DNA from: Candidatus Desulfofervidus auxilii
GTDB lineage: Bacteria; Desulfobacterota; Desulfofervidia; Desulfofervidales; Desulfofervidaceae
Reading direction: 5' to 3'
Assembly: GCF_001577525.1 (NCBI RefSeq)
Contig: NZ_CP013015.1
Location: forward strand, 1,495,667 to 1,559,666
Length of the DNA stretch: 64,000 nt
The notes beneath the pieces are model-generated. The model was not told the origin of the DNA. It worked only from the letters and a program-made list of their open reading frames with translations, and ran no database searches. Positions 1 to 64,000 of the stretch are shown here, one piece after another. Each line of letters opens with the position of its first letter. Position 1 is the first letter of the stretch. Both the position numbers and the translations under genes were made by a program.

Positions 1-204
1 TCCGTATCCATTCTTTCCTTCAATTGCAAATGATATTATCCCACCTTCTCTTTTCTCAATCTCTCTAAATTCTCTAACTGCCTTATAAAATTCACTGAAT
101 TTGTGTGCTATCTTCTGGTCATACAAAATCTGTTCTTCATCATCCATGATAATTATGTGATGATTATCACTGCCAATATCGATTCCTCCAGATAACCTTT
201 TCAC
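1..204 (-). CDS. IS110-family transposase, N-terminal part (runs off left edge)
   Basis: The reading frame starts at GTG (204..202) behind a strong AAAGGAGG ribosome site and is open to the window edge (68 codons seen). The N-terminus GGIDIGSDNHHIIIMD followed by FAIEGKNGYG carries the first Asp and the Glu of the DEDD (RuvC-like) catalytic domain of IS110/IS621-type recombinases. These enzymes move a circular element using an element-encoded bridge RNA. The rest, including the C-terminal Tnp_20 domain with its serine, lies outside the window, so whether the gene is intact cannot be judged. Confidence 0.85.
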   Translation of the reverse strand, partial: MKRLSGGIDIGSDNHHIIIMDDEEQILYDQKIAHKFSEFYKAVREFREIEKREGGIISFAIEGKNGYG

Positions 205-235
205 GCCTCACCCTCCTTTATGTTTGATATTTTAT

Positions 236-400
236 GGCTCTGCCAATACCTTTATCCCGTCTATAATAGCCACTTAAAGGCACCTTTCCATTAGACAGGG
301 TATTGGCAGGAGAACATCCGGCAATTCAAACCGAGTCACAATAATTCAACATTATTGACTGACCCCGTTAGCCACAAATGTTCCCCTAGCCATTTATCAT
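236..400 (-). ncRNA. Candidate bridge-RNA region in the non-coding end of the IS110 element
   Basis: The stretch upstream of the transposase start is non-coding and rich in nested inverted repeats. An outer arm CTGCCAATACC (240-250) matches GGTATTGGCAG (299-309). Inside it, CCCGTCTA (256-263) pairs with TAGACAGGG (292-300, one interruption), and short GCC/GGC and AAAGG/CCTTT pairs lie between. IS110-group elements encode their bridge RNA in the non-coding end 5' of the recombinase, and the position fits. RNA ends, guide loops and the element terminus cannot be fixed from one partial copy. Confidence 0.4.
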
Positions 401-481
401 TTATATCACATAAAGAAGGCTTCTTAATTTCATTCCCTATTTTTTACTCTCACTTTTAATTATAGACCCCAATTCCACTAC

Positions 482-632
482 ATTTGGCTATTTCATTTCC
501 TCACTATTTCACTACTCACTGATTTAATGTTTTGGCATTTAGACATTTGGATTTCATTTGGCATTTGGATTTTGAAATTTGGATTTTTTATTTTATTAAA
601 TTACTTATGGCCTGACTTTGACGTGGCCCTGG
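482..632. repeat. Dispersed intergenic repeat, copy 1
   Basis: This AT-rich block contains GGCTATTTCAT, CTCACTATTTCACTACTCAC, repeated CATTTGGATTT units and TTACTTATGGCCTGACTTTGAC. The same words recur in the same order and orientation at 30626-30771 upstream of dnaN. Copy 1 carries about 30 extra bases of CATTTGGATTT repeats. TGACGTGG(C/T)CCTG is then repeated just downstream (619-631 and 659-672). No coding capacity is evident. Nothing else is recognised between 400 and 720. Confidence 0.7.
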
Positions 633-720
633 AAAGTGCGCTTTTTTATTTCGTGACTATGACGTGGTCCTGAGGGTAGTGTAAAATTTTAGGATTTGTG
701 CTAATATAACAAAAGAGGGA

Positions 721-1089
721 ATGAAGAAGAAAAAAATTATTTTTTTATGTTTTTTGACTTTATTTTTCCTGTTCTCTACTACCCAGGCACAAATGGCCAG
801 GGTAAATGTCTCATTTATTGATTGGGAGAAAACAGGTTTCTTTTTGGGTGAGGAAGCAGTATATTCTCTTTATTCAGTTAATGCCAAAGTGCAAAATCTA
901 GAGAAAACAGGAGAGGTACATGTTGTTCTTCAGGCTCTGGACCATGCCGGTAACGAAGTTGGCAGAGGAGAAATTTTTGGATATATAGAATTTGGTGATA
1001 CCAAAACCCTCACTAGGCAAATTAAAATTTGGGGAGATCCGTGGATTAAAGAGTGGCGAGTAGAAAGGACTTATGTTATAGAAAGGTAG
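721..1089 (+). CDS. Small secreted protein of unknown function
   Basis: 122 residues. A Lys-rich N-terminus, a hydrophobic stretch and TTQAQ (around residues 20-25) form a typical Sec signal peptide, so the mature part of about 98 residues should be periplasmic or exported. GAGGGA lies directly before ATG. The mature part looks like a small beta-rich domain (VNVSFIDWEK..., VHVVLQALDHAGNEVGRGEIFGYI...), perhaps an Ig-like fold. No Cys, metal motif or family signature is recognised. It stands alone, with no operon partner. Confidence 0.6.
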   Translation: MKKKKIIFLCFLTLFFLFSTTQAQMARVNVSFIDWEKTGFFLGEEAVYSLYSVNAKVQNLEKTGEVHVVLQALDHAGNEVGRGEIFGYIEFGDTKTLTRQIKIWGDPWIKEWRVERTYVIER

Positions 1090-1190
1090 TTTTGATTAAA
1101 CTTTAGTAACTGTAATGACCCCCTCTACAGGCTGTTGAAAAAAATCAGATGCACATTAAGACATTTTATTCCTTTCAACCAACTCTACAA

Positions 1191-1219
1191 TGTTTTTAAA
1201 GATTAACGCCTAAATTCTG
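1191..1219 (-). repeat. Isolated left module of the composite repeat
   Basis: Read on the minus strand, these 29 bases (CAGAATTTAGGCGTTAATC then TTTAAAAACA) are the same module that precedes the GC-rich palindromes at 26419, 50468 and 56709. Here it stands alone, without the palindromic core or the right module. It lies between the small secreted protein and lpxC. Confidence 0.7.
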
Positions 1220-1258
1220 AAGAAAGTCCTGGATAAGTGGAAAACACAGGCAGATAGC

Positions 1259-2176
1259 TTAATAGAGAGAAAAATGAGCTGAGGTCTTTTTTTTCAGAAT
1301 AGTTTGAGATGAAGTTAAAGTGGCTGGTTCTAAAATTTTCTTATTTACCCACAGTTTTTGGGTTAGCTGGTGATTTAAGGCATGACCTGCCTTATAAGCA
1401 TCTATCTTGGCTATCAAAGGATGACCCAAAAGAGCTAAATCACCTAACAAATCTAAAATTTTATGCCTCACAAACTCATTTTGATATCTTAGTCCTTCTT
1501 TATTTATGACTCTAAACTTATCAATTACAATAGCATTGTCTAATGAACCACCCAGAGCTAGCCCTTGTGACCTCAAATACTCTACATCTTTCAAAAATCC
1601 AAAAGTTCTCGCCCGACTGATCTCCTTTTCAAATTGATTTGCTGAAAAATTAAAGGTATACATCTGCTTTTTTAATAATGGATGGTCAAAGTCTATTACA
1701 AAATGTATTCTTAATCCTCCTTCAGGAAAAGGTTTCATCCGAATCCAACTATTCCCATTCTTTACCCTAATCGGTTTTTTTAAAATTAGAACCTTCTTAG
1801 AGGCCGACTGGGCCTTAAGCCCTACACTTTTTATCAGATAGACAAAAGGAGCGGCACTACCATCCATGATAGGAACTTCAGGTGCACCTACTTCTACAAT
1901 GGCATTATCCACACCCATACATAAAAAAGTAGCTAATAGGTGTTCTACCGTGCTAACAGTAACACCATTTTCACCAATAGTAGTGGCCAACCGATTATCA
2001 ACTACATTATCCCTTAAAGCCTTAACTTCTGGTTTCCCAGGGAGATCAACGCGTCTGAAAATAATACCAGTATTTGGTGGGGCAGGACGAATCTTCAAAT
2101 CTACCTTCTGACCCGAATGCAAACCTATTCCTGCACAGCTAATTTCGTCTCTTAATGTCTTTTGGGCCCAAATCAT
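1259..2176 (-). CDS. lpxC: UDP-3-O-acyl-N-acetylglucosamine deacetylase LpxC
   Basis: 305 residues, the usual LpxC length. It catalyses the committed, zinc-dependent deacetylation in lipid A synthesis in the cytoplasm. The start GIGLHSG, the zinc ligands H79 (VEHLLA), H238 and D242 (RHKILDLLGD), the base E78 and the acid H265 (GHALNHQL) are all in place. Nothing is truncated apart from an ordinary variable C-terminal tail. It shows that the cell builds an LPS-type outer membrane. It is the last gene of the minus-strand group and is separated from purB by about 145 non-coding bases, so it may have its own promoter. Confidence 0.97.
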   Translation of the reverse strand: MIWAQKTLRDEISCAGIGLHSGQKVDLKIRPAPPNTGIIFRRVDLPGKPEVKALRDNVVDNRLATTIGENGVTVSTVEHLLATFLCMGVDNAIVEVGAPEVPIMDGSAAPFVYLIKSVGLKAQSASKKVLILKKPIRVKNGNSWIRMKPFPEGGLRIHFVIDFDHPLLKKQMYTFNFSANQFEKEISRARTFGFLKDVEYLRSQGLALGGSLDNAIVIDKFRVINKEGLRYQNEFVRHKILDLLGDLALLGHPLIAKIDAYKAGHALNHQLTQKLWVNKKILEPATLTSSQTILKKKTSAHFSLY

Positions 2177-2320
2177 GTTGCTTCTTAAATTGCAAAATAA
2201 ATGCCTAGTTTTTTATTTGTTTTATAATCCGCATTTATTGCCCAATTCTCAAGTCAGCCCTAAATTTCCTGTAAGAAAATTCACACAAAATATATAATTT
2301 TTGTGTTTTTTTTAACACAA

Positions 2321-3610
2321 CTAAAATATGCGGGCAAAAATTTTATCTATATGACGCAAGCAATACTTTAAATCAAAAATTTTTTCTATTTCTGCTGGGG
2401 TGAGATAAACCTTTATTTCTTTATGAGATAAGACTTGGGTCTTTAAGTCTTGTTCTCCCTGCCAAACTCTCATGGCACAATCCTGTATCATTTCATAAGC
2501 CTTTTGTCTAGGCAGGCCTTTTTTGACTAAGGCCAATAACAAACCCTGGGAAAAAATAAGACCCTTAGTTAAATAGATATTTTTTAGCATCCTTTCCGGA
2601 TAGACTTCCATATTGGCCAAGATTTTTTTAAGACGATGTAACATAAAATCACTTAATATGGTGCTATCTGGCATAATCACCCTTTCTACCGAGGAATGGC
2701 TGATGTCTCTTTCGTGCCACAAGGCTATGTTTTCTAAGGCCGCTATAGCATTGGTGCGAACCAGTCTAGCCAGACCACATAGATTTTCACATTGAATGGG
2801 GTTTCGCTTATGGGGCATGGCTGAAGAACCTTTTTGACCTTTAGTAAAAGGCTCTTCTACCTCCAATACTTCAGTGCGTTGCAAATGCCTTATTTCTAAA
2901 GCAATTTTCTCTATAGTTCCAGCCAAAATAGCTAAGGCAGTAAAGTAATGGGCATATCTATCCCTTTGGATAATTTGATTAGTAATAGGAGCTGGTTTCA
3001 GCCCTAATTTAGGGCAAACATATTCTTCTATTTCTGGTTCTAAATGGGCAAATGTTCCCACTGCCCCAGAAATTTTTCCATAACTTATATCTTCTTTCGC
3101 CTGTTGTAACCGTTTTTTATTTCGCCTCATTTCTTCATACCAAAGGACCAGCTTTAGACCAAAGGTGATGGGTTCAGCATGGACCCCGTGAGAACGACCA
3201 ATCATTGGTGTATCTTTATAGGTAAATGCCTGTTCTCTTAAAATAGACATAACTTCTTCTACATCTTCCAAAATAATTTCCATTGCCTCTTTTAATAAGA
3301 CGGCATTAGCGGTATCTAAAATATCAGAAGAGGTCAGACCTAAATGTAAATATCTTCCTTCTGGTCCAATATTTTCTTCAACATTGGAAATAAAGGCAAT
3401 TACATCATGTTTCACCTGGGTTTCAATCTCTGCTATCCTCTCCACAGAAAAACTAGCCTTTTCCTTTATCTTAGCTAAGGCTTCTTTGGGGATAACTCCC
3501 TTTTCTGCCCAGGCCTCACAAACTAAAATCTCTATTTCTAACCATTTTTGGTATTTATTTTTTAGTGACCAAAGTTTCGCCATTTCTGGGCGAGTGTAGC
3601 GAGAAATCAT
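2321..3610 (-). CDS. purB: Adenylosuccinate lyase
   Basis: 429 residues, normal for the bacterial short form. It cleaves SAICAR to AICAR and adenylosuccinate to AMP in purine synthesis; the active form is a tetramer. The fumarase/aspartase signature GSSAMPHKRNP is near residues 260-270, the catalytic-His region GRSHGVHAEP near 138-147, and TSSDILDTANA near 92-103. The gene begins two bases after the SAM hydroxide adenosyltransferase gene stops, so the two are probably cotranscribed. Confidence 0.97.
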   Translation of the reverse strand: MISRYTRPEMAKLWSLKNKYQKWLEIEILVCEAWAEKGVIPKEALAKIKEKASFSVERIAEIETQVKHDVIAFISNVEENIGPEGRYLHLGLTSSDILDTANAVLLKEAMEIILEDVEEVMSILREQAFTYKDTPMIGRSHGVHAEPITFGLKLVLWYEEMRRNKKRLQQAKEDISYGKISGAVGTFAHLEPEIEEYVCPKLGLKPAPITNQIIQRDRYAHYFTALAILAGTIEKIALEIRHLQRTEVLEVEEPFTKGQKGSSAMPHKRNPIQCENLCGLARLVRTNAIAALENIALWHERDISHSSVERVIMPDSTILSDFMLHRLKKILANMEVYPERMLKNIYLTKGLIFSQGLLLALVKKGLPRQKAYEMIQDCAMRVWQGEQDLKTQVLSHKEIKVYLTPAEIEKIFDLKYCLRHIDKIFARIF

Positions 3611-3612
3611 TT

Positions 3613-4401
3613 TTATTTAGCCTCCTTTTTTATTTCTATTTTTTCTCCTATATTGGCTTTTAATGTCTCTTTAGCACTACCCATAGACTGGGCAATTTCT
3701 AAGTGTTCACTACTACCCCAAATAGCTAAAATTTCTTTAGGTGGGACAGCAAGGTAATGCGAGGCAATAGTTTTTAAAACCACATTTTTTATTTTAATAG
3801 AAAAACCGTAATTTTTTACAAATTCTTGAAATTTTTGTCTAGAAATATTGCTGATCAGATTCCCAAAATGGTCAATATAAATTACTTCTCCTTTTAAAAC
3901 ATAGTCTTTTACTTTGGGTAAAGGCCATTCTAGGCGTTGAAAATCATAAATCTTTTTGCCCATTTCTTCACACCGTTTACCTAAAGAGAGATAACCAGCT
4001 ATAGGTGCAAAAACATCTCGGCCGTGAAAGGTGAAACTTATTTTAGGTAAAAAATATTTTGGATTATTCAAATGGAAGACCTCTACTGGTTCTGTTTGGT
4101 AAATTAATTCTAAAACTCCATTATCTGGGGCAATAAAGAAATAGCTTGGTGTTTTTACTAACAGGGGGCGACGCTCACTGCCCACCCCCGGATCTACTAC
4201 GGCTACATGGATAGTACCTTTTGGGAAAAAGCTATAGGCAGTTTTTAATAAAAAGCTAGCCTGTTTGATAGATTGAGGTCTAATTTTATGTGTTAAATCC
4301 ACAATCTGCACATGGGGATTGATGTTTAAAATTACCCCTTTCATTATTCCTACATAGGTATCCTCCAGGCCAAAATCAGTTATAAGGGTGATGATAGACA
4401 T
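3613..4401 (-). CDS. SAM hydroxide adenosyltransferase (DUF62 family)
   Basis: 262 residues, the usual DUF62 length. The family hydrolyses S-adenosylmethionine to adenosine and methionine and is related to the fluorinases and chlorinases. Conserved blocks seen are ITDFGLEDTYVGIMKG at the N-terminus, VVDPGVGSERRPL and APDNGVL in the first domain, GRDVFAP, and IDHFGNLISNI at the start of the C-terminal beta domain. There is no sign of the fluorinase-specific insert. The start overlaps the stop region of the preceding small membrane gene without a gap, which suggests an operon with purB. Confidence 0.93.
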   Translation of the reverse strand: MSIITLITDFGLEDTYVGIMKGVILNINPHVQIVDLTHKIRPQSIKQASFLLKTAYSFFPKGTIHVAVVDPGVGSERRPLLVKTPSYFFIAPDNGVLELIYQTEPVEVFHLNNPKYFLPKISFTFHGRDVFAPIAGYLSLGKRCEEMGKKIYDFQRLEWPLPKVKDYVLKGEVIYIDHFGNLISNISRQKFQEFVKNYGFSIKIKNVVLKTIASHYLAVPPKEILAIWGSSEHLEIAQSMGSAKETLKANIGEKIEIKKEAK

Positions 4402-4402
4402 C

Positions 4403-4579
4403 TTATTTTAAGCGCCGGACCCTTAAGGCTTCAGCACCATAAGCTGTAACAAGAAGGAAGGCACTGAGAATAAACCACATAATATCACTTTCCCCTAAAA
4501 AGCGAAAAAAATGCATGAGCAATTTTGCTCCTACAATACTAGTCACCAACCGAATAAAAAATTTGATATACCAAGGCAT
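4403..4579 (-). CDS. Small membrane protein (58 residues)
   Basis: An ATG-initiated frame encodes 58 residues starting MPWYIKFFIRLVTSIVGAKL and ending RVRRLK. It contains a hydrophobic segment GESDIMWFILSAFLLVTAYGAE flanked by basic residues, consistent with one or two membrane helices and a positive C-terminal tail inside the cell. It fills the gap between mvhD and the SAM hydroxide adenosyltransferase gene with almost no non-coding space. The function is unknown. The small size means chance cannot be excluded, but the fit between neighbours favours a real gene. Confidence 0.55.
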   Translation of the reverse strand: MPWYIKFFIRLVTSIVGAKLLMHFFRFLGESDIMWFILSAFLLVTAYGAEALRVRRLK

Positions 4580-4597
4580 CAAAATTGATTAGTAGTT

Positions 4598-5014
4598 TTA
4601 CATCTGGCGGTAAGGACTTGGGCCTAGTTCTTTCAATTGTTGAGTCATTTCAGTTACCACTTTAGCGAACTTTTCTGCTTCTGCTGCTGAAATCCATTCT
4701 AAACGAAACCTTTCTGGTTCTAGTCCGTAGTCTTCTAACATTAACTGAATGGCCTCTGCCCTATCCTGTGCTCTTTTATTACCTTCCAGGTAATGACATT
4801 CGCCCAAGTGTCAGCCCGCCACCAGAACCCCATCTGCCCCTTTGGTCAAGGCTTCAATGACCAAATTGGGGTGGACCATGCCTGAACACATTACCCGAAT
4901 AATCCTGATACTGGGTGGATATTGTATCCTAGAAGTCCCTGCTAAATCTGCCCCAGCATAAGCACACCAGTTACATAAAAAACCAATGATAATCGGCTCA
5001 AATTCCTCAGCCAT
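4598..5014 (-). CDS. mvhD: MvhD-type iron-sulfur subunit, selenoprotein (UGA at 4813..4811 read as Sec)
   Basis: One gene that ordinary ORF calling would split at an in-frame TGA. Read through, it gives about 138 residues. The N-terminal part has [23 protein letters not shown] and GADGVLVAG. The UGA falls at the first cysteine of the family motif C-H-x-G-(D/E)-C-H-Y and is followed by [11 protein letters not shown]. MvhD carries a [2Fe-2S] cluster and passes electrons between a hydrogenase or dehydrogenase and HdrA; Sec at this position is known in VhuD-type proteins. ATG at 5014 is preferred because GGGAGG sits 9 bases upstream; ATG 5023 touches that site. No hdrA is adjacent, but one starts at 63533. 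Confidence 0.92.
4778..4813 (-). promoter_or_regulatory. Bacterial SECIS hairpin following the Sec UGA
   Basis: Directly downstream of UGA (4813..4811) and inside the coding sequence, ATTACC and GGTAAT form a perfect six-base-pair stem closed by the five-base loop TGGAA. The loop starts 22 bases after the UGA and has G at its second position. Both properties match the bacterial SECIS rule (G among the first two loop bases, loop about 16-37 bases after UGA). This hairpin would recruit SelB with Sec-tRNA. Confidence 0.85.
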
Positions 5015-5078
5015 AACTGACATCCTCCCTTAGCATGTGAAATAGCATTTTCTTTATGACATAAACTAACCCCTTTCG

Positions 5079-5390
5079 TCAAGGTTTTCTCTGTAAAATA
5101 GTTAAAATATCCTTTAATTCTCTCTTTATTTCTCTTAAAACAGACTGTTGTTTTAAACGTTTTATCAGTTGTTTTTTCGCTCCTTGAACAGTGAATCCTT
5201 CTTCATAAAGTAATCTTTTTATTTCTAAAACTATTTCTATATCTTTGGACTTATATAGCCGATGAGAAGAAAAACGATAAGGGCGAATTTCTTTAAACTC
5301 CTTTTCCCAATATCGCAATACATAGGGTTCAACACCTACTATTTGACTTACCTCACTAATTTTAAAATACTTTTTATTTTTCTCTGCCAT
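5079..5390 (-). CDS. MerR-family transcriptional regulator (short)
   Basis: 103 residues. The N-terminal winged helix-turn-helix reads YFKISEVSQIVGVEPYVLRYWEKEF, then R-P-Y-R-F-S-S-H-R-L-Y, the second MerR helix (IEIVLEIKRLLYEEGFTVQGAKKQL) and a Lys/Arg-rich tail. It has no effector-binding domain and no Cys metal site, so it resembles the short MerR-like proteins found near infrequent house-keeping operons. It is divergent from the acetyl-CoA carboxylase operon (118 bases between starts) and could regulate it, which is inference from position only. Confidence 0.85.
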   Translation of the reverse strand: MAEKNKKYFKISEVSQIVGVEPYVLRYWEKEFKEIRPYRFSSHRLYKSKDIEIVLEIKRLLYEEGFTVQGAKKQLIKRLKQQSVLREIKRELKDILTILQRKP

Positions 5391-5436
5391 AATTTTTTCC
5401 TACCCAATTTAAATCAATTAGTCAAATCTTTTCAAC

Positions 5437-5465
5437 TTGACGTTCATCACTACTCAGGCTATCTT
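5437..5465 (+). promoter_or_regulatory. Promoter of the acetyl-CoA carboxylase operon
   Basis: TTGACG (5437-5442), a 17-base spacer and TATCTT (5460-5465) form a sigma70-type promoter 44 bases before accC. It lies in the divergent region shared with the MerR-type gene. Confidence 0.55.
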
Positions 5466-5508
5466 AAAAGACTATTTGGTTCTTCTGGAAGTTGGAGTAT
5501 AGAATAAA

Positions 5509-6915
5509 ATGGCAAGAGTGCTTATTGCTAATCGTGGGGAAATTGCTATCCGGATTATGAAGGCTTGTCAGGCCTTGAACTTGGATTTTGTTATAGTGTA
5601 TACTGAAGAAGATAAACACTCCTTGCATGTTAGGCTAGGATTGCAAGAAGGAGGGAAAGATAAAGTTTATCGGATTGCTAGTTATACTGATCCCAACGAA
5701 ATCTTAGAAATTGCTGATTATACTAAGTGTGACGCCATTCATCCTGGTTACGGCTTTTTGGCAGAAAATTATAGATTTGCTCGCCGCGTAGCCATTAGAC
5801 GACGTCCGTTAAAATTTATTGGTCCCCGCTGGGAGGTAATTAGAGAACTAGGAAATAAAATCAATACCAAAGCACTTGCTACTAAACTTAATATTCCTGT
5901 GATTCCTGGGTCTGAAAAGCCTATTTATAACGAAATCGAAGCAGAAAATATAGCCATTGAACTTTTCCATAAACAATGGGAAGAAGGGATCAAAAACCCA
6001 GCAATTCTAGTGAAGGCTTCTAGTGGTGGGGGAGGCATGGGAATTGAGGAAGTAAGACACCTAGAAGAATTAAGAAGTGTTTATCGCCGAGTAAAAAGAT
6101 ATGCTAAACGACAATTTGGAGATGAGTGGGTTCTTTTAGAAAAAAAGTTTCCTGTGTTCAATCATATTGAGGTGCAGCTGGTCTGTAGTCAACATGGAGA
6201 AAGAGTCCACTATAATACTAGAAATTGTAGTATCCAAAGCATATCTAGGCAAAAACGCATTGAAGTGGCACCTGCCTTTGACCCCAACTACTCCTATAAT
6301 TTTAATCCTGAGGAGATAGAAAAGAAAATTATTCATTATTCTTTGAAAATAGCAAATTATTTAGATTATGATAATGTGGGCACCTGGGAATGGATTGTTA
6401 CACCAGGTGGTGAAGTATATTTACTAGAAGTCAATCCCAGGATTCAGGTAGAAAGTGGTGTCTCGGGTCTAATTGCCCAAATAAAAAAACAACCCCAGGG
6501 AGTGGATTTAATTAAGGAGCAAATAAGGCTTGCTTTAGGAGAACGGTTGAAATACAAACAAAAACACTTAAGTTTTAATGGTGCCAGTATTGAATTTCGT
6601 CTAGTAGCGGAAGATACAAAACATGGTTTTAAACCTTGGACTGGAACTATTAATCACTTTCATTTACCCCAATATGAATGGTTACAAGTCCATACCCATG
6701 TGCCTCAAGACAGGTCATATTCTATTCCCACTGATTATGACCCAAATTTAGCCCTGGCCCTTATATGGGGAAAGGATATAGAAGAAGCCAAACAACGTGG
6801 GGAATGTTTTTTAAATGAACTAGAAATTGACGGAGAGAATAGTAAGGGAGAAAAAATCGTTACCAACATTGAATTTTTGAAAGAAAAATTAAGCCAAATT
6901 CAGAGATTTGTTTAA
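5509..6915 (+). CDS. accC: Biotin carboxylase subunit of acetyl-CoA carboxylase
   Basis: 468 residues, slightly longer than typical AccC (about 450). It carboxylates the biotin on BCCP with ATP and bicarbonate. Seen: RVLIANRGEIAIRI (residues 3-16), AIHPGYGFLAEN, the ATP-grasp glycine loop SSGGGGMGI (near 171-179), HIEVQ and the EVNPRIQVES core around 300. Variations such as GPRWEVIRELGNKI in place of the usual GDKxxxK stretch show that it is divergent. The C-terminus overlaps the next gene by one base (TAATG), so the subunits are translationally coupled. Confidence 0.93.
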   Translation: MARVLIANRGEIAIRIMKACQALNLDFVIVYTEEDKHSLHVRLGLQEGGKDKVYRIASYTDPNEILEIADYTKCDAIHPGYGFLAENYRFARRVAIRRRPLKFIGPRWEVIRELGNKINTKALATKLNIPVIPGSEKPIYNEIEAENIAIELFHKQWEEGIKNPAILVKASSGGGGMGIEEVRHLEELRSVYRRVKRYAKRQFGDEWVLLEKKFPVFNHIEVQLVCSQHGERVHYNTRNCSIQSISRQKRIEVAPAFDPNYSYNFNPEEIEKKIIHYSLKIANYLDYDNVGTWEWIVTPGGEVYLLEVNPRIQVESGVSGLIAQIKKQPQGVDLIKEQIRLALGERLKYKQKHLSFNGASIEFRLVAEDTKHGFKPWTGTINHFHLPQYEWLQVHTHVPQDRSYSIPTDYDPNLALALIWGKDIEEAKQRGECFLNELEIDGENSKGEKIVTNIEFLKEKLSQIQRFV

Positions 6916-9152
6916 TGCTAGTCTTAGAAAAAAAGCTAGATGTTTTAAAAAGGAGATTAATCTATCTATCTGATATTAAAGGAGAAATCTTTGGAGAGAG
7001 AATTCAAACTTTGGAGAATTGGCTAAATAATATTTCAGAACGCATTTATGAACTTTCTGAAGAAGAAGTAGCTGAGCAGTTGGAGAAAATTGCTACTCAG
7101 ATTTCTTTTTATGAGAAAGAGGCTGAGCAAAAACTTACTCCTCTAGATTATGTGCGTATTGTTCGTCACCCATTTCGGATGACCTTAAAGGATATTTTGG
7201 AAAATGTATATGATGATTATGTAGAATTAGGAGGAGAAGAAGAATATAATATTGACCCTGCTGTAATTGCTGCCCGTGCTACTATAACCCGTCGCATAGG
7301 AAAAAGGGTTTACACTCACCAGGTGATGGTTATTGGTCATGAAAAAGGGCATGGTGAAGAATTTAGAAATGGTGGAAGTGCAAAACCTTGGGGAAATGAA
7401 AAGGCTTTAAGATTCATGCAAGTAGCAGAAACAGAAGGTATTCCTATCCATACTTATATTTTTACTCCAGGTGCCTATCCCATAGAAGACTATCCTGGGG
7501 CAGCTCAACAGATTGCCCGCAATCTATATGCCATGGCGGGGTTAAGGGTACCCATTATCTCTTTTATCTCTGAGGGAGGTTCAGGGGGGGCAGAGGCCAT
7601 TGGTTTAGCCGACCTACGGTTAATGTTTTCACATGGTTATTATTCTGTAATTTCACCTGAAGGTGCGGCTGCCATAGAAGGTAAAGTAAAAGAAGGGGAG
7701 AAAGTTCCTCTTGATTTAATCCATTTTTGTGCTCAACAACTCAAGATTACAGCCATAGAAAATCTTAAATTAGGTACCATTGACAGAATTATCCAGGAGC
7801 CTCCTTTAGGAGCAAGAAGAGATGATTATGAGTTTTTTAATCTTCTAAAGCAAGAAATAATTAGGGCCACAGACGAAGTTTATCTTTCAGTAAAAAGTTT
7901 AAGTAGATTAAGGGCACGTCAGCTTAAAAAAAATGGATTAAAGGATACCACCAATATTTATGTGCATTGGGAGCTTGATAGTAAAGAGATTGAGAGGCTT
8001 TTACAAAAACGCACCCTGAAATATAAAAGTTTAACTAAAGATTTTTATGCTGATCTCCGCAGTTTTTGGCGAAAAAACATGGATAAAATGGAGCTAAAGT
8101 GGTTAAGATTGAAAACCTTTCTATTTTTTAACATCTTAAAACGCCCCATAAAACGCTTACAGCACTTTATAGGAGATGTCAAAGCAGAACTACAGGTAAT
8201 TTCAAATTATGTAATAGCTCCTTTTTTAAGATTTAAGGAAAAAATTTTACCAAAGAAGAAAAGAATGATATCTTTAATCTCCGAAACTCCTGCCAAAGAA
8301 GAGGACAACTATTGGAGTGAGATTTATGTCAGTCCTCTAGCCAATGTGGATAAAACCGTGAGCTGTCCTAATGCTGAAAAATATGGTTGTTATGATATCT
8401 GGGTGCCTGATTTATATGGAGAGTTATGCGGTATTTGTCCTAATTGTGGTCACCATTTTCCTTTAGAATATCAATGGTATCTGAATTGCCTGTTTGATAA
8501 AAATTCAGTAAAGGAATTTTATAAGGAAATAGCCTCTATAAATCCTATCAATTATCATGGTTTTGATGAAAAATTAGAAAAAACTAGGGAAAAAACAGGG
8601 CGTTATAGTGCGCTTATCTCATTTGATGCAAAGGTAATGGGTATTTCTTTAGTAGTAGTTATGCTTTATAGCGATTTTAGAAATGGCACAGTAGGAGCAG
8701 CCGAAGGAGAAAAATTTATATTGGCATGTGAGAGGGCCAAATTATTACGCCGTCCTTTACTTGCTTATGTTCATGGAACTGCTGGCATCCGGATCCATGA
8801 AGGTACAGTTGGGGTAGTCCAAATGCCAAAATGTACCATAGCGGTGAGGGAATATATTAAAGCTGGAGGACTTTATATTGTGGTTTATGATAACAATTCC
8901 TATGCTGGTCCGGTAGCCAGTTTTTTAGGCTGTGCACCCTATCAATTTGCTATTCGTTCTTCTCGGATTGGCTTTGCTGGTCCTAGAGTGATTCGTGAAA
9001 CTACCAATCAAGAAATCCCACCAGATTATCATGCTGCTAAGAATGCCTTAAAACGTGGTCACATCCAAGGCATCTGGGATAGAAGAGAATTTAGAAAAAA
9101 TTTGTATATGGCCTTACTTACTATGGGAGGAAAACACCTTTATTACCGTTAA
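6915..9152 (+). CDS. accA/accD: Fused acetyl-CoA carboxylase carboxyltransferase (AccA-like then AccD-like)
   Basis: 745 residues joining two subunits usually made separately. Residues 1-330 resemble AccA: a coiled helical start, then RHPFRMTLKDILENVYDDYVELGG and the crotonase-fold core (SEGGSGGAEAIGLADL, SPEGAAAI). Residues about 330-450 are a basic helical linker. Residues 480-510 hold Cys pairs (CPNAEKYGC, CGICPNCGHHF) matching the AccD zinc ribbon, followed by the AccD crotonase half (GRYSALISFDAKVMG, HGTAGIRIHEG). The order alpha-beta is opposite to AccD-AccA fusions. The product transfers carboxyl from biotin to acetyl-CoA. Confidence 0.88.
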   Translation: MLVLEKKLDVLKRRLIYLSDIKGEIFGERIQTLENWLNNISERIYELSEEEVAEQLEKIATQISFYEKEAEQKLTPLDYVRIVRHPFRMTLKDILENVYDDYVELGGEEEYNIDPAVIAARATITRRIGKRVYTHQVMVIGHEKGHGEEFRNGGSAKPWGNEKALRFMQVAETEGIPIHTYIFTPGAYPIEDYPGAAQQIARNLYAMAGLRVPIISFISEGGSGGAEAIGLADLRLMFSHGYYSVISPEGAAAIEGKVKEGEKVPLDLIHFCAQQLKITAIENLKLGTIDRIIQEPPLGARRDDYEFFNLLKQEIIRATDEVYLSVKSLSRLRARQLKKNGLKDTTNIYVHWELDSKEIERLLQKRTLKYKSLTKDFYADLRSFWRKNMDKMELKWLRLKTFLFFNILKRPIKRLQHFIGDVKAELQVISNYVIAPFLRFKEKILPKKKRMISLISETPAKEEDNYWSEIYVSPLANVDKTVSCPNAEKYGCYDIWVPDLYGELCGICPNCGHHFPLEYQWYLNCLFDKNSVKEFYKEIASINPINYHGFDEKLEKTREKTGRYSALISFDAKVMGISLVVVMLYSDFRNGTVGAAEGEKFILACERAKLLRRPLLAYVHGTAGIRIHEGTVGVVQMPKCTIAVREYIKAGGLYIVVYDNNSYAGPVASFLGCAPYQFAIRSSRIGFAGPRVIRETTNQEIPPDYHAAKNALKRGHIQGIWDRREFRKNLYMALLTMGGKHLYYR

Positions 9153-9154
9153 AA

Positions 9155-9805
9155 ATGGAAAATATAGACAAAATTATTGCTGAATATAAGCAAACTCCTT
9201 TTGAGATATATGATATTTTTACCCCACACACAGGTATAGTCTCACTTATGGTTAAAAAGGGAGAAAAAGTTAAAGGAATAACGAGAGAAGGGTCGGAAAA
9301 AAAGGGAACTTTAATCTATACTATCTTGCGACAAGGCAATTTAAAAAACATTTATGCCCCAATTGATGGGGAAGTTGTAGAGATACTAGAAAAAGTGGAT
9401 AGGCAGTTTGTTGAGGCCAAAACCAAAATTATGTCTATCAAACACACCCTTAGTAAAGAAGAGGTGGTCAATAAAGCCTTGGAGAGATTTTTATATATCT
9501 TTAAGGCTCCTGAAACGGCTAGGTATCACTTCACTCAGGAACTAAATAAAAAAATTGAGCAAAAAGGCCTTCAGGGAGTGGTTATCAATCCTGGAGACGA
9601 AATTTTAATTATGTCTAGAATGAAAAGAGAGATTCCCCTCACTTATGAGGAAGAACCTGGAATTATTTATGCTGTTTATTTTAAATCCAATGTTACTATT
9701 ATGCAGGGAATGCCTCTTTTGGGAATTTGTCCACCAGATAAGGTAGAGTTTATATCTAAATTAGTAAAAAAAATCCAATTAGAATGGGAGAAAGATAGGA
9801 CTTGA
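9155..9805 (+). CDS. accB: BCCP-like protein with an unusual biotin site (SRMKR)
   Basis: 216 residues. The C-terminal part fits the biotinyl fold: NPGDEILIMSRMKREIPL, then EPGIIYAVYFKSNVTIMQG and LLGI, with K157 where biotin is normally attached. The usual AMKM is replaced by SRMKR, keeping the Met-Lys pair. The N-terminal half (TPHTGIVSLMVKKGEKVKG... YAPIDGEVVEILEKV) looks like a second biotinyl/lipoyl-type hammerhead without a lysine motif. It follows the fused carboxyltransferase by two bases and precedes a biotin ligase gene, which strongly supports a carrier role. Direct biotinylation is inferred. Confidence 0.75.
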   Translation: MENIDKIIAEYKQTPFEIYDIFTPHTGIVSLMVKKGEKVKGITREGSEKKGTLIYTILRQGNLKNIYAPIDGEVVEILEKVDRQFVEAKTKIMSIKHTLSKEEVVNKALERFLYIFKAPETARYHFTQELNKKIEQKGLQGVVINPGDEILIMSRMKREIPLTYEEEPGIIYAVYFKSNVTIMQGMPLLGICPPDKVEFISKLVKKIQLEWEKDRT

Positions 9806-9948
9806 TAAATGGTGGAAGGCGGGACGTGGGTTTTAATTTCGTGGAAAAACCAAAAATTTGTCATTAAATAAGCAAAAATTGTCAACATTGTTTAACATTT
9901 TTTTAAAAACCCACCTTTTAAAATGGATTTAATGTGGCATAAAATTTG

Positions 9949-9971
9949 CAGTTACTAAAAACTGCCAAGTC
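9949..9971 (+). promoter_or_regulatory. Short inverted repeat before birA
   Basis: GCAGTT and AACTGC form an inverted repeat around a short AT loop, ten bases before the birA start, in a 175-base spacer separating birA from accB. It could be an operator or a small hairpin. No match to a known BirA operator is seen. Confidence 0.25.
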
Positions 9972-9980
9972 TATTAAAAT

Positions 9981-10880
9981 ATGGAAGGTTTAATTCGGGA
10001 TAGGGAAAGGGAAATAATCCTAAAAAATATGGTGCAGAAACTGAAAAAAGAGGAGTTTGAAAAAAGATATGCAAAGGAGAAGGAAGCAGAAAGAATTTTG
10101 CGTCGAGGTGAGATGATTGGTGCCAATCTCTGGTGTTACCATTCTGTTACTCGAACTATGGAAGTAGCCAAAAAGTATATTGAAAACTGTTATACTTTAA
10201 GACAAACACCTTATTCTGGCACAGTATTTATTGCCCAAACAGTAAACCAGGCCCAAGGAAGGTATAATAGAAAATGGTATGCTCTTCCAGGAGGATTATG
10301 GTTTAGCTTTATTCTCTATCCTGAAGTAGAATCTCCATATATTCACCTTTATCCACTTTCTTTGGGTATAGCCTGTTGTGAGGCCTTACGGGAAATAGGG
10401 ATTAATGTTTGTATTAAATGGGTCAATGACCTTATATTTAACAGACACAAAGTAGGAGGAATTTTGAGTGAAACATATATTTCTTCTAGAAAAGAAACAT
10501 ACCTTATTTTTGGTGTTGGAATCAATGTTAATAACAGTTTCCCATCCACATTGGATATTCCTGCTATCTCCTTGAAAAAAATTACAGGAAAGGCGTTAAA
10601 TATAGATTTACTTTTTTCCTTGATATTGATAAAATTAATTTGGTATGTTGGATTAGTTCATGAAGCAGAACTGAAAAAAGAAACGCAGGAAATTATTGAG
10701 ATGTGGCTTAAATATACCAATATTTTAGGTCAAAAGATGTATTATGCTGAGGATTTGAAAATAGACAAAAAAAGAGAAGTAGAAATATTAGGACTAGACC
10801 CCTTTGGAGGGTTGATTGTTCGTTTTTGTGATACAGAAAGAGTGGAGACACTATATAGTGGTGAGCTAACTTACATCTAA
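9981..10880 (+). CDS. birA: Biotin-protein ligase (no DNA-binding domain)
   Basis: 299 residues. It activates biotin with ATP and attaches it to the BCCP lysine. The class II-like ligase core is seen: GTVFIAQTVNQAQGRYNRKW (the biotinyl-AMP loop, residues 74-93), LPGGLWFSFILYP, KWVNDLIFNRHKVGGILSE and FGVGINVNN, with a C-terminal SH3-like part (VEILGLDPFGGLIV). Instead of the repressor HTH there is a charged helical N-terminus of about 50 residues rich in Lys, Arg and Glu. The ligase sits next to the unusual carrier protein, so it may be tuned to the SRMKR site. Confidence 0.9.
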   Translation: MEGLIRDREREIILKNMVQKLKKEEFEKRYAKEKEAERILRRGEMIGANLWCYHSVTRTMEVAKKYIENCYTLRQTPYSGTVFIAQTVNQAQGRYNRKWYALPGGLWFSFILYPEVESPYIHLYPLSLGIACCEALREIGINVCIKWVNDLIFNRHKVGGILSETYISSRKETYLIFGVGINVNNSFPSTLDIPAISLKKITGKALNIDLLFSLILIKLIWYVGLVHEAELKKETQEIIEMWLKYTNILGQKMYYAEDLKIDKKREVEILGLDPFGGLIVRFCDTERVETLYSGELTYI

Positions 10881-10889
10881 GGGGGAAAA

Positions 10890-11972
10890 ATGGCAAAGAT
10901 AGACAGTTTTTTTAAATTGATGCATGAGAACAATGCTTCGGATTTGCATCTTTTAGCTGGTTTCCAACCCATGGTTCGCATCCATGGAGAACTTCAAAAA
11001 GTGAAATATAAAGTTCTAGAAGATAGTGAATTAAGGGGAATACTTTATGAAATTATCACTGAGCCACAAATAAAGTTTTTTGAGGAAAAAGGAGATTTGG
11101 ATTTTGCTTATGAAGTGCCTAACTTGGCTCGTTATCGGGCAAACTATTTTATGCATAAAGATGGAATAGGAGCAGCCTTTCGTGAAATTCCTGAGCAAAT
11201 TATGACTATAGATGAATTACGGTTGCCTCAAGTTTTAAAAAGTTTCGCCTTACTTCCTAAAGGGTTTGTCTTAGTGACAGGACCCACAGGAAGTGGTAAA
11301 TCTACTACCTTGGCAGCTATTATTGATTATGCCAACGAAAGGAGAAAAAGCAGGATTATTACCATTGAAGACCCCATTGAATTTGTCCACCAAAATAAAA
11401 ATTGTATTATCTCTCACAGAGAAGTAGGAACGCACACCAAATCTTTTGCTGCTGCTCTCCGCAGCGCTTTAAGAGAAGACCCTGACATCATTTTGGTAGG
11501 AGAAATAAGGGATTTAGAAACTGCAAGGTTGGCCATGGAAGCAGCCGCTACAGGACACTTGGTATTTAGCACCCTTCATACCAGTGGAGCAACAAAAACT
11601 GTGGACCGTCTTATAGAAATGTTCCCCACGGATGAACAAGAGTTTATCCGTTCCCTTTTGGCAGACGTCATTCGAGGTATTATTTCTCAGACTTTATTTA
11701 AACGCATAGACAGACCGGGAAGGATTGCTGCTTTGGAAATAATGGTAGCTACTTATGCTGTGAGAAATCTCATCCGGGAGAACAAGACCCATCAATTATC
11801 TTCTCTTATTCAAACTGGCAAAAAATATGGCATGCAGACTTTAGATGATGCTATTTTAGAGTTTTTAAGCAAAGGGTTTATAGATCCTGAAGATGCCTAT
11901 TTAAACGCCATAGATAAAGCAAAATTTAAACCCTTTTTGAAACGCATACCTAAAGATTTTACGGAGGTATAA
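10890..11972 (+). CDS. pilT: Type IV pilus retraction ATPase PilT
   Basis: 360 residues, typical PilT size. It powers pilus retraction (twitching motility) from the inner-membrane base as a hexamer. The N-terminal PAS-like part has ASDLHLLAG. Walker A is GPTGSGKST (131-139), the Asp box is IITIEDPIEFVH, Walker B is REDPDIILVGEIRD, and the His box is TGHLVFSTLHTS. The C-terminus has the AIRNLI-like helix (YAVRNLIRE). An AGGGGG-type site precedes ATG. It is followed after one base by a second PilT-like gene. Confidence 0.95.
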   Translation: MAKIDSFFKLMHENNASDLHLLAGFQPMVRIHGELQKVKYKVLEDSELRGILYEIITEPQIKFFEEKGDLDFAYEVPNLARYRANYFMHKDGIGAAFREIPEQIMTIDELRLPQVLKSFALLPKGFVLVTGPTGSGKSTTLAAIIDYANERRKSRIITIEDPIEFVHQNKNCIISHREVGTHTKSFAAALRSALREDPDIILVGEIRDLETARLAMEAAATGHLVFSTLHTSGATKTVDRLIEMFPTDEQEFIRSLLADVIRGIISQTLFKRIDRPGRIAALEIMVATYAVRNLIRENKTHQLSSLIQTGKKYGMQTLDDAILEFLSKGFIDPEDAYLNAIDKAKFKPFLKRIPKDFTEV

Positions 11973-11973
11973 A

Positions 11974-13143
11974 GTGGATAAAAAGATTATAAATTACCTG
12001 ATTAAACAAGCCACAAATAATTATCCTGAACTCTCAGACCTTCTTTTTATACCTTATGAACCTTTTGAAATCTTACTTTATGGTAAGGTTCATAGATTAA
12101 ATATAATAGACCAGTTAGGGAGGCTTTCGCCCTTTCAAGTAGAAACCATGGCCATGGCCTTGATTGAAAATAGACGGCGTCTGTTGAAAGATTTGGTCAC
12201 CACTGGTTCGTGCGACCTTTCATACCAAGTGGATAACATTCGTTTAAGAGTAAATATTTTTTCCCAGCGAACGGGCTATGCCATTGTTATGCGGAAGTTG
12301 CCAGAAAAGGTGCCTACCATAGAAGAGATGGATTTGCCCATGGTATTTAAAGAAATTAGCAAGGAAAATGCGGGGATCGTGCTTTTTGCTGGTCCTACTG
12401 GAAGTGGAAAATCTACTTCTATTGCCGCCATTTTAGAAGAAATTAACCAAACTAGACCTGCTCATATCATTACTTTGGAAGACCCCATTGAGTTTAAATT
12501 TATTTCTAAAAAAGCCAGTTTTAACCAAAGGGAATTAGGTGCTGATTTTAATGAATTTGCTATGGCCTTAAGGGCTGCTCTTAGGGAAGCACCACACGTA
12601 ATTATGGTAGGTGAGATTCGAGATCCAGATACACTGAAGGTGGCTTTAAGTGCTGCTGAAACAGGGCATTTGGTGATAAGTACTATCCATGCTGCATATA
12701 GTGGCCAAGCTATCCATAGAATGATAGATATGATAGGAAAGGCAGAAGAACAGTTTGTTCGCTCTCGTTTGGCAGGTTCTTTAAGGTGGATTGTATGCCA
12801 AAAGTTGGTTCCCAAAATAGACGGAAGCCGACTTGCTGTCTTTGAAATTTTAAAAAATAATTTGAGGACTCAAGATGCTATTTTGGGTCAAAAATCTGCA
12901 CCCACATTTTATGATATTTTGGTAAAAGGTGAAGCATTCGGCATGTGCACTTTTGATCAAGGCCTTATTGCTGCTTATGAAGAAGGGTTAATAGATGAAG
13001 AAACTGCCATAAGTCATGCTACTTTTCGCTCTGAAGTAAGGAAAGGCATTGACCAAATTAAAGCAAAACGAGGAGAAAAAACTTCTGATATTGAAGGATT
13101 GACTGTAGAAGAAATGGAGAGAGAAAAATATAAGTTTATTTAA
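11974..13143 (+). CDS. PilT/PilU-like twitching ATPase paralogue
   Basis: 389 residues, GTG start preceded by GGAGG. Walker A is GPTGSGKST near residue 140, Walker B is EAPHVIMVGEIRDPDT, and the His box is TGHLVISTIHAA. The N-terminal domain is divergent (DLLFIPYEPFEILLYG in place of SDLH...) and the C-terminal tail after about 350 is charged, as in PilU paralogues. PilU-type proteins assist PilT under load. Its place directly behind pilT supports that role, but the exact paralogue assignment is inference. Confidence 0.85.
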   Translation: MDKKIINYLIKQATNNYPELSDLLFIPYEPFEILLYGKVHRLNIIDQLGRLSPFQVETMAMALIENRRRLLKDLVTTGSCDLSYQVDNIRLRVNIFSQRTGYAIVMRKLPEKVPTIEEMDLPMVFKEISKENAGIVLFAGPTGSGKSTSIAAILEEINQTRPAHIITLEDPIEFKFISKKASFNQRELGADFNEFAMALRAALREAPHVIMVGEIRDPDTLKVALSAAETGHLVISTIHAAYSGQAIHRMIDMIGKAEEQFVRSRLAGSLRWIVCQKLVPKIDGSRLAVFEILKNNLRTQDAILGQKSAPTFYDILVKGEAFGMCTFDQGLIAAYEEGLIDEETAISHATFRSEVRKGIDQIKAKRGEKTSDIEGLTVEEMEREKYKFI

Positions 13144-13156
13144 AAATTATTGAAAG

Positions 13157-13618
13157 ATGAGACAAGTTAATTCCTTTGATGAAAACATAAGACAAATAAA
13201 TGTTTTACTGGTAGCGCTTTCTTCCCATGAGATTGAAAACATAAAGACCGCCCTTAAGGAACTTGGTTGGAATTTTAGATTAATATCAGCTAAAGAGGAA
13301 AATACTATTATTCAACAACTCCTGAATGGAGAATATGGATTGTTTTTTATAAATGCTGAATATCTTAAAAAACATCCTAAAGTAGAAAAGACCATTTTTT
13401 ATCTTCCCATGAAAAAAAGAAGAGAGCAGCTTTTTATTTTAATAGATGAGGATGTTAAAACCTTAGATAATTTTTCGGCTTTTAAGAAAAATGTAAATGC
13501 AGTGGTAAATACAAAAGACCTACCTTATCTCTCTCAACTTCTTTCCCAAATTGTTAATTCTAATAGAACCCTGTATCGCGGCTTCCAAAAAATGATTAAG
13601 GAGTTGGAGATTGTTTAA
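13157..13618 (+). CDS. Receiver-like protein lacking phosphorylation residues
   Basis: 153 residues. The pattern INVLLVALSSHEIENIKTALKELGW, then YGLFFINAEYL and LFILIDEDVKTLDNFSAFKKNVNAVVNTKDL follows the alternating beta-alpha layout of response-regulator receivers. The acidic pocket is not conserved and the phospho-Asp position is replaced (INAEY). A short helical tail ends the protein. It lies 13 bases after the pilU-like gene, so a role in pilus control is likely. Receiver homology is a judgement from pattern, not a firm assignment. Confidence 0.55.
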   Translation: MRQVNSFDENIRQINVLLVALSSHEIENIKTALKELGWNFRLISAKEENTIIQQLLNGEYGLFFINAEYLKKHPKVEKTIFYLPMKKRREQLFILIDEDVKTLDNFSAFKKNVNAVVNTKDLPYLSQLLSQIVNSNRTLYRGFQKMIKELEIV

Positions 13619-14559
13619 AGCAAAATTTTTATATACGCCTTTTCTCTAAGTTGGGTTAACCATTGCCGGTATCTTTCCTCCATCTTTTGTTGATAAAACA
13701 ACCTATAAATTTCTTCTTTGGCCTCTGAGAAGGTCTTATCTGGCACTTCTCTCCTTTTTTCCAACTGGATAAGCTGAAAACCACTATGAGTTTTTATCCA
13801 AGGACTTATTTCCCCTGGTTGCAATAGAGTTACTATATTCCTGATTTCAGGGGTTAATTCTGTTGCCTTAATCCAACCTAAATCCCCACCATCTTTAGCG
13901 GTAGGGGCCTGAGAATACTTCTGAGCCAGTTCAGGAAAGGAAATTCCTTCTTTCAAAAGTCTTAAAATTTCTTGCTGAACATATATTAGCCTTTTTTTAT
14001 CTTCATCGGTAGAAGGAAAAGGCAATAAGATATGGCGTAAGTAATATTCGGTATAACCTTTATATTCATCTATGTGTGCCTGGTAATATTTCCTTATTTC
14101 TTCATCTGTCACTGTTACCTTACTTTGCACTTGTAAACCTATCAATTTACTTTTTAAAAGCTGGATTTTAATCCAGTCTTTATAATCCTCATATGAACTG
14201 CCTTCCCGTATTAAATCTTCTTTTAGTTTTTTTAAGGTAATGCCATTTTGAGTTATTATGTTTTGAATTGCCCTTTCCACCTCTGCATCTTTCACTTGTA
14301 AACCTAATTTAGTTGCTTGTTGAGCAGTTAATCTTGCATTGATTATTTCTTCTAAAACCCTTCTTTTTACTTCAGGAGGAGGATTTGGGGTCTTAGTTAA
14401 ATATATCATAGCTTCTTTCAATTCAGAAAGGGTGATTACCTCATCGTTAACAATGGCCACTATTCTGTCTAACAATCTACACCAGGCAATGTGATTTGGA
14501 ACTAGGATACTAAAAACCACTATAAGGCTAAGCAAAAATTGTCTCAAATTATTCCTCAT
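13615..14559 (-). CDS. SurA/PpiC-type periplasmic peptidyl-prolyl isomerase
   Basis: 314 residues from ATG 14559. An upstream ATG at 14673 is rejected because it overlaps the neighbour and hides the signal peptide. MRNNLRQFLLSLIVVFSILV is a Sec signal. SurA_N-like helices follow (DRIVAIVNDEVITLSELKEAM), then the parvulin domain from about residue 165 (YYLRHILLPFPS, GISFPELAQKYSQAPTAKDGGDLGW, SPWIKTHSGFQLIQLEKR). Single-parvulin SurA-like chaperones help outer-membrane protein folding. It overlaps the stop of the gene at 13157 tail to tail by four bases. Confidence 0.88.
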   Translation of the reverse strand: MRNNLRQFLLSLIVVFSILVPNHIAWCRLLDRIVAIVNDEVITLSELKEAMIYLTKTPNPPPEVKRRVLEEIINARLTAQQATKLGLQVKDAEVERAIQNIITQNGITLKKLKEDLIREGSSYEDYKDWIKIQLLKSKLIGLQVQSKVTVTDEEIRKYYQAHIDEYKGYTEYYLRHILLPFPSTDEDKKRLIYVQQEILRLLKEGISFPELAQKYSQAPTAKDGGDLGWIKATELTPEIRNIVTLLQPGEISPWIKTHSGFQLIQLEKRREVPDKTFSEAKEEIYRLFYQQKMEERYRQWLTQLREKAYIKILL

Positions 14560-14567
14560 TTTTTGCC

Positions 14568-14597
14568 ATAATAATCCGTATTTGATTTTAAGGTCAA
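14568..14597 (-). promoter_or_regulatory. Promoter of the SurA-like gene, abutting the start codon
   Basis: On the minus strand, TTGACC (14597..14592), an 18-base spacer and TATTAT (14573..14568) lie only 8 bases before ATG 14559. The expected transcript starts at or next to the start codon, and no Shine-Dalgarno sequence is present. Confidence 0.55.
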
Positions 14598-14614
14598 GTC
14601 TTAAAATCAGCAAA

Positions 14615-15709
14615 TTAGGATATTTTATTTTCAACAAAATCTTTAAATTTTTTTTGAAAACATGATATGTCAAAGCTCTCAGCCTTTTTTCTAAGAGTTG
14701 TTATATCAAACCGGTCTTGGTTTTTTTCAAAATGTCTTATGGCTTCTTTTAGACTAGTTACACTTTGTTCAGGAAATAAAATGCCTGTCTCTGATTCCTT
14801 CACAATCTCTTTTGCCCCACCTTTAGCAAAGGCAATCACTGGTGTCCCACAGGCTAATGCTTCCACCATAACCACGCCAAAATCTTCCTCAGCAGCAAAA
14901 ATAAATGCCTTGGCCTTTTGCAAATAATCTTTCACTACTTGAGGAGAAAGATAACCCAACAATTCTACATTAGTAGGAGCAATACCTAAAAGTTTGTGAT
15001 ATTCTGGTCCCTCACCAATTACTACTAATCTTCTTTCTGGTATTTCAGCAAAGGCTTGAACAATTAAGGCCACTCTTTTATAAGGAACTAATCTAGAGAT
15101 AGTAATATAAAAATCCTCTTTTTTAGTATAAGGCTTAAAATTACCTACATCCACTGGAGGATAAATGACATGAGCTTCTTTACCATAATATTTTTTAATC
15201 CGCGCTGCCGTAGCCTTAGAATTGGCAATAAAATAATCCACACGCAAGGCACTACTTACATCCCAAAGCCTCAAATAGTGAAAAATTAAATTAGCCAGTT
15301 TCCTTTTCAAACCTTTAAATTCCAATAACTCCATATATTGATGATGTAGGTGCCAGGCATAACGCATGGGGGTATGACAATAACAAATATGTAATTGGCT
15401 ATCATGAGTAATAACCCCTTTGGCCACGGCATGTGAAGATGAAATGACCAAATCATAATTTCTCAAATCAAATTCCTCTATAGCCAAGGGATAAAAGGGG
15501 AGATAATACCGATACCATTTTTTTACCAATGGGAATTTTTGTAAAAAAGAGGTATAAATTGGAGCTTGTTTTAGGGAAGAAAACTCTAATTTTTTTTTAT
15601 CTGCCAGAAGCGTAAATATAGGACCAGGATAGATTTGATAAATAGCTTCTAATGTTTTTTCTGCACCACCAATGGTTAACAGCCAGTCATGCACAAGGGC
15701 AGTTTTCAC
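14615..15709 (-). CDS. GT4-family glycosyltransferase
   Basis: 364 residues. It is a GT-B retaining glycosyltransferase using a nucleotide sugar in the cytoplasm. Seen: the glycine-rich N-terminus WLLTIGGAEKTLEAIY, SSSHAVAKG, the C-domain start YYITISRLVPYKRVALIVQAF-like block, GEGPEYHKL, and the donor site AEEDFGVVMVEALACGTPVIAF with the GGAKEIV loop. Proteins beginning ALVHDWL with this layout act in polysaccharide or O-antigen assembly. The start overlaps the end of the next glycosyltransferase by four bases, so the two form an operon. Confidence 0.9.
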   Translation of the reverse strand: MKTALVHDWLLTIGGAEKTLEAIYQIYPGPIFTLLADKKKLEFSSLKQAPIYTSFLQKFPLVKKWYRYYLPFYPLAIEEFDLRNYDLVISSSHAVAKGVITHDSQLHICYCHTPMRYAWHLHHQYMELLEFKGLKRKLANLIFHYLRLWDVSSALRVDYFIANSKATAARIKKYYGKEAHVIYPPVDVGNFKPYTKKEDFYITISRLVPYKRVALIVQAFAEIPERRLVVIGEGPEYHKLLGIAPTNVELLGYLSPQVVKDYLQKAKAFIFAAEEDFGVVMVEALACGTPVIAFAKGGAKEIVKESETGILFPEQSVTSLKEAIRHFEKNQDRFDITTLRKKAESFDISCFQKKFKDFVENKIS

Positions 15710-16851
15710 TTATTTTCTAATACCTTATGAAATATTTCTAAATACTCCTGGGCTGTTTTTTCCCAACTAAATGCCTTAGCCCTTTCTAAGCCTTTCTCAC
15801 GTAGATTTTCTTGTAAAGAGACATCATTTAGCACTTTATAGATACCTCTAGTAATGTTGTCAATATCATAAGGATTTACATAAAAGGCAGCATCACCACA
15901 AACTTCTGTCAAAGAAGTTTGCTGAGAGGTGATCACTGGGCAACCACAAGCCATAGATTCTAAAGCAGGCAGTCCAAAACCTTCATATAAAGAAGGATAG
16001 ATAAAAAGGGTGGCTAGGTTATAAAGATAGGCCAGTCCTTGATGGTCAACATATCCCAAGTAATAAATATCTTTTTGACCTCTTATCATCTCTTTTACAG
16101 TTTTATTTTCCCATCCAGGAGCACCTGCTATGACCAGCTTTATCTCTTTTTTGACGCCCAGAGGTAAATTTAAATAGGCCTTTATCAGACGAAGTAAATT
16201 TTTTCTGGGTTCAAGGGCACCTATGAATAAAATAAATTTTTCTGGTAAGGCAAAATTGGTTTTAAATTGTTTTAATATGGCAAAAGGATAAAGTTTAAAA
16301 GTCTCTCTATCATAACCATTATAAATTACCTTTATCTTTTCCGCTGGCAGGGAGAGAAAATTTAAGGCTTCTTTTTTGATGTATTGAGAAACAGTGACAA
16401 TTAAATCAGCTCGTTTTATATTAGGCCAAAAATTTTTTTCAAAGTCCTTTACTCTATCCTTAGGATGCCACTGGGGATATTTACAAAGGGAAAAATCATG
16501 TACAGTGACAATTACTTGTTTGGCTTTTATGCCAGGAAGAGGAATAAAATTGGGTTCAAAATAAAGGTCAAAAAAATTTTTATGACCATGACTTAATAAA
16601 CTCTTTAACTTCCGCAATCCATAGCCCATAAAAGGGATTTTTCGCAAATAGAATTTCAACTTATTGAATGTTCTTAAAGACACACTGTCTGAATTATAAG
16701 CAAATAATTCTTTAGTAAAAAAACCATAAAAAAAGGTATAATCAAAGGTATTATCCAACCTCGGGAAATACCGACACAATTGATAAGTATAAACACCCAC
16801 CCCTGTCAAGGGAGAAAGTAAAGGTATGGTATTAACCACTATATTAAACAT
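15706..16851 (-). CDS. GT4-family glycosyltransferase, mannosyltransferase-like
   Basis: About 381 residues from ATG 16851 (MFNIVVNTIPLLSPLTGVG); an ATG nine codons earlier is less likely. GTGVYTYQL-type glycine loop, VTVHDFSLCKYPQWHP, the helix YNGYDRETF, FILFIGALEPRKNLLRLIKAY, and the donor-site motif PSLYEGFGLPALESMACGCPVITS are all present. The pattern is that of WbaZ/MtfB-type mannosyltransferases. With the partner at 14615 it probably builds an LPS O-chain or a secreted glycan. Confidence 0.9.
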   Translation of the reverse strand: MFNIVVNTIPLLSPLTGVGVYTYQLCRYFPRLDNTFDYTFFYGFFTKELFAYNSDSVSLRTFNKLKFYLRKIPFMGYGLRKLKSLLSHGHKNFFDLYFEPNFIPLPGIKAKQVIVTVHDFSLCKYPQWHPKDRVKDFEKNFWPNIKRADLIVTVSQYIKKEALNFLSLPAEKIKVIYNGYDRETFKLYPFAILKQFKTNFALPEKFILFIGALEPRKNLLRLIKAYLNLPLGVKKEIKLVIAGAPGWENKTVKEMIRGQKDIYYLGYVDHQGLAYLYNLATLFIYPSLYEGFGLPALESMACGCPVITSQQTSLTEVCGDAAFYVNPYDIDNITRGIYKVLNDVSLQENLREKGLERAKAFSWEKTAQEYLEIFHKVLENK

Positions 16852-16923
16852 AAATCTATCATACACAGAATAAAACAATCTTTAAACCCTTTCAAATTTG
16901 TTTTAAATTTGTTATTTTAAGGT

Positions 16924-18177
16924 ATGCAATTAAACTCACGTATTGCCAGAAGAATTATAGAAACGGTAGGTGCTTATGGCACTCCTCCAGAATATGGTTT
17001 TCAATTTTTCACTGCTGGATTAGATGAGTATTTACGGTGTATTCATGAAGAATATCTAAAAACATATATTAAAGAAGAAGGTGGCTCAGTAGTAAAGATT
17101 GTCATTGGTGCCTATGGAGGGGGAAAAACCCATTTTCTCTATAGCATTCGGGAACTGGCTTGGCAGGAAAATTTTGTAGTGAGTTATGTAGCTTTAAGTC
17201 CAGAAGAAAGCCCTTTTCACCGTCTAGAAGCAGTTTATAGGACTATTGTCAATAACCTTACTTATCCCCTCCAGCCTGAAGAGTTACTTAAGGGAGTGGA
17301 AAAAGGCATTGAGGCCTTTTTAATCACTTGGTATGAAAAGCAAATGGATGTTTTTAAAAATATAGGTTTAAAAGGGGAGGTATTAGAAAAGGAAATTGAA
17401 CAATATTTAGAATCTGTTCAGAGAAATATTGAAAACATTAATTTCGCTAAGGCTGTAGCTACTGCCTTTTTTGCTCTTCATGATGAGGATGAAAAGACTT
17501 TTAAACATGTTTTGCAATGGCTCAAAGTAGAAGGTTATGATAAAGGTATCTACCGTCCTCTGGGAATTTTATCTCCTATTGATAGAAGTAATGCCTTTTC
17601 TATATTACGTTCTTTAGTCCAATGGGTGCGCAATATTGGTTATAGTGGTTTAGTAATCTTATTTGATGAGGCAGAGCAAATTCCTAGTCTCAGCACTCGT
17701 CAACGGGAACTTACCCTCTCAAATTTAAGAGAACTCATTGATGCTTGTATGTATACTTCCTTTAGACATGTAATGATTTTTTATGCCTTACCTGATGAAC
17801 GTTTTTTTGAAGGACCTTCCCATATCTATGAGGCATTAAAACAAAGAATTTCTTCTGTATTTGATTTTTTTAATCCCTCAGGAGTGAAAATTAAATTAGA
17901 AAATACTAAAGGAGACCCCCTCGCCTTATTAGAGGAAATTGGGTATAAATTGAAGTATATCTTTGAAACTGCTTATGGAGTGCGTTTTCCTTCCCAGATA
18001 GAAAATGTAATTAAGATTGTAGCTCAAGAGGCCTATGAACGTCGGTTTGGAGATATTGGTTATATTAGATTGTTCGTGCAAGGAATAATTAAGGTTTTTC
18101 ACCTCTTACGAAAAAATCCTTTACTAGTCAATAAGACAAGTGAAATCTGTCAAATATTAGAAGAAGGTAGTGGATGA
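16924..18177 (+). CDS. DUF2791 (BrxD-like) P-loop ATPase, first of a pair
   Basis: 417 residues. Residues 1-50 (NSRIARRIIETVGAYGTPPEYGFQFFTAGLDEYL) match the start of DUF2791 proteins. Walker A is IGAYGGGKTHFL (61-72), Walker B LVILFDEAEQIPS (about 240-252), with an ALSPEESPFHRL arm and a winged-helix-like C-terminus. The family includes BrxD of type 3 BREX phage defence and related AAA-type ATPases. The next gene overlaps by four bases and encodes a second family member. No BREX methylase, PglZ or helicase is nearby, so the role is unknown. Confidence 0.8.
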   Translation: MQLNSRIARRIIETVGAYGTPPEYGFQFFTAGLDEYLRCIHEEYLKTYIKEEGGSVVKIVIGAYGGGKTHFLYSIRELAWQENFVVSYVALSPEESPFHRLEAVYRTIVNNLTYPLQPEELLKGVEKGIEAFLITWYEKQMDVFKNIGLKGEVLEKEIEQYLESVQRNIENINFAKAVATAFFALHDEDEKTFKHVLQWLKVEGYDKGIYRPLGILSPIDRSNAFSILRSLVQWVRNIGYSGLVILFDEAEQIPSLSTRQRELTLSNLRELIDACMYTSFRHVMIFYALPDERFFEGPSHIYEALKQRISSVFDFFNPSGVKIKLENTKGDPLALLEEIGYKLKYIFETAYGVRFPSQIENVIKIVAQEAYERRFGDIGYIRLFVQGIIKVFHLLRKNPLLVNKTSEICQILEEGSG

Positions 18178-19499
18178 AAGGTATAAGGGTTAAACATTTT
18201 ACCTTAGGCGAAGGGAGAATCATAGATACTCGCTACCATGGTTATGAATGCCTAGTGCATTTTATCTCAGGTCTCACTCGATGGGTCAAGAGACGCTATC
18301 TTGTATTTTTAGAACCACCTAAAAGGATAGAAAAAGAAAAACCTCCTCTTCCTATTTCTTTCCATTGGCCAAAATTAATAAAAGGGGGTCGGGAAGTAAT
18401 AGAGGCCTTTAGAGCAGGTATTGTGCCTGGGAACTGGATAAAAAGTTGGACTGTAGGTAGGGCTAAAGAGTTGGCTCAAATAAAAACTTGGCTCCATGAC
18501 CAAACTTCAGGTGCCATAATCATTAAAGGAGAATATGGTGCAGGAAAAACACATCTCATTGAATATCTTTATCATCAGGCACAAGAATTGAATTATGCGG
18601 TAGCTAGAGTAAGTATAGAACCTTTGAGTGCACACCTTGCCTTTCCTAAACGAGTTTACCGTGAATTAGTGCAAACATTCCGTGTGCCTCAAGGAGAAAG
18701 GTTTCTCAATTTCCGAGAGACTCTTAGTATTTTAGCTCAAAAAAAGGCACTCAAAGATCACTTTATCTTAGGTCCGTTTTTTAATATCTTGAGGAGAAAA
18801 GAAGTTACTACTCCTATGTGGCAATGGATAGAAGGTTTGGAAAGCACATTTAATGAATTTGGCAGTTTATATGATCATACCACCGCAGCCAACATTTATA
18901 GCTATATACTTTCAGGTATAAGCCGGGCCTTGGTGGAATACCTGGATACCGCTGGTCTGGTGTTGCTTTTTGATGAAACTGAGAGCACTGGTATTTATCG
19001 TTATAGTTATGAATGGCAGCGGGGAATGAATTTTTTACGGGGGCTAATTTTGGTAGCTAACGATGAACCAGATTTATTAGAAGAAAGGATTGTTAAAAGA
19101 GAATACTGTTATCAAGGAGAAATCACAAGCCTGGTTTATTCTGGTCATCGTAAACTCCCCTATATTTATCAATTACCTACTTACTTAAAGGTAGCCTTTG
19201 CTGTCACCCCTGATTTTTCTATCCAAGAAATGATGGATGAATACAATATTTATATACTTGAGCTAGAACCATTAGAGCCTCAATATCTAGAACATTTCTT
19301 TTATCGCTTTGTAGAACTTTATCGTAAGGTTTACGGCCTCAGACTAACTGCTAGGGAAAAGAGGGAAATTTTTACCTTTATTAAAGGATATGCCCCTATT
19401 TCTACCCGTATTTTTATCAAGGCCATGGTAGAATGCCTGGATTTTAAGAGATTTTACCCTGCAGGAGAGGTAAAGACCCTGGCTGGAGGATTGTCTTGA
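18174..19499 (+). CDS. DUF2791-type P-loop ATPase with N-terminal Tudor/SH3-like domain, second of a pair
   Basis: 441 residues. The first 48 (VKHFTLGEGRIIDTRYHGYECLVHF...WVKRRYLVFLEP) resemble the small SH3/Tudor-like domains at the ends of UvrD/Rep helicases and CarD-like proteins that touch RNA polymerase or nucleic acid. After a proline-rich linker comes a DUF2791-like ATPase: Walker A GEYGAGKTH (119-127), Walker B VLLFDETEST (about 260-270). It is translationally coupled to the first ATPase. Two unequal ATPases, one with a nucleic-acid or polymerase docking domain, suggest a heteromeric machine. Confidence 0.75.
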   Translation: MKGIRVKHFTLGEGRIIDTRYHGYECLVHFISGLTRWVKRRYLVFLEPPKRIEKEKPPLPISFHWPKLIKGGREVIEAFRAGIVPGNWIKSWTVGRAKELAQIKTWLHDQTSGAIIIKGEYGAGKTHLIEYLYHQAQELNYAVARVSIEPLSAHLAFPKRVYRELVQTFRVPQGERFLNFRETLSILAQKKALKDHFILGPFFNILRRKEVTTPMWQWIEGLESTFNEFGSLYDHTTAANIYSYILSGISRALVEYLDTAGLVLLFDETESTGIYRYSYEWQRGMNFLRGLILVANDEPDLLEERIVKREYCYQGEITSLVYSGHRKLPYIYQLPTYLKVAFAVTPDFSIQEMMDEYNIYILELEPLEPQYLEHFFYRFVELYRKVYGLRLTAREKREIFTFIKGYAPISTRIFIKAMVECLDFKRFYPAGEVKTLAGGLS

Positions 19500-19524
19500 C
19501 CCCTCTTAAGAACTGTGTTACTTA
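19496..19524 (+). promoter_or_regulatory. Promoter of the TPR gene, abutting the start codon
   Basis: TTGACC (19496-19501), 17 bases, TACTTA (19519-19524), then six bases to ATG 19531. No ribosome site fits between them, so a leaderless transcript is expected. It overlaps the end of the preceding ATPase gene. Confidence 0.45.
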
Positions 19525-19530
19525 ACCATC

Positions 19531-20238
19531 ATGGTAGTAAAAATTAAAAAGAGAAAACCTATTACTGCCCCGGATGAGTTTATTTCTTTACCTAACCGCA
19601 TTGTTCAGTATGTTCAGGCAAATTTAAAACAAGTGCTTACTATTACCACTGTTTGTGTAGTTTTAATCTCTATCTTTCTTTTAGGCCGGGCATGGTGGCA
19701 TAAAAGAAAGGAACATTCCTTTATCCTTTATACAAAAGCAGAAAATCTTTTAAAAAATAAACAGCAGGATAAGGCAGAAACAGTCTTAAATCAATTGATA
19801 AAAACACATAGTCCAGCAAGTAATTTTGCTTGTCTACAGTTAGCTACTGTTTATGAAGAGCGAGAGCAATGGGAGAAGGCGATTATTATGTATCAAACTT
19901 ATCTTAAAAAAAGCAATGATAAAGACATTTTTTCTCCTTTTGTATGGCATGCCTTGGGTTGCGATTATTGGATTTCACAAAAGCCTTCAGAAGTAGAGAA
20001 GGCACTAAAAAATATCATTAAAAATTACCCTGACCATCCTTTAGCTAATTGGGCTTATATTAATTTAGGTCTTTTAATAGAAGAGAAAGAACCTTTTAAG
20101 GCATTAGAGATGTATAATTTGGCCTTAAAAAAAGAAAGTCCTCTTAATCCCCCCTGGCTAGATTTTAAAATAAAGGCATTAAAAATTAATTATCCTGCTT
20201 CCCAAGAGGAGCAGGATACGGCCCGAAGGGAAAAGTAG
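19531..20238 (+). CDS. Membrane-anchored tetratricopeptide protein (YfgM-like)
   Basis: 235 residues. A cytoplasmic basic N-terminus and one membrane helix (VLTITTVCVVLISIFLLGRAWW, about 36-57) are followed by a helical repeat region with TPR-like pairs (AENLLKNKQQDKAETVLNQLI, ACLQLATVYEEREQWEKAIIMYQTYL, ANWAYINLGLLIEEKEPFKALEMYNLAL). The layout is like YfgM/ancillary SecYEG TPR proteins. The partner is unknown. It stands between the DUF2791 pair and cysS. Confidence 0.75.
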   Translation: MVVKIKKRKPITAPDEFISLPNRIVQYVQANLKQVLTITTVCVVLISIFLLGRAWWHKRKEHSFILYTKAENLLKNKQQDKAETVLNQLIKTHSPASNFACLQLATVYEEREQWEKAIIMYQTYLKKSNDKDIFSPFVWHALGCDYWISQKPSEVEKALKNIIKNYPDHPLANWAYINLGLLIEEKEPFKALEMYNLALKKESPLNPPWLDFKIKALKINYPASQEEQDTARREK

Positions 20239-20275
20239 AATAAGAAAAAAGCACACTCTCCGGCCACTTATTTTC

Positions 20276-20303
20276 TTGACAAACATACTTTAACCGCTAC
20301 AAT
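20276..20303 (+). promoter_or_regulatory. Promoter of cysS
   Basis: TTGACA (20276-20281), a 16-base spacer and TACAAT (20298-20303) are near consensus. Transcription would begin about 20310, leaving fewer than ten bases before ATG 20318. Confidence 0.7.
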
Positions 20304-20317
20304 TGTGCGTTAGGAAA

Positions 20318-21754
20318 ATGGCATTGCGAATTTATAATACTCTTAATAAGAGAAAAGAAGAGTTTATTCCGCTACAACCAGGAAAGGTGAAGATATATGT
20401 TTGTGGTATTACTGCCTATGATTATTGCCACATAGGACACGCCCGTTCAGCCGTTGTCTTTGATGTTATTGTTAAGTATTTACGTTATTTAACGTATAAT
20501 GTTACTTTTGTCCGCAACTTTACCGACATAGATGATAAAATTATCAAACGTGCCCAAAAAGAGCATAAAGTTCCTCATGAAATTGCCCGATATTTTATTA
20601 AGGCATTTTATGAAGATATGGAGGCGTTAGGTGTAGCTAAAGGTGATATAGAACCCAAAGCTACAGAGCACATTCCAGAAATGATTGCCTTAGTTGAAAA
20701 ATTGCTTCAAAAGAATTATGCCTATATTGCCAATGGAGATGTGTATTTCAGTGTAGAAAGGTTTCACCAATATGGTAAGCTTTCCGGAAGAAGCTTGGAT
20801 GAGATGTTAGCCGGGGCAAGAGTAGAAGTAACACCTCAGAAACGTCACCCTTTGGACTTTGTTCTTTGGAAAAAGGCTAAACCCAATGAACCTTGGTGGG
20901 AAAGTCCTTGGGGAAGGGGCAGACCAGGATGGCATTTAGAGTGCTCAGCCATGAGTATGAAATATTTAGGTGAGACATTAGATATCCACGGAGGAGGACA
21001 GGACCTCATTTTTCCCCATCACGAAAATGAAATTGCTCAATCAGAGGCAGCTACTGAAAAACCTTTTGCTAAATACTGGATTCATCACGGTTTTGTGATG
21101 GTAAATAAGGAAAAAATGTCTAAATCTTTAGGAAATTTTTTTACCATTCGTGAAGTATTAGCCAAATTTCACCCTGAGGCCTTGAGGCTCTTTTTCTTAA
21201 GTCATCATTATCGCAGCCCTATAGACTTCTCTGATGTAGCGTTAAAAGAAACTACAAACGCCCTAGAAAGAGTTTATTTAACCCTTAAAAGGGCTCAAGA
21301 TAGGATAGGGAAAGAAGTAGAGTTTGAAGAACAAGCGTTAAAGGATAAACCCTTATATCACCAATTAACAGGCATAGAGACTAAATTTAAAGAGGCCATG
21401 GATGATGATTTTAATACTGCCTTAGCTCTGGCGTATTTATTTAGCGGTATAAAGGCTATTAATGTTTATCTAGAAGAAAAAAAACCAGAAAAAAGCTTAT
21501 TGGCCTGGGCTATTGCCAAAATAAAGACTTTAGGAAAAGTCTTGGGATTATATCAATCTTCACCTGAAACCTTTCTTACCCAGGGAGTAGCTTTGACCAA
21601 AGAAGAAATACAAAAACTTATTGATAAAAGGTCAGAGGCTAGAAAAATGAAAGATTGGGCTACTGCCGATGCTATTCGGGAAAAATTGAGACTTGCAGGT
21701 ATTATTTTAGAAGATACTCCAGTTGGAACTACTTGGAGAAAAAAAAGGGATTAG
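20318..21754 (+). CDS. cysS: Cysteinyl-tRNA synthetase
   Basis: 478 residues from ATG 20318. A TTG 15 bases earlier is rejected because it lies inside or before the expected transcript start. The class I signatures are intact: C-G-I-T-A-Y-D-Y-C-H-I-G-H-A-R (HIGH, zinc Cys near residue 28), ECSAMSMKYLGETLDIHGGG with GGGQDLIFPHHENE (zinc ligands), and KMSKSLGN (KMSKS). The C-terminal domain SEARKMKDWATADAIREKLRLAGI is typical. It makes Cys-tRNA in the cytoplasm. AGGAGA within its 3' end serves the next gene. Confidence 0.97.
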   Translation: MALRIYNTLNKRKEEFIPLQPGKVKIYVCGITAYDYCHIGHARSAVVFDVIVKYLRYLTYNVTFVRNFTDIDDKIIKRAQKEHKVPHEIARYFIKAFYEDMEALGVAKGDIEPKATEHIPEMIALVEKLLQKNYAYIANGDVYFSVERFHQYGKLSGRSLDEMLAGARVEVTPQKRHPLDFVLWKKAKPNEPWWESPWGRGRPGWHLECSAMSMKYLGETLDIHGGGQDLIFPHHENEIAQSEAATEKPFAKYWIHHGFVMVNKEKMSKSLGNFFTIREVLAKFHPEALRLFFLSHHYRSPIDFSDVALKETTNALERVYLTLKRAQDRIGKEVEFEEQALKDKPLYHQLTGIETKFKEAMDDDFNTALALAYLFSGIKAINVYLEEKKPEKSLLAWAIAKIKTLGKVLGLYQSSPETFLTQGVALTKEEIQKLIDKRSEARKMKDWATADAIREKLRLAGIILEDTPVGTTWRKKRD

Positions 21755-21764
21755 GAGAAAGGAT

Positions 21765-24323
21765 ATGGATAATTTCCATATTTTTACTGTTTCTTTGCGG
21801 CTTCCGAAAAATTTGAAACCTTTAATAGAACTTGCTTATAATCTTCGCTTTGCTTGGAATCCTGAGATAATCGCCCTTTTCCGCCGCATAGACCGTCATC
21901 TCTGGGAAGAAACATATCATAACCCAGTGCTTTTATTATCTCAACTCAGTGGAGCACGCATTCAAGAATTGTCTAAAGATAATTCCTTTTTAGATTATTT
22001 GAACCGTGTTTATGAGAATTTTAAAAATTACATAGAAAGTCCTCATTTTTCTCCTTTTTTTAAAAAAGAAACAGATTTTTTGGTAGCTTACTTTTCTGCG
22101 GAATTTGGTTTAACTGATTGCCTACCTATGTATTCTGGTGGTCTTGGTGTCTTGGCAGGAGATCATCTTAAGTCAGCTAGTGATTTAAATATACCTATGG
22201 TAGGTATAGGCCTTTTATATCAACATGGTTATTTTAGACAAAGGCTTACTAGCAATGGAGAACAGAAAGAGGTTTATCCTGAAAATGATTTTTATCATAT
22301 GCCATTACACTTAGAAAAAGATAAAAATGGCAATCCTATTTTAATCTCCGTAGATTTTAAAGACCAGAAAGCATATGCCCAGATATGGCGTGTAGACATT
22401 GGTAGAGTGAAGCTTTATTTATTAGATACCAACATTCCTCAAAACCCACCTGATATTCAAAATACCACATTTCGCTTATATGATGCTCATAGGGAAATAC
22501 GACTGCGTCAAGAAATCTTATTAGGCATCGGTGGGGTAAGAGTTCTTCACACTTTTGGCATCTCACCTACTATTTATCATATGAATGAGGGACATTCAGC
22601 CTTTGCAGGTTTAGAAAGAATCAGGGTATTAAGGGAAAAAACTGACATTTCTTTTGATGCTGCTCATTTGGCGGTGATGGCTAGTAATGTTTTTACCAGT
22701 CATACTTCTGTCCCTGCTGGTATAGATATTTTTGACCCTCAGTTAATAGAGGCGTATTTTTGTAATTATACTCCCAGTTTAGGTATTTCTATACCTGTAT
22801 TGTTGGGCTTAGGTAGGAAAAATCCCGCAGACCATAATGAACCCTTTTGTATGAATATTTTAGCCATGAAACTTTCAGGACATATTAATGCGGTGAGCAA
22901 ACTCCATCAGCAAGTCTCACAGAAATTGTGGCATATACTTTGGCCTAAAATCTCTGAAGAAGATGTTCCTATAAAATATGTTACTAATGGAATTCATGTG
23001 CCCTCTTGGGTTTCTCATGATATGTCAGAACTTTACAATCGTTATCTAGGCCCCCACTGGTTTGAAGACCCAGATAGTGAAAGGGTCTGGGCCAGGGTAT
23101 TAGAAATTCCGGATGAAGAAATTTGGAGTGTTTGTGAGCGTAGGAGAGCTAGGTTGGTAGCCTTTTGTCGAGAACGATTACGAAATCAATTTAGACGGGG
23201 AGGAGTATCGCAAACTGAAATTGGAAGAATAACTGATATCCTTGACCCTGAAGCCCTTACCTTGGTTTGGGCTCGCCGGATGACCAACTATAAAAGACCT
23301 ACTCTGATTTTTAGAGACCCAGAAAGGCTGGCCAGGATTTTGAATAATGATAAGCATCCTGTTCAAATAATTGTAGCTGGTAAGGCTCATCCTGCGGACA
23401 AACCTGCTAAGGCCTTAATTAAACAGATTATTGAATTGGCTAGACAAAAAGAATTTAGACGTCGTTTAGTATTCATTGAAGACTATGACCTGGAGGTAGC
23501 TAGATATTTTGTTCAAGGTGCTGATGTCTGGCTTAATACTCCACTTAAACCTAACGAAGCTTGCGGGACAAGTGGAATGAAGGCCATAGCTAATGGCGTT
23601 CTTCATTGTAGCACAGAAGATGGTTGGTGGGCAGAGGCCTATAATCCAGAAGTAGGATGGTTAATTGGTTTTGGTGATGAATATGATAACCCTGAATATC
23701 AAGCCAACGTAGAAAGCAATTCTTTTTATAATTTACTAGAACATGAAATTATCCCTTTATTTTACGATCGAGGGCCTAATGGTTTGCCTCATGGATGGAT
23801 TAAAAAGTTAAAGATTTCTATGTATTCTCTATGTCCCCGATTTAATGCCCATCGCATGTTAGAAGAGTATACCACTGATTTTTATATTCCTGCTCTTCAC
23901 TACTGGCAAAACTTGGTTCAAGAAAATATGAAAGGAGCAAAGGCGTTATCTCAATGGAAGACCAAAATTATGACTAACTGGGAAAAGGTTTCTATAATTA
24001 GTATTGAGCCTGTTGATAGTATAGAAATCCCTATGGGGGAAGAACTAAAAATTACGGCCTTAATTCATTTAGGGGAAATTTCTCCTGAAGAAGTAAAGGT
24101 AGAGATATATTATGGCCAGCTTTCCATCTCAGGAGAATTGAGAAAAAGAAAAACCATTCCCATGAAGCCTGTATTACAAGAAAGGAAAGGTGTTTATCGA
24201 TTTGAAGGTAGTTTTCGTTGCCAAGACACAGGAAGATTTGGATACAAAATAAAGATCACCCCCTATCACCCTTACCTGGTTCCTTCTTATTATATCCTTG
24301 GATTTTTAGTGATTTGGGGATAA
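21765..24323 (+). CDS. glgP: Alpha-glucan (glycogen) phosphorylase, short GT35 form
   Basis: 852 residues from ATG 21765, behind AGGAGAAAGG; an earlier in-frame ATG lies inside cysS. It releases glucose-1-phosphate from glycogen or maltodextrin with PLP. N-terminal DUF3417-type region (LRLPKNLKPLIELAYNLRFAWNP), then the active core: AYFSAEFGLTDCLPMYSGGLGVLAGDH, NEGHSAF, TNGIHVPSW and NEACGTSGMKA around residue 600 with the PLP lysine. The C-terminal 100 residues form a beta domain. This form is common in thermophiles and anaerobes. It follows cysS by ten bases. Confidence 0.95.
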   Translation: MDNFHIFTVSLRLPKNLKPLIELAYNLRFAWNPEIIALFRRIDRHLWEETYHNPVLLLSQLSGARIQELSKDNSFLDYLNRVYENFKNYIESPHFSPFFKKETDFLVAYFSAEFGLTDCLPMYSGGLGVLAGDHLKSASDLNIPMVGIGLLYQHGYFRQRLTSNGEQKEVYPENDFYHMPLHLEKDKNGNPILISVDFKDQKAYAQIWRVDIGRVKLYLLDTNIPQNPPDIQNTTFRLYDAHREIRLRQEILLGIGGVRVLHTFGISPTIYHMNEGHSAFAGLERIRVLREKTDISFDAAHLAVMASNVFTSHTSVPAGIDIFDPQLIEAYFCNYTPSLGISIPVLLGLGRKNPADHNEPFCMNILAMKLSGHINAVSKLHQQVSQKLWHILWPKISEEDVPIKYVTNGIHVPSWVSHDMSELYNRYLGPHWFEDPDSERVWARVLEIPDEEIWSVCERRRARLVAFCRERLRNQFRRGGVSQTEIGRITDILDPEALTLVWARRMTNYKRPTLIFRDPERLARILNNDKHPVQIIVAGKAHPADKPAKALIKQIIELARQKEFRRRLVFIEDYDLEVARYFVQGADVWLNTPLKPNEACGTSGMKAIANGVLHCSTEDGWWAEAYNPEVGWLIGFGDEYDNPEYQANVESNSFYNLLEHEIIPLFYDRGPNGLPHGWIKKLKISMYSLCPRFNAHRMLEEYTTDFYIPALHYWQNLVQENMKGAKALSQWKTKIMTNWEKVSIISIEPVDSIEIPMGEELKITALIHLGEISPEEVKVEIYYGQLSISGELRKRKTIPMKPVLQERKGVYRFEGSFRCQDTGRFGYKIKITPYHPYLVPSYYILGFLVIWG

Positions 24324-25628
24324 GTGCAATTTAATTTTATTTGCCAAATTATAAATATTTGTTTTGATTTTTGGGGAATTAATACCCAATAGTTTTTTAT
24401 CCTCCATAATAATTTTGCCGTTTATAATCACTGTCTCTATATCTGTTCCATGCACTGCATAAACTAGGTGTGAATAAGGATTATAAAATGGAAAAAGATG
24501 GGGTTGTTTAAAATTTATAATAATTAGATCAGCAAAATTCCCTTTTTTAAGCACTCCTATATTTAAAGAGAACATTTGAGCAGGATAAACAGTGGCCATT
24601 TTTAAAACAGTTTTAGCAGGCATAATAGTAGGGTCAAGTGAAAACCCTTTATGTATCTTGGCACAAGTATTCATCTCTTGAAATAAATCTAAATTATTGT
24701 TACTGGCACATCCATCGGTACCCAAAGCTACTAAAATATTTTTATCAAGTAATTCAGGTACTGGTGAAAGTCCACTAGCCAATTTTAGATTGCTTTCAGG
24801 ACAGTGAACTACCTTTACTCCTGTATCTCTAATAATATTTACTTCTTCTCTAGTAAGCCAGTTGGCATGAACTATAATAGTCTTTTGGTCTAAGATGCCC
24901 AAATGGTAAAGATAAGTTAGAGGTGTGAAGCCATGTATTTTTTTAATTTCTTCCACTTCCCATTTTGTCTCAGCTACATGGATAAAGAAAAAAGTCTGGT
25001 AATCATCAGCCAGCTTCTTAGCAAACTTAAGGGTTTTATCAGAACAGGTATAAGGGGCATGGGCAAAAACTGCAGGGATAATTAATTCTGAAACACTTTG
25101 CCATTTTTTTAAAAATTGCTCTGCATGCAAGATGTTCTTTTTAGGGTCAAGCACACTAGGAGCGGGAAAGTCTATTATCCCTTGAGCCAAAATAGCCCTT
25201 ATACCTAAATCTAAACAGGCCTTCACTGCTCCATCCTCACAAAAATAGCCATCAGCAAAACAGGTAGTGCCACTTCTTATCATCTCCCAGCCTGCTAAAA
25301 GTGTACCCCAATAGGTAAATTCTTCATTAACAAATGCCTTTTCTATAGGAAAAATATAAGTATCTAACCATTTATCTAATGGTAAATCATCAGCCAAGCC
25401 CCGAAAAAGACTCATCGCAGCATGAGTATGGTTGTTAATTAGGCCTGGCATAACTAATTTATTTGAGGCCTTAATTACCTTTTTTGCTTGAGAAAACAGC
25501 TCTTTTGGTGGCTGTCCACTATTTACTTCTCTGATTTTATTACCCTTAATAAAAACATAGCCAGGATTATACCAGGTATCTCTTTCATCCAAAGTTACAA
25601 TAATACCATCATAAATGAGCGTATCCAT
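24306..25628 (-). CDS. mtaD: Amidohydrolase: 5-methylthioadenosine/S-adenosylhomocysteine deaminase-like
   Basis: 440 residues, TIM-barrel metal hydrolase. Zinc ligands and conserved stretches: NNHTHAAMSLFRGLADDLPLD (HxH), FIHVAETKWEV, IVHANWLT, HCPESNLKLASG and ALGTDGCASNN. MtaD deaminates MTA or SAH, recycling the purine or homocysteine part of SAM by-products; it also resembles other nucleoside/guanine deaminases. It ends 18 bases inside the glgP gene, tail to tail, and starts 3 bases after the sirtuin gene stops. Confidence 0.88.
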   Translation of the reverse strand: MDTLIYDGIIVTLDERDTWYNPGYVFIKGNKIREVNSGQPPKELFSQAKKVIKASNKLVMPGLINNHTHAAMSLFRGLADDLPLDKWLDTYIFPIEKAFVNEEFTYWGTLLAGWEMIRSGTTCFADGYFCEDGAVKACLDLGIRAILAQGIIDFPAPSVLDPKKNILHAEQFLKKWQSVSELIIPAVFAHAPYTCSDKTLKFAKKLADDYQTFFFIHVAETKWEVEEIKKIHGFTPLTYLYHLGILDQKTIIVHANWLTREEVNIIRDTGVKVVHCPESNLKLASGLSPVPELLDKNILVALGTDGCASNNNLDLFQEMNTCAKIHKGFSLDPTIMPAKTVLKMATVYPAQMFSLNIGVLKKGNFADLIIINFKQPHLFPFYNPYSHLVYAVHGTDIETVIINGKIIMEDKKLLGINSPKIKTNIYNLANKIKLHLSPNH

Positions 25629-25631
25629 TGT

Positions 25632-26357
25632 TTATTCTCTAAAGCTTTTTACCAACTGAGGTAGAACTTCTCCTGCTTTTCCTAGAAGCGTGATGTCTGC
25701 TATTTCTGATGCCTCAGTTTTTTCTATATTTATCTCTATAATCAAGGCCCCCTTTTCTTTAGCTAGCCAGATAAGAGAAGCGGCAGGTTGAACTACGGCC
25801 GAAGTGCCTATTACTAATAGAACCTCAGTATTTTCTATAGCTTCAATGGCTTTATCTAATACCTCTGGGTCTAAAGCCTCCCCAAACCAAACCACGTTTG
25901 GACGTAATAAGCTGCTACATTTAGGACAGGTAGGTAGAGAAGGTAATGGTATACTCCTATCTTGGGCCAAATACTCACAGGTGGTGCATTTCACCCACCA
26001 GATGTTTCCATGTAACTCCACCATGTTTTTATTTCCTGCCTGCTGGTGAAGACCATCTACATTTTGGGTAATGAGTAAAAAATCAGGGATAATTTTTTCT
26101 AAATCTACCAAGGCTTTATGAGCAGGATTAGGTTTAACTTTAGCTATAACTTCTCGTCTCCAATTATAAAATTTCCACACCAGCTCGGGATTGCGCTGAA
26201 ACGCTTCTGGAGTGGCTAACTCCATCACATTATATTTACCCCATAACCCATTTGCTCCCCTAAAAGTAGGCACCCCACTTTCCGCTGAAATGCCTGCTCC
26301 GGTGAGCACCCTCAAACGACGACAATGTAAGATAGCTTCTCTTGCTTTTTTAATCAT
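25632..26357 (-). CDS. cobB: NAD-dependent protein deacylase (sirtuin)
   Basis: 241 residues from ATG 26357; a TTG two codons upstream is less likely. It removes acyl groups from protein lysines using NAD. Motifs: GAGISAESGVPTFRG, TQNVDGLHQQAG, the catalytic His in ELHGNIW, a zinc ribbon with CTTC and CPKC, and VIGTSAVVQPAASL and EINIEKTEAS. The Tyr/Arg pair diagnostic of desuccinylases (about YNWRREV) suggests class III activity. TATAAT (26374..26369) lies 11 bases before ATG with no ribosome site, so the transcript may be leaderless. Confidence 0.93.
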   Translation of the reverse strand: MIKKAREAILHCRRLRVLTGAGISAESGVPTFRGANGLWGKYNVMELATPEAFQRNPELVWKFYNWRREVIAKVKPNPAHKALVDLEKIIPDFLLITQNVDGLHQQAGNKNMVELHGNIWWVKCTTCEYLAQDRSIPLPSLPTCPKCSSLLRPNVVWFGEALDPEVLDKAIEAIENTEVLLVIGTSAVVQPAASLIWLAKEKGALIIEINIEKTEASEIADITLLGKAGEVLPQLVKSFRE

Positions 26358-26418
26358 AAGCAAAATTTATTATATTTTATTAAATTTGCAATGATACAAT
26401 AGAGACCCTTATCTTGAA

Positions 26419-26570
26419 TATTCCCCAGAATTTAGGCGTTAATCTTTAAAAGCATCCCTGTCTACCCTGCCCAACGGCAGGCGGGCCTGCCCGACGGCAG
26501 GTGGGTGGATTTTCTTTTAAAGTTATTACGGTTTTGAGGAGCTTACCTTTTTTGGTATCAGGAAGTTTTT
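26419..26570 (+). repeat. Composite GC-palindrome repeat, copy a
   Basis: The left module (26419-26460, ATTCCCCAGAATTTAGGCG then TTAATCTTTAAAAGCATCC) is followed by a GC-rich core of tandem palindromic units (26461-26508, including CCTGCCCGACGGCAGG) and a right module (26512-26566, TTTAAAGTTATTACGG then TTTTGAGGAGCTTACC). The same order is seen at 50468 and 56709. A minus-strand reading frame across it is an artefact of the repeat. Confidence 0.85.
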
Positions 26571-26603
26571 CTAAATAAGGATTTTTGTATCCCATAGGGC
26601 AGG

Positions 26604-26633
26604 TTGACAAAACTAAGTTGATTGACATATTAT
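26604..26633 (+). promoter_or_regulatory. Candidate promoter of the YbhB-family gene
   Basis: TTGACA (26604-26609), an 18-base spacer and TATTAT (26628-26633). It gives a leader of about 70 bases before ATG 26710. A second TTGACA at 26622 lacks a good -10 partner. Confidence 0.4.
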
Positions 26634-26709
26634 AGCTTTAACATTGATGCGTGGATGCTACAAATTGAATTTTTCAATTAGCTAACGATTAGGTAATAAG
26701 GGGAAAATT

Positions 26710-27168
26710 ATGGAAATAAAACTTGAAAGCACAGCATTTAAGGAAGGTGGTATGATACCCAAGAAATATACCTGCGATGGGAAAGATATATCTCCTCCTC
26801 TATCATGGGGAACTGTACCAGAAGGAACACAAAGCCTGGCTCTCATTTGTGATGACCCAGATGCTCCCATGGGAACATGGGTGCACTGGGTGATATTTGA
26901 CATTCCCCCTCATATTACCGAATTCCCTGAAGGGATACCTCCTAAAAAAATATTAGAGAATGGAATAAAGCAAGGTAAGAATGACTTTGGTAAAATTGGC
27001 TATGGTGGTCCATGTCCACCTGGAGGTACTCATAGATATTACTTTAAATTATATGCCTTAAATAAAAAACTTACCCTTGAACCCGGAGCGACCAAAGATG
27101 AGCTGTTAGCGGCTATGAAGGAATGTATATTGGCGCAGGGTCAACTTATGGGGAAATATAAAAGATAA
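26710..27168 (+). CDS. YbhB/YbcL family (PEBP-like) protein
   Basis: 152 residues, the normal length. It is the bacterial relative of the Raf kinase inhibitor/phosphatidylethanolamine-binding proteins. Seen: IPKKYTCDGKDISPPLSWG, DPDAPMGTWVHWVIFDIP (the DPDxP ligand-site motif), GYGGPCPPGGTHRYYFKLYAL and the C-terminal helix. AGGGGAAAA precedes ATG. The biochemical role of the bacterial proteins is not established. No signal peptide is seen, so it is cytoplasmic. Confidence 0.93.
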   Translation: MEIKLESTAFKEGGMIPKKYTCDGKDISPPLSWGTVPEGTQSLALICDDPDAPMGTWVHWVIFDIPPHITEFPEGIPPKKILENGIKQGKNDFGKIGYGGPCPPGGTHRYYFKLYALNKKLTLEPGATKDELLAAMKECILAQGQLMGKYKR

Positions 27169-27195
27169 AATAAAGAATGAATTAAGACTCTTAAA

Positions 27196-27747
27196 ATGGA
27201 CAGAAAAACGGCTTTTTCTGAATTGAAAAAACGGGTGAAGAATAAAAATCTTATAAAACACATGCTGGCTACTGAGGCAGTAATGGCGGCTTTGGCAGAA
27301 AGACTTGGAGAAAATAAAGAAAGCTGGATGCTAGCTGGTCTTTTACACGATATTGATTATGAGGAAACAAAAAACCAGCCTGAAAGGCATGGTTTACGAG
27401 GAGCAGAAATATTGGAAGAGATGGGCTTACCCCAAGAAGTGGTTTATGCAGTAAAAGCACACAATCCCATACATAATTTGTTAAGAAATAGTAATTTAGA
27501 TAAGGCACTTTATGCCGTAGATCCCCTGACGGGTCTTATTGTTGCTTGTGCACTGATAATTCCAGAAAAGAGACTATCTAAGATAGATAGCGAGTTTGTG
27601 CTTAGAAGATTTAAAGAAAGAGGATTCGCTGCCGGAGCTAATAGAGAACAGATTAACACCTGTTCTGAATTTGGCCTTTCACTTGAAGAATTTGTAGATA
27701 TTGCTCTTAAGGCCATGCAAAATATCGCGGGTGAATTGGGACTTTGA
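27196..27747 (+). CDS. HD-domain (HDIG) metal-dependent phosphohydrolase-like protein
   Basis: 183 residues. The HD domain covers nearly the whole chain: H20 (IKHMLATEA), AGLLHDIDYE (HD near 49-50), ERHGLRGAEIL, VVYAVKAHNP, and a second conserved Asp near DPLTGLIVA. The TDPLTGL-like sequence is typical of the phosphohydrolase type that is often annotated HDIG. The substrate is unknown. It follows the YbhB gene after 27 bases and is probably cotranscribed. Confidence 0.88.
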   Translation: MDRKTAFSELKKRVKNKNLIKHMLATEAVMAALAERLGENKESWMLAGLLHDIDYEETKNQPERHGLRGAEILEEMGLPQEVVYAVKAHNPIHNLLRNSNLDKALYAVDPLTGLIVACALIIPEKRLSKIDSEFVLRRFKERGFAAGANREQINTCSEFGLSLEEFVDIALKAMQNIAGELGL

Positions 27748-27778
27748 TTTTTAGGATACAGAAATACCTTTAAAAACA

Positions 27779-27855
27779 TGGTCGGGACGACAGGATTTGA
27801 ACCTGCGACCCCAGCGTCCCGAACGCTGTGCTCTTCCAGGCTGAGCTACGTCCCG
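27779..27855 (-). tRNA. tRNA-Pro (CGG), CCA encoded
   Basis: On the minus strand, the acceptor arms CGGGACG and CGTCCCG pair, followed by A and an encoded CCA. The anticodon stem CAGCG/CGCTG holds the loop TTCGGGA with anticodon CGG. The T-arm has GGTTCGAATCC. It lies tail to tail with the HD gene. Confidence 0.95.
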
Positions 27856-27885
27856 ATAATTTATTTTTATCTGATTTTTGAATAT

Positions 27886-27914
27886 TTGACAAGGTATTTG
27901 GGGTTTGCTATATT
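27886..27914 (+). promoter_or_regulatory. Promoter of the response-regulator gene, abutting the start codon
   Basis: TTGACA (27886-27891), exactly 17 bases, TATATT (27909-27914), then ten bases to ATG 27925. Transcription should start within about three bases of the ATG; the short gap ATTCCTTCC-AAAA contains no Shine-Dalgarno sequence. Confidence 0.7.
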
Positions 27915-27924
27915 CCTTCCAAAA

Positions 27925-28569
27925 ATGAAGGTCCTTCTTATCGAAGACGATCTTGGTTTAGGAGAAAGTCTTAAGGAATATTTAGAAATAAATGGTATTC
28001 AAGTAAAATGGCTTAGTGATGACCGAGAGGTGGAGGTTGTTTTCCTCACCCAAAGTTTTGATGTTATTATTTTGGACCTTATTCTTAAATATCAAAAGGG
28101 AGAAGATATTTTAAAAAAACTCAGGACAAAGGGAATAAACACTCCAATTTTAATCCTCACTGCTAAAAAGGAATTGAGAAGCAAAGAAATCTGTTTTGAA
28201 AGGGGTGCTGATGATTATTTGGTTAAACCTTTTTCACCTAAAGAATTATTATTAAGACTTAAGGCCTTAACCCGAAGGGAACACAGAGAACAAGTTATTT
28301 CTATAGAGAATTTAAAAATAGATTTAGAAAAAGAAACCATATATCAAGAAGATAAGGAAATCAAACTTTCTCCTAAAGCGTGGCAACTTCTGTCCCTTTT
28401 TATTAAGCACCAAGGCAAGATAGTAAGTAAGACACAAATTTTAAACTATATTTGGGGAGATCAACCAGTAGGCGAAGAGATTATCCGAACATATGTAAAA
28501 GAATTAAGAAAGATATTACCAGAAAATACCCTAGAAACTTATAAGGGTAGGGGATATCGATTAAAATAA
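27925..28569 (+). CDS. OmpR/PhoB-family response regulator
   Basis: 214 residues from ATG 27925; an earlier in-frame start lies inside tRNA-Pro and is rejected. The receiver domain has the acidic pair in LLIEDD, phospho-Asp D51 (DVIILDLIL), the Thr/Ser of LILTAKK and LVKPFSP with the conserved Lys. The C-terminal winged helix (KAWQLLSLFIKHQGKIVSKTQILNYIWG...RTYVKELRKIL...KGRGYRLK) binds DNA. It is followed directly by its kinase. Target genes are unknown. Confidence 0.95.
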   Translation: MKVLLIEDDLGLGESLKEYLEINGIQVKWLSDDREVEVVFLTQSFDVIILDLILKYQKGEDILKKLRTKGINTPILILTAKKELRSKEICFERGADDYLVKPFSPKELLLRLKALTRREHREQVISIENLKIDLEKETIYQEDKEIKLSPKAWQLLSLFIKHQGKIVSKTQILNYIWGDQPVGEEIIRTYVKELRKILPENTLETYKGRGYRLK

Positions 28570-29567
28570 AATTTGAGTATAAGACCTTATTAGTTTTTTT
28601 CCTCTTAATTTCAGTGGGTATTTCTATTCTCAATGTCATAGCTATTTCCTTCTATAGGTTTTCTTTAAAGGAAAATTACTATCAGAGAGCAGAAATAGAA
28701 TTGAAAATGGCTCGATACCAAAAAAATTATAATTTGCCTTCTTATATCAAGGTTTCAAAAAAACCTCTTTTAGACAAAGAGTTAGAGCTCCTTCCCCAGA
28801 CTCTGAATGGAAAATTTGTCTATCTAGATTGGGGTCCTGGTTATAAGGAAGTTAAGGACCTTGCCACTAATCTTTTTCTGTGGGAAACAGCCTTAGTATT
28901 ATCCCTCACTTTTCTGTTTTATAAAATTTTATGGATACATCTGAAAGAGAGGGAAGAAAATAGGGTTTTTTTGGAAATGATTCTCCTTACCCTTTCCCAT
29001 AAACTGGGTAATTTTTTGGCAACTCAACGATTAAATATAGAAATCCTTAAAGAAACTCCCAGCTCTGCTGCTTTAAATAGATTAGAAAAGGGCTATATGT
29101 TTATTGAAAAGGAATTTAATCATACTTTAAATATTATTAAAAATTTTAAAGCTGGTTCCAGAGAAGACGAAAAGATTAATTTAAAATTTATTATAGAATC
29201 TATCTTGGTTGAATTTGAAGATGCACTAAAAGACAAAAAATTAAATTCAGATGTGATAGATGTGATTATGACTGGATGTAAAACTGATATAGAAATGATT
29301 TTTTACTTAATCATTGAAAATGCTGTTAAATATGCAAAAAGAGAAATTTCTATCCAGCTTAAAAAAGAAAACAATTTTGTTTCATGCTTTATTAAAAACG
29401 ATATTGATCCTCTCATACCAAAAGGAAGCGGAATTGGTCTTGCTTTAGTACGTCAACTTACTCAAAAGCACAAAATAGGATTCAACCATAGAGAAGAAAA
29501 TGGATACTTTATAGTAAATTTTAGTCTCCCGTTGAAAACCAAGCAAATCAGGTTATTTTGCCTCTAA
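28560..29567 (+). CDS. Membrane histidine kinase, probable ATT start
   Basis: About 335 residues if started at ATT 28560. The only standard start, GTG 28614, would cut the first membrane helix in half (KTLLVFFLLISVGISILNVIAI). AGGGG (28549-28553) lies six bases before ATT, and an in-frame TAG at 28548 rules out starts further upstream. Two membrane helices (second near LFLWETALVLSLTFLFY) flank a short periplasmic loop. H-box SHKLGNFLATQRLNIE, N-box ENAVKYAK and G-box GSGIGLALV follow. It partners the response regulator, with a 10-base overlap. Confidence 0.85.
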   Translation: MKIKFEYKTLLVFFLLISVGISILNVIAISFYRFSLKENYYQRAEIELKMARYQKNYNLPSYIKVSKKPLLDKELELLPQTLNGKFVYLDWGPGYKEVKDLATNLFLWETALVLSLTFLFYKILWIHLKEREENRVFLEMILLTLSHKLGNFLATQRLNIEILKETPSSAALNRLEKGYMFIEKEFNHTLNIIKNFKAGSREDEKINLKFIIESILVEFEDALKDKKLNSDVIDVIMTGCKTDIEMIFYLIIENAVKYAKREISIQLKKENNFVSCFIKNDIDPLIPKGSGIGLALVRQLTQKHKIGFNHREENGYFIVNFSLPLKTKQIRLFCL

Positions 29568-29793
29568 CCTGTTGCCGCTATTTTTCAGAACAATTAAGGT
29601 GGTAATAAAAATGCTTATTATGGAAGTTTGATTTATAGACTAAAAAACAAATGGGGCACCTGGTTAGATTTGTAGTTATCTCAGCGGGTGAAAAAAGTCT
29701 TCATCTGGCATTTTGAGGCTTATATAATTTAAATTTACTCTTGACTTTCCCAAATTACCAGATATATACCTCTTTTTAGGGAATGCAACTGCC

Positions 29794-30120
29794 TCAATCT
29801 GTGACGCTGTGTTCTTGAATTATGTTTTTCAGGGTCTCTATTCGTTTAGAATGTAAATAATATCTCCCTGGCTGATTTGAGTCTACTCCAGCATCTTGGA
29901 CAATTACTGTTTCTATCAGTTGTTTCAAAAGTTGTTTGCCCTTTTCTGTCAGATTGAGTTGCGATTCAATGAGAACTCCTTCTACTGGTCGCATTTCTTG
30001 CTTTTCAATAAAGGAAAGTGTTTTATCTTCAAGCTCTACTGGCAATGGTCCCAATTTTCGCATCACCAAAATTGTTCTATCTTCATCTACAAATATATAA
30101 GCATCATTAAAATCAAGCAT
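29794..30120 (-). CDS. Hypothetical protein (108 residues)
   Basis: Starts at ATG 30120 behind AAGGGGGTG; an in-frame ATG eight codons upstream precedes that ribosome site and is less likely. The sequence MLDFNDAYIFVDEDRTILVM... is acidic with helical stretches (NLTEKGKQLLKQLIETVIV, RIETLKNIIQEH). No cysteine, signal peptide or family signature is recognised. It stands alone in a repeat-rich region; the 225 bases before it (29568-29793) hold nothing recognisable. Confidence 0.5.
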   Translation of the reverse strand: MLDFNDAYIFVDEDRTILVMRKLGPLPVELEDKTLSFIEKQEMRPVEGVLIESQLNLTEKGKQLLKQLIETVIVQDAGVDSNQPGRYYLHSKRIETLKNIIQEHSVTD

Positions 30121-30215
30121 ATCACACCCCCTTACATATTTCAAAGGTATTTTCTTTTATCAGATCCATCCCTTAGTTTCTTATAACACAAAGGGAGAAA
30201 AAAGCCAGAGGATTT

Positions 30216-30360
30216 CCCAAAATCCGCGATTGATTTTTGGATAAAATCCCAACCAATTTTCTCTCAAGCCTGTCTGCCCCTGCCCGACGGCAGGCGGGCC
30301 TGCCCGACGGCCGTGTCTGCCGACAGGCAGGCAGGGAGGAGCGCAGCGAGCACTCCTTAT
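30216..30360 (+). repeat. GC-palindrome repeat with AT flank, copy b
   Basis: The AT flank AAAATCCGCGATTGATTTTT (within 30218-30258) is followed by a GC-rich core (30268-30345) with CCTGCCCGACGGCAGG, CTGCCGACAGGCAGG and GGAGGAGCGCAGCGAGC. The AT flank recurs at 41183 and, inverted, at 47713; the GGAGGAGCGCAGCGAGC piece recurs in the copy at 56749. Confidence 0.85.
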
Positions 30361-30435
30361 ATCTTTTGATGTTGGTTGTTTCACCTTTTAGGTGATAGTG
30401 ATACGTCAAGGTTAACTTTACCAACCTGTTTATAG

Positions 30436-30522
30436 CTTAGCAGATTGCTCCGTTAAGCCATCAAGACCAAGCCCTTCAGGGTGGCTTCCACCAGTCTTGA
30501 TGGCACCCCGCAATCTGCTTTT
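30436..30522 (+). other. Nested long hairpin, structured element of unknown function
   Basis: Three concentric inverted repeats. AGCAGATTGC (30438-30447) pairs with GCAATCTGCT (about 30511-30520). GCCATCAAGAC pairs with GTCTTGATGGC. The innermost AAGCC...GGCTT closes around CTTCAGGGT. The result is a near-continuous stem of about 85 bases with small internal loops, followed by TTTTTAAAAAG. It could be a structured RNA, a transposon end or a MITE-like palindrome. No second copy is seen in the window. Confidence 0.6.
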
Positions 30523-30625
30523 TAAAAAGTAGAGTTGGTTGAAAGGAAAAAAGTTTTTTTCTTTCTCGCCAACCTTAATTTTAGTAAATAGTGAGGGAGT
30601 AAGGAGTGAGTGAGACAAAAAACTT

Positions 30626-30771
30626 ATTTGGCTATTTCATTCCCTCACTATTTCACTACTCACTGATTTAATGTTTTGGCATTTGGATTTTGAAATTTGG
30701 ATTTTTTAGACCATATTTAAACGTTTGTTCTTTTTGTTAAATTACTTATGGCCTGACTTTGACATAGTCCT
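30626..30771. repeat. Dispersed intergenic repeat, copy 2
   Basis: Same order of words as 482-632 (GGCTATTTCAT, CACTATTTCACTACTCAC, CATTTGGATTT, TTACTTATGGCCTGACTTTG) without the extra CATTTGGATTT repeats. It sits about 160 bases upstream of dnaN. Confidence 0.7.
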
Positions 30772-30902
30772 AGTTACCCTATCAAAACTGTTGAAACTTT
30801 GTGGAAAATTTGTTAGATTAAAGAGTGGTTTTTTCGAGAAGAAAAACAGGTTTTAAACAAAAGAACTGAGTTTTATTATTACTATTATTCTTATAGAAAT
30901 AG

Positions 30903-30908
30903 TATAAT
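30903..30908 (+). promoter_or_regulatory. -10 box of dnaN
   Basis: TATAAT at 30903-30908, 23 bases before ATG 30932, with GTGGAG as ribosome site in between. No convincing -35 is seen (TTACTA at 30879). Confidence 0.45.
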
Positions 30909-30931
30909 AAAAAAAGTGGAGTGAATAAATA

Positions 30932-34487
<3,556 letters not shown>

Positions 34488-34607
34488 GAGAAGCATTTCT
34501 TTTTGAAATTACAATCATCCAAGAAGGCACGGCCAATTGTTTTATTAATGGCTGAATGATACTTTTAGGGTAATCAAAAAGGACACGGATTATATCCACT
34601 GATTTTT

Positions 34608-35141
34608 TTATTTTTTCCTCAAAAACTCAAATTTTTTTCGGCAATTTTTGCAAAAGGAGGCAGATTTTACATCGGTATCTTCGATACTATTGGAAAAATG
34701 CATTACACAATGGGGATCCGGGCAATGGTCAAGACCATAAAGATGACCCAATTCATGGACTGCCTCTTTAAGAGAGCGCTGTTTAAAGAGGGTTTTATCT
34801 TCTGGAAGCCCATAAAAATTCTGATGGAGGCGGGCTAGGGCAATTACCGCTACTCCAGCATAAATAGCCGCCTCACCAAAGATAAAGTTCAAACCAGAGG
34901 TATATAGGTCTTTGTCCGTAATGCCCAATATAAACTCATTTCCTTCTTTGATAGTGAGCAACCTTTCTAAAAAAGGGCGGGAGAAATATTGTCCTCGGAT
35001 GGGATTATAGGCCTGAGGTAATGAAAGAGGAGGATGTTCATCTATAGGTAGATGGAAAATATCAGCAAGCTGTTCTTTTAAAAATGCCAATATTTCTGAA
35101 ATATCCCCTGTAAAAGGGGCCAGCACAATTTTATCAGGCAT
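34608..35141 (-). CDS. amzA: Archaemetzincin-family metalloprotease
   Basis: 177 residues. The metzincin site HELGHLYGLDH (HExxHxxGxxH) is followed by the archaemetzincin second zinc site CPDPHCVMHFSNS...CKNCRKKF (C-x4-C-x-M then C-x2-C). GITDKDLYTSGLNFIFG is the usual upstream block. These are zinc proteases of archaea, vertebrates and a few bacteria, and their bacterial role is unknown. There is no signal peptide. It overlaps gpmI by eight bases and is probably cotranscribed with it. Confidence 0.93.
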   Translation of the reverse strand: MPDKIVLAPFTGDISEILAFLKEQLADIFHLPIDEHPPLSLPQAYNPIRGQYFSRPFLERLLTIKEGNEFILGITDKDLYTSGLNFIFGEAAIYAGVAVIALARLHQNFYGLPEDKTLFKQRSLKEAVHELGHLYGLDHCPDPHCVMHFSNSIEDTDVKSASFCKNCRKKFEFLRKK

Positions 35142-36669
35142 ATTTTATCAAACACCTCCCAGTCATCTCTGGAGGTATAGGTATTCCAAGAACATGAAGA
35201 ATGGTTGGAGCCACATCTCCCAGAATACCTGGCTGTAAAGTAATTTGAGGCACAGGTTCCTTTACTAAAATAAAAGGAACAGGATTTAAGGTGTGAGCAG
35301 TATGAGGTTGACCGGTTTTATAGTCTATCATTTGTTCGGAATTACCATGATCAGCAGTAACAAAGGCAATCCCATTTTGATTTTTTATTTCGGTTAAGAT
35401 CTTTCCCAAACAGCTATCCACTGTTTCACAGGCCTTAATGGCTGCCTCTAAGACTCCAGTATGTCCTACCATGTCTCCATTAGCAAAATTAAGCACTATA
35501 AATGGATACTGCCTTTTTTTTAAATGCTTCAGTAATTCCATGGTTACTTCTGGGGCACTCATTTCAGGCTTTAAATCATAAGTGGGGACTTCTCTAGGTG
35601 AGGGAACAAGATGGCGGTCTTCTCCTGGAAAGGGCTCTTCTTTTCCCCCATTAAAAAAATAAGTGACATGGGCATATTTTTCTGTTTCTGCAATCCTTAA
35701 TTGTCGCCAGCCGTGCTTACTTATGACCTCTCCTAAAATGTTTTTTAGGGTTTCTGGTGGAAAGGCAATAGGTAAGTTGAAACTGGCATCGTATTCGGTC
35801 ATGCATACATAATAATTTAACTTGGGCCATTTTTCCCTAATAAAAAAATCAAAGTCTTTATAAGTCAATGCCCGGGTAATCTGCCTTATTCTATCTGGTC
35901 TAAAATTAAATGAAATAATTACATCACCATCATCTATAGTAGCTAATGGTTTGTTTTGGGAATTCATTATCACTGTAGGTTTGATAAATTCATCGGTTTC
36001 TCCCCTATCATAGGCTTTTTTTATGGCTTCTATGGCGGTTTTGGCCTTATAGCCTTTTCCTAAAACCATGGTTTGGTAAGCCATTTTTGTCCTTTCCCAA
36101 CGTTTATCTCTATCCATAGCATAGTATCTGCCTGAAATAGTAGCAATAGTGCCTAAACCAATATTTTTAATCTTTTCTTCTACCTGTTGAATATATTTTA
36201 AGGCACTCTTGGGTGGGGTATCTCGCCCATCTGTAAATCCGTGGATAAATACTTGATTTAATCCTTGCTTTTTTGCCAATTGGCAAAGGGCATAAAGGTG
36301 GTCTAAAGAACTGTGCACTCGCCCATCAGAGAGTAACCCTAATAGGTGAATTTTTCCCTGTTTTGCCCGCTCCATAGCCTCCACTAAGATGGGATTTTCA
36401 AAAAAGTCTCCATCCTCAATAGATTGGCTTATTCGGGTTACTTCCTGATAAACAATGCGGCCTGCTCCTAAGTTAAGATGTCCTACCTCTGAGTTGCCCA
36501 TTACCCCTTCTGGTAAACCCACTGCTTTACCATGCGCCTTTAAGGTAGTCCAAGGATAGGTGGCCATTAAAGAATCCATAACCGGAGTTTTGGCTAATGC
36601 CACTGCGTTACCTTCTCTTTTGGGATTTAGGCCCCAACCATCTAAAATAATTAAGATATTTGCCCTCAA
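35134..36669 (-). CDS. gpmI: Cofactor-independent phosphoglycerate mutase
   Basis: 511 residues, the full iPGM length. It interconverts 2- and 3-phosphoglycerate with two Mn ions. ILDGWG and GNSEVGHLNLGAGRIVYQ (catalytic Ser near residue 60), HGFTDGRDT, RDKRWERT, EKYAHVTYFFNGG, LNFANGDMVGHTG and VTADHGNSEQM are intact. It is followed by rsfS, nadD and proA in the same direction with almost no gaps. Confidence 0.97.
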   Translation of the reverse strand: MRANILIILDGWGLNPKREGNAVALAKTPVMDSLMATYPWTTLKAHGKAVGLPEGVMGNSEVGHLNLGAGRIVYQEVTRISQSIEDGDFFENPILVEAMERAKQGKIHLLGLLSDGRVHSSLDHLYALCQLAKKQGLNQVFIHGFTDGRDTPPKSALKYIQQVEEKIKNIGLGTIATISGRYYAMDRDKRWERTKMAYQTMVLGKGYKAKTAIEAIKKAYDRGETDEFIKPTVIMNSQNKPLATIDDGDVIISFNFRPDRIRQITRALTYKDFDFFIREKWPKLNYYVCMTEYDASFNLPIAFPPETLKNILGEVISKHGWRQLRIAETEKYAHVTYFFNGGKEEPFPGEDRHLVPSPREVPTYDLKPEMSAPEVTMELLKHLKKRQYPFIVLNFANGDMVGHTGVLEAAIKACETVDSCLGKILTEIKNQNGIAFVTADHGNSEQMIDYKTGQPHTAHTLNPVPFILVKEPVPQITLQPGILGDVAPTILHVLGIPIPPEMTGRCLIKYA

Positions 36670-37026
36670 TTAATCTTCTCCTTTTAACGAATATAGTTTT
36701 TGCCAATCGATTCTAGGAACTTCTATCCATAAACCCTCTAAGTCATAATATGCCCTAATAGGCTCAAAAAAGATGTGAATCACCAGGTCACCATAATCTA
36801 AAAGTATCCAGTGACCCTGGTTAAAGCCTTCTATCCCTATGGGGCTATACCCATGTTCTTTCATCTTTGTTAAAATCTCTTGGGCAATGGCTTGAGTATG
36901 CCTATCTGAGCTTCCACTCATAATCAAGAAATAGTCTGTAAAATTAGAAAAACCCCGTAAGTCAAGTAATGATATATTCATGGCCTTTTTAGAAATAGCT
37001 GCTTTAAGACTAATCTTTTTTTTCAT
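36670..37026 (-). CDS. rsfS: Ribosomal silencing factor RsfS
   Basis: 118 residues from ATG 37026, directly behind GAGGGG; an ATG 19 codons upstream inside nadD is rejected. RsfS binds ribosomal protein uL14 and blocks subunit joining when nutrients are short. Motifs SLLDLRGFSNFTDYFLIMSGSSDRHTQAIA, GHWILLDYGDLVIHIF and YYDLEGLW are typical. It overlaps nadD by 17 bases, the common nadD-rsfS arrangement. Confidence 0.95.
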   Translation of the reverse strand: MKKKISLKAAISKKAMNISLLDLRGFSNFTDYFLIMSGSSDRHTQAIAQEILTKMKEHGYSPIGIEGFNQGHWILLDYGDLVIHIFFEPIRAYYDLEGLWIEVPRIDWQKLYSLKGED

Positions 37027-37663
37027 CCCCTCCTCTATAGAAATTAAACCGCTGAATGTATTCCTCCACAACCTTAGGAACAAGATAGCGAATTGATTTA
37101 TTTTCTCTAACCAATCTTCTAATTTGGGAAGCCGAAATATTTAGCAAAGTGATAGGACAATAGTAAATAATTTTGCCTGAAGGAAGAAAAAATGAATCTT
37201 CCTCAGTTTTTACATCAGAGAAAAATTTGTTTAGAATGGGCAATATTTGCTCTTTAGTAAAACTTTTTCTAGGTATAACCACAAAATGAGCTAGTTTAAA
37301 AAGTGTTTGGGGTGATTTCCAGGTATCAATACCCAAGAAGGCATCCAATCCAAGAATGAAATAAAATTCAGCATCCTTTTCTTTTTGTAAGAGAAGTTTT
37401 AAGGTATCCACAGTATAAGATTTCCCATCCCTGATTCCTTCAATTTTAGATACATAAAAGTGAGGATTGTCAGCAATAGCCAAATTAACCATTTGATAAC
37501 GGTGGGGAAAGGACACAAGTTCATCTACTGGACGGTGAGGGGGAATCCCACACGGGATAAAGATGACCTTTTCAAAATCCAGTTTTTCCCTAACTTCTTC
37601 AGCCGCCCTTAAATGTCCAAGATGAATAGGGTTAAAAGTTCCTCCTAAAATACCTATTTTCAC
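37010..37663 (-). CDS. nadD: Nicotinate-nucleotide adenylyltransferase
   Basis: 217 residues. It adenylates nicotinate mononucleotide in NAD synthesis. GILGGTFNPIHLGHLRAAEE carries the nucleotidyltransferase HxGH motif. FIPCGIPPHRP, FILGLDAFLGIDTWKSPQTL and LNISASQIRRLV (the SxxxxR motif) follow. It complements nadX-nadA at 52830. It begins five bases after proA ends. Confidence 0.95.
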   Translation of the reverse strand: MKIGILGGTFNPIHLGHLRAAEEVREKLDFEKVIFIPCGIPPHRPVDELVSFPHRYQMVNLAIADNPHFYVSKIEGIRDGKSYTVDTLKLLLQKEKDAEFYFILGLDAFLGIDTWKSPQTLFKLAHFVVIPRKSFTKEQILPILNKFFSDVKTEEDSFFLPSGKIIYYCPITLLNISASQIRRLVRENKSIRYLVPKVVEEYIQRFNFYRGGDEKKD

Positions 37664-37668
37664 AATGT

Positions 37669-38925
37669 TTAAGTTCTAATTTGCCCTTCTCCAAAGACAA
37701 TAAATTTTGTAGTCGTCAATTCTTCTAAACTCATAGGACCATAGGCATGCAGTTTAGAGGTGCTAATGCCAATTTCTGAACCTAATCCCAACTGATTTCC
37801 GTCATTAAATCTAGTAGAGGCATTTACTAATACTACTGAAGCGTCTACTTTCTCCAGAAATTCCCAGGCGCGAGAATAGTTTTCAGTTACTATAGCTTCT
37901 GTATGATTAGAGCCATATTTAGCGATGTGGTTTATGGCCTCTTCCATATCAGCTACTATCTTCACTGCCAAGATTAAATCCAAATACTCTGCTGGCCAAT
38001 CTTCTTCTGTGGCAGCCTTGGCTGATGGGAACAGATTGCAAGTCTTGGGACACCCTCTAATTTCCACGCCTGCTTGGGAAAAGGTTTTTAACATATCAGG
38101 CAAAAATTTCTCTGCTATGCCTTCATGGACAAGTAAGGTTTCCATAGCATTGCAAACACCTGGTCTTTGCACCTTGGCATTGAAGCAAATTTTTTTTGCC
38201 TTTTCTAAATCTGCCTTATCATCTACATAAACATGACACACACCTTTATAATGTTTTAATACAGGCATTTTGGCGTGCTCAGTGACAAATCTTATTAATC
38301 CTTCACCACCTCTGGGAATAATTAGGTCTATATATTCTTCCATTTCTAATAAGGCCAAAACAGCATCTCTATCTGTAATAGGTACCACTTGAATAGCCTT
38401 TTCTGGTAATCCTGCCTTCACTAAGGCTGCAGTCATGATATTACCCAGTATGATGTTTGAGTTAATAGCCTCAGAACCACCCCTTAAAATTACCACATTG
38501 CCTGCTTTAAGACATAAGGCGGCTGCTTCTATCGTAGCATCAGGCCGAGCTTCATAAATCATACCAATCACCCCCAAAGGAATTCGCATTCTCCCTACTT
38601 TTAGACCATTGGGCCGCAGCCACATTTTCGTAATATTACCCACAGGGTCAGGCAAAGCGATGACTTCATAAAGATTATTTATCATCCCCTCTACTCTGTC
38701 TTCCGTAAGGGTGAGTCTATCAATCATGGCCTTAGAAAGGCCTTTTTCTTGAGCATAAGCCACATCTTTAGCATTAGCTTCTAATAAAGAAGCAAGTTGG
38801 TCTTTCAATCCCTGAGCAATTTTCTTTAAGGCTTTGTTTTTGACATCCGTTTTGGCTGTTGCTATTGCCGGAGCCATTTCTTTAGCTGTTTTTGCCATTA
38901 AAGAAATTTGTTCTTTAATTTCCAC
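37669..38925 (-). CDS. proA: Gamma-glutamyl phosphate reductase
   Basis: 418 residues, normal length. It reduces gamma-glutamyl phosphate to the semialdehyde with NADPH in proline synthesis. [40 protein letters not shown], the active Cys in [19 protein letters not shown] and [28 protein letters not shown] are all present. proB is not in the window. GGAGGT precedes ATG at 38925. Confidence 0.97.
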
Positions 38926-38988
38926 TTTTTACCTCCTTTCTAGTTAGGGGTTAAATTAGCATAAGCTATGTCAAAAGGCAAGAGAGGA

Positions 38989-39004
38989 TGTTTCACGTGA
39001 AACA
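38989..39004. promoter_or_regulatory. parS centromere site
   Basis: A perfect copy of the chromosomal parS palindrome TGTTTCACGTGAAACA, bound by ParB and the nucleation point for spreading and SMC loading. It lies about 40 bases before the parA start, between proA and parA. Confidence 0.97.
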
Positions 39005-39008
39005 TAGA

Positions 39009-39035
39009 TTGCAAAACACTATAGAATGTGATAAT
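39009..39035 (+). promoter_or_regulatory. Promoter of parAB next to parS
   Basis: TTGCAA (39009-39014) and GATAAT (39030-39035) with TGT immediately before the -10 (extended -10 form). The -10 is ten bases from ATG 39046, and parS lies five bases from the -35. ParB bound at parS would sit on top of this promoter. Confidence 0.5.
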
Positions 39036-39045
39036 TCATACTTCA

Positions 39046-39810
39046 ATGACGAGGGTTATTGCTATTGCTAACCAAAAAGGTGGGGTAGGGAAAACTACCA
39101 CTGCTATAAATCTTTCTACCTCTCTTGCTTTACTAAAAAAGCAGGTGCTTTTAGTAGATTGTGATGCTCAGACTAATGCTAGTAGTGGATTGGGTCTCTC
39201 TATCAATGGGGTAAATCTTTATGAGGTTTTAGTGGGGAGAATACCTATTACTCAGGCCATAAAACCCACTTGTGTAACTGGGTTAAGATGTATTACTGGC
39301 CATCCCGATTTAACAGGTATTGAGGTAGAATTGGCCTTGTTTTCCAAAAGAGAGCACCGGCTTAAACACCATTTGGCAGCATTAAGGTCTGTTTATGATT
39401 TTATATTCTTAGATTGTCCTCCTTCTTTAGGTATTATTACTATAAATGCCCTTACCGCCGCTGACACAGTGTTAATTCCTGTTCAATGTGAATATTACGC
39501 CTTGGAAGGATTGACCCAATTGCTTAAAACTATTAAACTTATTAAACAACGGGTCAATTCGACCCTAAGAATAGAAGGGTTTTTGTTAACTATGTTTGAT
39601 AAAAGAAATATTCTTTCTCAACAGATAGAGACTGAGGTAAGGAAACATTTTAAGGAATATACTTTTAAGACAGTTATATCTCGTAATGTGCGTTTAGGAG
39701 AAGCACCCAGTCATGGCCTTCCAGTGTTTTTTTACGACAGAAAATGCCGAGGGGCAGAGCAGTATTTCCAATTAGCTCAAGAGTTTTTAGCACGGGATAA
39801 AAGAGGTTAA
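39046..39810 (+). CDS. parA: Chromosome partitioning ATPase ParA/Soj
   Basis: 254 residues from ATG 39046; a GTG at 39028 overlaps the predicted promoter and is less likely. The deviant Walker A AIANQKGGVGKTTTAINLS, DCDAQTNASSGLG, FLDCPPSLGIITINALTAADTVLIPVQCEYYALEGL and LRIEGFLLTMFDKRN are typical of chromosomal ParA. With ParB and parS it separates origins. parB follows after one base. Confidence 0.96.
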   Translation: MTRVIAIANQKGGVGKTTTAINLSTSLALLKKQVLLVDCDAQTNASSGLGLSINGVNLYEVLVGRIPITQAIKPTCVTGLRCITGHPDLTGIEVELALFSKREHRLKHHLAALRSVYDFIFLDCPPSLGIITINALTAADTVLIPVQCEYYALEGLTQLLKTIKLIKQRVNSTLRIEGFLLTMFDKRNILSQQIETEVRKHFKEYTFKTVISRNVRLGEAPSHGLPVFFYDRKCRGAEQYFQLAQEFLARDKRG

Positions 39811-39811
39811 G

Positions 39812-40651
39812 ATGAAAAAACCAGGTCTTGGAAGAGGATTGGATGCCCTTTTTTCTGAAGATTCATTTAGTGATTATTTCATGTGCCCTATAGAAAAGAT
39901 TAGTCCTAATCGTTATCAACCCCGGCAAGTGATTGACACTCAAGAGACGAGCTTTCAGGAATTAGTAACTTCCATCAGAGAAAATGGAATTTTACAACCT
40001 TTAATTGTCACTCCCTTAAAAGATAAATATGAGCTAATAATCGGACAAAGGCGTCTGGAGGCAGCGCGTCAAGCAGGTTTAAAAGAAGTGCCTGTAATTG
40101 CTCGTAAGATTGTTTCTGATATTGAAAGATTAGAAATGGCCATTGTTGAAAACATTCAACGTCAAGACCTAACTCCTTTAGAAGAAGCAGAAGCATATTA
40201 TCGCCTATTGACAGAATTCCATCTTACCCAGGAAGAAATTGCTAAAAGAGTAGGTAAAGATAGAGCAACTATTGCCAATTTTCTACGCTTACGTCAACTA
40301 CCCAGTTTGATTAAGAAAGATTTAAATCAGGGACGTCTCACCATGGGACATGCTAGAACCCTTATAGGATTACCTTTAGAACAACAACTGGCTATCCGTG
40401 AGGAGATTATCAACAAGAATTTATCTGTTCGAGAAACAGAAAAACGTGTGCAGAGTGCTAAAATACATAAAAAAAAGAACAAGACTCCCTCACCCATCTA
40501 TCAAGAGGTAGAAGAAAGGCTCAGAGAGGTTTTAGGCACAAAGGTGAAAGTTATACCTCGGAAAAAAGGGGGTGTGATTGAGATTAGTTTTTTTTCTGAA
40601 GAAGGGCTTTTTCAACTATTTCAAACCATTAGTGGGGAAAGATGGAGTTAG
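39812..40651 (+). CDS. parB: Chromosome partitioning protein ParB
   Basis: 279 residues. It is a CTP-dependent clamp loading at parS. The short N-terminal ParA-contact segment KPGLGRGLDALFSE, IEKISPNRYQPRQVID, the CTP motif GQRRLEAARQAGLKEVPVI, ENIQRQDLTPLEEAEAY, the HTH LTQEEIAKRVGKDRATIANFLRL and a C-terminal dimer domain are all present. It overlaps the yacP-like gene by ten bases. Confidence 0.96.
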   Translation: MKKPGLGRGLDALFSEDSFSDYFMCPIEKISPNRYQPRQVIDTQETSFQELVTSIRENGILQPLIVTPLKDKYELIIGQRRLEAARQAGLKEVPVIARKIVSDIERLEMAIVENIQRQDLTPLEEAEAYYRLLTEFHLTQEEIAKRVGKDRATIANFLRLRQLPSLIKKDLNQGRLTMGHARTLIGLPLEQQLAIREEIINKNLSVRETEKRVQSAKIHKKKNKTPSPIYQEVEERLREVLGTKVKVIPRKKGGVIEISFFSEEGLFQLFQTISGERWS

Positions 40652-41148
40652 TCATAGATGGATATAATGTTATAAGACAATCACCTGTTTTTAAAAAAGC
40701 CGAACAAGAAGGGCTGGAAGTAGGTCGAGAAACTCTTATCAAATATCTGGAAGCCTATCGGAAGTTAAAAAAACATAAAATTACTGTGGTTTTTGATGGT
40801 CAGAATGCCGCTCACCTCTCTATTCAAAAAGAAAGAATAGCTGGTATCTCTGTTATTTATTCTCCTTATGGCCAAACAGCAGATGAAATAATTAAACGCA
40901 TGGTTATGAAAAATTCTAATTTAGTGGTAGTTACTTCTGACAGAGAAATCATTGATTTTGCTCAAAGGCACAGAGCTACTTCTATTCCTACCACTGAGTT
41001 TATTCCTAGGCTGGAGATGGCCTTTTATTCTGAAATTAAAGGGATAGAAGAAGATACTCCCTCTTCTATTGCACCTATAAAAAAAGGCCCCTCACGTCGT
41101 TTATCAAAACGCCAACGTAAAAAGCAGAGAGTGTTGAGAAAGATGTGA
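40642..41148 (+). CDS. yacP: NYN-domain (YacP-like) RNA-binding/nuclease protein
   Basis: 168 residues. The PIN-like NYN fold is shown by [43 protein letters not shown] and [15 protein letters not shown], holding four acidic metal residues. A basic tail ([22 protein letters not shown]) is likely to bind RNA. Rae1/YacP-type proteins cut ribosome-bound mRNA in Bacillus. It is coupled to parB. Confidence 0.85.
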
Positions 41149-41182
41149 AAAATCCACATTCATTTTCTGGTGAGTGCTCTTT

Positions 41183-41260
41183 ACCCGAAATCTGCGATTG
41201 ATTTTTGGATAAAAATCCAACCTGCCCGACGGCAGGCAGGCCTGCCCGACAGGGGGCTTT
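41183..41260 (+). repeat. GC-palindrome repeat with AT flank, copy d
   Basis: AT flank GAAATCTGCGATTGATTTTT (within 41184-41219), then the GC core CCTGCCCGACGGCAGG and CAGGCCTGCCCGACAGG (41220-41255). It has been inserted at, or fused onto, the 3' end of the integrase remnant. Confidence 0.8.
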
Positions 41261-41261
41261 G

Positions 41262-41376
41262 GACTCCTCGGCCTCCTTTTTTTGATGACAGGGGTGTAAA
41301 TCATAGTAGTTTTAACATCTTTGTGGCCAAGGAGTTCTTGAACAGTTCTGATGTCATAGCCATATTTTCTGTAATT
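41262..41376 (-). pseudogene. Integron integrase (IntI) C-terminal remnant
   Basis: Read on the minus strand, [20 protein letters not shown] followed by MIYTPVIKK matches the last part of integron integrases, including the catalytic Tyr in TTMIYT. The usual THV is TPV. Everything upstream, including the first Arg, Lys, His and second Arg of the catalytic set, is missing. The remnant points away from the cassettes at 41552-43665, the divergent orientation found in intact integrons. It cannot be active. Confidence 0.75.
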
Positions 41377-41405
41377 CATACTTATTTTAAATATATGAGA
41401 CATTA

Positions 41406-41481
41406 TACTGCCTAAAAAGATAGATTAATGGTTTTCGTTGACAGAAATTATGAGGGATAGTAATATGACTTTTAGGCAGTA
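41406..41481. other. Inverted repeat at the left end of the cassette array
   Basis: TACTGCCTAAAAAG (41406-41419) and CTTTTAGGCAGTA (41469-41481) are inverted copies about 50 bases apart. GTTATGC, resembling an integron core site, follows at 41492-41498. The position, between intI remnant and first cassette, is where attI would be. A plain hairpin or the end of another element is also possible. Confidence 0.35.
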
Positions 41482-41551
41482 GAATTATATAGTTATGCGT
41501 ACGAATTGTAGGCACTATGCTTACCATAATAAGCAAGGATTGAATTAAACG

Positions 41552-42499
41552 GTGGGAAATCAACTTTGGCAATGGAATTATGAAATCAAAGGGCTTATCC
41601 CCGAGCAAGTTAAACTGAAGAGAAAAGTTTGGCTAAAGAAGGGCGAGTTATTTCTTGAAAAAAAAGGAGATAAACTCCATGCTTTTCTATTAGGAAATGA
41701 GGGAAATAGGTTTGATACAGATAAAATTATTGAATCTTATTTACGGTTCTCTTGCCTAATTTCTAATAATGCGCCTGTTCTTGAAGGTAGAGGAAGAGTA
41801 GGATTAAAGTCAAAAAATGAGTTTGGCAAAAGAAAGGAATTTTTCACCATTTCCTTTAGATTTGTTTTGCCTGATGAAGCCATTAAAGAAATAGAGGATT
41901 ATGCATATAAATTTATAGGTTTCATTGGCAAACTCCATGATAAATATATTGCTGTTGTAGCTGATAATGAGTTCATCGAAATAGCCTTGGATTATTTTTA
42001 TGATGCTCAAAAAAAATTTGTTTACAGCAATGAAGGATTCATTAGTGCCGTAATAAGTATGGAAGCACTGTTTAATGAAGGACCCACAGATATTAAATAC
42101 AAGTTGTCGCATCGAGCCGCATTTCTACTTGGACTTTGCGGTATGGATCCTATTGAGACATTTAACAAGTTAAAAGATTTTTACAACAAAAGAAGCAAGC
42201 TAGTCCATGGAGGCGGAACTCTACCGCATGATCCGGACAAATACCTTGTTTCAACATATACAAGACGATCACTTATGATATTTTTGATATTGCTTAACAG
42301 TAAAAAAAGAAAAGAAATTAGCAAAAATAAAAGGAAGATTGAACTGTTAAAAGAAATTGATCATGCGATGCTTGATCCAGAGATGCGTAATTCATTAAAG
42401 AAAGAAATTAATAAAGGCCTTAAAGATTTTAAATTACCTATTCCTCGAACATTTGAAGGCAAGGGAAAGCATGGAGCCTATCGCGTAACAGTGTGGTAA
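41552..42499 (+). CDS. Cassette gene 1: Apea-like HEPN-domain protein
   Basis: 315 residues, GTG start. The N-terminal 140 residues are unrecognised. The C-terminal half has the helical Apea/HEPN pattern FISAVISMEALFNEGPTDIKYKLSHRAAFLLG, then FYNKRSKLVHGGG near residue 215 with the R-x4-H ribonuclease motif. HEPN proteins often act as toxins or RNA-cutting defence effectors. An attC-like site starts seven bases after the stop, which marks it as an integron cassette gene. No antitoxin partner is seen. Confidence 0.65.
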   Translation: MGNQLWQWNYEIKGLIPEQVKLKRKVWLKKGELFLEKKGDKLHAFLLGNEGNRFDTDKIIESYLRFSCLISNNAPVLEGRGRVGLKSKNEFGKRKEFFTISFRFVLPDEAIKEIEDYAYKFIGFIGKLHDKYIAVVADNEFIEIALDYFYDAQKKFVYSNEGFISAVISMEALFNEGPTDIKYKLSHRAAFLLGLCGMDPIETFNKLKDFYNKRSKLVHGGGTLPHDPDKYLVSTYTRRSLMIFLILLNSKKRKEISKNKRKIELLKEIDHAMLDPEMRNSLKKEINKGLKDFKLPIPRTFEGKGKHGAYRVTVW

Positions 42500-42505
42500 T
42501 TTAAC

Positions 42506-42578
42506 GCATAACAAGGCGCTTCACCTGACCGCTATTCCGCTGGCGCTCCATAGCGGCAGGTGAGCTTAGACGTTAGAG
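42506..42578 (+). other. attC-like recombination site 1
   Basis: R-box-like GCATAAC (42506-42512), followed by AAGGCGC, and a terminal GTTAGAG (42572-42578) enclose a long imperfect palindrome: TCACCTG-A-CCGCTA pairs with TAGCGG-CAGGTGA, leaving one unpaired A. The extrahelical base and the loop of about 16 bases are the marks of a folded attC. It is GC-richer than the genes around it. Confidence 0.8.
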
Positions 42579-42606
42579 ATCTTAGAAGTTGTGTTGGAGG
42601 AGTTCT

Positions 42607-43098
42607 GTGAGTAACAAGCAGTCATGGAAAAGTTACGAAGACGTGGCGCGCTATTTTCTCAACCATTTTCGGCAAGAATTTGGTCTTGAGCGAGTTGACC
42701 CTAAACAGAAAATCGCTGGCAGTAGTGGAACGTCTTGGGAAATTGATGCGAAAGGTGTGTCCGAGGGTAACAACAGCGCAATTATGCTTGTTGAGTGCCG
42801 GCAACACCGATCCAAACGACTCAATCAGGAAGCAGTTGGTGGGCTTGCATACCGAATTATTGATACCGGTGCATCGGGTGGCATAATCGTATCGCCGTTA
42901 CCACTGCAAGAGGGAGCGAAAAAAGTAGCCGAAGCCAACCATATCGTCCACGTTCGGTTAGGACCAGATTCAACCCCAGAGAACTTTGCCATCAGTTTTT
43001 TCAACAAGCTCTTTGTTGGGATTACTGAACGAGTGACTATTTTGGATCACATGAGTGTTGTCATTATCGACAGGGACGGGAACAAAAGATCATACTGA
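42607..43098 (+). CDS. Cassette gene 2: Mrr-like PD-(D/E)XK nuclease-family protein
   Basis: 163 residues from GTG 42607, behind GGAGGAG; an earlier TTG precedes the ribosome site. The core WEIDAKG (D47) and MLVECRQHR (E63-C-R65) followed by VGGLAYRIIDTGASGGIIVS fits the Mrr-type restriction endonuclease fold; the usual Lys of ExK is Arg, which may lower activity. It is short and has no winged-helix DNA-binding domain. Base and codon use are clearly more GC-rich than in flanking genes, as expected for an acquired cassette. It ends five bases before attC site 2. Confidence 0.7.
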   Translation: MSNKQSWKSYEDVARYFLNHFRQEFGLERVDPKQKIAGSSGTSWEIDAKGVSEGNNSAIMLVECRQHRSKRLNQEAVGGLAYRIIDTGASGGIIVSPLPLQEGAKKVAEANHIVHVRLGPDSTPENFAISFFNKLFVGITERVTILDHMSVVIIDRDGNKRSY

Positions 43099-43103
43099 AT
43101 ACT

Positions 43104-43185
43104 GTCCAACCAAGGCGTGCAGACAACGGCTTACAGCGTCCGCTGCGCTCCCGCTTTCAGCCGCGCCTGATGCCCGGCGTTATGT
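43104..43185 (+). other. attC-like recombination site 2
   Basis: GTCCAAC (43104-43110) matches the RYYYAAC box exactly, and GTTATGT (43179-43185) matches GTTRRRY at six of seven positions. Between them CGGCT-TAC-AGCG pairs with CGCT-TTC-AGCCG around a GC-rich loop. Together with site 1 this delimits cassette gene 2. Confidence 0.8.
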
Positions 43186-43224
43186 TTTTTAAACGATAAG
43201 CTTAGAAATTTTGAAAGGTGAAGT

Positions 43225-43665
43225 ATGAATTGCCAAATTCTTGGCAATGAAAGCCAAAAAGAAATAACAGAGCTTTTCACCTCGGTATTCACTTCATCTA
43301 AGGGAGAAAAGGAAGGAAAATTGATTGGCAAACTTTCTTCAGCGTTGGCGTCAAACATTGATAATGAAGAAATAATCTGTTTTGGTGTCTATGAAAATGA
43401 ATCACTCATAAGCTCTGTTTTCTTTACTCGTCTTAAGTTTAACGACCCCATTAAGGTTTACATGCTCGCCCCGGTTGCAGTAAGCACTGAACATCAGAGA
43501 AAAGGCATCGGACAGGCACTAATAAATTATGGACTTGATGAACTCAAGAAACGCTCTGTAAGTATTGTTGTCACATATGGAGACCCATCCTTTTATTCAA
43601 AGGTAGGATTTCAGGCACTTTCAGAAAATGAGGAATTTGGGGTTAAACCTACAATTTACACTTAA
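43225..43665 (+). CDS. Cassette gene 3: GNAT acetyltransferase (YhbS-like), C-terminally truncated
   Basis: 146 residues, ATG behind GAAAGG. The acetyl-CoA site is APVAVSTEHQRKGIGQALI (R/Q-x-x-G-x-G/A), followed by VVTYGDPSFYSKVGFQALSE. YhbS-type acetyltransferases normally continue with a proline-rich strand ending in a conserved GWL-type C-terminus; here the frame leaves the family after SENEEFG and stops. No attC follows. The 3' end of the cassette was therefore probably lost in a deletion or rearrangement near 43640. The substrate is unknown. Confidence 0.8.
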   Translation: MNCQILGNESQKEITELFTSVFTSSKGEKEGKLIGKLSSALASNIDNEEIICFGVYENESLISSVFFTRLKFNDPIKVYMLAPVAVSTEHQRKGIGQALINYGLDELKKRSVSIVVTYGDPSFYSKVGFQALSENEEFGVKPTIYT

Positions 43666-43825
43666 TAATCTCATCTATTTCCTTTCTTAATTCATTTGAT
43701 TCTGCAAGTTTATTTTCTATCTCTGTGAGTGTATTTGTTCCTGCCTGAGGGCTTACAAATTTTTTGTATTTTATCATAGCTGTTTTTATATTTTCTGAAA
43801 AATAAGCCAAGGATAAAAGCCAAGT
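43649..43825 (-). CDS. Possible gene fragment between cassette 3 and the IS21 element
   Basis: A minus-strand frame gives about 58 residues (SENIKTAMIKYKKFVSPQAG, then EIENKLAESNELRKEIDEII) with a charged helical end. No good ribosome site is present, and a stop codon lies just upstream of the possible GTG. It overlaps the truncated end of the GNAT gene, so it may be the tail of a gene joined here by the same rearrangement. No family is recognised. Confidence 0.25.
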   Translation of the reverse strand, partial: TWLLSLAYFSENIKTAMIKYKKFVSPQAGTNTLTEIENKLAESNELRKEIDEIIKCKL

Positions 43826-43908
43826 CAGGAGATACACAGGGAGTTAGAGGAGGTGTTGTTAATTCCCGTTGAAAATTGACCCCCTTTCCCACTTAATTTT
43901 GCCCCCCC

Positions 43909-44079
43909 TTAGTTATTACTCGTAGCTCCCATTTTCTCCTTTGTTCTATAGCTAGGGCCATTAATGGCAATAATATGACTATGATGCAAAAGCCTGTCAA
44001 GTATCGCTGAGGCAATTACATCATCACAAAATATTTCTCCCCATTCTTCAAAAGGTTTGTTTGAGCTGATTATAATAGA
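43909..44079 (-). pseudogene. istB remnant (C-terminal third)
   Basis: The open frame begins without a start codon (SIIISSNKPFEEWGEIFCDD) and runs through VIASAILDRLLHHSHIIAINGPSYRTKEKMG to a normal stop. This is the C-terminal part of the IS21 helper ATPase IstB. Walker A and B are missing. An AGGAGGGGG ribosome-type site lies immediately before the junction, so an internal deletion has joined the istB leader to the end of the gene. Confidence 0.85.
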
Positions 44080-44088
44080 CCCCCTCCT

Positions 44089-45070
44089 TTAAAGAAATTG
44101 ATTATAAAAACCCAATTCCCTTTTTATCTTAAGTCTAGGTAGCGGCCTTAAAGTAAAGGTAGGCCTTTGTTCCTCTAGTTCTCCTTCTTTTTCTAAAATA
44201 CCCCAAGTAGCTTCTTTGTCCTGGGGAGCCTCTTTCTTAAACCTTTATAATGTTTTTGATTGATAATACTCATCCCTTTGTTTTTACTTATAGTATGAGT
44301 ACCAATAAGCACCCCTTTTTGAGAAAATACTTTAAGATATCTGCCCTGAGATACCCTTATCCACACATGCTTTCCTGCATAAGGCCAGGGAACACTATAT
44401 CTATTGCCATCATAAGAGATAAGACAATCAGAGGTTACCTTCCTAAATATCTCCTTTGTGCTTATAAAAGGAGTCTCTGGTAAGGAAATGAGAAATGAGC
44501 TTTCTTTTAAAAATCTATCAATGGGTCTAAGGCTTATGGTAGAATGAGTAACATAATCAAGCTCTCTTTCATACTCATGAAGCTTTTTAATAAATTCTTC
44601 AAAGCTTTCAAATTCCCTTCCTTTTATAAAAAACTGCTCAAGAAGATGAAATGGCCTTTCTACTTTACCCTTTGTCTTAGGTCTTTTCACCTTACAAGCA
44701 ACGGGCTTTATTCTATAATGACCGCAAAACTCAAGAAAACGAGGATCCCACTTTATTATATATTTTATATGCCCCACCCTTGAAATTACAAACTGAGCCC
44801 CATTATCTACTAGTATCTCTTTTGGTACACCACCAATTCAAAAAGCATCTCTTCAATTTACTCCTTAAGTTTAACTAACTGAGGATTATCTCTTGGAGGT
44901 CTTTGATAGTGAGGTGGTTTATTTGCCCTTAAAGCCCTCTTTACGGTGTTTTTAGAAATACCTAACTCCCGACAATGCCCTTTATAGATCTTCCCTTTGC
45001 CCTTAAATACCTGATAGTTACCCACGCCTCCATAGAAATCATCTCCTTTCTCCTCCATCATAAAATCCAT
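44089..45070 (-). pseudogene. istA transposase pseudogene
   Basis: The N-terminus (45070 to 44858) gives an HTH segment GHCRELGISKNTVKRALRANK and then stops. After a gap, GVPKEILVDNGAQFV, DPRFLEFCGHYRIKPVACKVKRPKTKGKVERPFHLLEQFF and the following beta region (44777 to about 44230) match the DDE catalytic core and C-terminus of IS21 IstA. The region between (first DDE Asp, about 100 residues) is lost. Near 44230 the frame also shifts, since the last stretch EAPQDKEATWGILEKEGELE continues in another frame to a stop at 44089. Confidence 0.85.
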
Positions 45071-45155
45071 GATGGAGGACCTCTATCTTTTCTTGGAGGG
45101 GGTCAATTTTAAGTGGGAATTAATAACCACAGCCTGACATTTATCTGATGTTGTC

Positions 45156-45184
45156 TTGACAGTGAATATTAAGCATGTTAATTT
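45156..45184 (+). promoter_or_regulatory. Promoter of the tRNA-Lys/tRNA-Glu operon
   Basis: TTGACA (45156-45161), 17 bases, TAATTT (45179-45184); the tRNA-Lys 5' end follows at 45193. The promoter is 33 bases from the IS21 end and so survived the insertion. Confidence 0.6.
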
Positions 45185-45192
45185 TGATTTGT

Positions 45193-45268
45193 GGGCCGTT
45201 AACTCAGTTGGCAGAGTATCGGCCTTTTAAGCCGAGAGTCGCAGGTTCGAATCCTGCACGGCCCACCA
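45193..45268 (+). tRNA. tRNA-Lys (TTT)
   Basis: Acceptor GGGCCGT pairs with ACGGCCC, then A and encoded CCA. The anticodon loop CTTTTAA in the stem TCGGC/GCCGA has anticodon TTT. The T-arm is GCAGGTTCGAATCCTGC. It is cotranscribed with tRNA-Glu two bases downstream. Confidence 0.97.
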
Positions 45269-45270
45269 AT

Positions 45271-45348
45271 GTCCCCATCGTCTAGCCCGGTCCAGGACAC
45301 CGGCCTTTCACGCCGGCAACAGGGGTTCAAATCCCCTTGGGGACGCCA
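45271..45348 (+). tRNA. tRNA-Glu (TTC)
   Basis: Acceptor GTCCCCA pairs with TGGGGAC, then G and encoded CCA. The anticodon stem CCGGC/GCCGG holds CTTTCAC with anticodon TTC. The T-arm is AGGGGTTCAAATCCCCT. Confidence 0.97.
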
Positions 45349-45360
45349 AATATGAATGAT

Positions 45361-45404
45361 AAAAAGGTCTCCTTCTTGCTTGGAGGGAGGCCTTTTCATT
45401 TTTA
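45361..45404 (+). terminator. Rho-independent terminator of the tRNA operon
   Basis: AAAAAGGTCTCC and GGAGGGAGGCCTTTT form an imperfect stem followed by CATTTTTAT. It lies 13 bases after tRNA-Glu. Confidence 0.75.
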
Positions 45405-45421
45405 TTGACGAAATTCGTCAA
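45405..45421. promoter_or_regulatory. Perfect 17-base palindrome, candidate operator
   Basis: TTGACGAAATTCGTCAA is symmetric about a central A. It contains TTGACG, a possible -35, with TAACAA 16 bases further on. It lies in the 220-base leader region upstream of the secreted protein at 45643. It could be bound by a dimeric repressor of that operon. The rest of 45422-45642 shows nothing else recognisable. Confidence 0.4.
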
Positions 45422-45642
45422 GTTGCTAACAAATATTGTCAATAAATATGCTTATTTTTCCCTCATCTGGTGTTACTCCCTAACTCCAAAAACGGTTATT
45501 ACAGGAATATTCTGTTTAAAATATCTAGAAATTATTTTTGGCACATTTCTCGCTAAAGATTATAACTTAGATGGAAATAAAGTAGGAGTATCAAGTGATT
45601 TTACTGAAGATAAGAAACACAAAATTGAAAGGAGTGAACTAA

Positions 45643-46086
45643 ATGTTAAAAAAATTTTTTTCTTTATTCTTTTTATGCTCTTATTTTTTCATTCTAGGAG
45701 TTAATACAGGCACAATTGAAGAACAGAAAAACGTTCATAATGAGGGACTACTAAATGCTATCCTATCAATTAATAAAGATTCTAAAAAACAATTTAAGAA
45801 AGAATTTTGTAGAGTTTTTGCTACCACGGTGAAAGGTTGTCACGATTTGAAAATAAAGGGAATAACTGAGGTTATAGCACTATCCATGATAGAACAGGAG
45901 CTTATATTAGCTGGAATTAAAAGCATGCCTCTGAGTATTGTGGATCAAATTAGGAATTCATTACGACAAGCATGTATGTTGGGATATCATCTCCCCAAGA
46001 ATGTTGTGAATATAGAAAAAACTTACTTTGATTATTGTGTGAATTGTAATGGAAGAAGAGAAAAAATTACAGAAATTGACCTTTAA
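45643..46086 (+). CDS. Secreted hypothetical protein
   Basis: 147 residues, ATG preceded by GAAAGGAGTG. A signal peptide (LKKFFSLFFLCSYFFILGV) precedes a helical domain with six cysteines (EFCRVFATTVKGCHDLKI, QACMLGYHL, FDYCVNCNGR). The closing YCVNCNGRREK has a C-x2-C pair that may bind metal or form disulfides. No family is recognised. It lies 15 bases before a TPR-protein gene and is probably cotranscribed with it. Confidence 0.6.
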   Translation: MLKKFFSLFFLCSYFFILGVNTGTIEEQKNVHNEGLLNAILSINKDSKKQFKKEFCRVFATTVKGCHDLKIKGITEVIALSMIEQELILAGIKSMPLSIVDQIRNSLRQACMLGYHLPKNVVNIEKTYFDYCVNCNGRREKITEIDL

Positions 46087-46101
46087 AAAGAGGTAAATAG
46101 A

Positions 46102-47016
46102 TTGAAAAAGAGAAGTTTGCTAACAATTCTAACAATAATCTTTATGATTGAATCAACGTTAGCAACAAAGCATGGTGAAACTGTGAATTCTAATAGATTC
46201 TCCAATGAGAATAGCGAATATTATTATAATCTGAACAATATGGATAAGAAACTTCGGTTTGTTTATATTAATCAACAATATTTAGTTAGTAAATATGGGA
46301 ATTATTTGTTGGGCAAAAAGAACAATCTAATTCCTTTTTATATTTTGGGGGACATGGAATATGAGGGTAATAATTATAGAAATGCTTTAATTTATTATGA
46401 GAAAGCAGTATCCCAAAATTCTTATGATTTAAATACTGTGGAAAGAATGGCTATTTCCTACTTATATACAGAGGATTATGAAAAGGCCCTTGAAATGTCC
46501 CAAAAACTGATAACTCAAGCCCCAAGTGATTTCAGAGGTTATTGGTTAAAAGGTCTCTCTTTGGTCTATCTCCATAAATTAGAAGAGGCTATTGCAAGTT
46601 TTAACAAGGCACTTAAATACACAGGCAGGGAAACAAAAGCACAAGCCACAGTTCTTACCAGTAGATCAAATGCCTTTCTAATTACTGGCAAATGGGAAAA
46701 AGCACTTTCAGACATAGAAAAAGTATTACAAATACAACCCAAAGCTTATGTAGTTATAATAAATAAGGGTATAGCTTTAAAAAAATTAGGTAAGAAAAAG
46801 GAAAGCGAGAGAATCATTCAAGAGATTTTACCTCATATAGAAAATAAGTACACGCGTGCCTGTGCATTTGCAACGCTTGGAGATAAAAAAAATATGTTAA
46901 AAGAATTAGAAGTAGCAATTAAAGAAGACATAGGGAATAAAGTAAGTGCAAAATTGGATCCTGATTTTGCTGAATATCAGGATGACCCCGATTTTCGCAA
47001 AATCATATCCAAGTGA
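46102..47016 (+). CDS. Exported TPR-repeat protein
   Basis: 304 residues, TTG start behind AAAGAGG. An N-terminal signal (KRSLLTILTIIFMIESTLAT) is followed by about 60 low-similarity residues and then TPR units: YILGDMEYEGNNYRNALIYYEKAV, MAISYLYTEDYEKALEMSQKLI, WLKGLSLVYLHKLEEAIASFNKAL, SNAFLITGKWEKALSDIEKVL and INKGIALKKLGKKKESERII. The C-terminus LDPDFAEYQDDPDFRKII is a frequent ending of such proteins. It should act as a scaffold in the periplasm; the partner is unknown. Confidence 0.75.
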   Translation: MKKRSLLTILTIIFMIESTLATKHGETVNSNRFSNENSEYYYNLNNMDKKLRFVYINQQYLVSKYGNYLLGKKNNLIPFYILGDMEYEGNNYRNALIYYEKAVSQNSYDLNTVERMAISYLYTEDYEKALEMSQKLITQAPSDFRGYWLKGLSLVYLHKLEEAIASFNKALKYTGRETKAQATVLTSRSNAFLITGKWEKALSDIEKVLQIQPKAYVVIINKGIALKKLGKKKESERIIQEILPHIENKYTRACAFATLGDKKNMLKELEVAIKEDIGNKVSAKLDPDFAEYQDDPDFRKIISK

Positions 47017-47109
47017 AAATAATCTCTCAACCGCAACTTTAAATATTTAATTCTATTAATTCTAAAAAACATTATATCCCCCCGGATGGATAGCCCGAGG
47101 GGAATTAAC

Positions 47110-47529
47110 TTATATACCACCAAATCCTGAGATGGTTTTTGTGGATACCGATTTTACTTGAAAAGAAATAGGTGCTCCATTTTCATACACATCTTCCACA
47201 AAAACAACTATTTCTAAATCTTTCCCTTGAGTTCCTGAAGGTAATATATATCCCCATGAGGTAGAACCTCTGTGTTTGCCTTCACATACTCCAGTAGGTC
47301 CCAATACCAACCGATGACTTTCCAAAATCTCGGTTCCTTTAGTAACAAAAATGCGAACTTTGGTTCTTTTAGCAGTTTTTAGATCTAGTTTCAAAAATTG
47401 ACTAATTTCATTTCCGCCTTTGAACCTTTTACACTGATTTCTTTTTATAAAATCCCCACCCCAAGCCGTACATAAAAACGCAACCATTACAAAAAAGACA
47501 ATAAAACTTAAGACTTTCCTTTTCAACAT
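47110..47529 (-). CDS. Secreted hypothetical protein
   Basis: 139 residues from ATG 47529, behind GGGGGATAG; an ATG 19 codons earlier is rejected because the ribosome site lies after it. The signal peptide is MLKRKVLSFIVFFVMVAFLCTAWGG. The mature part of about 115 residues is basic and beta-rich (TKVRIFVTKGTEILESHRLVLG, LEIVVFVEDVYENGAPISF) with two Cys. It has no recognised family and stands alone, tail to tail with the TPR gene. Confidence 0.6.
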   Translation of the reverse strand: MLKRKVLSFIVFFVMVAFLCTAWGGDFIKRNQCKRFKGGNEISQFLKLDLKTAKRTKVRIFVTKGTEILESHRLVLGPTGVCEGKHRGSTSWGYILPSGTQGKDLEIVVFVEDVYENGAPISFQVKSVSTKTISGFGGI

Positions 47530-47633
47530 TTTACTATCCCCCTTTATTGTTTGAGGAAAAATAACATAAAAAGACCTATAAGTCAAAGTAAAAATTCCCC
47601 CCGAAATCCGTGTTTGTCCTACAAGAAACCCCG

Positions 47634-47742
47634 CAAGCCTGCCTGCCGAACAGGCAGGTGTGGTAAAATAAAGCGATTTTGAAAGATTACCCTTTTTCCT
47701 TGTTAAAAATACCTTTGTCCAAAAATCAATCGCGGATTTTGG
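47634..47742 (-). repeat. GC-palindrome repeat with inverted AT flank, copy e
   Basis: The GC palindrome GCCTGCCTGCCGAACAGGCAGG (split here as 47639-47648 and 47649-47658) is followed 55 bases later by AAAATCAATCGCGGATTTTG, the inverse of the AT flank in copies b and d. It lies between the secreted protein and ykuK. Confidence 0.8.
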
Positions 47743-47944
47743 GTCTTGTGTAGGGAAGTACTAAAGATGTTGAACAAAATGGTTAGCCAGCAACTAATTC
47801 ACTAACTCACTTGTGTCTAACTCACTGCTTTAGCTGACCCGATTTGAGGATAACGTGTGAACGTTTTAACGTTCTGACGTGTTAACGTTTATTTAGAAAC
47901 ATTGACCTGAAACAAAAACTACCCTAAATGTCTACCTTGGGATT
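47743..47944. other. Low-complexity AT spacer with AACGTT repeats
   Basis: This part of the 47587-47944 spacer has no gene. It contains clustered AACGTGTGAACGTTTTAACG and GACGTGTTAACGTT words (47849-47890) made of AACGTT palindromes, and short repeats of TTCACTAACTCAC type. No function is assigned. Confidence 0.5.
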
Positions 47945-48448
47945 TTAATCGGTGTATTTATCTGCTACTTTACTGGCACCAAAACTCTCAGGTTTAATTT
48001 GAGCAGCATAGCCAGAGGCATTAATCCAAGAAACTACTTCTTGAATAAGTTCCTTTGTCTTCCCGTGATTGCCTATATCAGAATGAACCTCTATTCCCAA
48101 ACCAGTCACTCCCTGTTTTTTTAATAAATCATCTATTTTAGCAGCAGTAGCTAGACTTAAAGCAGTCTCATGATAAATGGCTGCCTGCAAGCTGTAACGG
48201 CCTACTTCACTTTTATGACGTTGGTAAAAATAAACCCCTCCCTTACCAATCCGATAGAGGATAATTACGGTTACATAAGTCAAATATTCCATATGCCTTT
48301 TAGAATCAGTACCCACAATAAGAAGATACCCATTTCCTCCATTGCTTACCTTTTGTGCAATAAAATTGACTATGTCTTCTAGACAAAGAGCACCTTTAGT
48401 AGGACTAAAAAAAATATCTTTAATTTCTATTTTTGTTTTAGAAGCCAT
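47945..48448 (-). CDS. YkuK-like RNase H-fold protein (DUF458)
   Basis: 167 residues from ATG 48448; an ATG 13 codons upstream overlaps the -35 region and is rejected. YLLIVGTDSKRHMEYLTYVTVIILYR and VTGLGIEVHSDIGNHGKTKELIQEVVSWINASGYAAQIKPESFGASKVADKYT are typical of YkuK/DUF458 proteins, which have an RNase H-like fold with conserved Asp and His residues. The function is unknown. It is transcribed divergently from panC. Confidence 0.85.
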   Translation of the reverse strand: MASKTKIEIKDIFFSPTKGALCLEDIVNFIAQKVSNGGNGYLLIVGTDSKRHMEYLTYVTVIILYRIGKGGVYFYQRHKSEVGRYSLQAAIYHETALSLATAAKIDDLLKKQGVTGLGIEVHSDIGNHGKTKELIQEVVSWINASGYAAQIKPESFGASKVADKYTD

Positions 48449-48458
48449 TTTTTGACAT

Positions 48459-48487
48459 ATTATGTGCCTATTCCCTCCAACTGTCAA
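48459..48487 (-). promoter_or_regulatory. Promoter of the YkuK-like gene, abutting the start codon
   Basis: On the minus strand, TTGACA (48487..48482), 17 bases, CATAAT (48464..48459), then ten bases to ATG 48448. Transcription should begin within a few bases of the ATG, without a ribosome site. Confidence 0.6.
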
Positions 48488-48540
48488 GTTCCTTGACTAG
48501 AAAACAGATGTATGTTAGCTTTGTTAATGGCTTGGATCCT

Positions 48541-48599
48541 CTAAGGACCGAGACCAGGAAGAAACCTTCTGGTCTTAGGTCCAGAAGGTGTTTTTATTT
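48541..48599 (+). promoter_or_regulatory. panC leader with mutually exclusive hairpins (attenuator or riboswitch candidate)
   Basis: Stem A: GGACC-GA-GACCAG (48545-48557) pairs with CTGGTC-TTA-GGTCC (48569-48582). Stem B: CCTTCTGG (48565-48572) pairs perfectly with CCAGAAGG (48581-48588), followed by TGTTTTTATTT, a terminator shape that also hides the ribosome-site-like AGAAGG. A and B share bases and cannot form together. The upstream gene is divergent, so a plain terminator would have nothing to end. The published pan RNA motif lies upstream of pan genes; homology to it is possible but not shown. Confidence 0.6.
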
Positions 48600-49448
48600 A
48601 TGGAAATGGTTAAAGAAATAGAAAAAATGGCTGCGCTCTCTCAAAAATGGCATCAAGCAGGGAAAATTATTGCCTTTGTTCCCACTATGGGTTATTTCCA
48701 CCAAGGCCATTTAAGTCTTATGGGCGAGGGGAAAAAACAGGGAGATGTGTTGGTGGTAAGTTTGTTTGTTAATCCTATCCAATTTGGCCCTAAAGAAGAC
48801 CTGGCAGCCTACCCCCGTAATTTACAAAGAGACGCTTCTCTAGCAGAAAAAGAAGGAACAGATGTCCTTTTTGTCCCTGAAGAGAAAGAAATGTATCCTG
48901 AGGGCTACCAAACTTATGTAAAAGTAACTCAATTAACAAAATATTTATGTGGTGTTTCACGCCCTGGCCACTTTAAGGGAGTAACTACCGTAGTGGCTAA
49001 ATTATTTAATATTATTAGGCCACATATAGCCATTTTTGGATTGAAAGACTATCAACAATATATAGTCATAAAGCGTATGGTAAGAGACTTAAATTATCCT
49101 ATTAAAATTATTGGTTGCCCTATTGTGCGTGAGACAGATGGTTTAGCCATGAGTTCCCGCAATGTCTATTTAACCAGTGAGCAAAGACCTTCAGCCTTGA
49201 GTCTTTACAAAAGTTTGAATATCGCCCAAGAGATGGTGAATAAAGGGGAGAGAAAGGCAAAAAACATTATTAAAGCAGTCTCAACATTTATTCAAAAACA
49301 TCCTTATACTAAAATAGACTATGTAAAACTGTGTCATCCTGAAACTTTAGAAGATTTAGAAGAAATTAAAGAAAGGGCACTTCTGGCCTTAGCAGTGAAA
49401 GTAGGAAAGGCTAGATTAATAGATAATACTATTTTAGGTGTAAAATGA
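48600..49448 (+). CDS. panC: Pantothenate synthetase
   Basis: 282 residues from ATG 48600. It condenses pantoate and beta-alanine with [19 protein letters not shown] (HxGH), [55 protein letters not shown]-like [17 protein letters not shown] and the KMSKS-like MSSRNVYL are intact. The start gives a short overlap-free distance to AGAAGG in the leader hairpin, so translation depends on how the leader folds. panD follows with a 4-base overlap. Confidence 0.96.
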
Positions 49449-49798
49449 TGCGATTTATGTTAAAATCAAAAATCCATCGGGCATGTGTGACTGAGAGCAA
49501 CCTTGAATACGAAGGAAGTATTACCATTGACAATGCTTTAATGAAAGTGGCTGACTTGCTTCCTTATGAAATGGTGCATGTCTATAATATTAGCAATGGG
49601 GAAAGATTTTCTACTTATGTTATCCCTGGAGGAAACGGAGAGATTGGTCTTAATGGAGCAGCGGCTAGAAAAGGTCAAGAAGGGGATTTTATCATTATTG
49701 CCTCTTATACCCTAATGGAAGAAACAGAAGTAAAGGGCTATAGACCTAAGTTAATCTTTGTGGATGAAAAAAATTCTATAGTGCGGATAAAAGATTGA
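49445..49798 (+). CDS. panD: Aspartate 1-decarboxylase
   Basis: 117 residues. It makes beta-alanine for pantothenate from aspartate. The proenzyme cuts itself at Gly-Ser in YEGSITID (G24-S25) to form the pyruvoyl group. [23 protein letters not shown] and [15 protein letters not shown] are typical. It overlaps panC by four bases and the DUF502 gene by four bases. Confidence 0.96.
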
Positions 49799-50412
49799 AA
49801 AGGCTCAAAAATGCTATCAAGAAAAATCTAGTAGCTGGTATTCTAATTATTTTACCTATCTCTATTACTTTTTATATAGTTTTTTTGCTGGTGCGAGTAG
49901 TAGACCGTATCCTGGGCGTTTTACCTCCTAAATATGACCCCCAAACATACATCCCTTTTAATATTCCTGGATTTCGCCTTTTTTTTGCAGTTATCATTAT
50001 CTTTATCGTGGGCTTTTTGGCCCGAAATTATATTGGTTCTAAACTCATAGAATTCTGGGAGAATATAGTAAACAAAATCCCTTTTATTCGCACCATTTAT
50101 GTAGCCATCAAACAACTAGGAGAAGCTATATTCGCTAAGAAGGAAAAAGACTTCAAACGGGTGGTTCTCATAGAATATCCCAGGAAAGGAATATTTACCC
50201 TGGCATTTACTACGGGGATAGGAGAAGGTGAAATCCAAAAAAAGACCAAAAAGCGAGTATTAAATATATTTGTTCCTACTACTCCTAATCCCACTTCTGG
50301 TTTTTATCTTTTAGTTCCAGAAGATGAAATAAAATTTTTAGATATGAGTGTAGAAGATGCCTTCAAATTAATCATTTCTGGAGGCATGGCTACACCCGAA
50401 AAGAGACCATAG
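49795..50412 (+). CDS. DUF502 membrane protein
   Basis: 205 residues, TTG start inside panD. Two membrane helices ([22 protein letters not shown] and [22 protein letters not shown]) with a cytoplasmic domain from about 90 on containing [40 protein letters not shown] and [19 protein letters not shown], the DUF502 core. The function is unknown. The coupling to panD suggests only cotranscription. Confidence 0.9.
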
Positions 50413-50467
50413 AAGGAAAATAAAAATATGATAAAAAAATAAACTCCAAATGATAACTTTTATTGGA

Positions 50468-50795
50468 CATTCCCCAAAATTTAGAAGTTAATCTTTAAAA
50501 ACATCCCTGCCTGCCCTGTCTGCCGACAGGCAGGCGGCAAGCAGGCCTGTCTGCCGACAGGCAGGGATGAATTAAGGATTTTTGGCGTTCAATAAGTGGA
50601 ATAAGAAAATCAAAATTAGGGGTTTAGTCTCCACATTTGACATTAAACTGGTCTGTCTGATTCATATGCGTAAAGCGTGAGGCGTAAGGAGTTTTTTAAC
50701 ACTTTACTTTTAACGCTTTACTCTTTACGGCTTTTTCTTTTAAAGTTATTCCGGTTTTGAGGAGCTCACCTTACCTTTCTTTTTAGAAAGCTTTT
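50468..50795 (+). repeat. Composite GC-palindrome repeat, copy f
   Basis: Left module (50468-50503, CATTCCCCAAAATTTAGAAG then TTAATCTTTAAAAACATCC), GC core (50505-50567) with CTGTCTGCCGACAGGCAGG twice, and the right module (50735-50795, TTTTAAAGTTATTCCGG, TTTTGAGGAGCTCACC, CTTTCTTTTTAGAAAGC). Between core and right module are AT-rich words GCGTAAAGCGTGAGGCGTAA and AACGCTTTACTCTTTACG in inverted order. No gene is present in 50413-50842. Confidence 0.85.
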
Positions 50796-50842
50796 ATGGT
50801 AATTTTTTACAAGTTCTGGTTATTTATTAACAAATTTTATTT

Positions 50843-51763
50843 TCACCTAGAATTTATGCTTGCAAGACATGGTTCTGTCAACACAAACTCTTCTTTAATT
50901 TTACCCTTATTTAATACCAAACGGACTGTTAATAGAAACCGCTGAGGATGATAAAAACGCAGGTCTCTCAGATAAAAAACGGCATTACTTTCCTTTTGCA
51001 CCCAGGGGAATTGAGCCCAGTTTAGAAATGTTTTTACCAAGGGCAAAGTGTTTATTGGAGGCGTTATCTCTTGATTTTTTAAAAATACTTTTGGGTGTAA
51101 TTTTTGTTTTTTAAACCAACCGAATTCAAAGTATTGGTAGGCATTTTGCTTTTCTACAATGACTTTCCATTTAAAAGGGCTAAATGGTGTAGGCATTATT
51201 CCTATTTTTAGGCTAGTGGGATAAAGTTGATGAAAGTGGTTGAGTGTTTGATTATGTAGATACCCTCGGAACAAAAGAAAGGATAAGACTAAAATTAAGC
51301 TGATTAAAGAAGTTTTTTGGGCCTGAAAATCCTTAAGTTTTTGGAAAAGCAAAGGAAAAATCAACAATCCTAATATTACTATGTCTATTACATAAGACCA
51401 ACTCAGATAACTCCATTGGCCAAATGGATAAAACAATTTAATACCATAAGGAACAACTAAATCCAGTGCTAGATGGCTTAAAATACCTATTAAAACCAAG
51501 AAAAAATAGGATGAAAAAACGCCATTTTTATGTTTCATTTTGAATATAAAAGCCAGAAAAAAAGCAAACAAGGGAGCAGTAAGAATGGAATGAGTAAAAG
51601 TCCTGTGATATAACAGATAATACTCCTTATGGAGAATAATCAAAATGTGGTCAATATCTGGAAATAAAGCACCTAAAATTACAGCCCGACGAGAATATTT
51701 TAAAGAAGAGGGCCATAGATTAGACAAATGATAACCAGTAAGAAAATGAGTAATGGGCTCCAT
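50843..51763 (-). CDS. DUF457/YdjM-like membrane-bound metal-dependent hydrolase
   Basis: 306 residues. N-terminal MEPITHFLTGYHLS, GALFPDIDHILI and YHRTFTHSIL provide the conserved His/Asp residues of the DUF457 family. Four hydrophobic segments follow (LTAPLFAFFLAFIF, SYFFLVLIGILSHLALDLVV, VIDIVILGLLIFPLLF, LISLILVLSFLLF). The C-terminal 130 residues are a hydrophilic domain. The substrate is unknown. It follows the next gene by three bases. Confidence 0.85.
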   Translation of the reverse strand: MEPITHFLTGYHLSNLWPSSLKYSRRAVILGALFPDIDHILIILHKEYYLLYHRTFTHSILTAPLFAFFLAFIFKMKHKNGVFSSYFFLVLIGILSHLALDLVVPYGIKLFYPFGQWSYLSWSYVIDIVILGLLIFPLLFQKLKDFQAQKTSLISLILVLSFLLFRGYLHNQTLNHFHQLYPTSLKIGIMPTPFSPFKWKVIVEKQNAYQYFEFGWFKKQKLHPKVFLKNQEITPPINTLPLVKTFLNWAQFPWVQKESNAVFYLRDLRFYHPQRFLLTVRLVLNKGKIKEEFVLTEPCLASINSR

Positions 51764-51766
51764 ATT

Positions 51767-52783
51767 TTACCCTAAATTTCCCAATGTTTCATAAAAACAC
51801 CAAAAGGGCTCACCTGATAAAGGGGTAAGACTGTATTCTTTTAACTTAAGGCGAAAATAGGTGCCTAATAATATTTTTCCTTTCTCTGTTTGCACCTGTT
51901 CTTTGTTTTCATCCTGGGTCAAAAATCCCACCTGAGTGCCACTAAAAAGTCCTGCCAGACCATCTCGCCAAGCAGGATGATACCCTTGAGGGCAATAAGT
52001 CCTGATTTTATACCATCCATAAGGCCGGCTTTTACCTTGATAGGCAGAGAGCACAAAAATCTGATATTTTGAGATTAATTTAGTAATAGCTTCAGCAGTG
52101 ACAATTTCTCCTGTTCCATATACCCCTAAGCCCTTTATCCATTTTTTTTCTTTATTTAAGGCAGAAATAGCCAGTTTTAAAGTGGGGCCTCGAGGATGGG
52201 TAGTTTCATCAATGCATAAAACAATAGTTTTTGGGGCAAAAAAGAGGACAAACTTCAAAAATTCCCTGAAATAATCAATATCTTTATCTCCAAAACTAGA
52301 ACGTATAAATTTATCAATGTAAGGAATCACCAAAAAGGAAGCACTACTTTGGAGAAAAAACTCACTAGTTTTCAAAATAGCTATTAATAAAGGGAGAAAA
52401 ATAGAAAGACGTTGTTTTTCCTGGGAATAACGAGCCTTTAAAGAGGTCGTCCTTATCATTCTTTTAAGCCAGATATTGATTATAGGCAAAGTTTTTTCTC
52501 TTAGTTTTGGAGTTAACTCCAACCAAAGGGCATTTACTTTTTCTTTCCATACAGGATAAATTTCACCTAGTTGAGTTTTAAAATCAAAAATACCCCAACC
52601 AGAGGGGGCTCCCATAGTAGCATTATGCAAGGTAAGCACAGGACTTGAGGTAATCTTACTTACAGTTTCTGCTATTTTTCTGGTAAAAATCAACTCCTGG
52701 GCATTTTTTTGTAACAAATGGTCAAAATACTCTAAATCCAAATCAGGATAGCGGGGCCAAAAGGTAAGTTGCATACCTTGCAT
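51767..52783 (-). CDS. Hypothetical protein (338 residues)
   Basis: I do not recognise this protein. It is soluble, with mixed alpha/beta pattern: FWPRYPDLDLEYFDHLL, a central segment IVLCIDETTHPRGPTLKLA and ISKYQIFVLSAYQGKSRPYGWYKIR. The IDETTHPRG stretch could be part of a TIM-barrel active site resembling UROD/MetE-type proteins, but this is speculative. ATG codons at 52783 and 52774 are both possible starts. It is coupled to the DUF457 gene and transcribed divergently from nadX. Confidence 0.6.
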   Translation of the reverse strand: MQGMQLTFWPRYPDLDLEYFDHLLQKNAQELIFTRKIAETVSKITSSPVLTLHNATMGAPSGWGIFDFKTQLGEIYPVWKEKVNALWLELTPKLREKTLPIINIWLKRMIRTTSLKARYSQEKQRLSIFLPLLIAILKTSEFFLQSSASFLVIPYIDKFIRSSFGDKDIDYFREFLKFVLFFAPKTIVLCIDETTHPRGPTLKLAISALNKEKKWIKGLGVYGTGEIVTAEAITKLISKYQIFVLSAYQGKSRPYGWYKIRTYCPQGYHPAWRDGLAGLFSGTQVGFLTQDENKEQVQTEKGKILLGTYFRLKLKEYSLTPLSGEPFWCFYETLGNLG

Positions 52784-52829
52784 TATAGATAGAGAAAGGC
52801 TAAAATGGCAACATTTTTAGAAGGGAGAA

Positions 52830-53651
52830 ATGATAAAATTAGGGTTAATCGGCTGTGGAGCAATAGGAACTATTTTAGCAAAGGCCATTGAAGAACGTCT
52901 GCAAGAAAAATTTGTGCTTAAGGTAATTTTTGATATTTCTTTTGAGAAGGCAAGGGCATTAAAAGAACGCTTACACTCCTCTCCTATAATTGCCCCTGAT
53001 TTTTCAGCATTTTTAGTCCAATCTTTAGACATAGCCATTGAGGCTGCCTCTCAGGAAGCGGTCAAAGAATATGGAGAAAAAATTTTATCTAGGGAAAAAG
53101 ATTTAATGATTATGAGTATTGGTGCTTTATTAGAAGACAACCTCTTTGAAAGATTAAAGACCATTGCTCAAAAAAAACACCGCAGAATCTATCTCCCTTC
53201 AGGGGCAGTAGTGGGTATAGATGGCATTAAAGCTGCTGCCTTAGCAGGTCTGGATGAGGTGGTGCTTACTACCAGAAAACCTCCAGCAGGACTTAAAGGC
53301 GCACCTTATATTGAAGAAAGAGAAATTGATTTAGAAAATATTACTAAAGCCCAAATGATTTATAAAGGCCCAGCCGAAGAGGCAGTAAAGTATTTCCCAG
53401 CAAATGTTAATGTAGCTGCTGTTTTAAGCTTGGCTGGGATTGGGAAAAAGAAGACCAAGGTGAAAATTATTGCTGACCCTAATATTCATACCAATCAACA
53501 TGAAATCAAAGTAAAAGGCAAGTTTGGCCAAATGATATGTTTGACAAAAAATTTACCCTGTCCAGATAGTCCCAGGACTAGTTATCTGGCAGCCCTTTCT
53601 GCCATCAAAACCCTAGAAAATATATCAGCAGAAGTGGTTATTGGGACCTAG
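52830..53651 (+). CDS. nadX: L-aspartate dehydrogenase
   Basis: 273 residues. It oxidises aspartate to iminoaspartate with NAD(P), the substrate of quinolinate synthase, and so replaces the oxygen- or fumarate-dependent NadB. The Rossmann start LGLIGCGAIGTILAKAI, EAASQEAVKEYGEKIL, GAVVGIDGIKAAALAGLDEVVLTTRKPPAGL and the catalytic His in DPNIHTNQHEI are present. GAAGGGAG precedes ATG. nadA follows after nine bases. Confidence 0.95.
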   Translation: MIKLGLIGCGAIGTILAKAIEERLQEKFVLKVIFDISFEKARALKERLHSSPIIAPDFSAFLVQSLDIAIEAASQEAVKEYGEKILSREKDLMIMSIGALLEDNLFERLKTIAQKKHRRIYLPSGAVVGIDGIKAAALAGLDEVVLTTRKPPAGLKGAPYIEEREIDLENITKAQMIYKGPAEEAVKYFPANVNVAAVLSLAGIGKKKTKVKIIADPNIHTNQHEIKVKGKFGQMICLTKNLPCPDSPRTSYLAALSAIKTLENISAEVVIGT

Positions 53652-53660
53652 GAGAGAAAA

Positions 53661-54572
53661 ATGAATAAACTACAAGAAGAAATTATTCGATTAAAAAAAG
53701 AAAAACAGGCCATCATTTTGGCACATAATTATCAAAAACCAGAAATTCAAGATATTGCTGATTTTATGGGTGATAGTATAGAACTTTGTCGCAAGGCTCA
53801 CCAAACCCGAGCGCGGATGATTGTATTTTGTGGGGTTGATTTTATGGCCCAATCAGCGGTAATCCTTAATCCTGATAAAAAAGTGCTTATTCCCAGTAAA
53901 GCTGCCTTGTGTCCCATGGCGCAAATGTTACCCCCTGATTATTTAAAATTCTGGCAACAGAGACATCCTGGAGTGCCTTCTGTGCTTTATGTAAATACTT
54001 TAGGAGAGGCAAAGGCCCTTTGTGATGTCTGTTGCACTTCAGCTAATGCCGTTAAAATTGTAGAAAAGATGCCTGAAAAAAAGATATTATTTGGTCCAGA
54101 TAGCCATTTAGCGGCTTATGTGGCTAAAGAAACAGGCAAAGAAATTATTCCTGTGCCTTCTCATGGTTATTGCCCGGTTCATGTCCTGTTTGAGAAAGAA
54201 GATTTATTGAAACTTAAGGCCATGCATCCTGAAGCTATTTTAATGATACATCCTGAATGTCCTATGGAGGCCATCCAGATGGCCGATTTTGTAGGTAGCA
54301 CTTCTCAAATGGGCCATTTTGTGGAGCAAACTGATGCAAAGACATTTATAGTAGGCACAGAAATTGGACTTATTCATCGTTTAAAAAAGGAAAATCCAAA
54401 AAAGGAGTTTATCCCTGCCAATCCAGAAGCAATTTGCACGGCCATGAAGGCTATAACTTTAGAAAAGGTCTATATGGCACTCAAAGAAGAAAGATATGAA
54501 GTAAATTTATCAGAAAAAGTGGTGAAAGCAGCTCAGCAAAGCCTGGAAAAAATGGTTGAGATTGTGAAGTAA
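53661..54572 (+). CDS. nadA: Quinolinate synthase A
   Basis: 303 residues, the short form. It condenses iminoaspartate with dihydroxyacetone phosphate using a [4Fe-4S] cluster. AIILAHNYQKPEIQDIADFMGDS, VFCGVDFMAQSA (first ligand), DVCCTSANAVKIV (second region) and MIHPECPMEA (third), with a closing AICTAMKAITL. The product enters NAD synthesis through NadC (not seen here) and NadD at 37010. Confidence 0.96.
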   Translation: MNKLQEEIIRLKKEKQAIILAHNYQKPEIQDIADFMGDSIELCRKAHQTRARMIVFCGVDFMAQSAVILNPDKKVLIPSKAALCPMAQMLPPDYLKFWQQRHPGVPSVLYVNTLGEAKALCDVCCTSANAVKIVEKMPEKKILFGPDSHLAAYVAKETGKEIIPVPSHGYCPVHVLFEKEDLLKLKAMHPEAILMIHPECPMEAIQMADFVGSTSQMGHFVEQTDAKTFIVGTEIGLIHRLKKENPKKEFIPANPEAICTAMKAITLEKVYMALKEERYEVNLSEKVVKAAQQSLEKMVEIVK

Positions 54573-54583
54573 ATTAATTAAAA

Positions 54584-55912
54584 ATGGTAAATTGGCATCA
54601 GGCGAAAGGGGTTGGTGAATTGAGAAAATTAATTCAAAATAAAAAAGCTAAGATAGGTATTATAGGCCTTGGATATGTGGGACTTCCTTTGGCTATCCGA
54701 TTTGCTGAAGCAGGTTTTTCTGTTACTGGTTTTGACATAGACAAGGAAAAGGTAGAAAGGCTAAATAAAGGTGAATCGTATATTAAGCACATTTCTTCTT
54801 CTTTAATCACTGGTCTTCAAAATTGCTTAATAGCAACTACGAACATGAACAGGCTGAGAGAAATGGATGTTATTCTTATCTGTGTCCCTACTCCTCTGAC
54901 AAATAAAAGAGAGCCAGATATGCAATATGTAGAAAGGACCTCCAGAGATATAGCTAGAAACATGAGAGTTGGTCAGCTTATCTCCCTTGAATCTACAACT
55001 TATCCTGGAACCACAAGGAAACTACTTCTTCCATTGTTTGAGGCAAACGGTCTACAGGTGGGTAAGGATTTTTATCTTATTTACTCCCCTGAAAGGGAGG
55101 ATCCTGGAAATAAAATATACAATGTGAAAAACATACCTAAGGTCGTAGGTGGTATAACAAAAAAATGTCTAGAGGTGGGAGTTTGCCTTTATTCTTCTAT
55201 TGTAGAAAAACCAATTCCTGTGTCTTCTCCTGAGGTTGCAGAAGCAACAAAACTTTTGGAAAATATCTATAGGTCTGTGAACATTGCTCTTGTAAATGAG
55301 CTTAAGATACTTTTTGATAGGATGGGTATAGATATTTGGGAAATAATTGAAGCAGCAAAGACAAAACCATTTGGTTTTCAACCATTCTATCCAGGGCCAG
55401 GGCTTGGAGGCCATTGTATTCCGATTGACCCATTTTATCTTTCATGGGCGGCAAAGGAATATGGCCTAAATACAAAATTTATAGAACTTGCTGGCGAAAT
55501 AAATACCTCCATGCCTTATTTTGTATTGCAAAAGGCTATAGATGCATTGAATGACCGTGGAAAGGCACTTAAAGGTTCTAAGATATTGATTTTAGGAGTA
55601 GCTTATAAAAAGGACGTAGACGATGATAGAGAATCACCGGCATATGTCATTATAGATTTGCTTAAAAAAAGAGGAGCTAGAATCTTTTATAATGATCCTT
55701 ATATACCTAAACTTAAGAAAACTAGAAAATATGATTTTGGATTAACCTCTAAGCCATTAACTAAAAAACTTCTTAAGGAGATGGATTTAATTATTATAGT
55801 TACTAACCATAGTAGCTATGATTATCAATGGATTTTAGAAAATGCTAATCTCATTATTGATACCAGAAATGCCATTAAACACCCAAACAGAAGAAAGGTT
55901 ATTAAGGCATGA
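54584..55912 (+). CDS. UDP-N-acetylglucosamine 6-dehydrogenase-like UDP-sugar dehydrogenase
   Basis: 442 residues. It oxidises the C6 hydroxyl of a UDP-sugar to the uronate with two NAD. IGIIGLGYVGLPLAIRFA, ICVPTPL, ESTTYPGTTRKLL, YSPEREDPGN, a lysine-containing NE-x-K-like stretch (VNELKILFDRMG) and the catalytic Cys in GPGLGGHCIPIDPFY are intact. Length and GGHCIPIDPFY favour the WbpA/WbpO subgroup acting on UDP-GlcNAc or UDP-GalNAc. The product would feed surface polysaccharide. Confidence 0.92.
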   Translation: MVNWHQAKGVGELRKLIQNKKAKIGIIGLGYVGLPLAIRFAEAGFSVTGFDIDKEKVERLNKGESYIKHISSSLITGLQNCLIATTNMNRLREMDVILICVPTPLTNKREPDMQYVERTSRDIARNMRVGQLISLESTTYPGTTRKLLLPLFEANGLQVGKDFYLIYSPEREDPGNKIYNVKNIPKVVGGITKKCLEVGVCLYSSIVEKPIPVSSPEVAEATKLLENIYRSVNIALVNELKILFDRMGIDIWEIIEAAKTKPFGFQPFYPGPGLGGHCIPIDPFYLSWAAKEYGLNTKFIELAGEINTSMPYFVLQKAIDALNDRGKALKGSKILILGVAYKKDVDDDRESPAYVIIDLLKKRGARIFYNDPYIPKLKKTRKYDFGLTSKPLTKKLLKEMDLIIIVTNHSSYDYQWILENANLIIDTRNAIKHPNRRKVIKA

Positions 55913-55916
55913 ATAA

Positions 55917-56132
55917 CCTTTAGATATTGGAGAAAATTGCTATTGGTTTAGGCATTACAAACAATATATAACTATTTATACCAAGGCCTTACCGATTTTA
56001 GAAAAATTTTTAGGGAATAAATCAGGAGACATTCTTAAAGACCAGAGGCGAGAGAGGGGTGAGCCCCTTGAGGTAAAAAAGATAGAAAGGATTTTGGGAT
56101 TAAACTTATTTCCTAAAACTTTGCGGAGTTAG
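55917..56132 (+). pseudogene. Probable remnant of a second gene, no start codon
   Basis: Directly after the dehydrogenase gene an open frame without a start codon gives PLDIGENCYWFRHYKQYITI, then LPILEKFLGNKSGDIL and EVKKIERILGLNLFPKTLRS before a stop. The composition looks like real coding sequence, for example the end of a glycosyltransferase- or methyltransferase-like protein, but I do not recognise it. The remaining spacer to 56309 holds nothing else recognised. Confidence 0.35.
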
Positions 56133-56309
56133 AGTTGTAATATCCATTCCTTTAAATACACCTTTTATTTCTGAAAGTGGCTTCTCAGGAAGAAGGTTTA
56201 TAATTCCATTTATTTATTAGTTCAACAAATTTTAGTTTTTGTTTTCTGAAAAGTTTTATGGTATAGAAATCTTAAGAAATTAAATTCAAAATAGAAAAAG
56301 AGTAGCAAA

Positions 56310-56741
56310 TTGAGGTTTATTTTAAACCACTTAGCTATAGGAAGTTTCGGAGAGGCTTTAAGGCCATCTTCTAAGATTACGGCTCTATTAAACGTGGCAA
56401 AGGAAATGGATTTAAAAACAAGTCTTGTTTATCATAAAGTTCCTATTATTGATATGCAACCTATTCCTCCAAGCCAGATGCTGGAGGCGGTCAAATGGAT
56501 TCAAAAACACATTAGTAAGCACATTATCATGGTCTTTTGCAATGCTGGGATTGGACGTTCTCCTTCGGTGGTAATAGGCCATCTTTGCTGTTTTCTTAAT
56601 TATGGTTTTGGTGAAGCAATAGAATATGTGGCAAAAAGAAAGCCTAATATTTCTATTCTTCCCAATCTATTGAGAACTATTGAAGAAACAAAATTGTTAT
56701 TAGGCTTGAACATTCCCCAGAATTTAGGCGTTAATCTTTAA
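56310..56741 (+). CDS. Dual-specificity/tyrosine phosphatase-like protein
   Basis: 143 residues, TTG start. The P-loop is FCNAGIGRSPSVVIGHL (C77-x5-R83), with TALLNVA and YHKVPIIDMQPIPP before it, so the catalytic Cys and Arg are present. The His usually just before Cys is Phe (F76). The last ten residues, NIPQNLGVNL, and the stop codon come from the left module of composite repeat g. It may act on protein phosphotyrosine or on a nucleotide or lipid phosphate; the substrate is unknown. Confidence 0.75.
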   Translation: MRFILNHLAIGSFGEALRPSSKITALLNVAKEMDLKTSLVYHKVPIIDMQPIPPSQMLEAVKWIQKHISKHIIMVFCNAGIGRSPSVVIGHLCCFLNYGFGEAIEYVAKRKPNISILPNLLRTIEETKLLLGLNIPQNLGVNL

Positions 56742-56995
56742 AAACATTCCTGTCTGCCCCTGCCCGACGGCAGGCGGGGACAGGCAAGGAGGAGCGCAGC
56801 GAGCTGCGGAATGCCTGCCCGACGGCCGTGTCTGCCGACAGGCAGGCGGGCGGGCGAGCACTCCTTGACAGCTCCAGCCCTAATATTTGTATGGTTGCGG
56901 TCAGTTTTTTTGACCGCAACCCTTAAAAATGATTTTTATAATGTTACGGTTTTGAGGAGCTTACCTTACCTTTCTTTTTAGAAAGCTTTTAAAAG
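56709..56995 (+). repeat. Composite GC-palindrome repeat, copy g
   Basis: Left module (56709-56748), long GC core (56749-56865) with CCTGCCCGACGGCAGG, GGAGGAGCGCAGCGAGC, CTGCCGACAGGCAGG and GGGCGGGCGAGCACTCC, and the right module (56937-56994, TGTTACGG, TTTTGAGGAGCTTACC, CTTTCTTTTTAGAAAGC). The left module overlaps the end of the phosphatase gene. The right one ends near the asmA promoter. Confidence 0.85.
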
Positions 56996-57018
56996 TTCTG
57001 GGAAAAGACCTGATAATA

Positions 57019-57027
57019 TGCTATAAT
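57019..57027 (+). promoter_or_regulatory. Extended -10 promoter of asmA, abutting the start codon
   Basis: TGCTATAAT (57019-57027) is a perfect extended -10. ATG 57036 follows after eight bases, with no ribosome site. No -35 resembling consensus is present, as expected for extended -10 promoters. It lies about 25 bases after composite repeat g. Confidence 0.65.
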
Positions 57028-57035
57028 TTTTTGAA

Positions 57036-59333
57036 ATGCAGAAATGGATTAAACGTTTAGCAATTGTTGTTATTGTTTTTATTGTTATCTTAGTAGGCAT
57101 TTATATCTTTTTTTCTATTTATTTCACTCCACAGAGGCTTAAGGCCTTGGTGGTTCCCAGATTAACAGCAGCCTTAGGGCGTGAAGTAGAAATAAAGGAA
57201 ATTCGTTTCAATCTCTTTAAAGGGCTGGAGGTAAAGGAATTTTCGGTAAAAGAGGCCACTGGTTTTCCTATAGAGCAATTTATTTCTTGTGAGAAACTTA
57301 TTCTAAGATATAGATTTTGGCCGCTTTTTAGAAAAAAAATAGAGATAGGTAAGCTAATTTTAGAAAGTCCCCAGATTGAAATCATAAAAAATATACAAGG
57401 GAGATTTAATTTTGAAGATATTGTTTCTCAATTTAAAAAGAAAAAGGCGCTAGCACCTTCTCCTTCCAAAAAGGATGAAAAGGCAGGTATGGCCTTTGCC
57501 CTTTTTATCTCTGAGGTAAAAGTAAAAGATGGAACTGCAGTTTTTAGGGACTTAAAACAGGCAACAAGTATTACTTTAAAAAAGACAGATTTTGTAGCCA
57601 GGGATATTTCCCTTACTCATTCTTTCCCTATTGAGCTTAGCTGTCTCCTTAACGAAGTCTCTGTGACAATAGAGGGAAAAGTTAATTTGGCTACTCTTAA
57701 AACAGACCTTAAAACTAAGGCCTTTGCCTCTGATTTGTCATCTTTACTTCCTGTTTTACCTCCTGGGAAGTTAAATGATTTGAGAGGAAAGGCAGGTTTA
57801 AAGGTTGATTTGAAAACTGAAGGGATAAACAATGCTCAGGCAAAAGGGATATTAGAGGCCAAAAATGTCTCCTTTATTTCTCAAAAAAGGGATTATGAGA
57901 ACTTGAATATAGACAGTAAATTTGACCTCTTGTGGAATGGTAGTCAACAAAAAGTAGTTTTAAATAAAGTGCATAGCTTGCTAAATGGCTTTTCTCTAGA
58001 TACGGCAGGTTTTATTGGTAAAAAAGAAATGAAATTAAAGTTTGATATTCCCCTGCAATCATTAAAACCTTTAATTAAATTAACTACTGAGACTGAAACA
58101 ATTAAAGTAAAAAAGGGGCAAATCAGTGCTAATTTGGCTGTTCAAGGTAATCCTTATCAATTGACTAGTTTGGAACTCAATGGTGATGTTTCTTTACAAG
58201 ATGTTTCCCTAAAGCTAAAAGATATGCCTTCTATCTCATCTGTTAAGGGTAAACTTTCTTTTCAAAAGCAAGATGCCATTTTTACGATTCCTTTGTCAGG
58301 GAAAATAGGTAATACTTACTTCAAATTAAATGGGAAGGTCAAACACTTTTTTGATAAACCAATAGTTACTTTAAATGCAGAGTTTAATAAATTAAAATTA
58401 GAAGAGTGGTTGAGTTTAAGCTTCCCTAAAAAGTTAAACACATCTGAAGTTGTTAATAATAAAAATCAGAGTAAAAAACAGGATAAAGAGCCAGCACCAT
58501 TAAATCTTCCTTTTGTTGCTAGTGGTCAGATAAAAATTTCTGATTTATCTTACAAAAAAATAATTGTGTCCAAATTTACCACTACTTATAACTTTAAGGA
58601 TAATGTTTTAGTCTTAAAACCCATTTATGGCCAATTTCAGAAGGGAGGAACAATAAAGGGAAAGATAAAACTAGATTTGAGTAAAAGGGGTTTTATTTAT
58701 GACTTGGATTTGAATTTAGATAAAATAGATATAAATAATTTTACTCAGAGCCTCTTATCTCCTTCAGTAGGCGAATTAAGAGGTAAAGGAAGCTTAATTA
58801 CAAAGATTAAGGGCAAAGGCATAACTGCACCTAGTTTGGAAAAATATCTTAATGGCTGGATAAATGCTTCTTTCGCTAACGGAGAACTTAGAGGCAATCC
58901 TCTTTTGCAGAAAGTAGCTGAATTTTTGGATATAAAAGCATTGACTAATCCTAAATTCAAGGAATTTAAAAGCAATTTAGAAGTAGAGAATGGAAAGATA
59001 AACATAAAGGGGAAGATGAAGGAAAGAGATTATGGGTTTTTTTTACAAGGAAGTTCTACAGTTACAGGAAAACTAGATTTACAGAGTGATATAACTCTGA
59101 ATGCTAATTTAGTCCAAAACTCCAAGGCAAAACAGATATTTAAAATTGTACCTAGAAATGAAGAGGGATATTATTTCGTGCCTTTGCTGATTAAAGGAAA
59201 GTTTAACGCACCTAAAATAGCATTAAATACAAAAGCTATTGGGGAAAAAGTAAAAGAAGAAGCCCAGAAGAATTTAGAAAAGGTTCTGGAAAAACAAATT
59301 GAAAAAACGCCTCTAAAAGATTTGCTTTTTTGA
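57036..59333 (+). CDS. AsmA-family envelope protein
   Basis: 765 residues. One N-terminal membrane helix (RLAIVVIVFIVILVGIYIFFSIYF) anchors a long periplasmic beta-groove. The AsmA N-terminal repeats are seen as FTPQRLKALVVPRLTAALGREVEIKEIRFNLFKGLEVKEFSVKE, IEIGKLILESPQIEII and NFEDIV; the C-terminal AsmA-like part has GRFNAPKIALN-like KGKFNAPKIALNTKAIG and the closing helix EEAQKNLEKVLEKQIEK. Members carry phospholipids or help outer-membrane assembly. The gene precedes a small membrane protein gene. Confidence 0.9.
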   Translation: MQKWIKRLAIVVIVFIVILVGIYIFFSIYFTPQRLKALVVPRLTAALGREVEIKEIRFNLFKGLEVKEFSVKEATGFPIEQFISCEKLILRYRFWPLFRKKIEIGKLILESPQIEIIKNIQGRFNFEDIVSQFKKKKALAPSPSKKDEKAGMAFALFISEVKVKDGTAVFRDLKQATSITLKKTDFVARDISLTHSFPIELSCLLNEVSVTIEGKVNLATLKTDLKTKAFASDLSSLLPVLPPGKLNDLRGKAGLKVDLKTEGINNAQAKGILEAKNVSFISQKRDYENLNIDSKFDLLWNGSQQKVVLNKVHSLLNGFSLDTAGFIGKKEMKLKFDIPLQSLKPLIKLTTETETIKVKKGQISANLAVQGNPYQLTSLELNGDVSLQDVSLKLKDMPSISSVKGKLSFQKQDAIFTIPLSGKIGNTYFKLNGKVKHFFDKPIVTLNAEFNKLKLEEWLSLSFPKKLNTSEVVNNKNQSKKQDKEPAPLNLPFVASGQIKISDLSYKKIIVSKFTTTYNFKDNVLVLKPIYGQFQKGGTIKGKIKLDLSKRGFIYDLDLNLDKIDINNFTQSLLSPSVGELRGKGSLITKIKGKGITAPSLEKYLNGWINASFANGELRGNPLLQKVAEFLDIKALTNPKFKEFKSNLEVENGKINIKGKMKERDYGFFLQGSSTVTGKLDLQSDITLNANLVQNSKAKQIFKIVPRNEEGYYFVPLLIKGKFNAPKIALNTKAIGEKVKEEAQKNLEKVLEKQIEKTPLKDLLF

Positions 59334-59350
59334 GATAGGAGGGAATAACA

Positions 59351-59686
59351 ATGCTCCAAGAATGGCTAAAGACCCACTGGGAGAAGATCTCAGAATATCT
59401 TACTAATGTGGGGCAATTCAAGTTTAGTATTATTCCTTTGCTTAAAAATCCCCTATTTGATATAATCCTTTTGTTAGGTATATTTATTCTTCTGATCCTC
59501 AGACTTTACCGTTTGTTGGCTATCTGTCTGGGAACTTTAGTTTTTGCTCTTGCCTGGTCTTTTTTATGCGCTCCTTATGGCACTCCAGAAGCAGTTCCCT
59601 TTGTCCACTGGTGGTATCTTATAGGTATATGTATTTCACTTATTGGGATATTACTCTATGTGTGTTTGATAGTATTAGGAGAATAG
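59351..59686 (+). CDS. Small three-helix membrane protein
   Basis: 111 residues, ATG behind GGAGGGAATAA. It has a soluble N-terminus (MLQEWLKTHWEKISEYLTNV), then hydrophobic segments FDIILLLGIFILLILRLY, LLAICLGTLVFALAWSFL and WWYLIGICISLIGILLYVCLIV. No family recognised. It is 17 bases after asmA and 25 before the WecA-type gene, so all three are likely one transcript. Confidence 0.7.
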   Translation: MLQEWLKTHWEKISEYLTNVGQFKFSIIPLLKNPLFDIILLLGIFILLILRLYRLLAICLGTLVFALAWSFLCAPYGTPEAVPFVHWWYLIGICISLIGILLYVCLIVLGE

Positions 59687-59711
59687 GCTAGTTGGTAGTT
59701 TAACCATTAAA

Positions 59712-61361
59712 ATGGTTTATTTTAGCACATTTTTTGTTTCTCTTTTCATTACCCTAGTGTTGATTCCAATTTTAACTAAACTAGCACTTAGAAAACACAT
59801 AGTGGATGAACCAGGACCTAGGAAAGTTCATACTTTACCCATGCCCAAGTTAGGAGGTTTGGCCATTGCTACTGGGACACTGTTTCCTATAATTATTTGG
59901 ACAGATTTTGTAGCAGAAATAAAGGGTTTAGTGAGTGGGTTAGTGATTATCGTTGTTTTGGGACTCCTAGATGATTTTTATGAGCTCAGATATAGGGAGA
60001 AATTCATAGGGCAATTTGTGGCAACCTTTGTGGCTATTTTTTTAAGTAGAATTTATGTAACCCAACTGGGTAGCTTAGGGGAGCTGAATTTAATACTCCC
60101 ATTGTGGATAGCACTTCCATTAACTGTAGTGTTTATAGTAGGAGCCACAAATGCCATAAATCTGGCAGATGGACTAGATGGTCTAGCTGCAGGCATTAGC
60201 TTACTTAGCTTTGGCTGTATCGCCTATTTAGCTTATATTAGTGGAGAGATGCCCATTTTTATCTCATCTCTGGCCATTATAGGAGCCATTTTGGGCTTTT
60301 TAAGATTTAATACCTATCCAGCCACCATCTTTATGGGTGATACAGGAAGCCAATTTTTGGGTTTTTCTGCTGGCTGGCTTTCTCTGGCACTGACACAAAA
60401 GGAAACCAATCCCTTAAGTCATGTCCTTCCTGTTATTATTTTAGGATTTCCCATTCTGGATACCTTGGCTGTAATGCTAGAAAGATTTTCTCAGGGTAGG
60501 CCTATTTTTATAGCTGATAAAAATCACTTTCACCATAAACTCCTAAGAATAGGGTTTAGCCATAAAGAAGCAGTCATTATTATATATTTTCTTCAGTGTT
60601 TACTTATCACCTTTGCCCTGATATTTCGCTATTACCCTGAGGGATTTCTATTTGGGGGGTATTTATTGTTTTGTTTGATAGTATTATGTTTTTTCTATAT
60701 AGCAGAAAGAACTCATTGGGTTCTCAGAAGGTCAGTAAATATGGATAAAGACTTGGCTTTTGCCACTTTGAGCAGTAGTACCAAAGATAAAATCAATAAA
60801 GGAGTATTTAAGATTATATCCTTTATAATACCTATTTTGCTTTTGTTCTTGTCCTTGATACCTAGACAAATTCCTAAAGATATGGGTATTATTTCTTTAC
60901 TCCTGTTGACTATAATTTTGGTAGTTTACACTACTAAAAGGGAGGTTTGGCTCCGCTTTTTTATCCGTTTGAATCTGTATATTGCAGGTATATTTCTTAT
61001 TTATCTAGTAAATAAAGAAAAAATCATCTGGTTTCAAATAAACATGTATTATCTCCAAATAATAATATTTTCATTATTGATGGTTTTAATAGCCATCTGT
61101 GTAAAATTTAGCGAGCCAGAATATTTTCAAATGACTCCCTTAGATTATCTTATAATTTTTATGATTTTTATTATTCTTTTGATATCTCACCTTCCGAGAA
61201 AGCAAATAGCTATGGATAATTTAAGTATATTTCTGGCAGAGACTATGGTCTTTTTTTGGGGGGTTGAGCTTATCTTAAGCCATAAATTTGGGAAATGGAA
61301 TGCATTGAGTGTATCTACCTTAATTGTTTTATTTATTACAGGAATTAGAGGCCTGTTCTAA
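59712..61361 (+). CDS. wecA: WecA/MraY-type undecaprenyl-phosphate sugar-1-phosphate transferase with extra C-terminal domain
   Basis: 549 residues, against about 350 for WecA. Residues 1-330 are the polytopic PNPT core: VDEPGPRKVHTLPMPKLGGLAI, VLGLLDDFYELRYREKFIGQ, the acidic NAINLADGLDGLAAG, FMGDTGSQFLGF and ADKNHFHHKLLRIG. Residues from about 350 hold four or five more membrane helices (IISFIIPILLLFLSLIP, ISLLLLTIILVVYTT, IIIFSLLMVLIAICV, DYLIIFMIFIILLISHL). It starts lipid-linked glycan synthesis; the extension is unexplained. Confidence 0.9.
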   Translation: MVYFSTFFVSLFITLVLIPILTKLALRKHIVDEPGPRKVHTLPMPKLGGLAIATGTLFPIIIWTDFVAEIKGLVSGLVIIVVLGLLDDFYELRYREKFIGQFVATFVAIFLSRIYVTQLGSLGELNLILPLWIALPLTVVFIVGATNAINLADGLDGLAAGISLLSFGCIAYLAYISGEMPIFISSLAIIGAILGFLRFNTYPATIFMGDTGSQFLGFSAGWLSLALTQKETNPLSHVLPVIILGFPILDTLAVMLERFSQGRPIFIADKNHFHHKLLRIGFSHKEAVIIIYFLQCLLITFALIFRYYPEGFLFGGYLLFCLIVLCFFYIAERTHWVLRRSVNMDKDLAFATLSSSTKDKINKGVFKIISFIIPILLLFLSLIPRQIPKDMGIISLLLLTIILVVYTTKREVWLRFFIRLNLYIAGIFLIYLVNKEKIIWFQINMYYLQIIIFSLLMVLIAICVKFSEPEYFQMTPLDYLIIFMIFIILLISHLPRKQIAMDNLSIFLAETMVFFWGVELILSHKFGKWNALSVSTLIVLFITGIRGLF

Positions 61362-61407
61362 TTACCCATTTCTTTAAAAGTTATCCTGGTTGAAACCCAC
61401 AGCAAAC

Positions 61408-61437
61408 TTGACAGGATAGAAACTTTGTTGTTATAAA
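61408..61437 (+). promoter_or_regulatory. Promoter of the AOR-ferredoxin-hdrA operon
   Basis: TTGACA (61408-61413), an 18-base spacer, TATAAA (61432-61437). A leader of about 30 bases with GGAG precedes ATG 61472, so this is an ordinary leadered promoter. Confidence 0.65.
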
Positions 61438-61471
61438 ATGGCTTTATTTTTTAATCAATGGAGTCCAACGC

Positions 61472-63127
61472 ATGTTTGGTTATCAAGGAAAATTCTTAAG
61501 GGTTGACTTAAGCAAGGCAGAAACAAATCTAGAGGAAGCAGATACTGAGGTTTATTTAAATTTTTTAGGAGGGCGCGGTCTAGGAGTAAAGATTTTTTCT
61601 GCAGAAGTCTCTCCTGAGATTACTCCTCTAAGTCCTGAAAATAAGATTGTGATGGCTACTGGGCCTCTAACCGGAACAGGTGCAAGCTGTGGTTCTATTT
61701 GTAATATTGTTACCAAGTCTAGTTTGACAAAGACCATTATAAGTGCCCAAGCAAAACTTTATTTTGGAGCTGAGCTAAAGGCCAGTGGTTATGATGGCAT
61801 TATCATTGAGGGAAGGGCCCAAGAGCCTAGTTATCTCTTTATCAAAGACCAAAAAGCTCAATTACTGCCAGCAAAATATTTAAGTGAGATGAATACTGAC
61901 CAGACAGAAGCCCTAATCCGCTCTACGATAAATGACCCTTGGGAGGCCAGAGAAATCAGAATAATATCCATTGGACCGGCAGGGGAAAAATTACTTCCTT
62001 TGGCTGCCTTGGTAACCGATGGGATGTTAGTCCCAAACAGTGTAGGGATTGGGGCAGTTTTTGGGAGTAAAAACTTAAAGGCCATCGTAGTAAGAGGCAC
62101 CAAAGATATCCTGATTCACGACCCAAAACTATTTTTGAAGGCAGTGGTAAACTCCATTAATGAGTTTTATCAAAGTAGCTCTTTAAAGGCCTTTTCTGAA
62201 TTATCTAGCTATGTAATCCTTGAGGAGTTTTTAAATAATGGGATTTTATCTGGTTTTTATTTTAGAAAACCTGCTCATCCCATCTCTTTGGCCCACATTA
62301 AATCTTATTGGCAAAGAAATAGGGGTTGCTTTGCTTGCCCTGTTAGTTGCTTAAAGACCAAAGAAAACGGAGAGTTTTTGCCTGATATAGATGCCCTTTG
62401 GGCCTTGGGCCCTTTGAGTGGAATTTATGACCTAAAAACGATTATCACTGCCTATGATATATGTATTAAAATGGGCTTAGACCCAGTAGAAACGGGTCTT
62501 ACTTTAGCTTGTTTAATGTCTTTGAAAGAAAGAGGACTTTTAGAAAAAGAAGAATTAAAGATAAAACTCCAGTTCGGAAATAAGGAGGCCTTTTTAGATA
62601 TTTTAACCTCTATAGTGAAAGAAAAAGAACCTATTTTAGGAAAAGGGGCGTTTGGTGTTTGTCAATATTTGGATAAGCCTGATTTATTCATAGGGGTAAA
62701 GGGCAGAAGTGCTGCTTTTGATGCCCAGAGTTATTGGCCTTTGGGACTCCAATATGCTACTTCTAGTTGCGGGGCCACTCATCTAAATGGGTTTGTGTTT
62801 TCTCAAGGCATTACTAAAGTTAGGGGAGACATAGTTTCGCAGGTGAAAACACTTCAAGATAAAATTGCCGTTTTAGAGGCTTTGGGCATTTGTCCTCATG
62901 GATTAGCAGGCCTTTCTTTGGATACTATGGCTTCCATGCTTGAGGGAGTTAGTGGAATAACCTTAACCCAGGAAGACCTACTGAAAATAGGTGAAAGTAT
63001 TTATCAATTAGAACATGAATTTAATCAAAAGGCAGGCATTGAAGAAGACAATTTGCCTAAAAGATGGCTTTTTCCCAATTTTTCAAACCTTCTAAAAGAT
63101 TATCATCAGTTAAGAGGGTGGCAATAA
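61472..63127 (+). CDS. Aldehyde:ferredoxin oxidoreductase-family tungsten enzyme
   Basis: 551 residues, a little shorter than typical AOR (about 600). The N-terminal AOR domain has FGYQGKFLRVDLS, FLGGRGLGVKIF and ATGPLTGTGASCGSICNIVTKS; the cluster ligands are in GCFACPVSCLK (C-x2-C-x3-C), and a fourth Cys in ALGICPHG. The bis-pterin-binding Asp and ATSSCGATHLNG are present. Family members oxidise aldehydes to acids or, as BamB, reduce benzoyl-CoA, passing electrons to ferredoxin. The immediate partner genes for ferredoxin and HdrA favour a bifurcation complex. The substrate is unknown. Confidence 0.85.
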   Translation: MFGYQGKFLRVDLSKAETNLEEADTEVYLNFLGGRGLGVKIFSAEVSPEITPLSPENKIVMATGPLTGTGASCGSICNIVTKSSLTKTIISAQAKLYFGAELKASGYDGIIIEGRAQEPSYLFIKDQKAQLLPAKYLSEMNTDQTEALIRSTINDPWEAREIRIISIGPAGEKLLPLAALVTDGMLVPNSVGIGAVFGSKNLKAIVVRGTKDILIHDPKLFLKAVVNSINEFYQSSSLKAFSELSSYVILEEFLNNGILSGFYFRKPAHPISLAHIKSYWQRNRGCFACPVSCLKTKENGEFLPDIDALWALGPLSGIYDLKTIITAYDICIKMGLDPVETGLTLACLMSLKERGLLEKEELKIKLQFGNKEAFLDILTSIVKEKEPILGKGAFGVCQYLDKPDLFIGVKGRSAAFDAQSYWPLGLQYATSSCGATHLNGFVFSQGITKVRGDIVSQVKTLQDKIAVLEALGICPHGLAGLSLDTMASMLEGVSGITLTQEDLLKIGESIYQLEHEFNQKAGIEEDNLPKRWLFPNFSNLLKDYHQLRGWQ

Positions 63128-63516
63128 TGTATAGAATTCAGATAGACCATAACAAATGCACCGGTTGTAGGTATTGTGAGCTAGCCTGCTCCTTGAATCA
63201 TCTTACTACTGCCTTAAATCCTAAAAAGGCACGTATTAGGGTTTTGAAGGAAAAAGGCAGATTTTTTCCTGTAATTTCAGGTCCTTATACAGATGCTGCA
63301 TGTAATATCAAAGTAGACTTGATAATTGGTGACAAGGTTTATGATTTTTGCGATATATGCCGAGCCTCTTGTCCTCATAAGGATATTTTTAAAGACCCAG
63401 TGACTACCACCTCTTTTCAATGTGACTTCTGCGGTATTGATGCTCCAGGGCCTTCTTGTGTAAGATGGTGCCCTAGTGGTGCTTTAAAATTAATAGAAAT
63501 TCCGTCTTATTATTAG
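63127..63516 (+). CDS. Multi-cluster ferredoxin-like electron carrier
   Basis: 129 residues from ATG 63127, which overlaps the AOR stop by one base. Cysteine motifs: CTGCRYCELACSLNH (residues 11-25), CDICRASCPHKDIF, and CDFCGIDAPGPSCVRWCPSGAL, fitting three or four [4Fe-4S] clusters in the HybA/BamC-like pattern. It should carry electrons between the AOR-like enzyme and the HdrA flavoprotein. The gap to hdrA is 16 bases. Confidence 0.88.
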   Translation: MYRIQIDHNKCTGCRYCELACSLNHLTTALNPKKARIRVLKEKGRFFPVISGPYTDAACNIKVDLIIGDKVYDFCDICRASCPHKDIFKDPVTTTSFQCDFCGIDAPGPSCVRWCPSGALKLIEIPSYY

Positions 63517-63532
63517 GGAGGTAGAAAGCTAC

Positions 63533-64000
63533 ATGCCTTCAGTAGGAAGTGTTATGGTGATAGGAGCAGGCATTGCTGGTATCCAGGCGGCTCTCGATTT
63601 AGCCGAAAATGGATTTAAAGTCTACTTAGTAGAAAAAGGACCATCTATTGCAGGGAAAATGGCTCAGTTGGATAAGACCTTCCCTACCAATGATTGTGCT
63701 ATGTGTATTCTTTCTCCCAAACTTTCTGAATGTGCACGCAATGTGAATATTGATATTATTACCTTGGCCCAAATAAGGTCCATTTCTGGCGTCCCTGGGC
63801 ATTTTAAGGTGGTTATTCACAAAACACCTCGTTATATAGATGAAATTAAATGCACTAACTGTGGTCTTTGTATTCAGTATTGTCCAACTTTAGTCCCAGA
63901 TAAATACAATCAAGGTTATTCTTACACCAAGTGTATTCATCTTCCCTTTACTCAAGCAATTCCAGCTATTCCAATGATAGAACCCGATGCCTGTCTCTAT
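63533..64000 (+). CDS. hdrA: HdrA-type flavoprotein, N-terminal part (runs off right edge)
   Basis: 156 codons are seen, ATG behind AGGGAGG. The FAD fold starts VMVIGAGIAGIQAALDLAENG and continues with VEKGPSIAGKMAQLDKTFPTNDCAMCILSPKLSECARN, the HdrA cluster-binding stretch, and then a ferredoxin motif IKCTNCGLCIQYCPTL. HdrA splits electrons from a two-electron donor between ferredoxin and a high-potential acceptor, often with an MvhD partner; the selenoprotein at 4598 is a candidate partner but lies 58 kb away. Confidence 0.93.
   Translation, partial: MPSVGSVMVIGAGIAGIQAALDLAENGFKVYLVEKGPSIAGKMAQLDKTFPTNDCAMCILSPKLSECARNVNIDIITLAQIRSISGVPGHFKVVIHKTPRYIDEIKCTNCGLCIQYCPTLVPDKYNQGYSYTKCIHLPFTQAIPAIPMIEPDACLY

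What the first reader, a model, noticed from the sequence alone, without database searches (positions are those of the whole stretch)
16924..19499. Orphan pair of DUF2791/BrxD-like ATPases, one with a Tudor/SH3-like domain
Two adjacent, overlapping genes encode unequal members of the DUF2791 P-loop family best known from type 3 BREX phage defence. None of the other BREX parts (PglX methylase, PglZ, BrxC, helicase) is present. The second carries an N-terminal domain like those that dock repair helicases on RNA polymerase. The pair could be a small DNA-associated machine or a reduced defence system not described before.
Basis: partly seen in the sequence, partly recalled or inferred. Interest (0 to 1): 0.65.

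Follow-up and report, generated by a model that had tools for sequence, protein, structure and literature searches.

The report
Two-ATPase helicase-loader system, scattered parts
The two adjacent ATPase genes are not orphans: they are half of an apparently undescribed four-part DNA machine (small scaffold protein, two loader-type ATPases, one helicase) that is normally one operon in many bacteria and archaea, but in this bacterium's lineage is split over three chromosomal sites.

Summary
Two genes overlapping by 4 bp (A, 16924-18177; B, 18174-19499) encode full PF10923-family ATPases, and B begins with a real Tudor domain closest to the RNA-polymerase-docking domain of UvrD/PcrA. The "orphan pair" reading does not hold. 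In about 80 loci from many bacterial and archaeal phyla, the same pair usually sits inside a tight operon U-A-B-H: U, about 280 aa, no known family; A; B; H, an Lhr/BrxHI-type helicase. The window's genome carries single U and H orthologues too, 102 kb and 322 kb away. All four proteins have congruent divergence and the same nearest relative outside the lineage. There is no PglZ, so no BREX. A and B each form their own fully supported clade, apart from BREX-2 BrxD and Shango SngB. Best mechanism: A and B form an ORC/Cdc6-like loader that places H on DNA, with the Tudor domain docking it. This is inferred, not shown. Purpose is open: relatives on plasmids, next to BREX-2 and fused to nuclease/helicase domains suggest defence, while stable inheritance and housekeeping neighbours in Desulfofervidia suggest a chromosomal role. 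I found no published description in the open-access library available.

The parts
16924..18177 (+). Gene A: 417-aa PF10923 AAA+ ATPase (BrxD/SngB-like), first ATPase of the four-part system
   Evidence: monophyletic A clade
17107..17130 (+). A Walker A (GAYGGGKT, residues 62-69)
   Evidence: G62, Y64, G65, G67, K68, T69 98-100% conserved in 80 A proteins
17650..17676 (+). A Walker B (LVILFDEAE, D248/E249)
   Evidence: D248, E249, E251 100% conserved
17728..17730 (+). A Arg269, candidate arginine finger
   Evidence: 100% conserved in 80 A proteins, no counterpart in B; role inferred
17845..17847 (+). A Arg308, candidate arginine finger
   Evidence: 100% conserved in 80 A proteins, no counterpart in B; role inferred
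18174..19499 (+). Gene B: 441-aa Tudor + AAA+ ATPase, second ATPase of the system
   Evidence: monophyletic B clade
18186..18308 (+). B N-terminal Tudor domain (residues 5-45), UvrD/PcrA type
   Evidence: profile vs PDB; five-strand barrel in model; found in 64 of 78 B ORFs
18528..18551 (+). B Walker A (GEYGAGKT, residues 119-126)
   Evidence: G119, Y121, G122, G124, K125 100% conserved
18957..18983 (+). B Walker B (LVLLFDETE, D267/E268)
   Evidence: D267, E268, E270 100% conserved

Best explanation
A and B are two subunits of a four-component DNA machine, U-A-B-H. Shown: the four-gene operon, the families of A, B and H, the dispersed U and H orthologues in this genome, and the Tudor domain. 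Inferred: A and B co-assemble into an ORC/Cdc6-like AAA+ oligomer, with A supplying the arginine finger and B being the asymmetric subunit. The oligomer loads or activates the Lhr-type helicase H on DNA, in the way proposed for BrxD and BrxHI of BREX-2. B's Tudor domain docks the assembly on a protein partner, possibly RNA polymerase in bacteria. U, a long helical hairpin plus an alpha/beta domain, is a scaffold or sensor. My leading view of the purpose is recognition and processing of foreign or abnormal DNA (a defence-type ATPase-helicase module related to Shango and BREX-2), which in Desulfofervidia has become a stably inherited chromosomal function.
For: Operon: U lies directly upstream of A in 64 of 75 loci with room, B directly downstream in 68 of 72, median gaps -4, 0 and -4 bp. 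Window genome: U at G000:C1:1410911-1411741, E=2.9e-62; H at 1188987-1190543, E=1.3e-232. Co-divergence: Mantel r 0.81-0.88 for all six pairs, and L091 is the nearest relative outside the lineage for all four window proteins. A and B clades each 100/100, separate from BrxD and SngB, with matching subclades. B fold: closest solved structures include ORC/Cdc6, TnsC, RuvB, DnaA and RFC, loaders or initiators. H: closest solved is Lhr, E=1.7e-51; PADLOC BrxHI 1.2e-70 and SngC 1.6e-68. A has invariant R269/R308 after Walker B, B has none. Shango's ATPase, helicase and TerB protein together give phage protection (PMC10250203); BrxD and BrxHI form a tight dyad with proposed helicase loading (PMC12839542). 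Type II U-A-B-H occurs on plasmids, once directly after BREX-2 pglZ-brxD-helicase. A type III H carries a weak Cas4-like stretch and an SF1 helicase. Bacterial and archaeal members interleave in the A tree.
Against: No biochemistry or phage assay exists. H was not found in two complete Desulfofervidia genomes (G003, G004) that keep U, A and B, so H is not always needed there. U sits in a conserved housekeeping context in 6 of 6 relatives, and few of 113 flanking proteins near type I operons hit defence families (no control run), both unlike a defence-island gene. The Tudor domain also occurs in archaeal B proteins, whose RNA polymerase differs, and 14 of 78 B ORFs lack a Tudor hit. Distance correlations partly reflect shared species history.
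Confidence: 0.55

Rival explanations
1. Housekeeping DNA-repair or conflict-resolution machine: the A-B loader, tethered by the Tudor domain to transcribing RNA polymerase or a repair protein, places the Lhr-type helicase at stalled forks, R-loops or lesions.
For: The Tudor domain is of the UvrD/PcrA type, and PcrA residues needed for RNAP binding (H681, W684, K712, L714; PMC5397179) correspond in B to His8 (26 of 26), an aromatic or leucine at 11, Arg36 and a hydrophobic at 38 (correspondence read from the alignment and from sequence knowledge). Lhr is the nearest solved relative of H. U, and A-B where the genome is complete enough, are retained across Desulfofervidia. H follows a family B DNA polymerase by 3 bp and precedes DUF123 in the window genome.
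Against: The system is patchy: 9 of 247 genomes in one archaeal phylum and 6 of 297 genomes in the window's phylum with strong full-length B matches. Bacterial and archaeal members mix in the tree. Related forms are on plasmids and beside BREX-2.
Confidence: 0.33
2. The pair works without U and H, as a stand-alone A-B ATPase; the other two are relatives that merely happen to be in the genome.
For: In Desulfofervidia A-B are separated from U and H, and H was not found in G003 and G004.
Against: Outside Desulfofervidia A-B are nearly always in one operon with U and usually H; the dispersed U and H show the same divergence pattern and the same nearest outside relative as A and B.
Confidence: 0.07
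3. Decayed remnant of a BREX locus.
For: PF10923 membership; one plasmid has BREX-2 genes directly next to a related operon.
Against: A and B are intact with all motifs conserved, lie outside the BrxD clade, PglZ is absent, and the pair is retained in relatives.
Confidence: 0.03

Closest known systems
BREX type 2 BrxD-BrxHI dyad
   Same: PF10923 ORC/Cdc6-like ATPase next to a Ski2/Lhr-type helicase; helicase loading has been proposed (PMC12839542)
   Different: One ATPase rather than two, no U, no Tudor on BrxD, described within a PglW/PglX/PglY/PglZ system; BrxD forms a separate clade
Shango (SngA-SngB-SngC)
   Same: One PF10923 ATPase plus a related DEAD/DEAH helicase; a small compact operon without a methylase
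   Different: TerB protein instead of U, one ATPase, no Tudor domain detected; SngB is a separate clade
UvrD/PcrA C-terminal Tudor domain
   Same: Closest solved relative of B's N-terminal domain; the tested RNAP-binding positions are largely matched
   Different: N-terminal on an AAA+ ATPase rather than C-terminal on an SF1 helicase; partner unknown
BREX type 3 BrxHII
   Same: Carries an N-terminal Tudor domain (PMC12839542)
   Different: There the Tudor is on a Swi2/Snf2 helicase, not on the ATPase
Lhr helicase core
   Same: Closest solved structure for H
   Different: H is about 525 aa and encoded with loader-type ATPases

Membership tests
PF10923 (BrxC_BrxD / DUF2791) ATPase | Match above the curated cut-off | tested here: met
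   A 182 bits and B 66.7 bits against 22.2
BREX-2 BrxD | NCBIfam BrxD equivalog cut-off (350 bits) | tested here: not met
   A 146.6, B 63.1 bits
BREX-2 BrxD | Groups with BrxD proteins in a tree | tested here: not met
   A, B and BrxD are separate fully supported groups
BREX (any type) | PglZ in the genome | tested here: not met
   No PF08665 match in G000
BREX (any type) | PglX methylase and BrxC/PglY in the genome | tested here: inconclusive
   Only two PF10923 genes in the genome, both accounted for; PglX not searched genome-wide
Shango | SngB-like ATPase with SngC-like helicase in one operon | tested here: not met
   Helicase is 322 kb away; the ATPase is outside the SngB clade
Shango | TerB-domain protein SngA next to the ATPase | tested here: inconclusive
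   The genes flanking A-B (glycosyltransferase, TPR protein) are not TerB and U has no Pfam family, but TerB was not searched genome-wide
U-A-B-H system (defined here) | U, A, B and H orthologues in one genome | tested here: met
U-A-B-H system (defined here) | The four genes form one operon | tested here: not met
   Dispersed over three sites in the window genome; contiguous elsewhere
UvrD/PcrA-type Tudor domain | Profile match and Tudor barrel | tested here: met
   (E=2.4e-4)
UvrD/PcrA-type Tudor domain | Binds RNA polymerase | not testable with these tools
   Key residues largely matched
ORC/Cdc6-like AAA+ helicase loader | Fold, Walker motifs, arginine finger | tested here: met
   Fold of B, Walker motifs of A and B; the finger is identified by conservation only, in A
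ORC/Cdc6-like AAA+ helicase loader | Loads a helicase on DNA | not testable with these tools
   -

The most novel reading that the evidence does not exclude
U-A-B-H is an undescribed, cross-domain class of DNA machine in which a hetero-oligomeric two-ATPase loader, docked by a Tudor domain on RNA polymerase or a similar partner, loads an Lhr-type helicase. It would be a family that includes both mobile phage/plasmid-defence versions (plasmid-borne, BREX-linked, nuclease-fused) and domesticated chromosomal versions such as the one in this lineage.
Probability: 0.4. Interest if true: 0.8.

Novelty: new variant of a known kind. Interest (0 to 1): 0.62.

Why it matters
It turns two genes annotated as stray BREX parts into a defined four-subunit system found across bacteria and archaea, with an unnamed conserved subunit (U) and an unusual pairing of a Tudor domain with a loader-type ATPase. 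It gives a minimal setting in which to test what BrxD/SngB-type ATPases do with their helicases, which is unresolved for BREX-2 and Shango. Because the parts are separable and single-copy in Desulfofervidia, it may also show how a defence-type module becomes a fixed cellular function.

Tried and rejected
Single-sequence scan of genome contigs with B found nothing; the family alignment of A worked. Pfam on B alone gives no Tudor hit; only the family profile against PDB sequences and the model show it. A fifth conserved gene was sought by clustering all flanking genes in the 80 loci: none recurs across phyla. Fold search of U gave no meaningful match, best E=1.1. A profile search of A against PDB sequences found no relative. 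A PADLOC scan of flanking genes showed only a few OLD/Gabija-type and reverse-transcriptase hits; without a control it is weak. BREX remnant rejected on tree, PglZ absence and intact motifs. Paper searches for DUF2791, BrxD, SngB and related terms found nothing that describes the four-gene system; the BREX survey PMC12839542 and the Shango paper PMC10250203 are the closest. Subscription journals and preprints are not held, so absence of a description is not proven.

Full report
1. What is there. The two genes are real and intact. A (16924-18177) and B (18174-19499) overlap by four bases on the + strand. Both belong to PF10923, formerly DUF2791: A along its whole length (E=2e-53), B over the N-terminal part of the ATPase (E=2.4e-18). 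They are the only PF10923 genes in the genome (2.54 Mb, one contig), and the genome has no PglZ. The upstream glycosyltransferase is divergent and the downstream gene is a TPR membrane protein. Neither accompanies the pair in relatives.

2. The Tudor domain. Pfam misses it on single sequences, but the first ~50 residues of B are a conserved domain (invariant H8, G12, G14, R20, F30; W37 in 25 of 26). A profile of 26 such N-termini has the C-terminal Tudor domains of UvrD- and PcrA-type helicases as its first five PDB hits (7egs 2.4e-4, 6yi2, 7egt, 5dma, 9dqs). The AlphaFold2 model (mean pLDDT 90.7) shows five strands at residues 5-45, a disordered linker at 51-65 and then the ATPase. In PcrA, residues H681, W684, K712 and L714 are needed to bind RNA polymerase (PMC5397179). 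B has His in 26 of 26, Tyr/Leu/Phe in most, Arg in 15 of 26 (Arg in the window) and a hydrophobic residue at what I read as the corresponding positions. RNAP binding is thus plausible but untested, and the same domain occurs in archaeal members, where the partner must differ.

3. Not an orphan pair. In the window's family and order, A-B is found in every genome except the 81%-complete G002, but in different gene contexts. In a more distant relative (G009) the pair is followed by a helicase gene and preceded by a ~280-aa gene. A scan of bacterial and archaeal genomes with the A family returned 80 loci from many phyla, among them Nitrospinae, Poribacteria, Planctomycetes (Brocadia), Myxococcota, Caldatribacterium, Chloroflexi, Cloacimonadota, Acidobacteria, Gemmatimonadota, KSB1, WOR-3, ANME and other methane archaea, Brockarchaeota, Methanodesulfokora and Lokiarchaeota. 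Most show the order U-A-B-H: U directly upstream in 64 of 75 loci with room, B directly downstream in 68 of 72, H directly next in 42 of 60, with median gaps of -4, 0 and -4 bp. No fifth gene recurs across phyla.

4. The missing parts are in the same genome. A profile of U finds one strong copy in the window's genome at C1:1410911-1411741 (E=2.9e-62). A profile of H finds C1:1188987-1190543 (E=1.3e-232). U is present in all six Desulfofervidia genomes examined, always next to the hexulose-phosphate synthase/isomerase pair and, in most, followed by a ketopantoate-reductase-like gene and a phosphoribosyltransferase (gene names from sequence knowledge). H follows a family B DNA polymerase by 3 bp and precedes a DUF123 gene in the window genome. 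H was not found in G003 and G004, which keep U, A and B. For all four window proteins the nearest relative outside Desulfofervidia is the same locus, L091, and divergence of the four proteins is strongly correlated across 43 genomes (Mantel r 0.81-0.88; this does not remove shared species history).

5. Relation to known systems. In a tree of 71 proteins, A and B each form one fully supported group, apart from BREX-2 BrxD and from Shango SngB, and the subgroups of A and B match each other. A falls far below the NCBIfam BrxD cut-off. H matches BrxHI and SngC models about equally, and its closest solved structure is Lhr. U has no Pfam or PADLOC family and no clear structural match; the model of a close relative (pLDDT 94) is a long helical hairpin followed by an alpha/beta domain. 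So the system probably works on the same ATPase-helicase principle as BREX-2 and Shango but is a member of neither.

6. Variants. The same U-A-B-H order without a Tudor domain occurs with a ~700-aa H (G182, and the Desulfomonile and Aulosira plasmids; in Aulosira directly after BREX-2 pglZ-brxD-helicase) and with very large H proteins (1109-2034 aa). One of these, 1955 aa, carries a weak Cas4-like stretch and an SF1 helicase. U is recognisable in these operons by profile (E 1e-11 to 1e-23).

7. Mechanism. B's fold matches initiators and loaders: ORC/Cdc6, TnsC, RuvB, DnaA, RFC. Both ATPases keep intact Walker A and B motifs. A alone has invariant arginines (R269, R308) between Walker B and the lid, and B has none at 80% or more, which suggests a composite, asymmetric A-B assembly (inference). 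The most economical model is a two-ATPase loader for H with U as scaffold or sensor and the Tudor domain as a docking module.

8. Purpose. For defence: Shango is anti-phage by experiment (PMC10250203), BrxD-BrxHI belong to BREX-2 (PMC12839542), and relatives are on plasmids, next to BREX-2 and fused to nuclease/helicase domains; the system is patchy (9 of 247 genomes in one archaeal phylum) and bacterial and archaeal members interleave. For a housekeeping role: stable retention in Desulfofervidia, housekeeping neighbours, the UvrD-like Tudor domain, Lhr-like H, and few defence genes around type I operons (no control). I rank defence-type DNA processing slightly ahead, with a domesticated role in this lineage.

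Noticed in passing
L200 (Aulosira laxa plasmid3) 2557-11557: BREX-2 pglZ-brxD-helicase genes directly followed by a second, complete U-A-B-H operon on a conjugative plasmid.
   Followed up: partly
L073 3449-9316, L074 6503-12385, L075 11631-17735: Very large helicases (1955-2034 aa) in U-A-B-H operons; the first has a DEAD helicase, a weak Cas4-like stretch and an SF1 AAA_11/AAA_12 helicase in one chain.
   Followed up: partly
L083 3596-6672 and L085 4608-7696: A further variant: U-like gene, shortened A-like gene, B-like gene, then a 188-aa and a 650-750-aa unknown protein.
   Followed up: no
L137 8401-11001, L147 8304-11432, L150 8498-11557: B proteins of 866-1042 aa in methanogens and related archaea with long N-terminal extensions in place of a detectable Tudor domain.
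   Followed up: partly
G003, G004 (complete Desulfofervidia genomes): H was not found while U, A and B are kept; what replaces it is unknown.
   Followed up: partly
L077 7527-11977 (window genome, outside the window): Family B DNA polymerase, H helicase and DUF123 gene lie in one tight same-strand cluster; a fragment of H in G002 is also followed by a DUF123-like gene.
   Followed up: partly
L095 11432-15172, L129 5737-8835: SF1 helicases with a PLD or MTES_1575 nuclease domain adjacent to two U-A-B-H operons.
   Followed up: no
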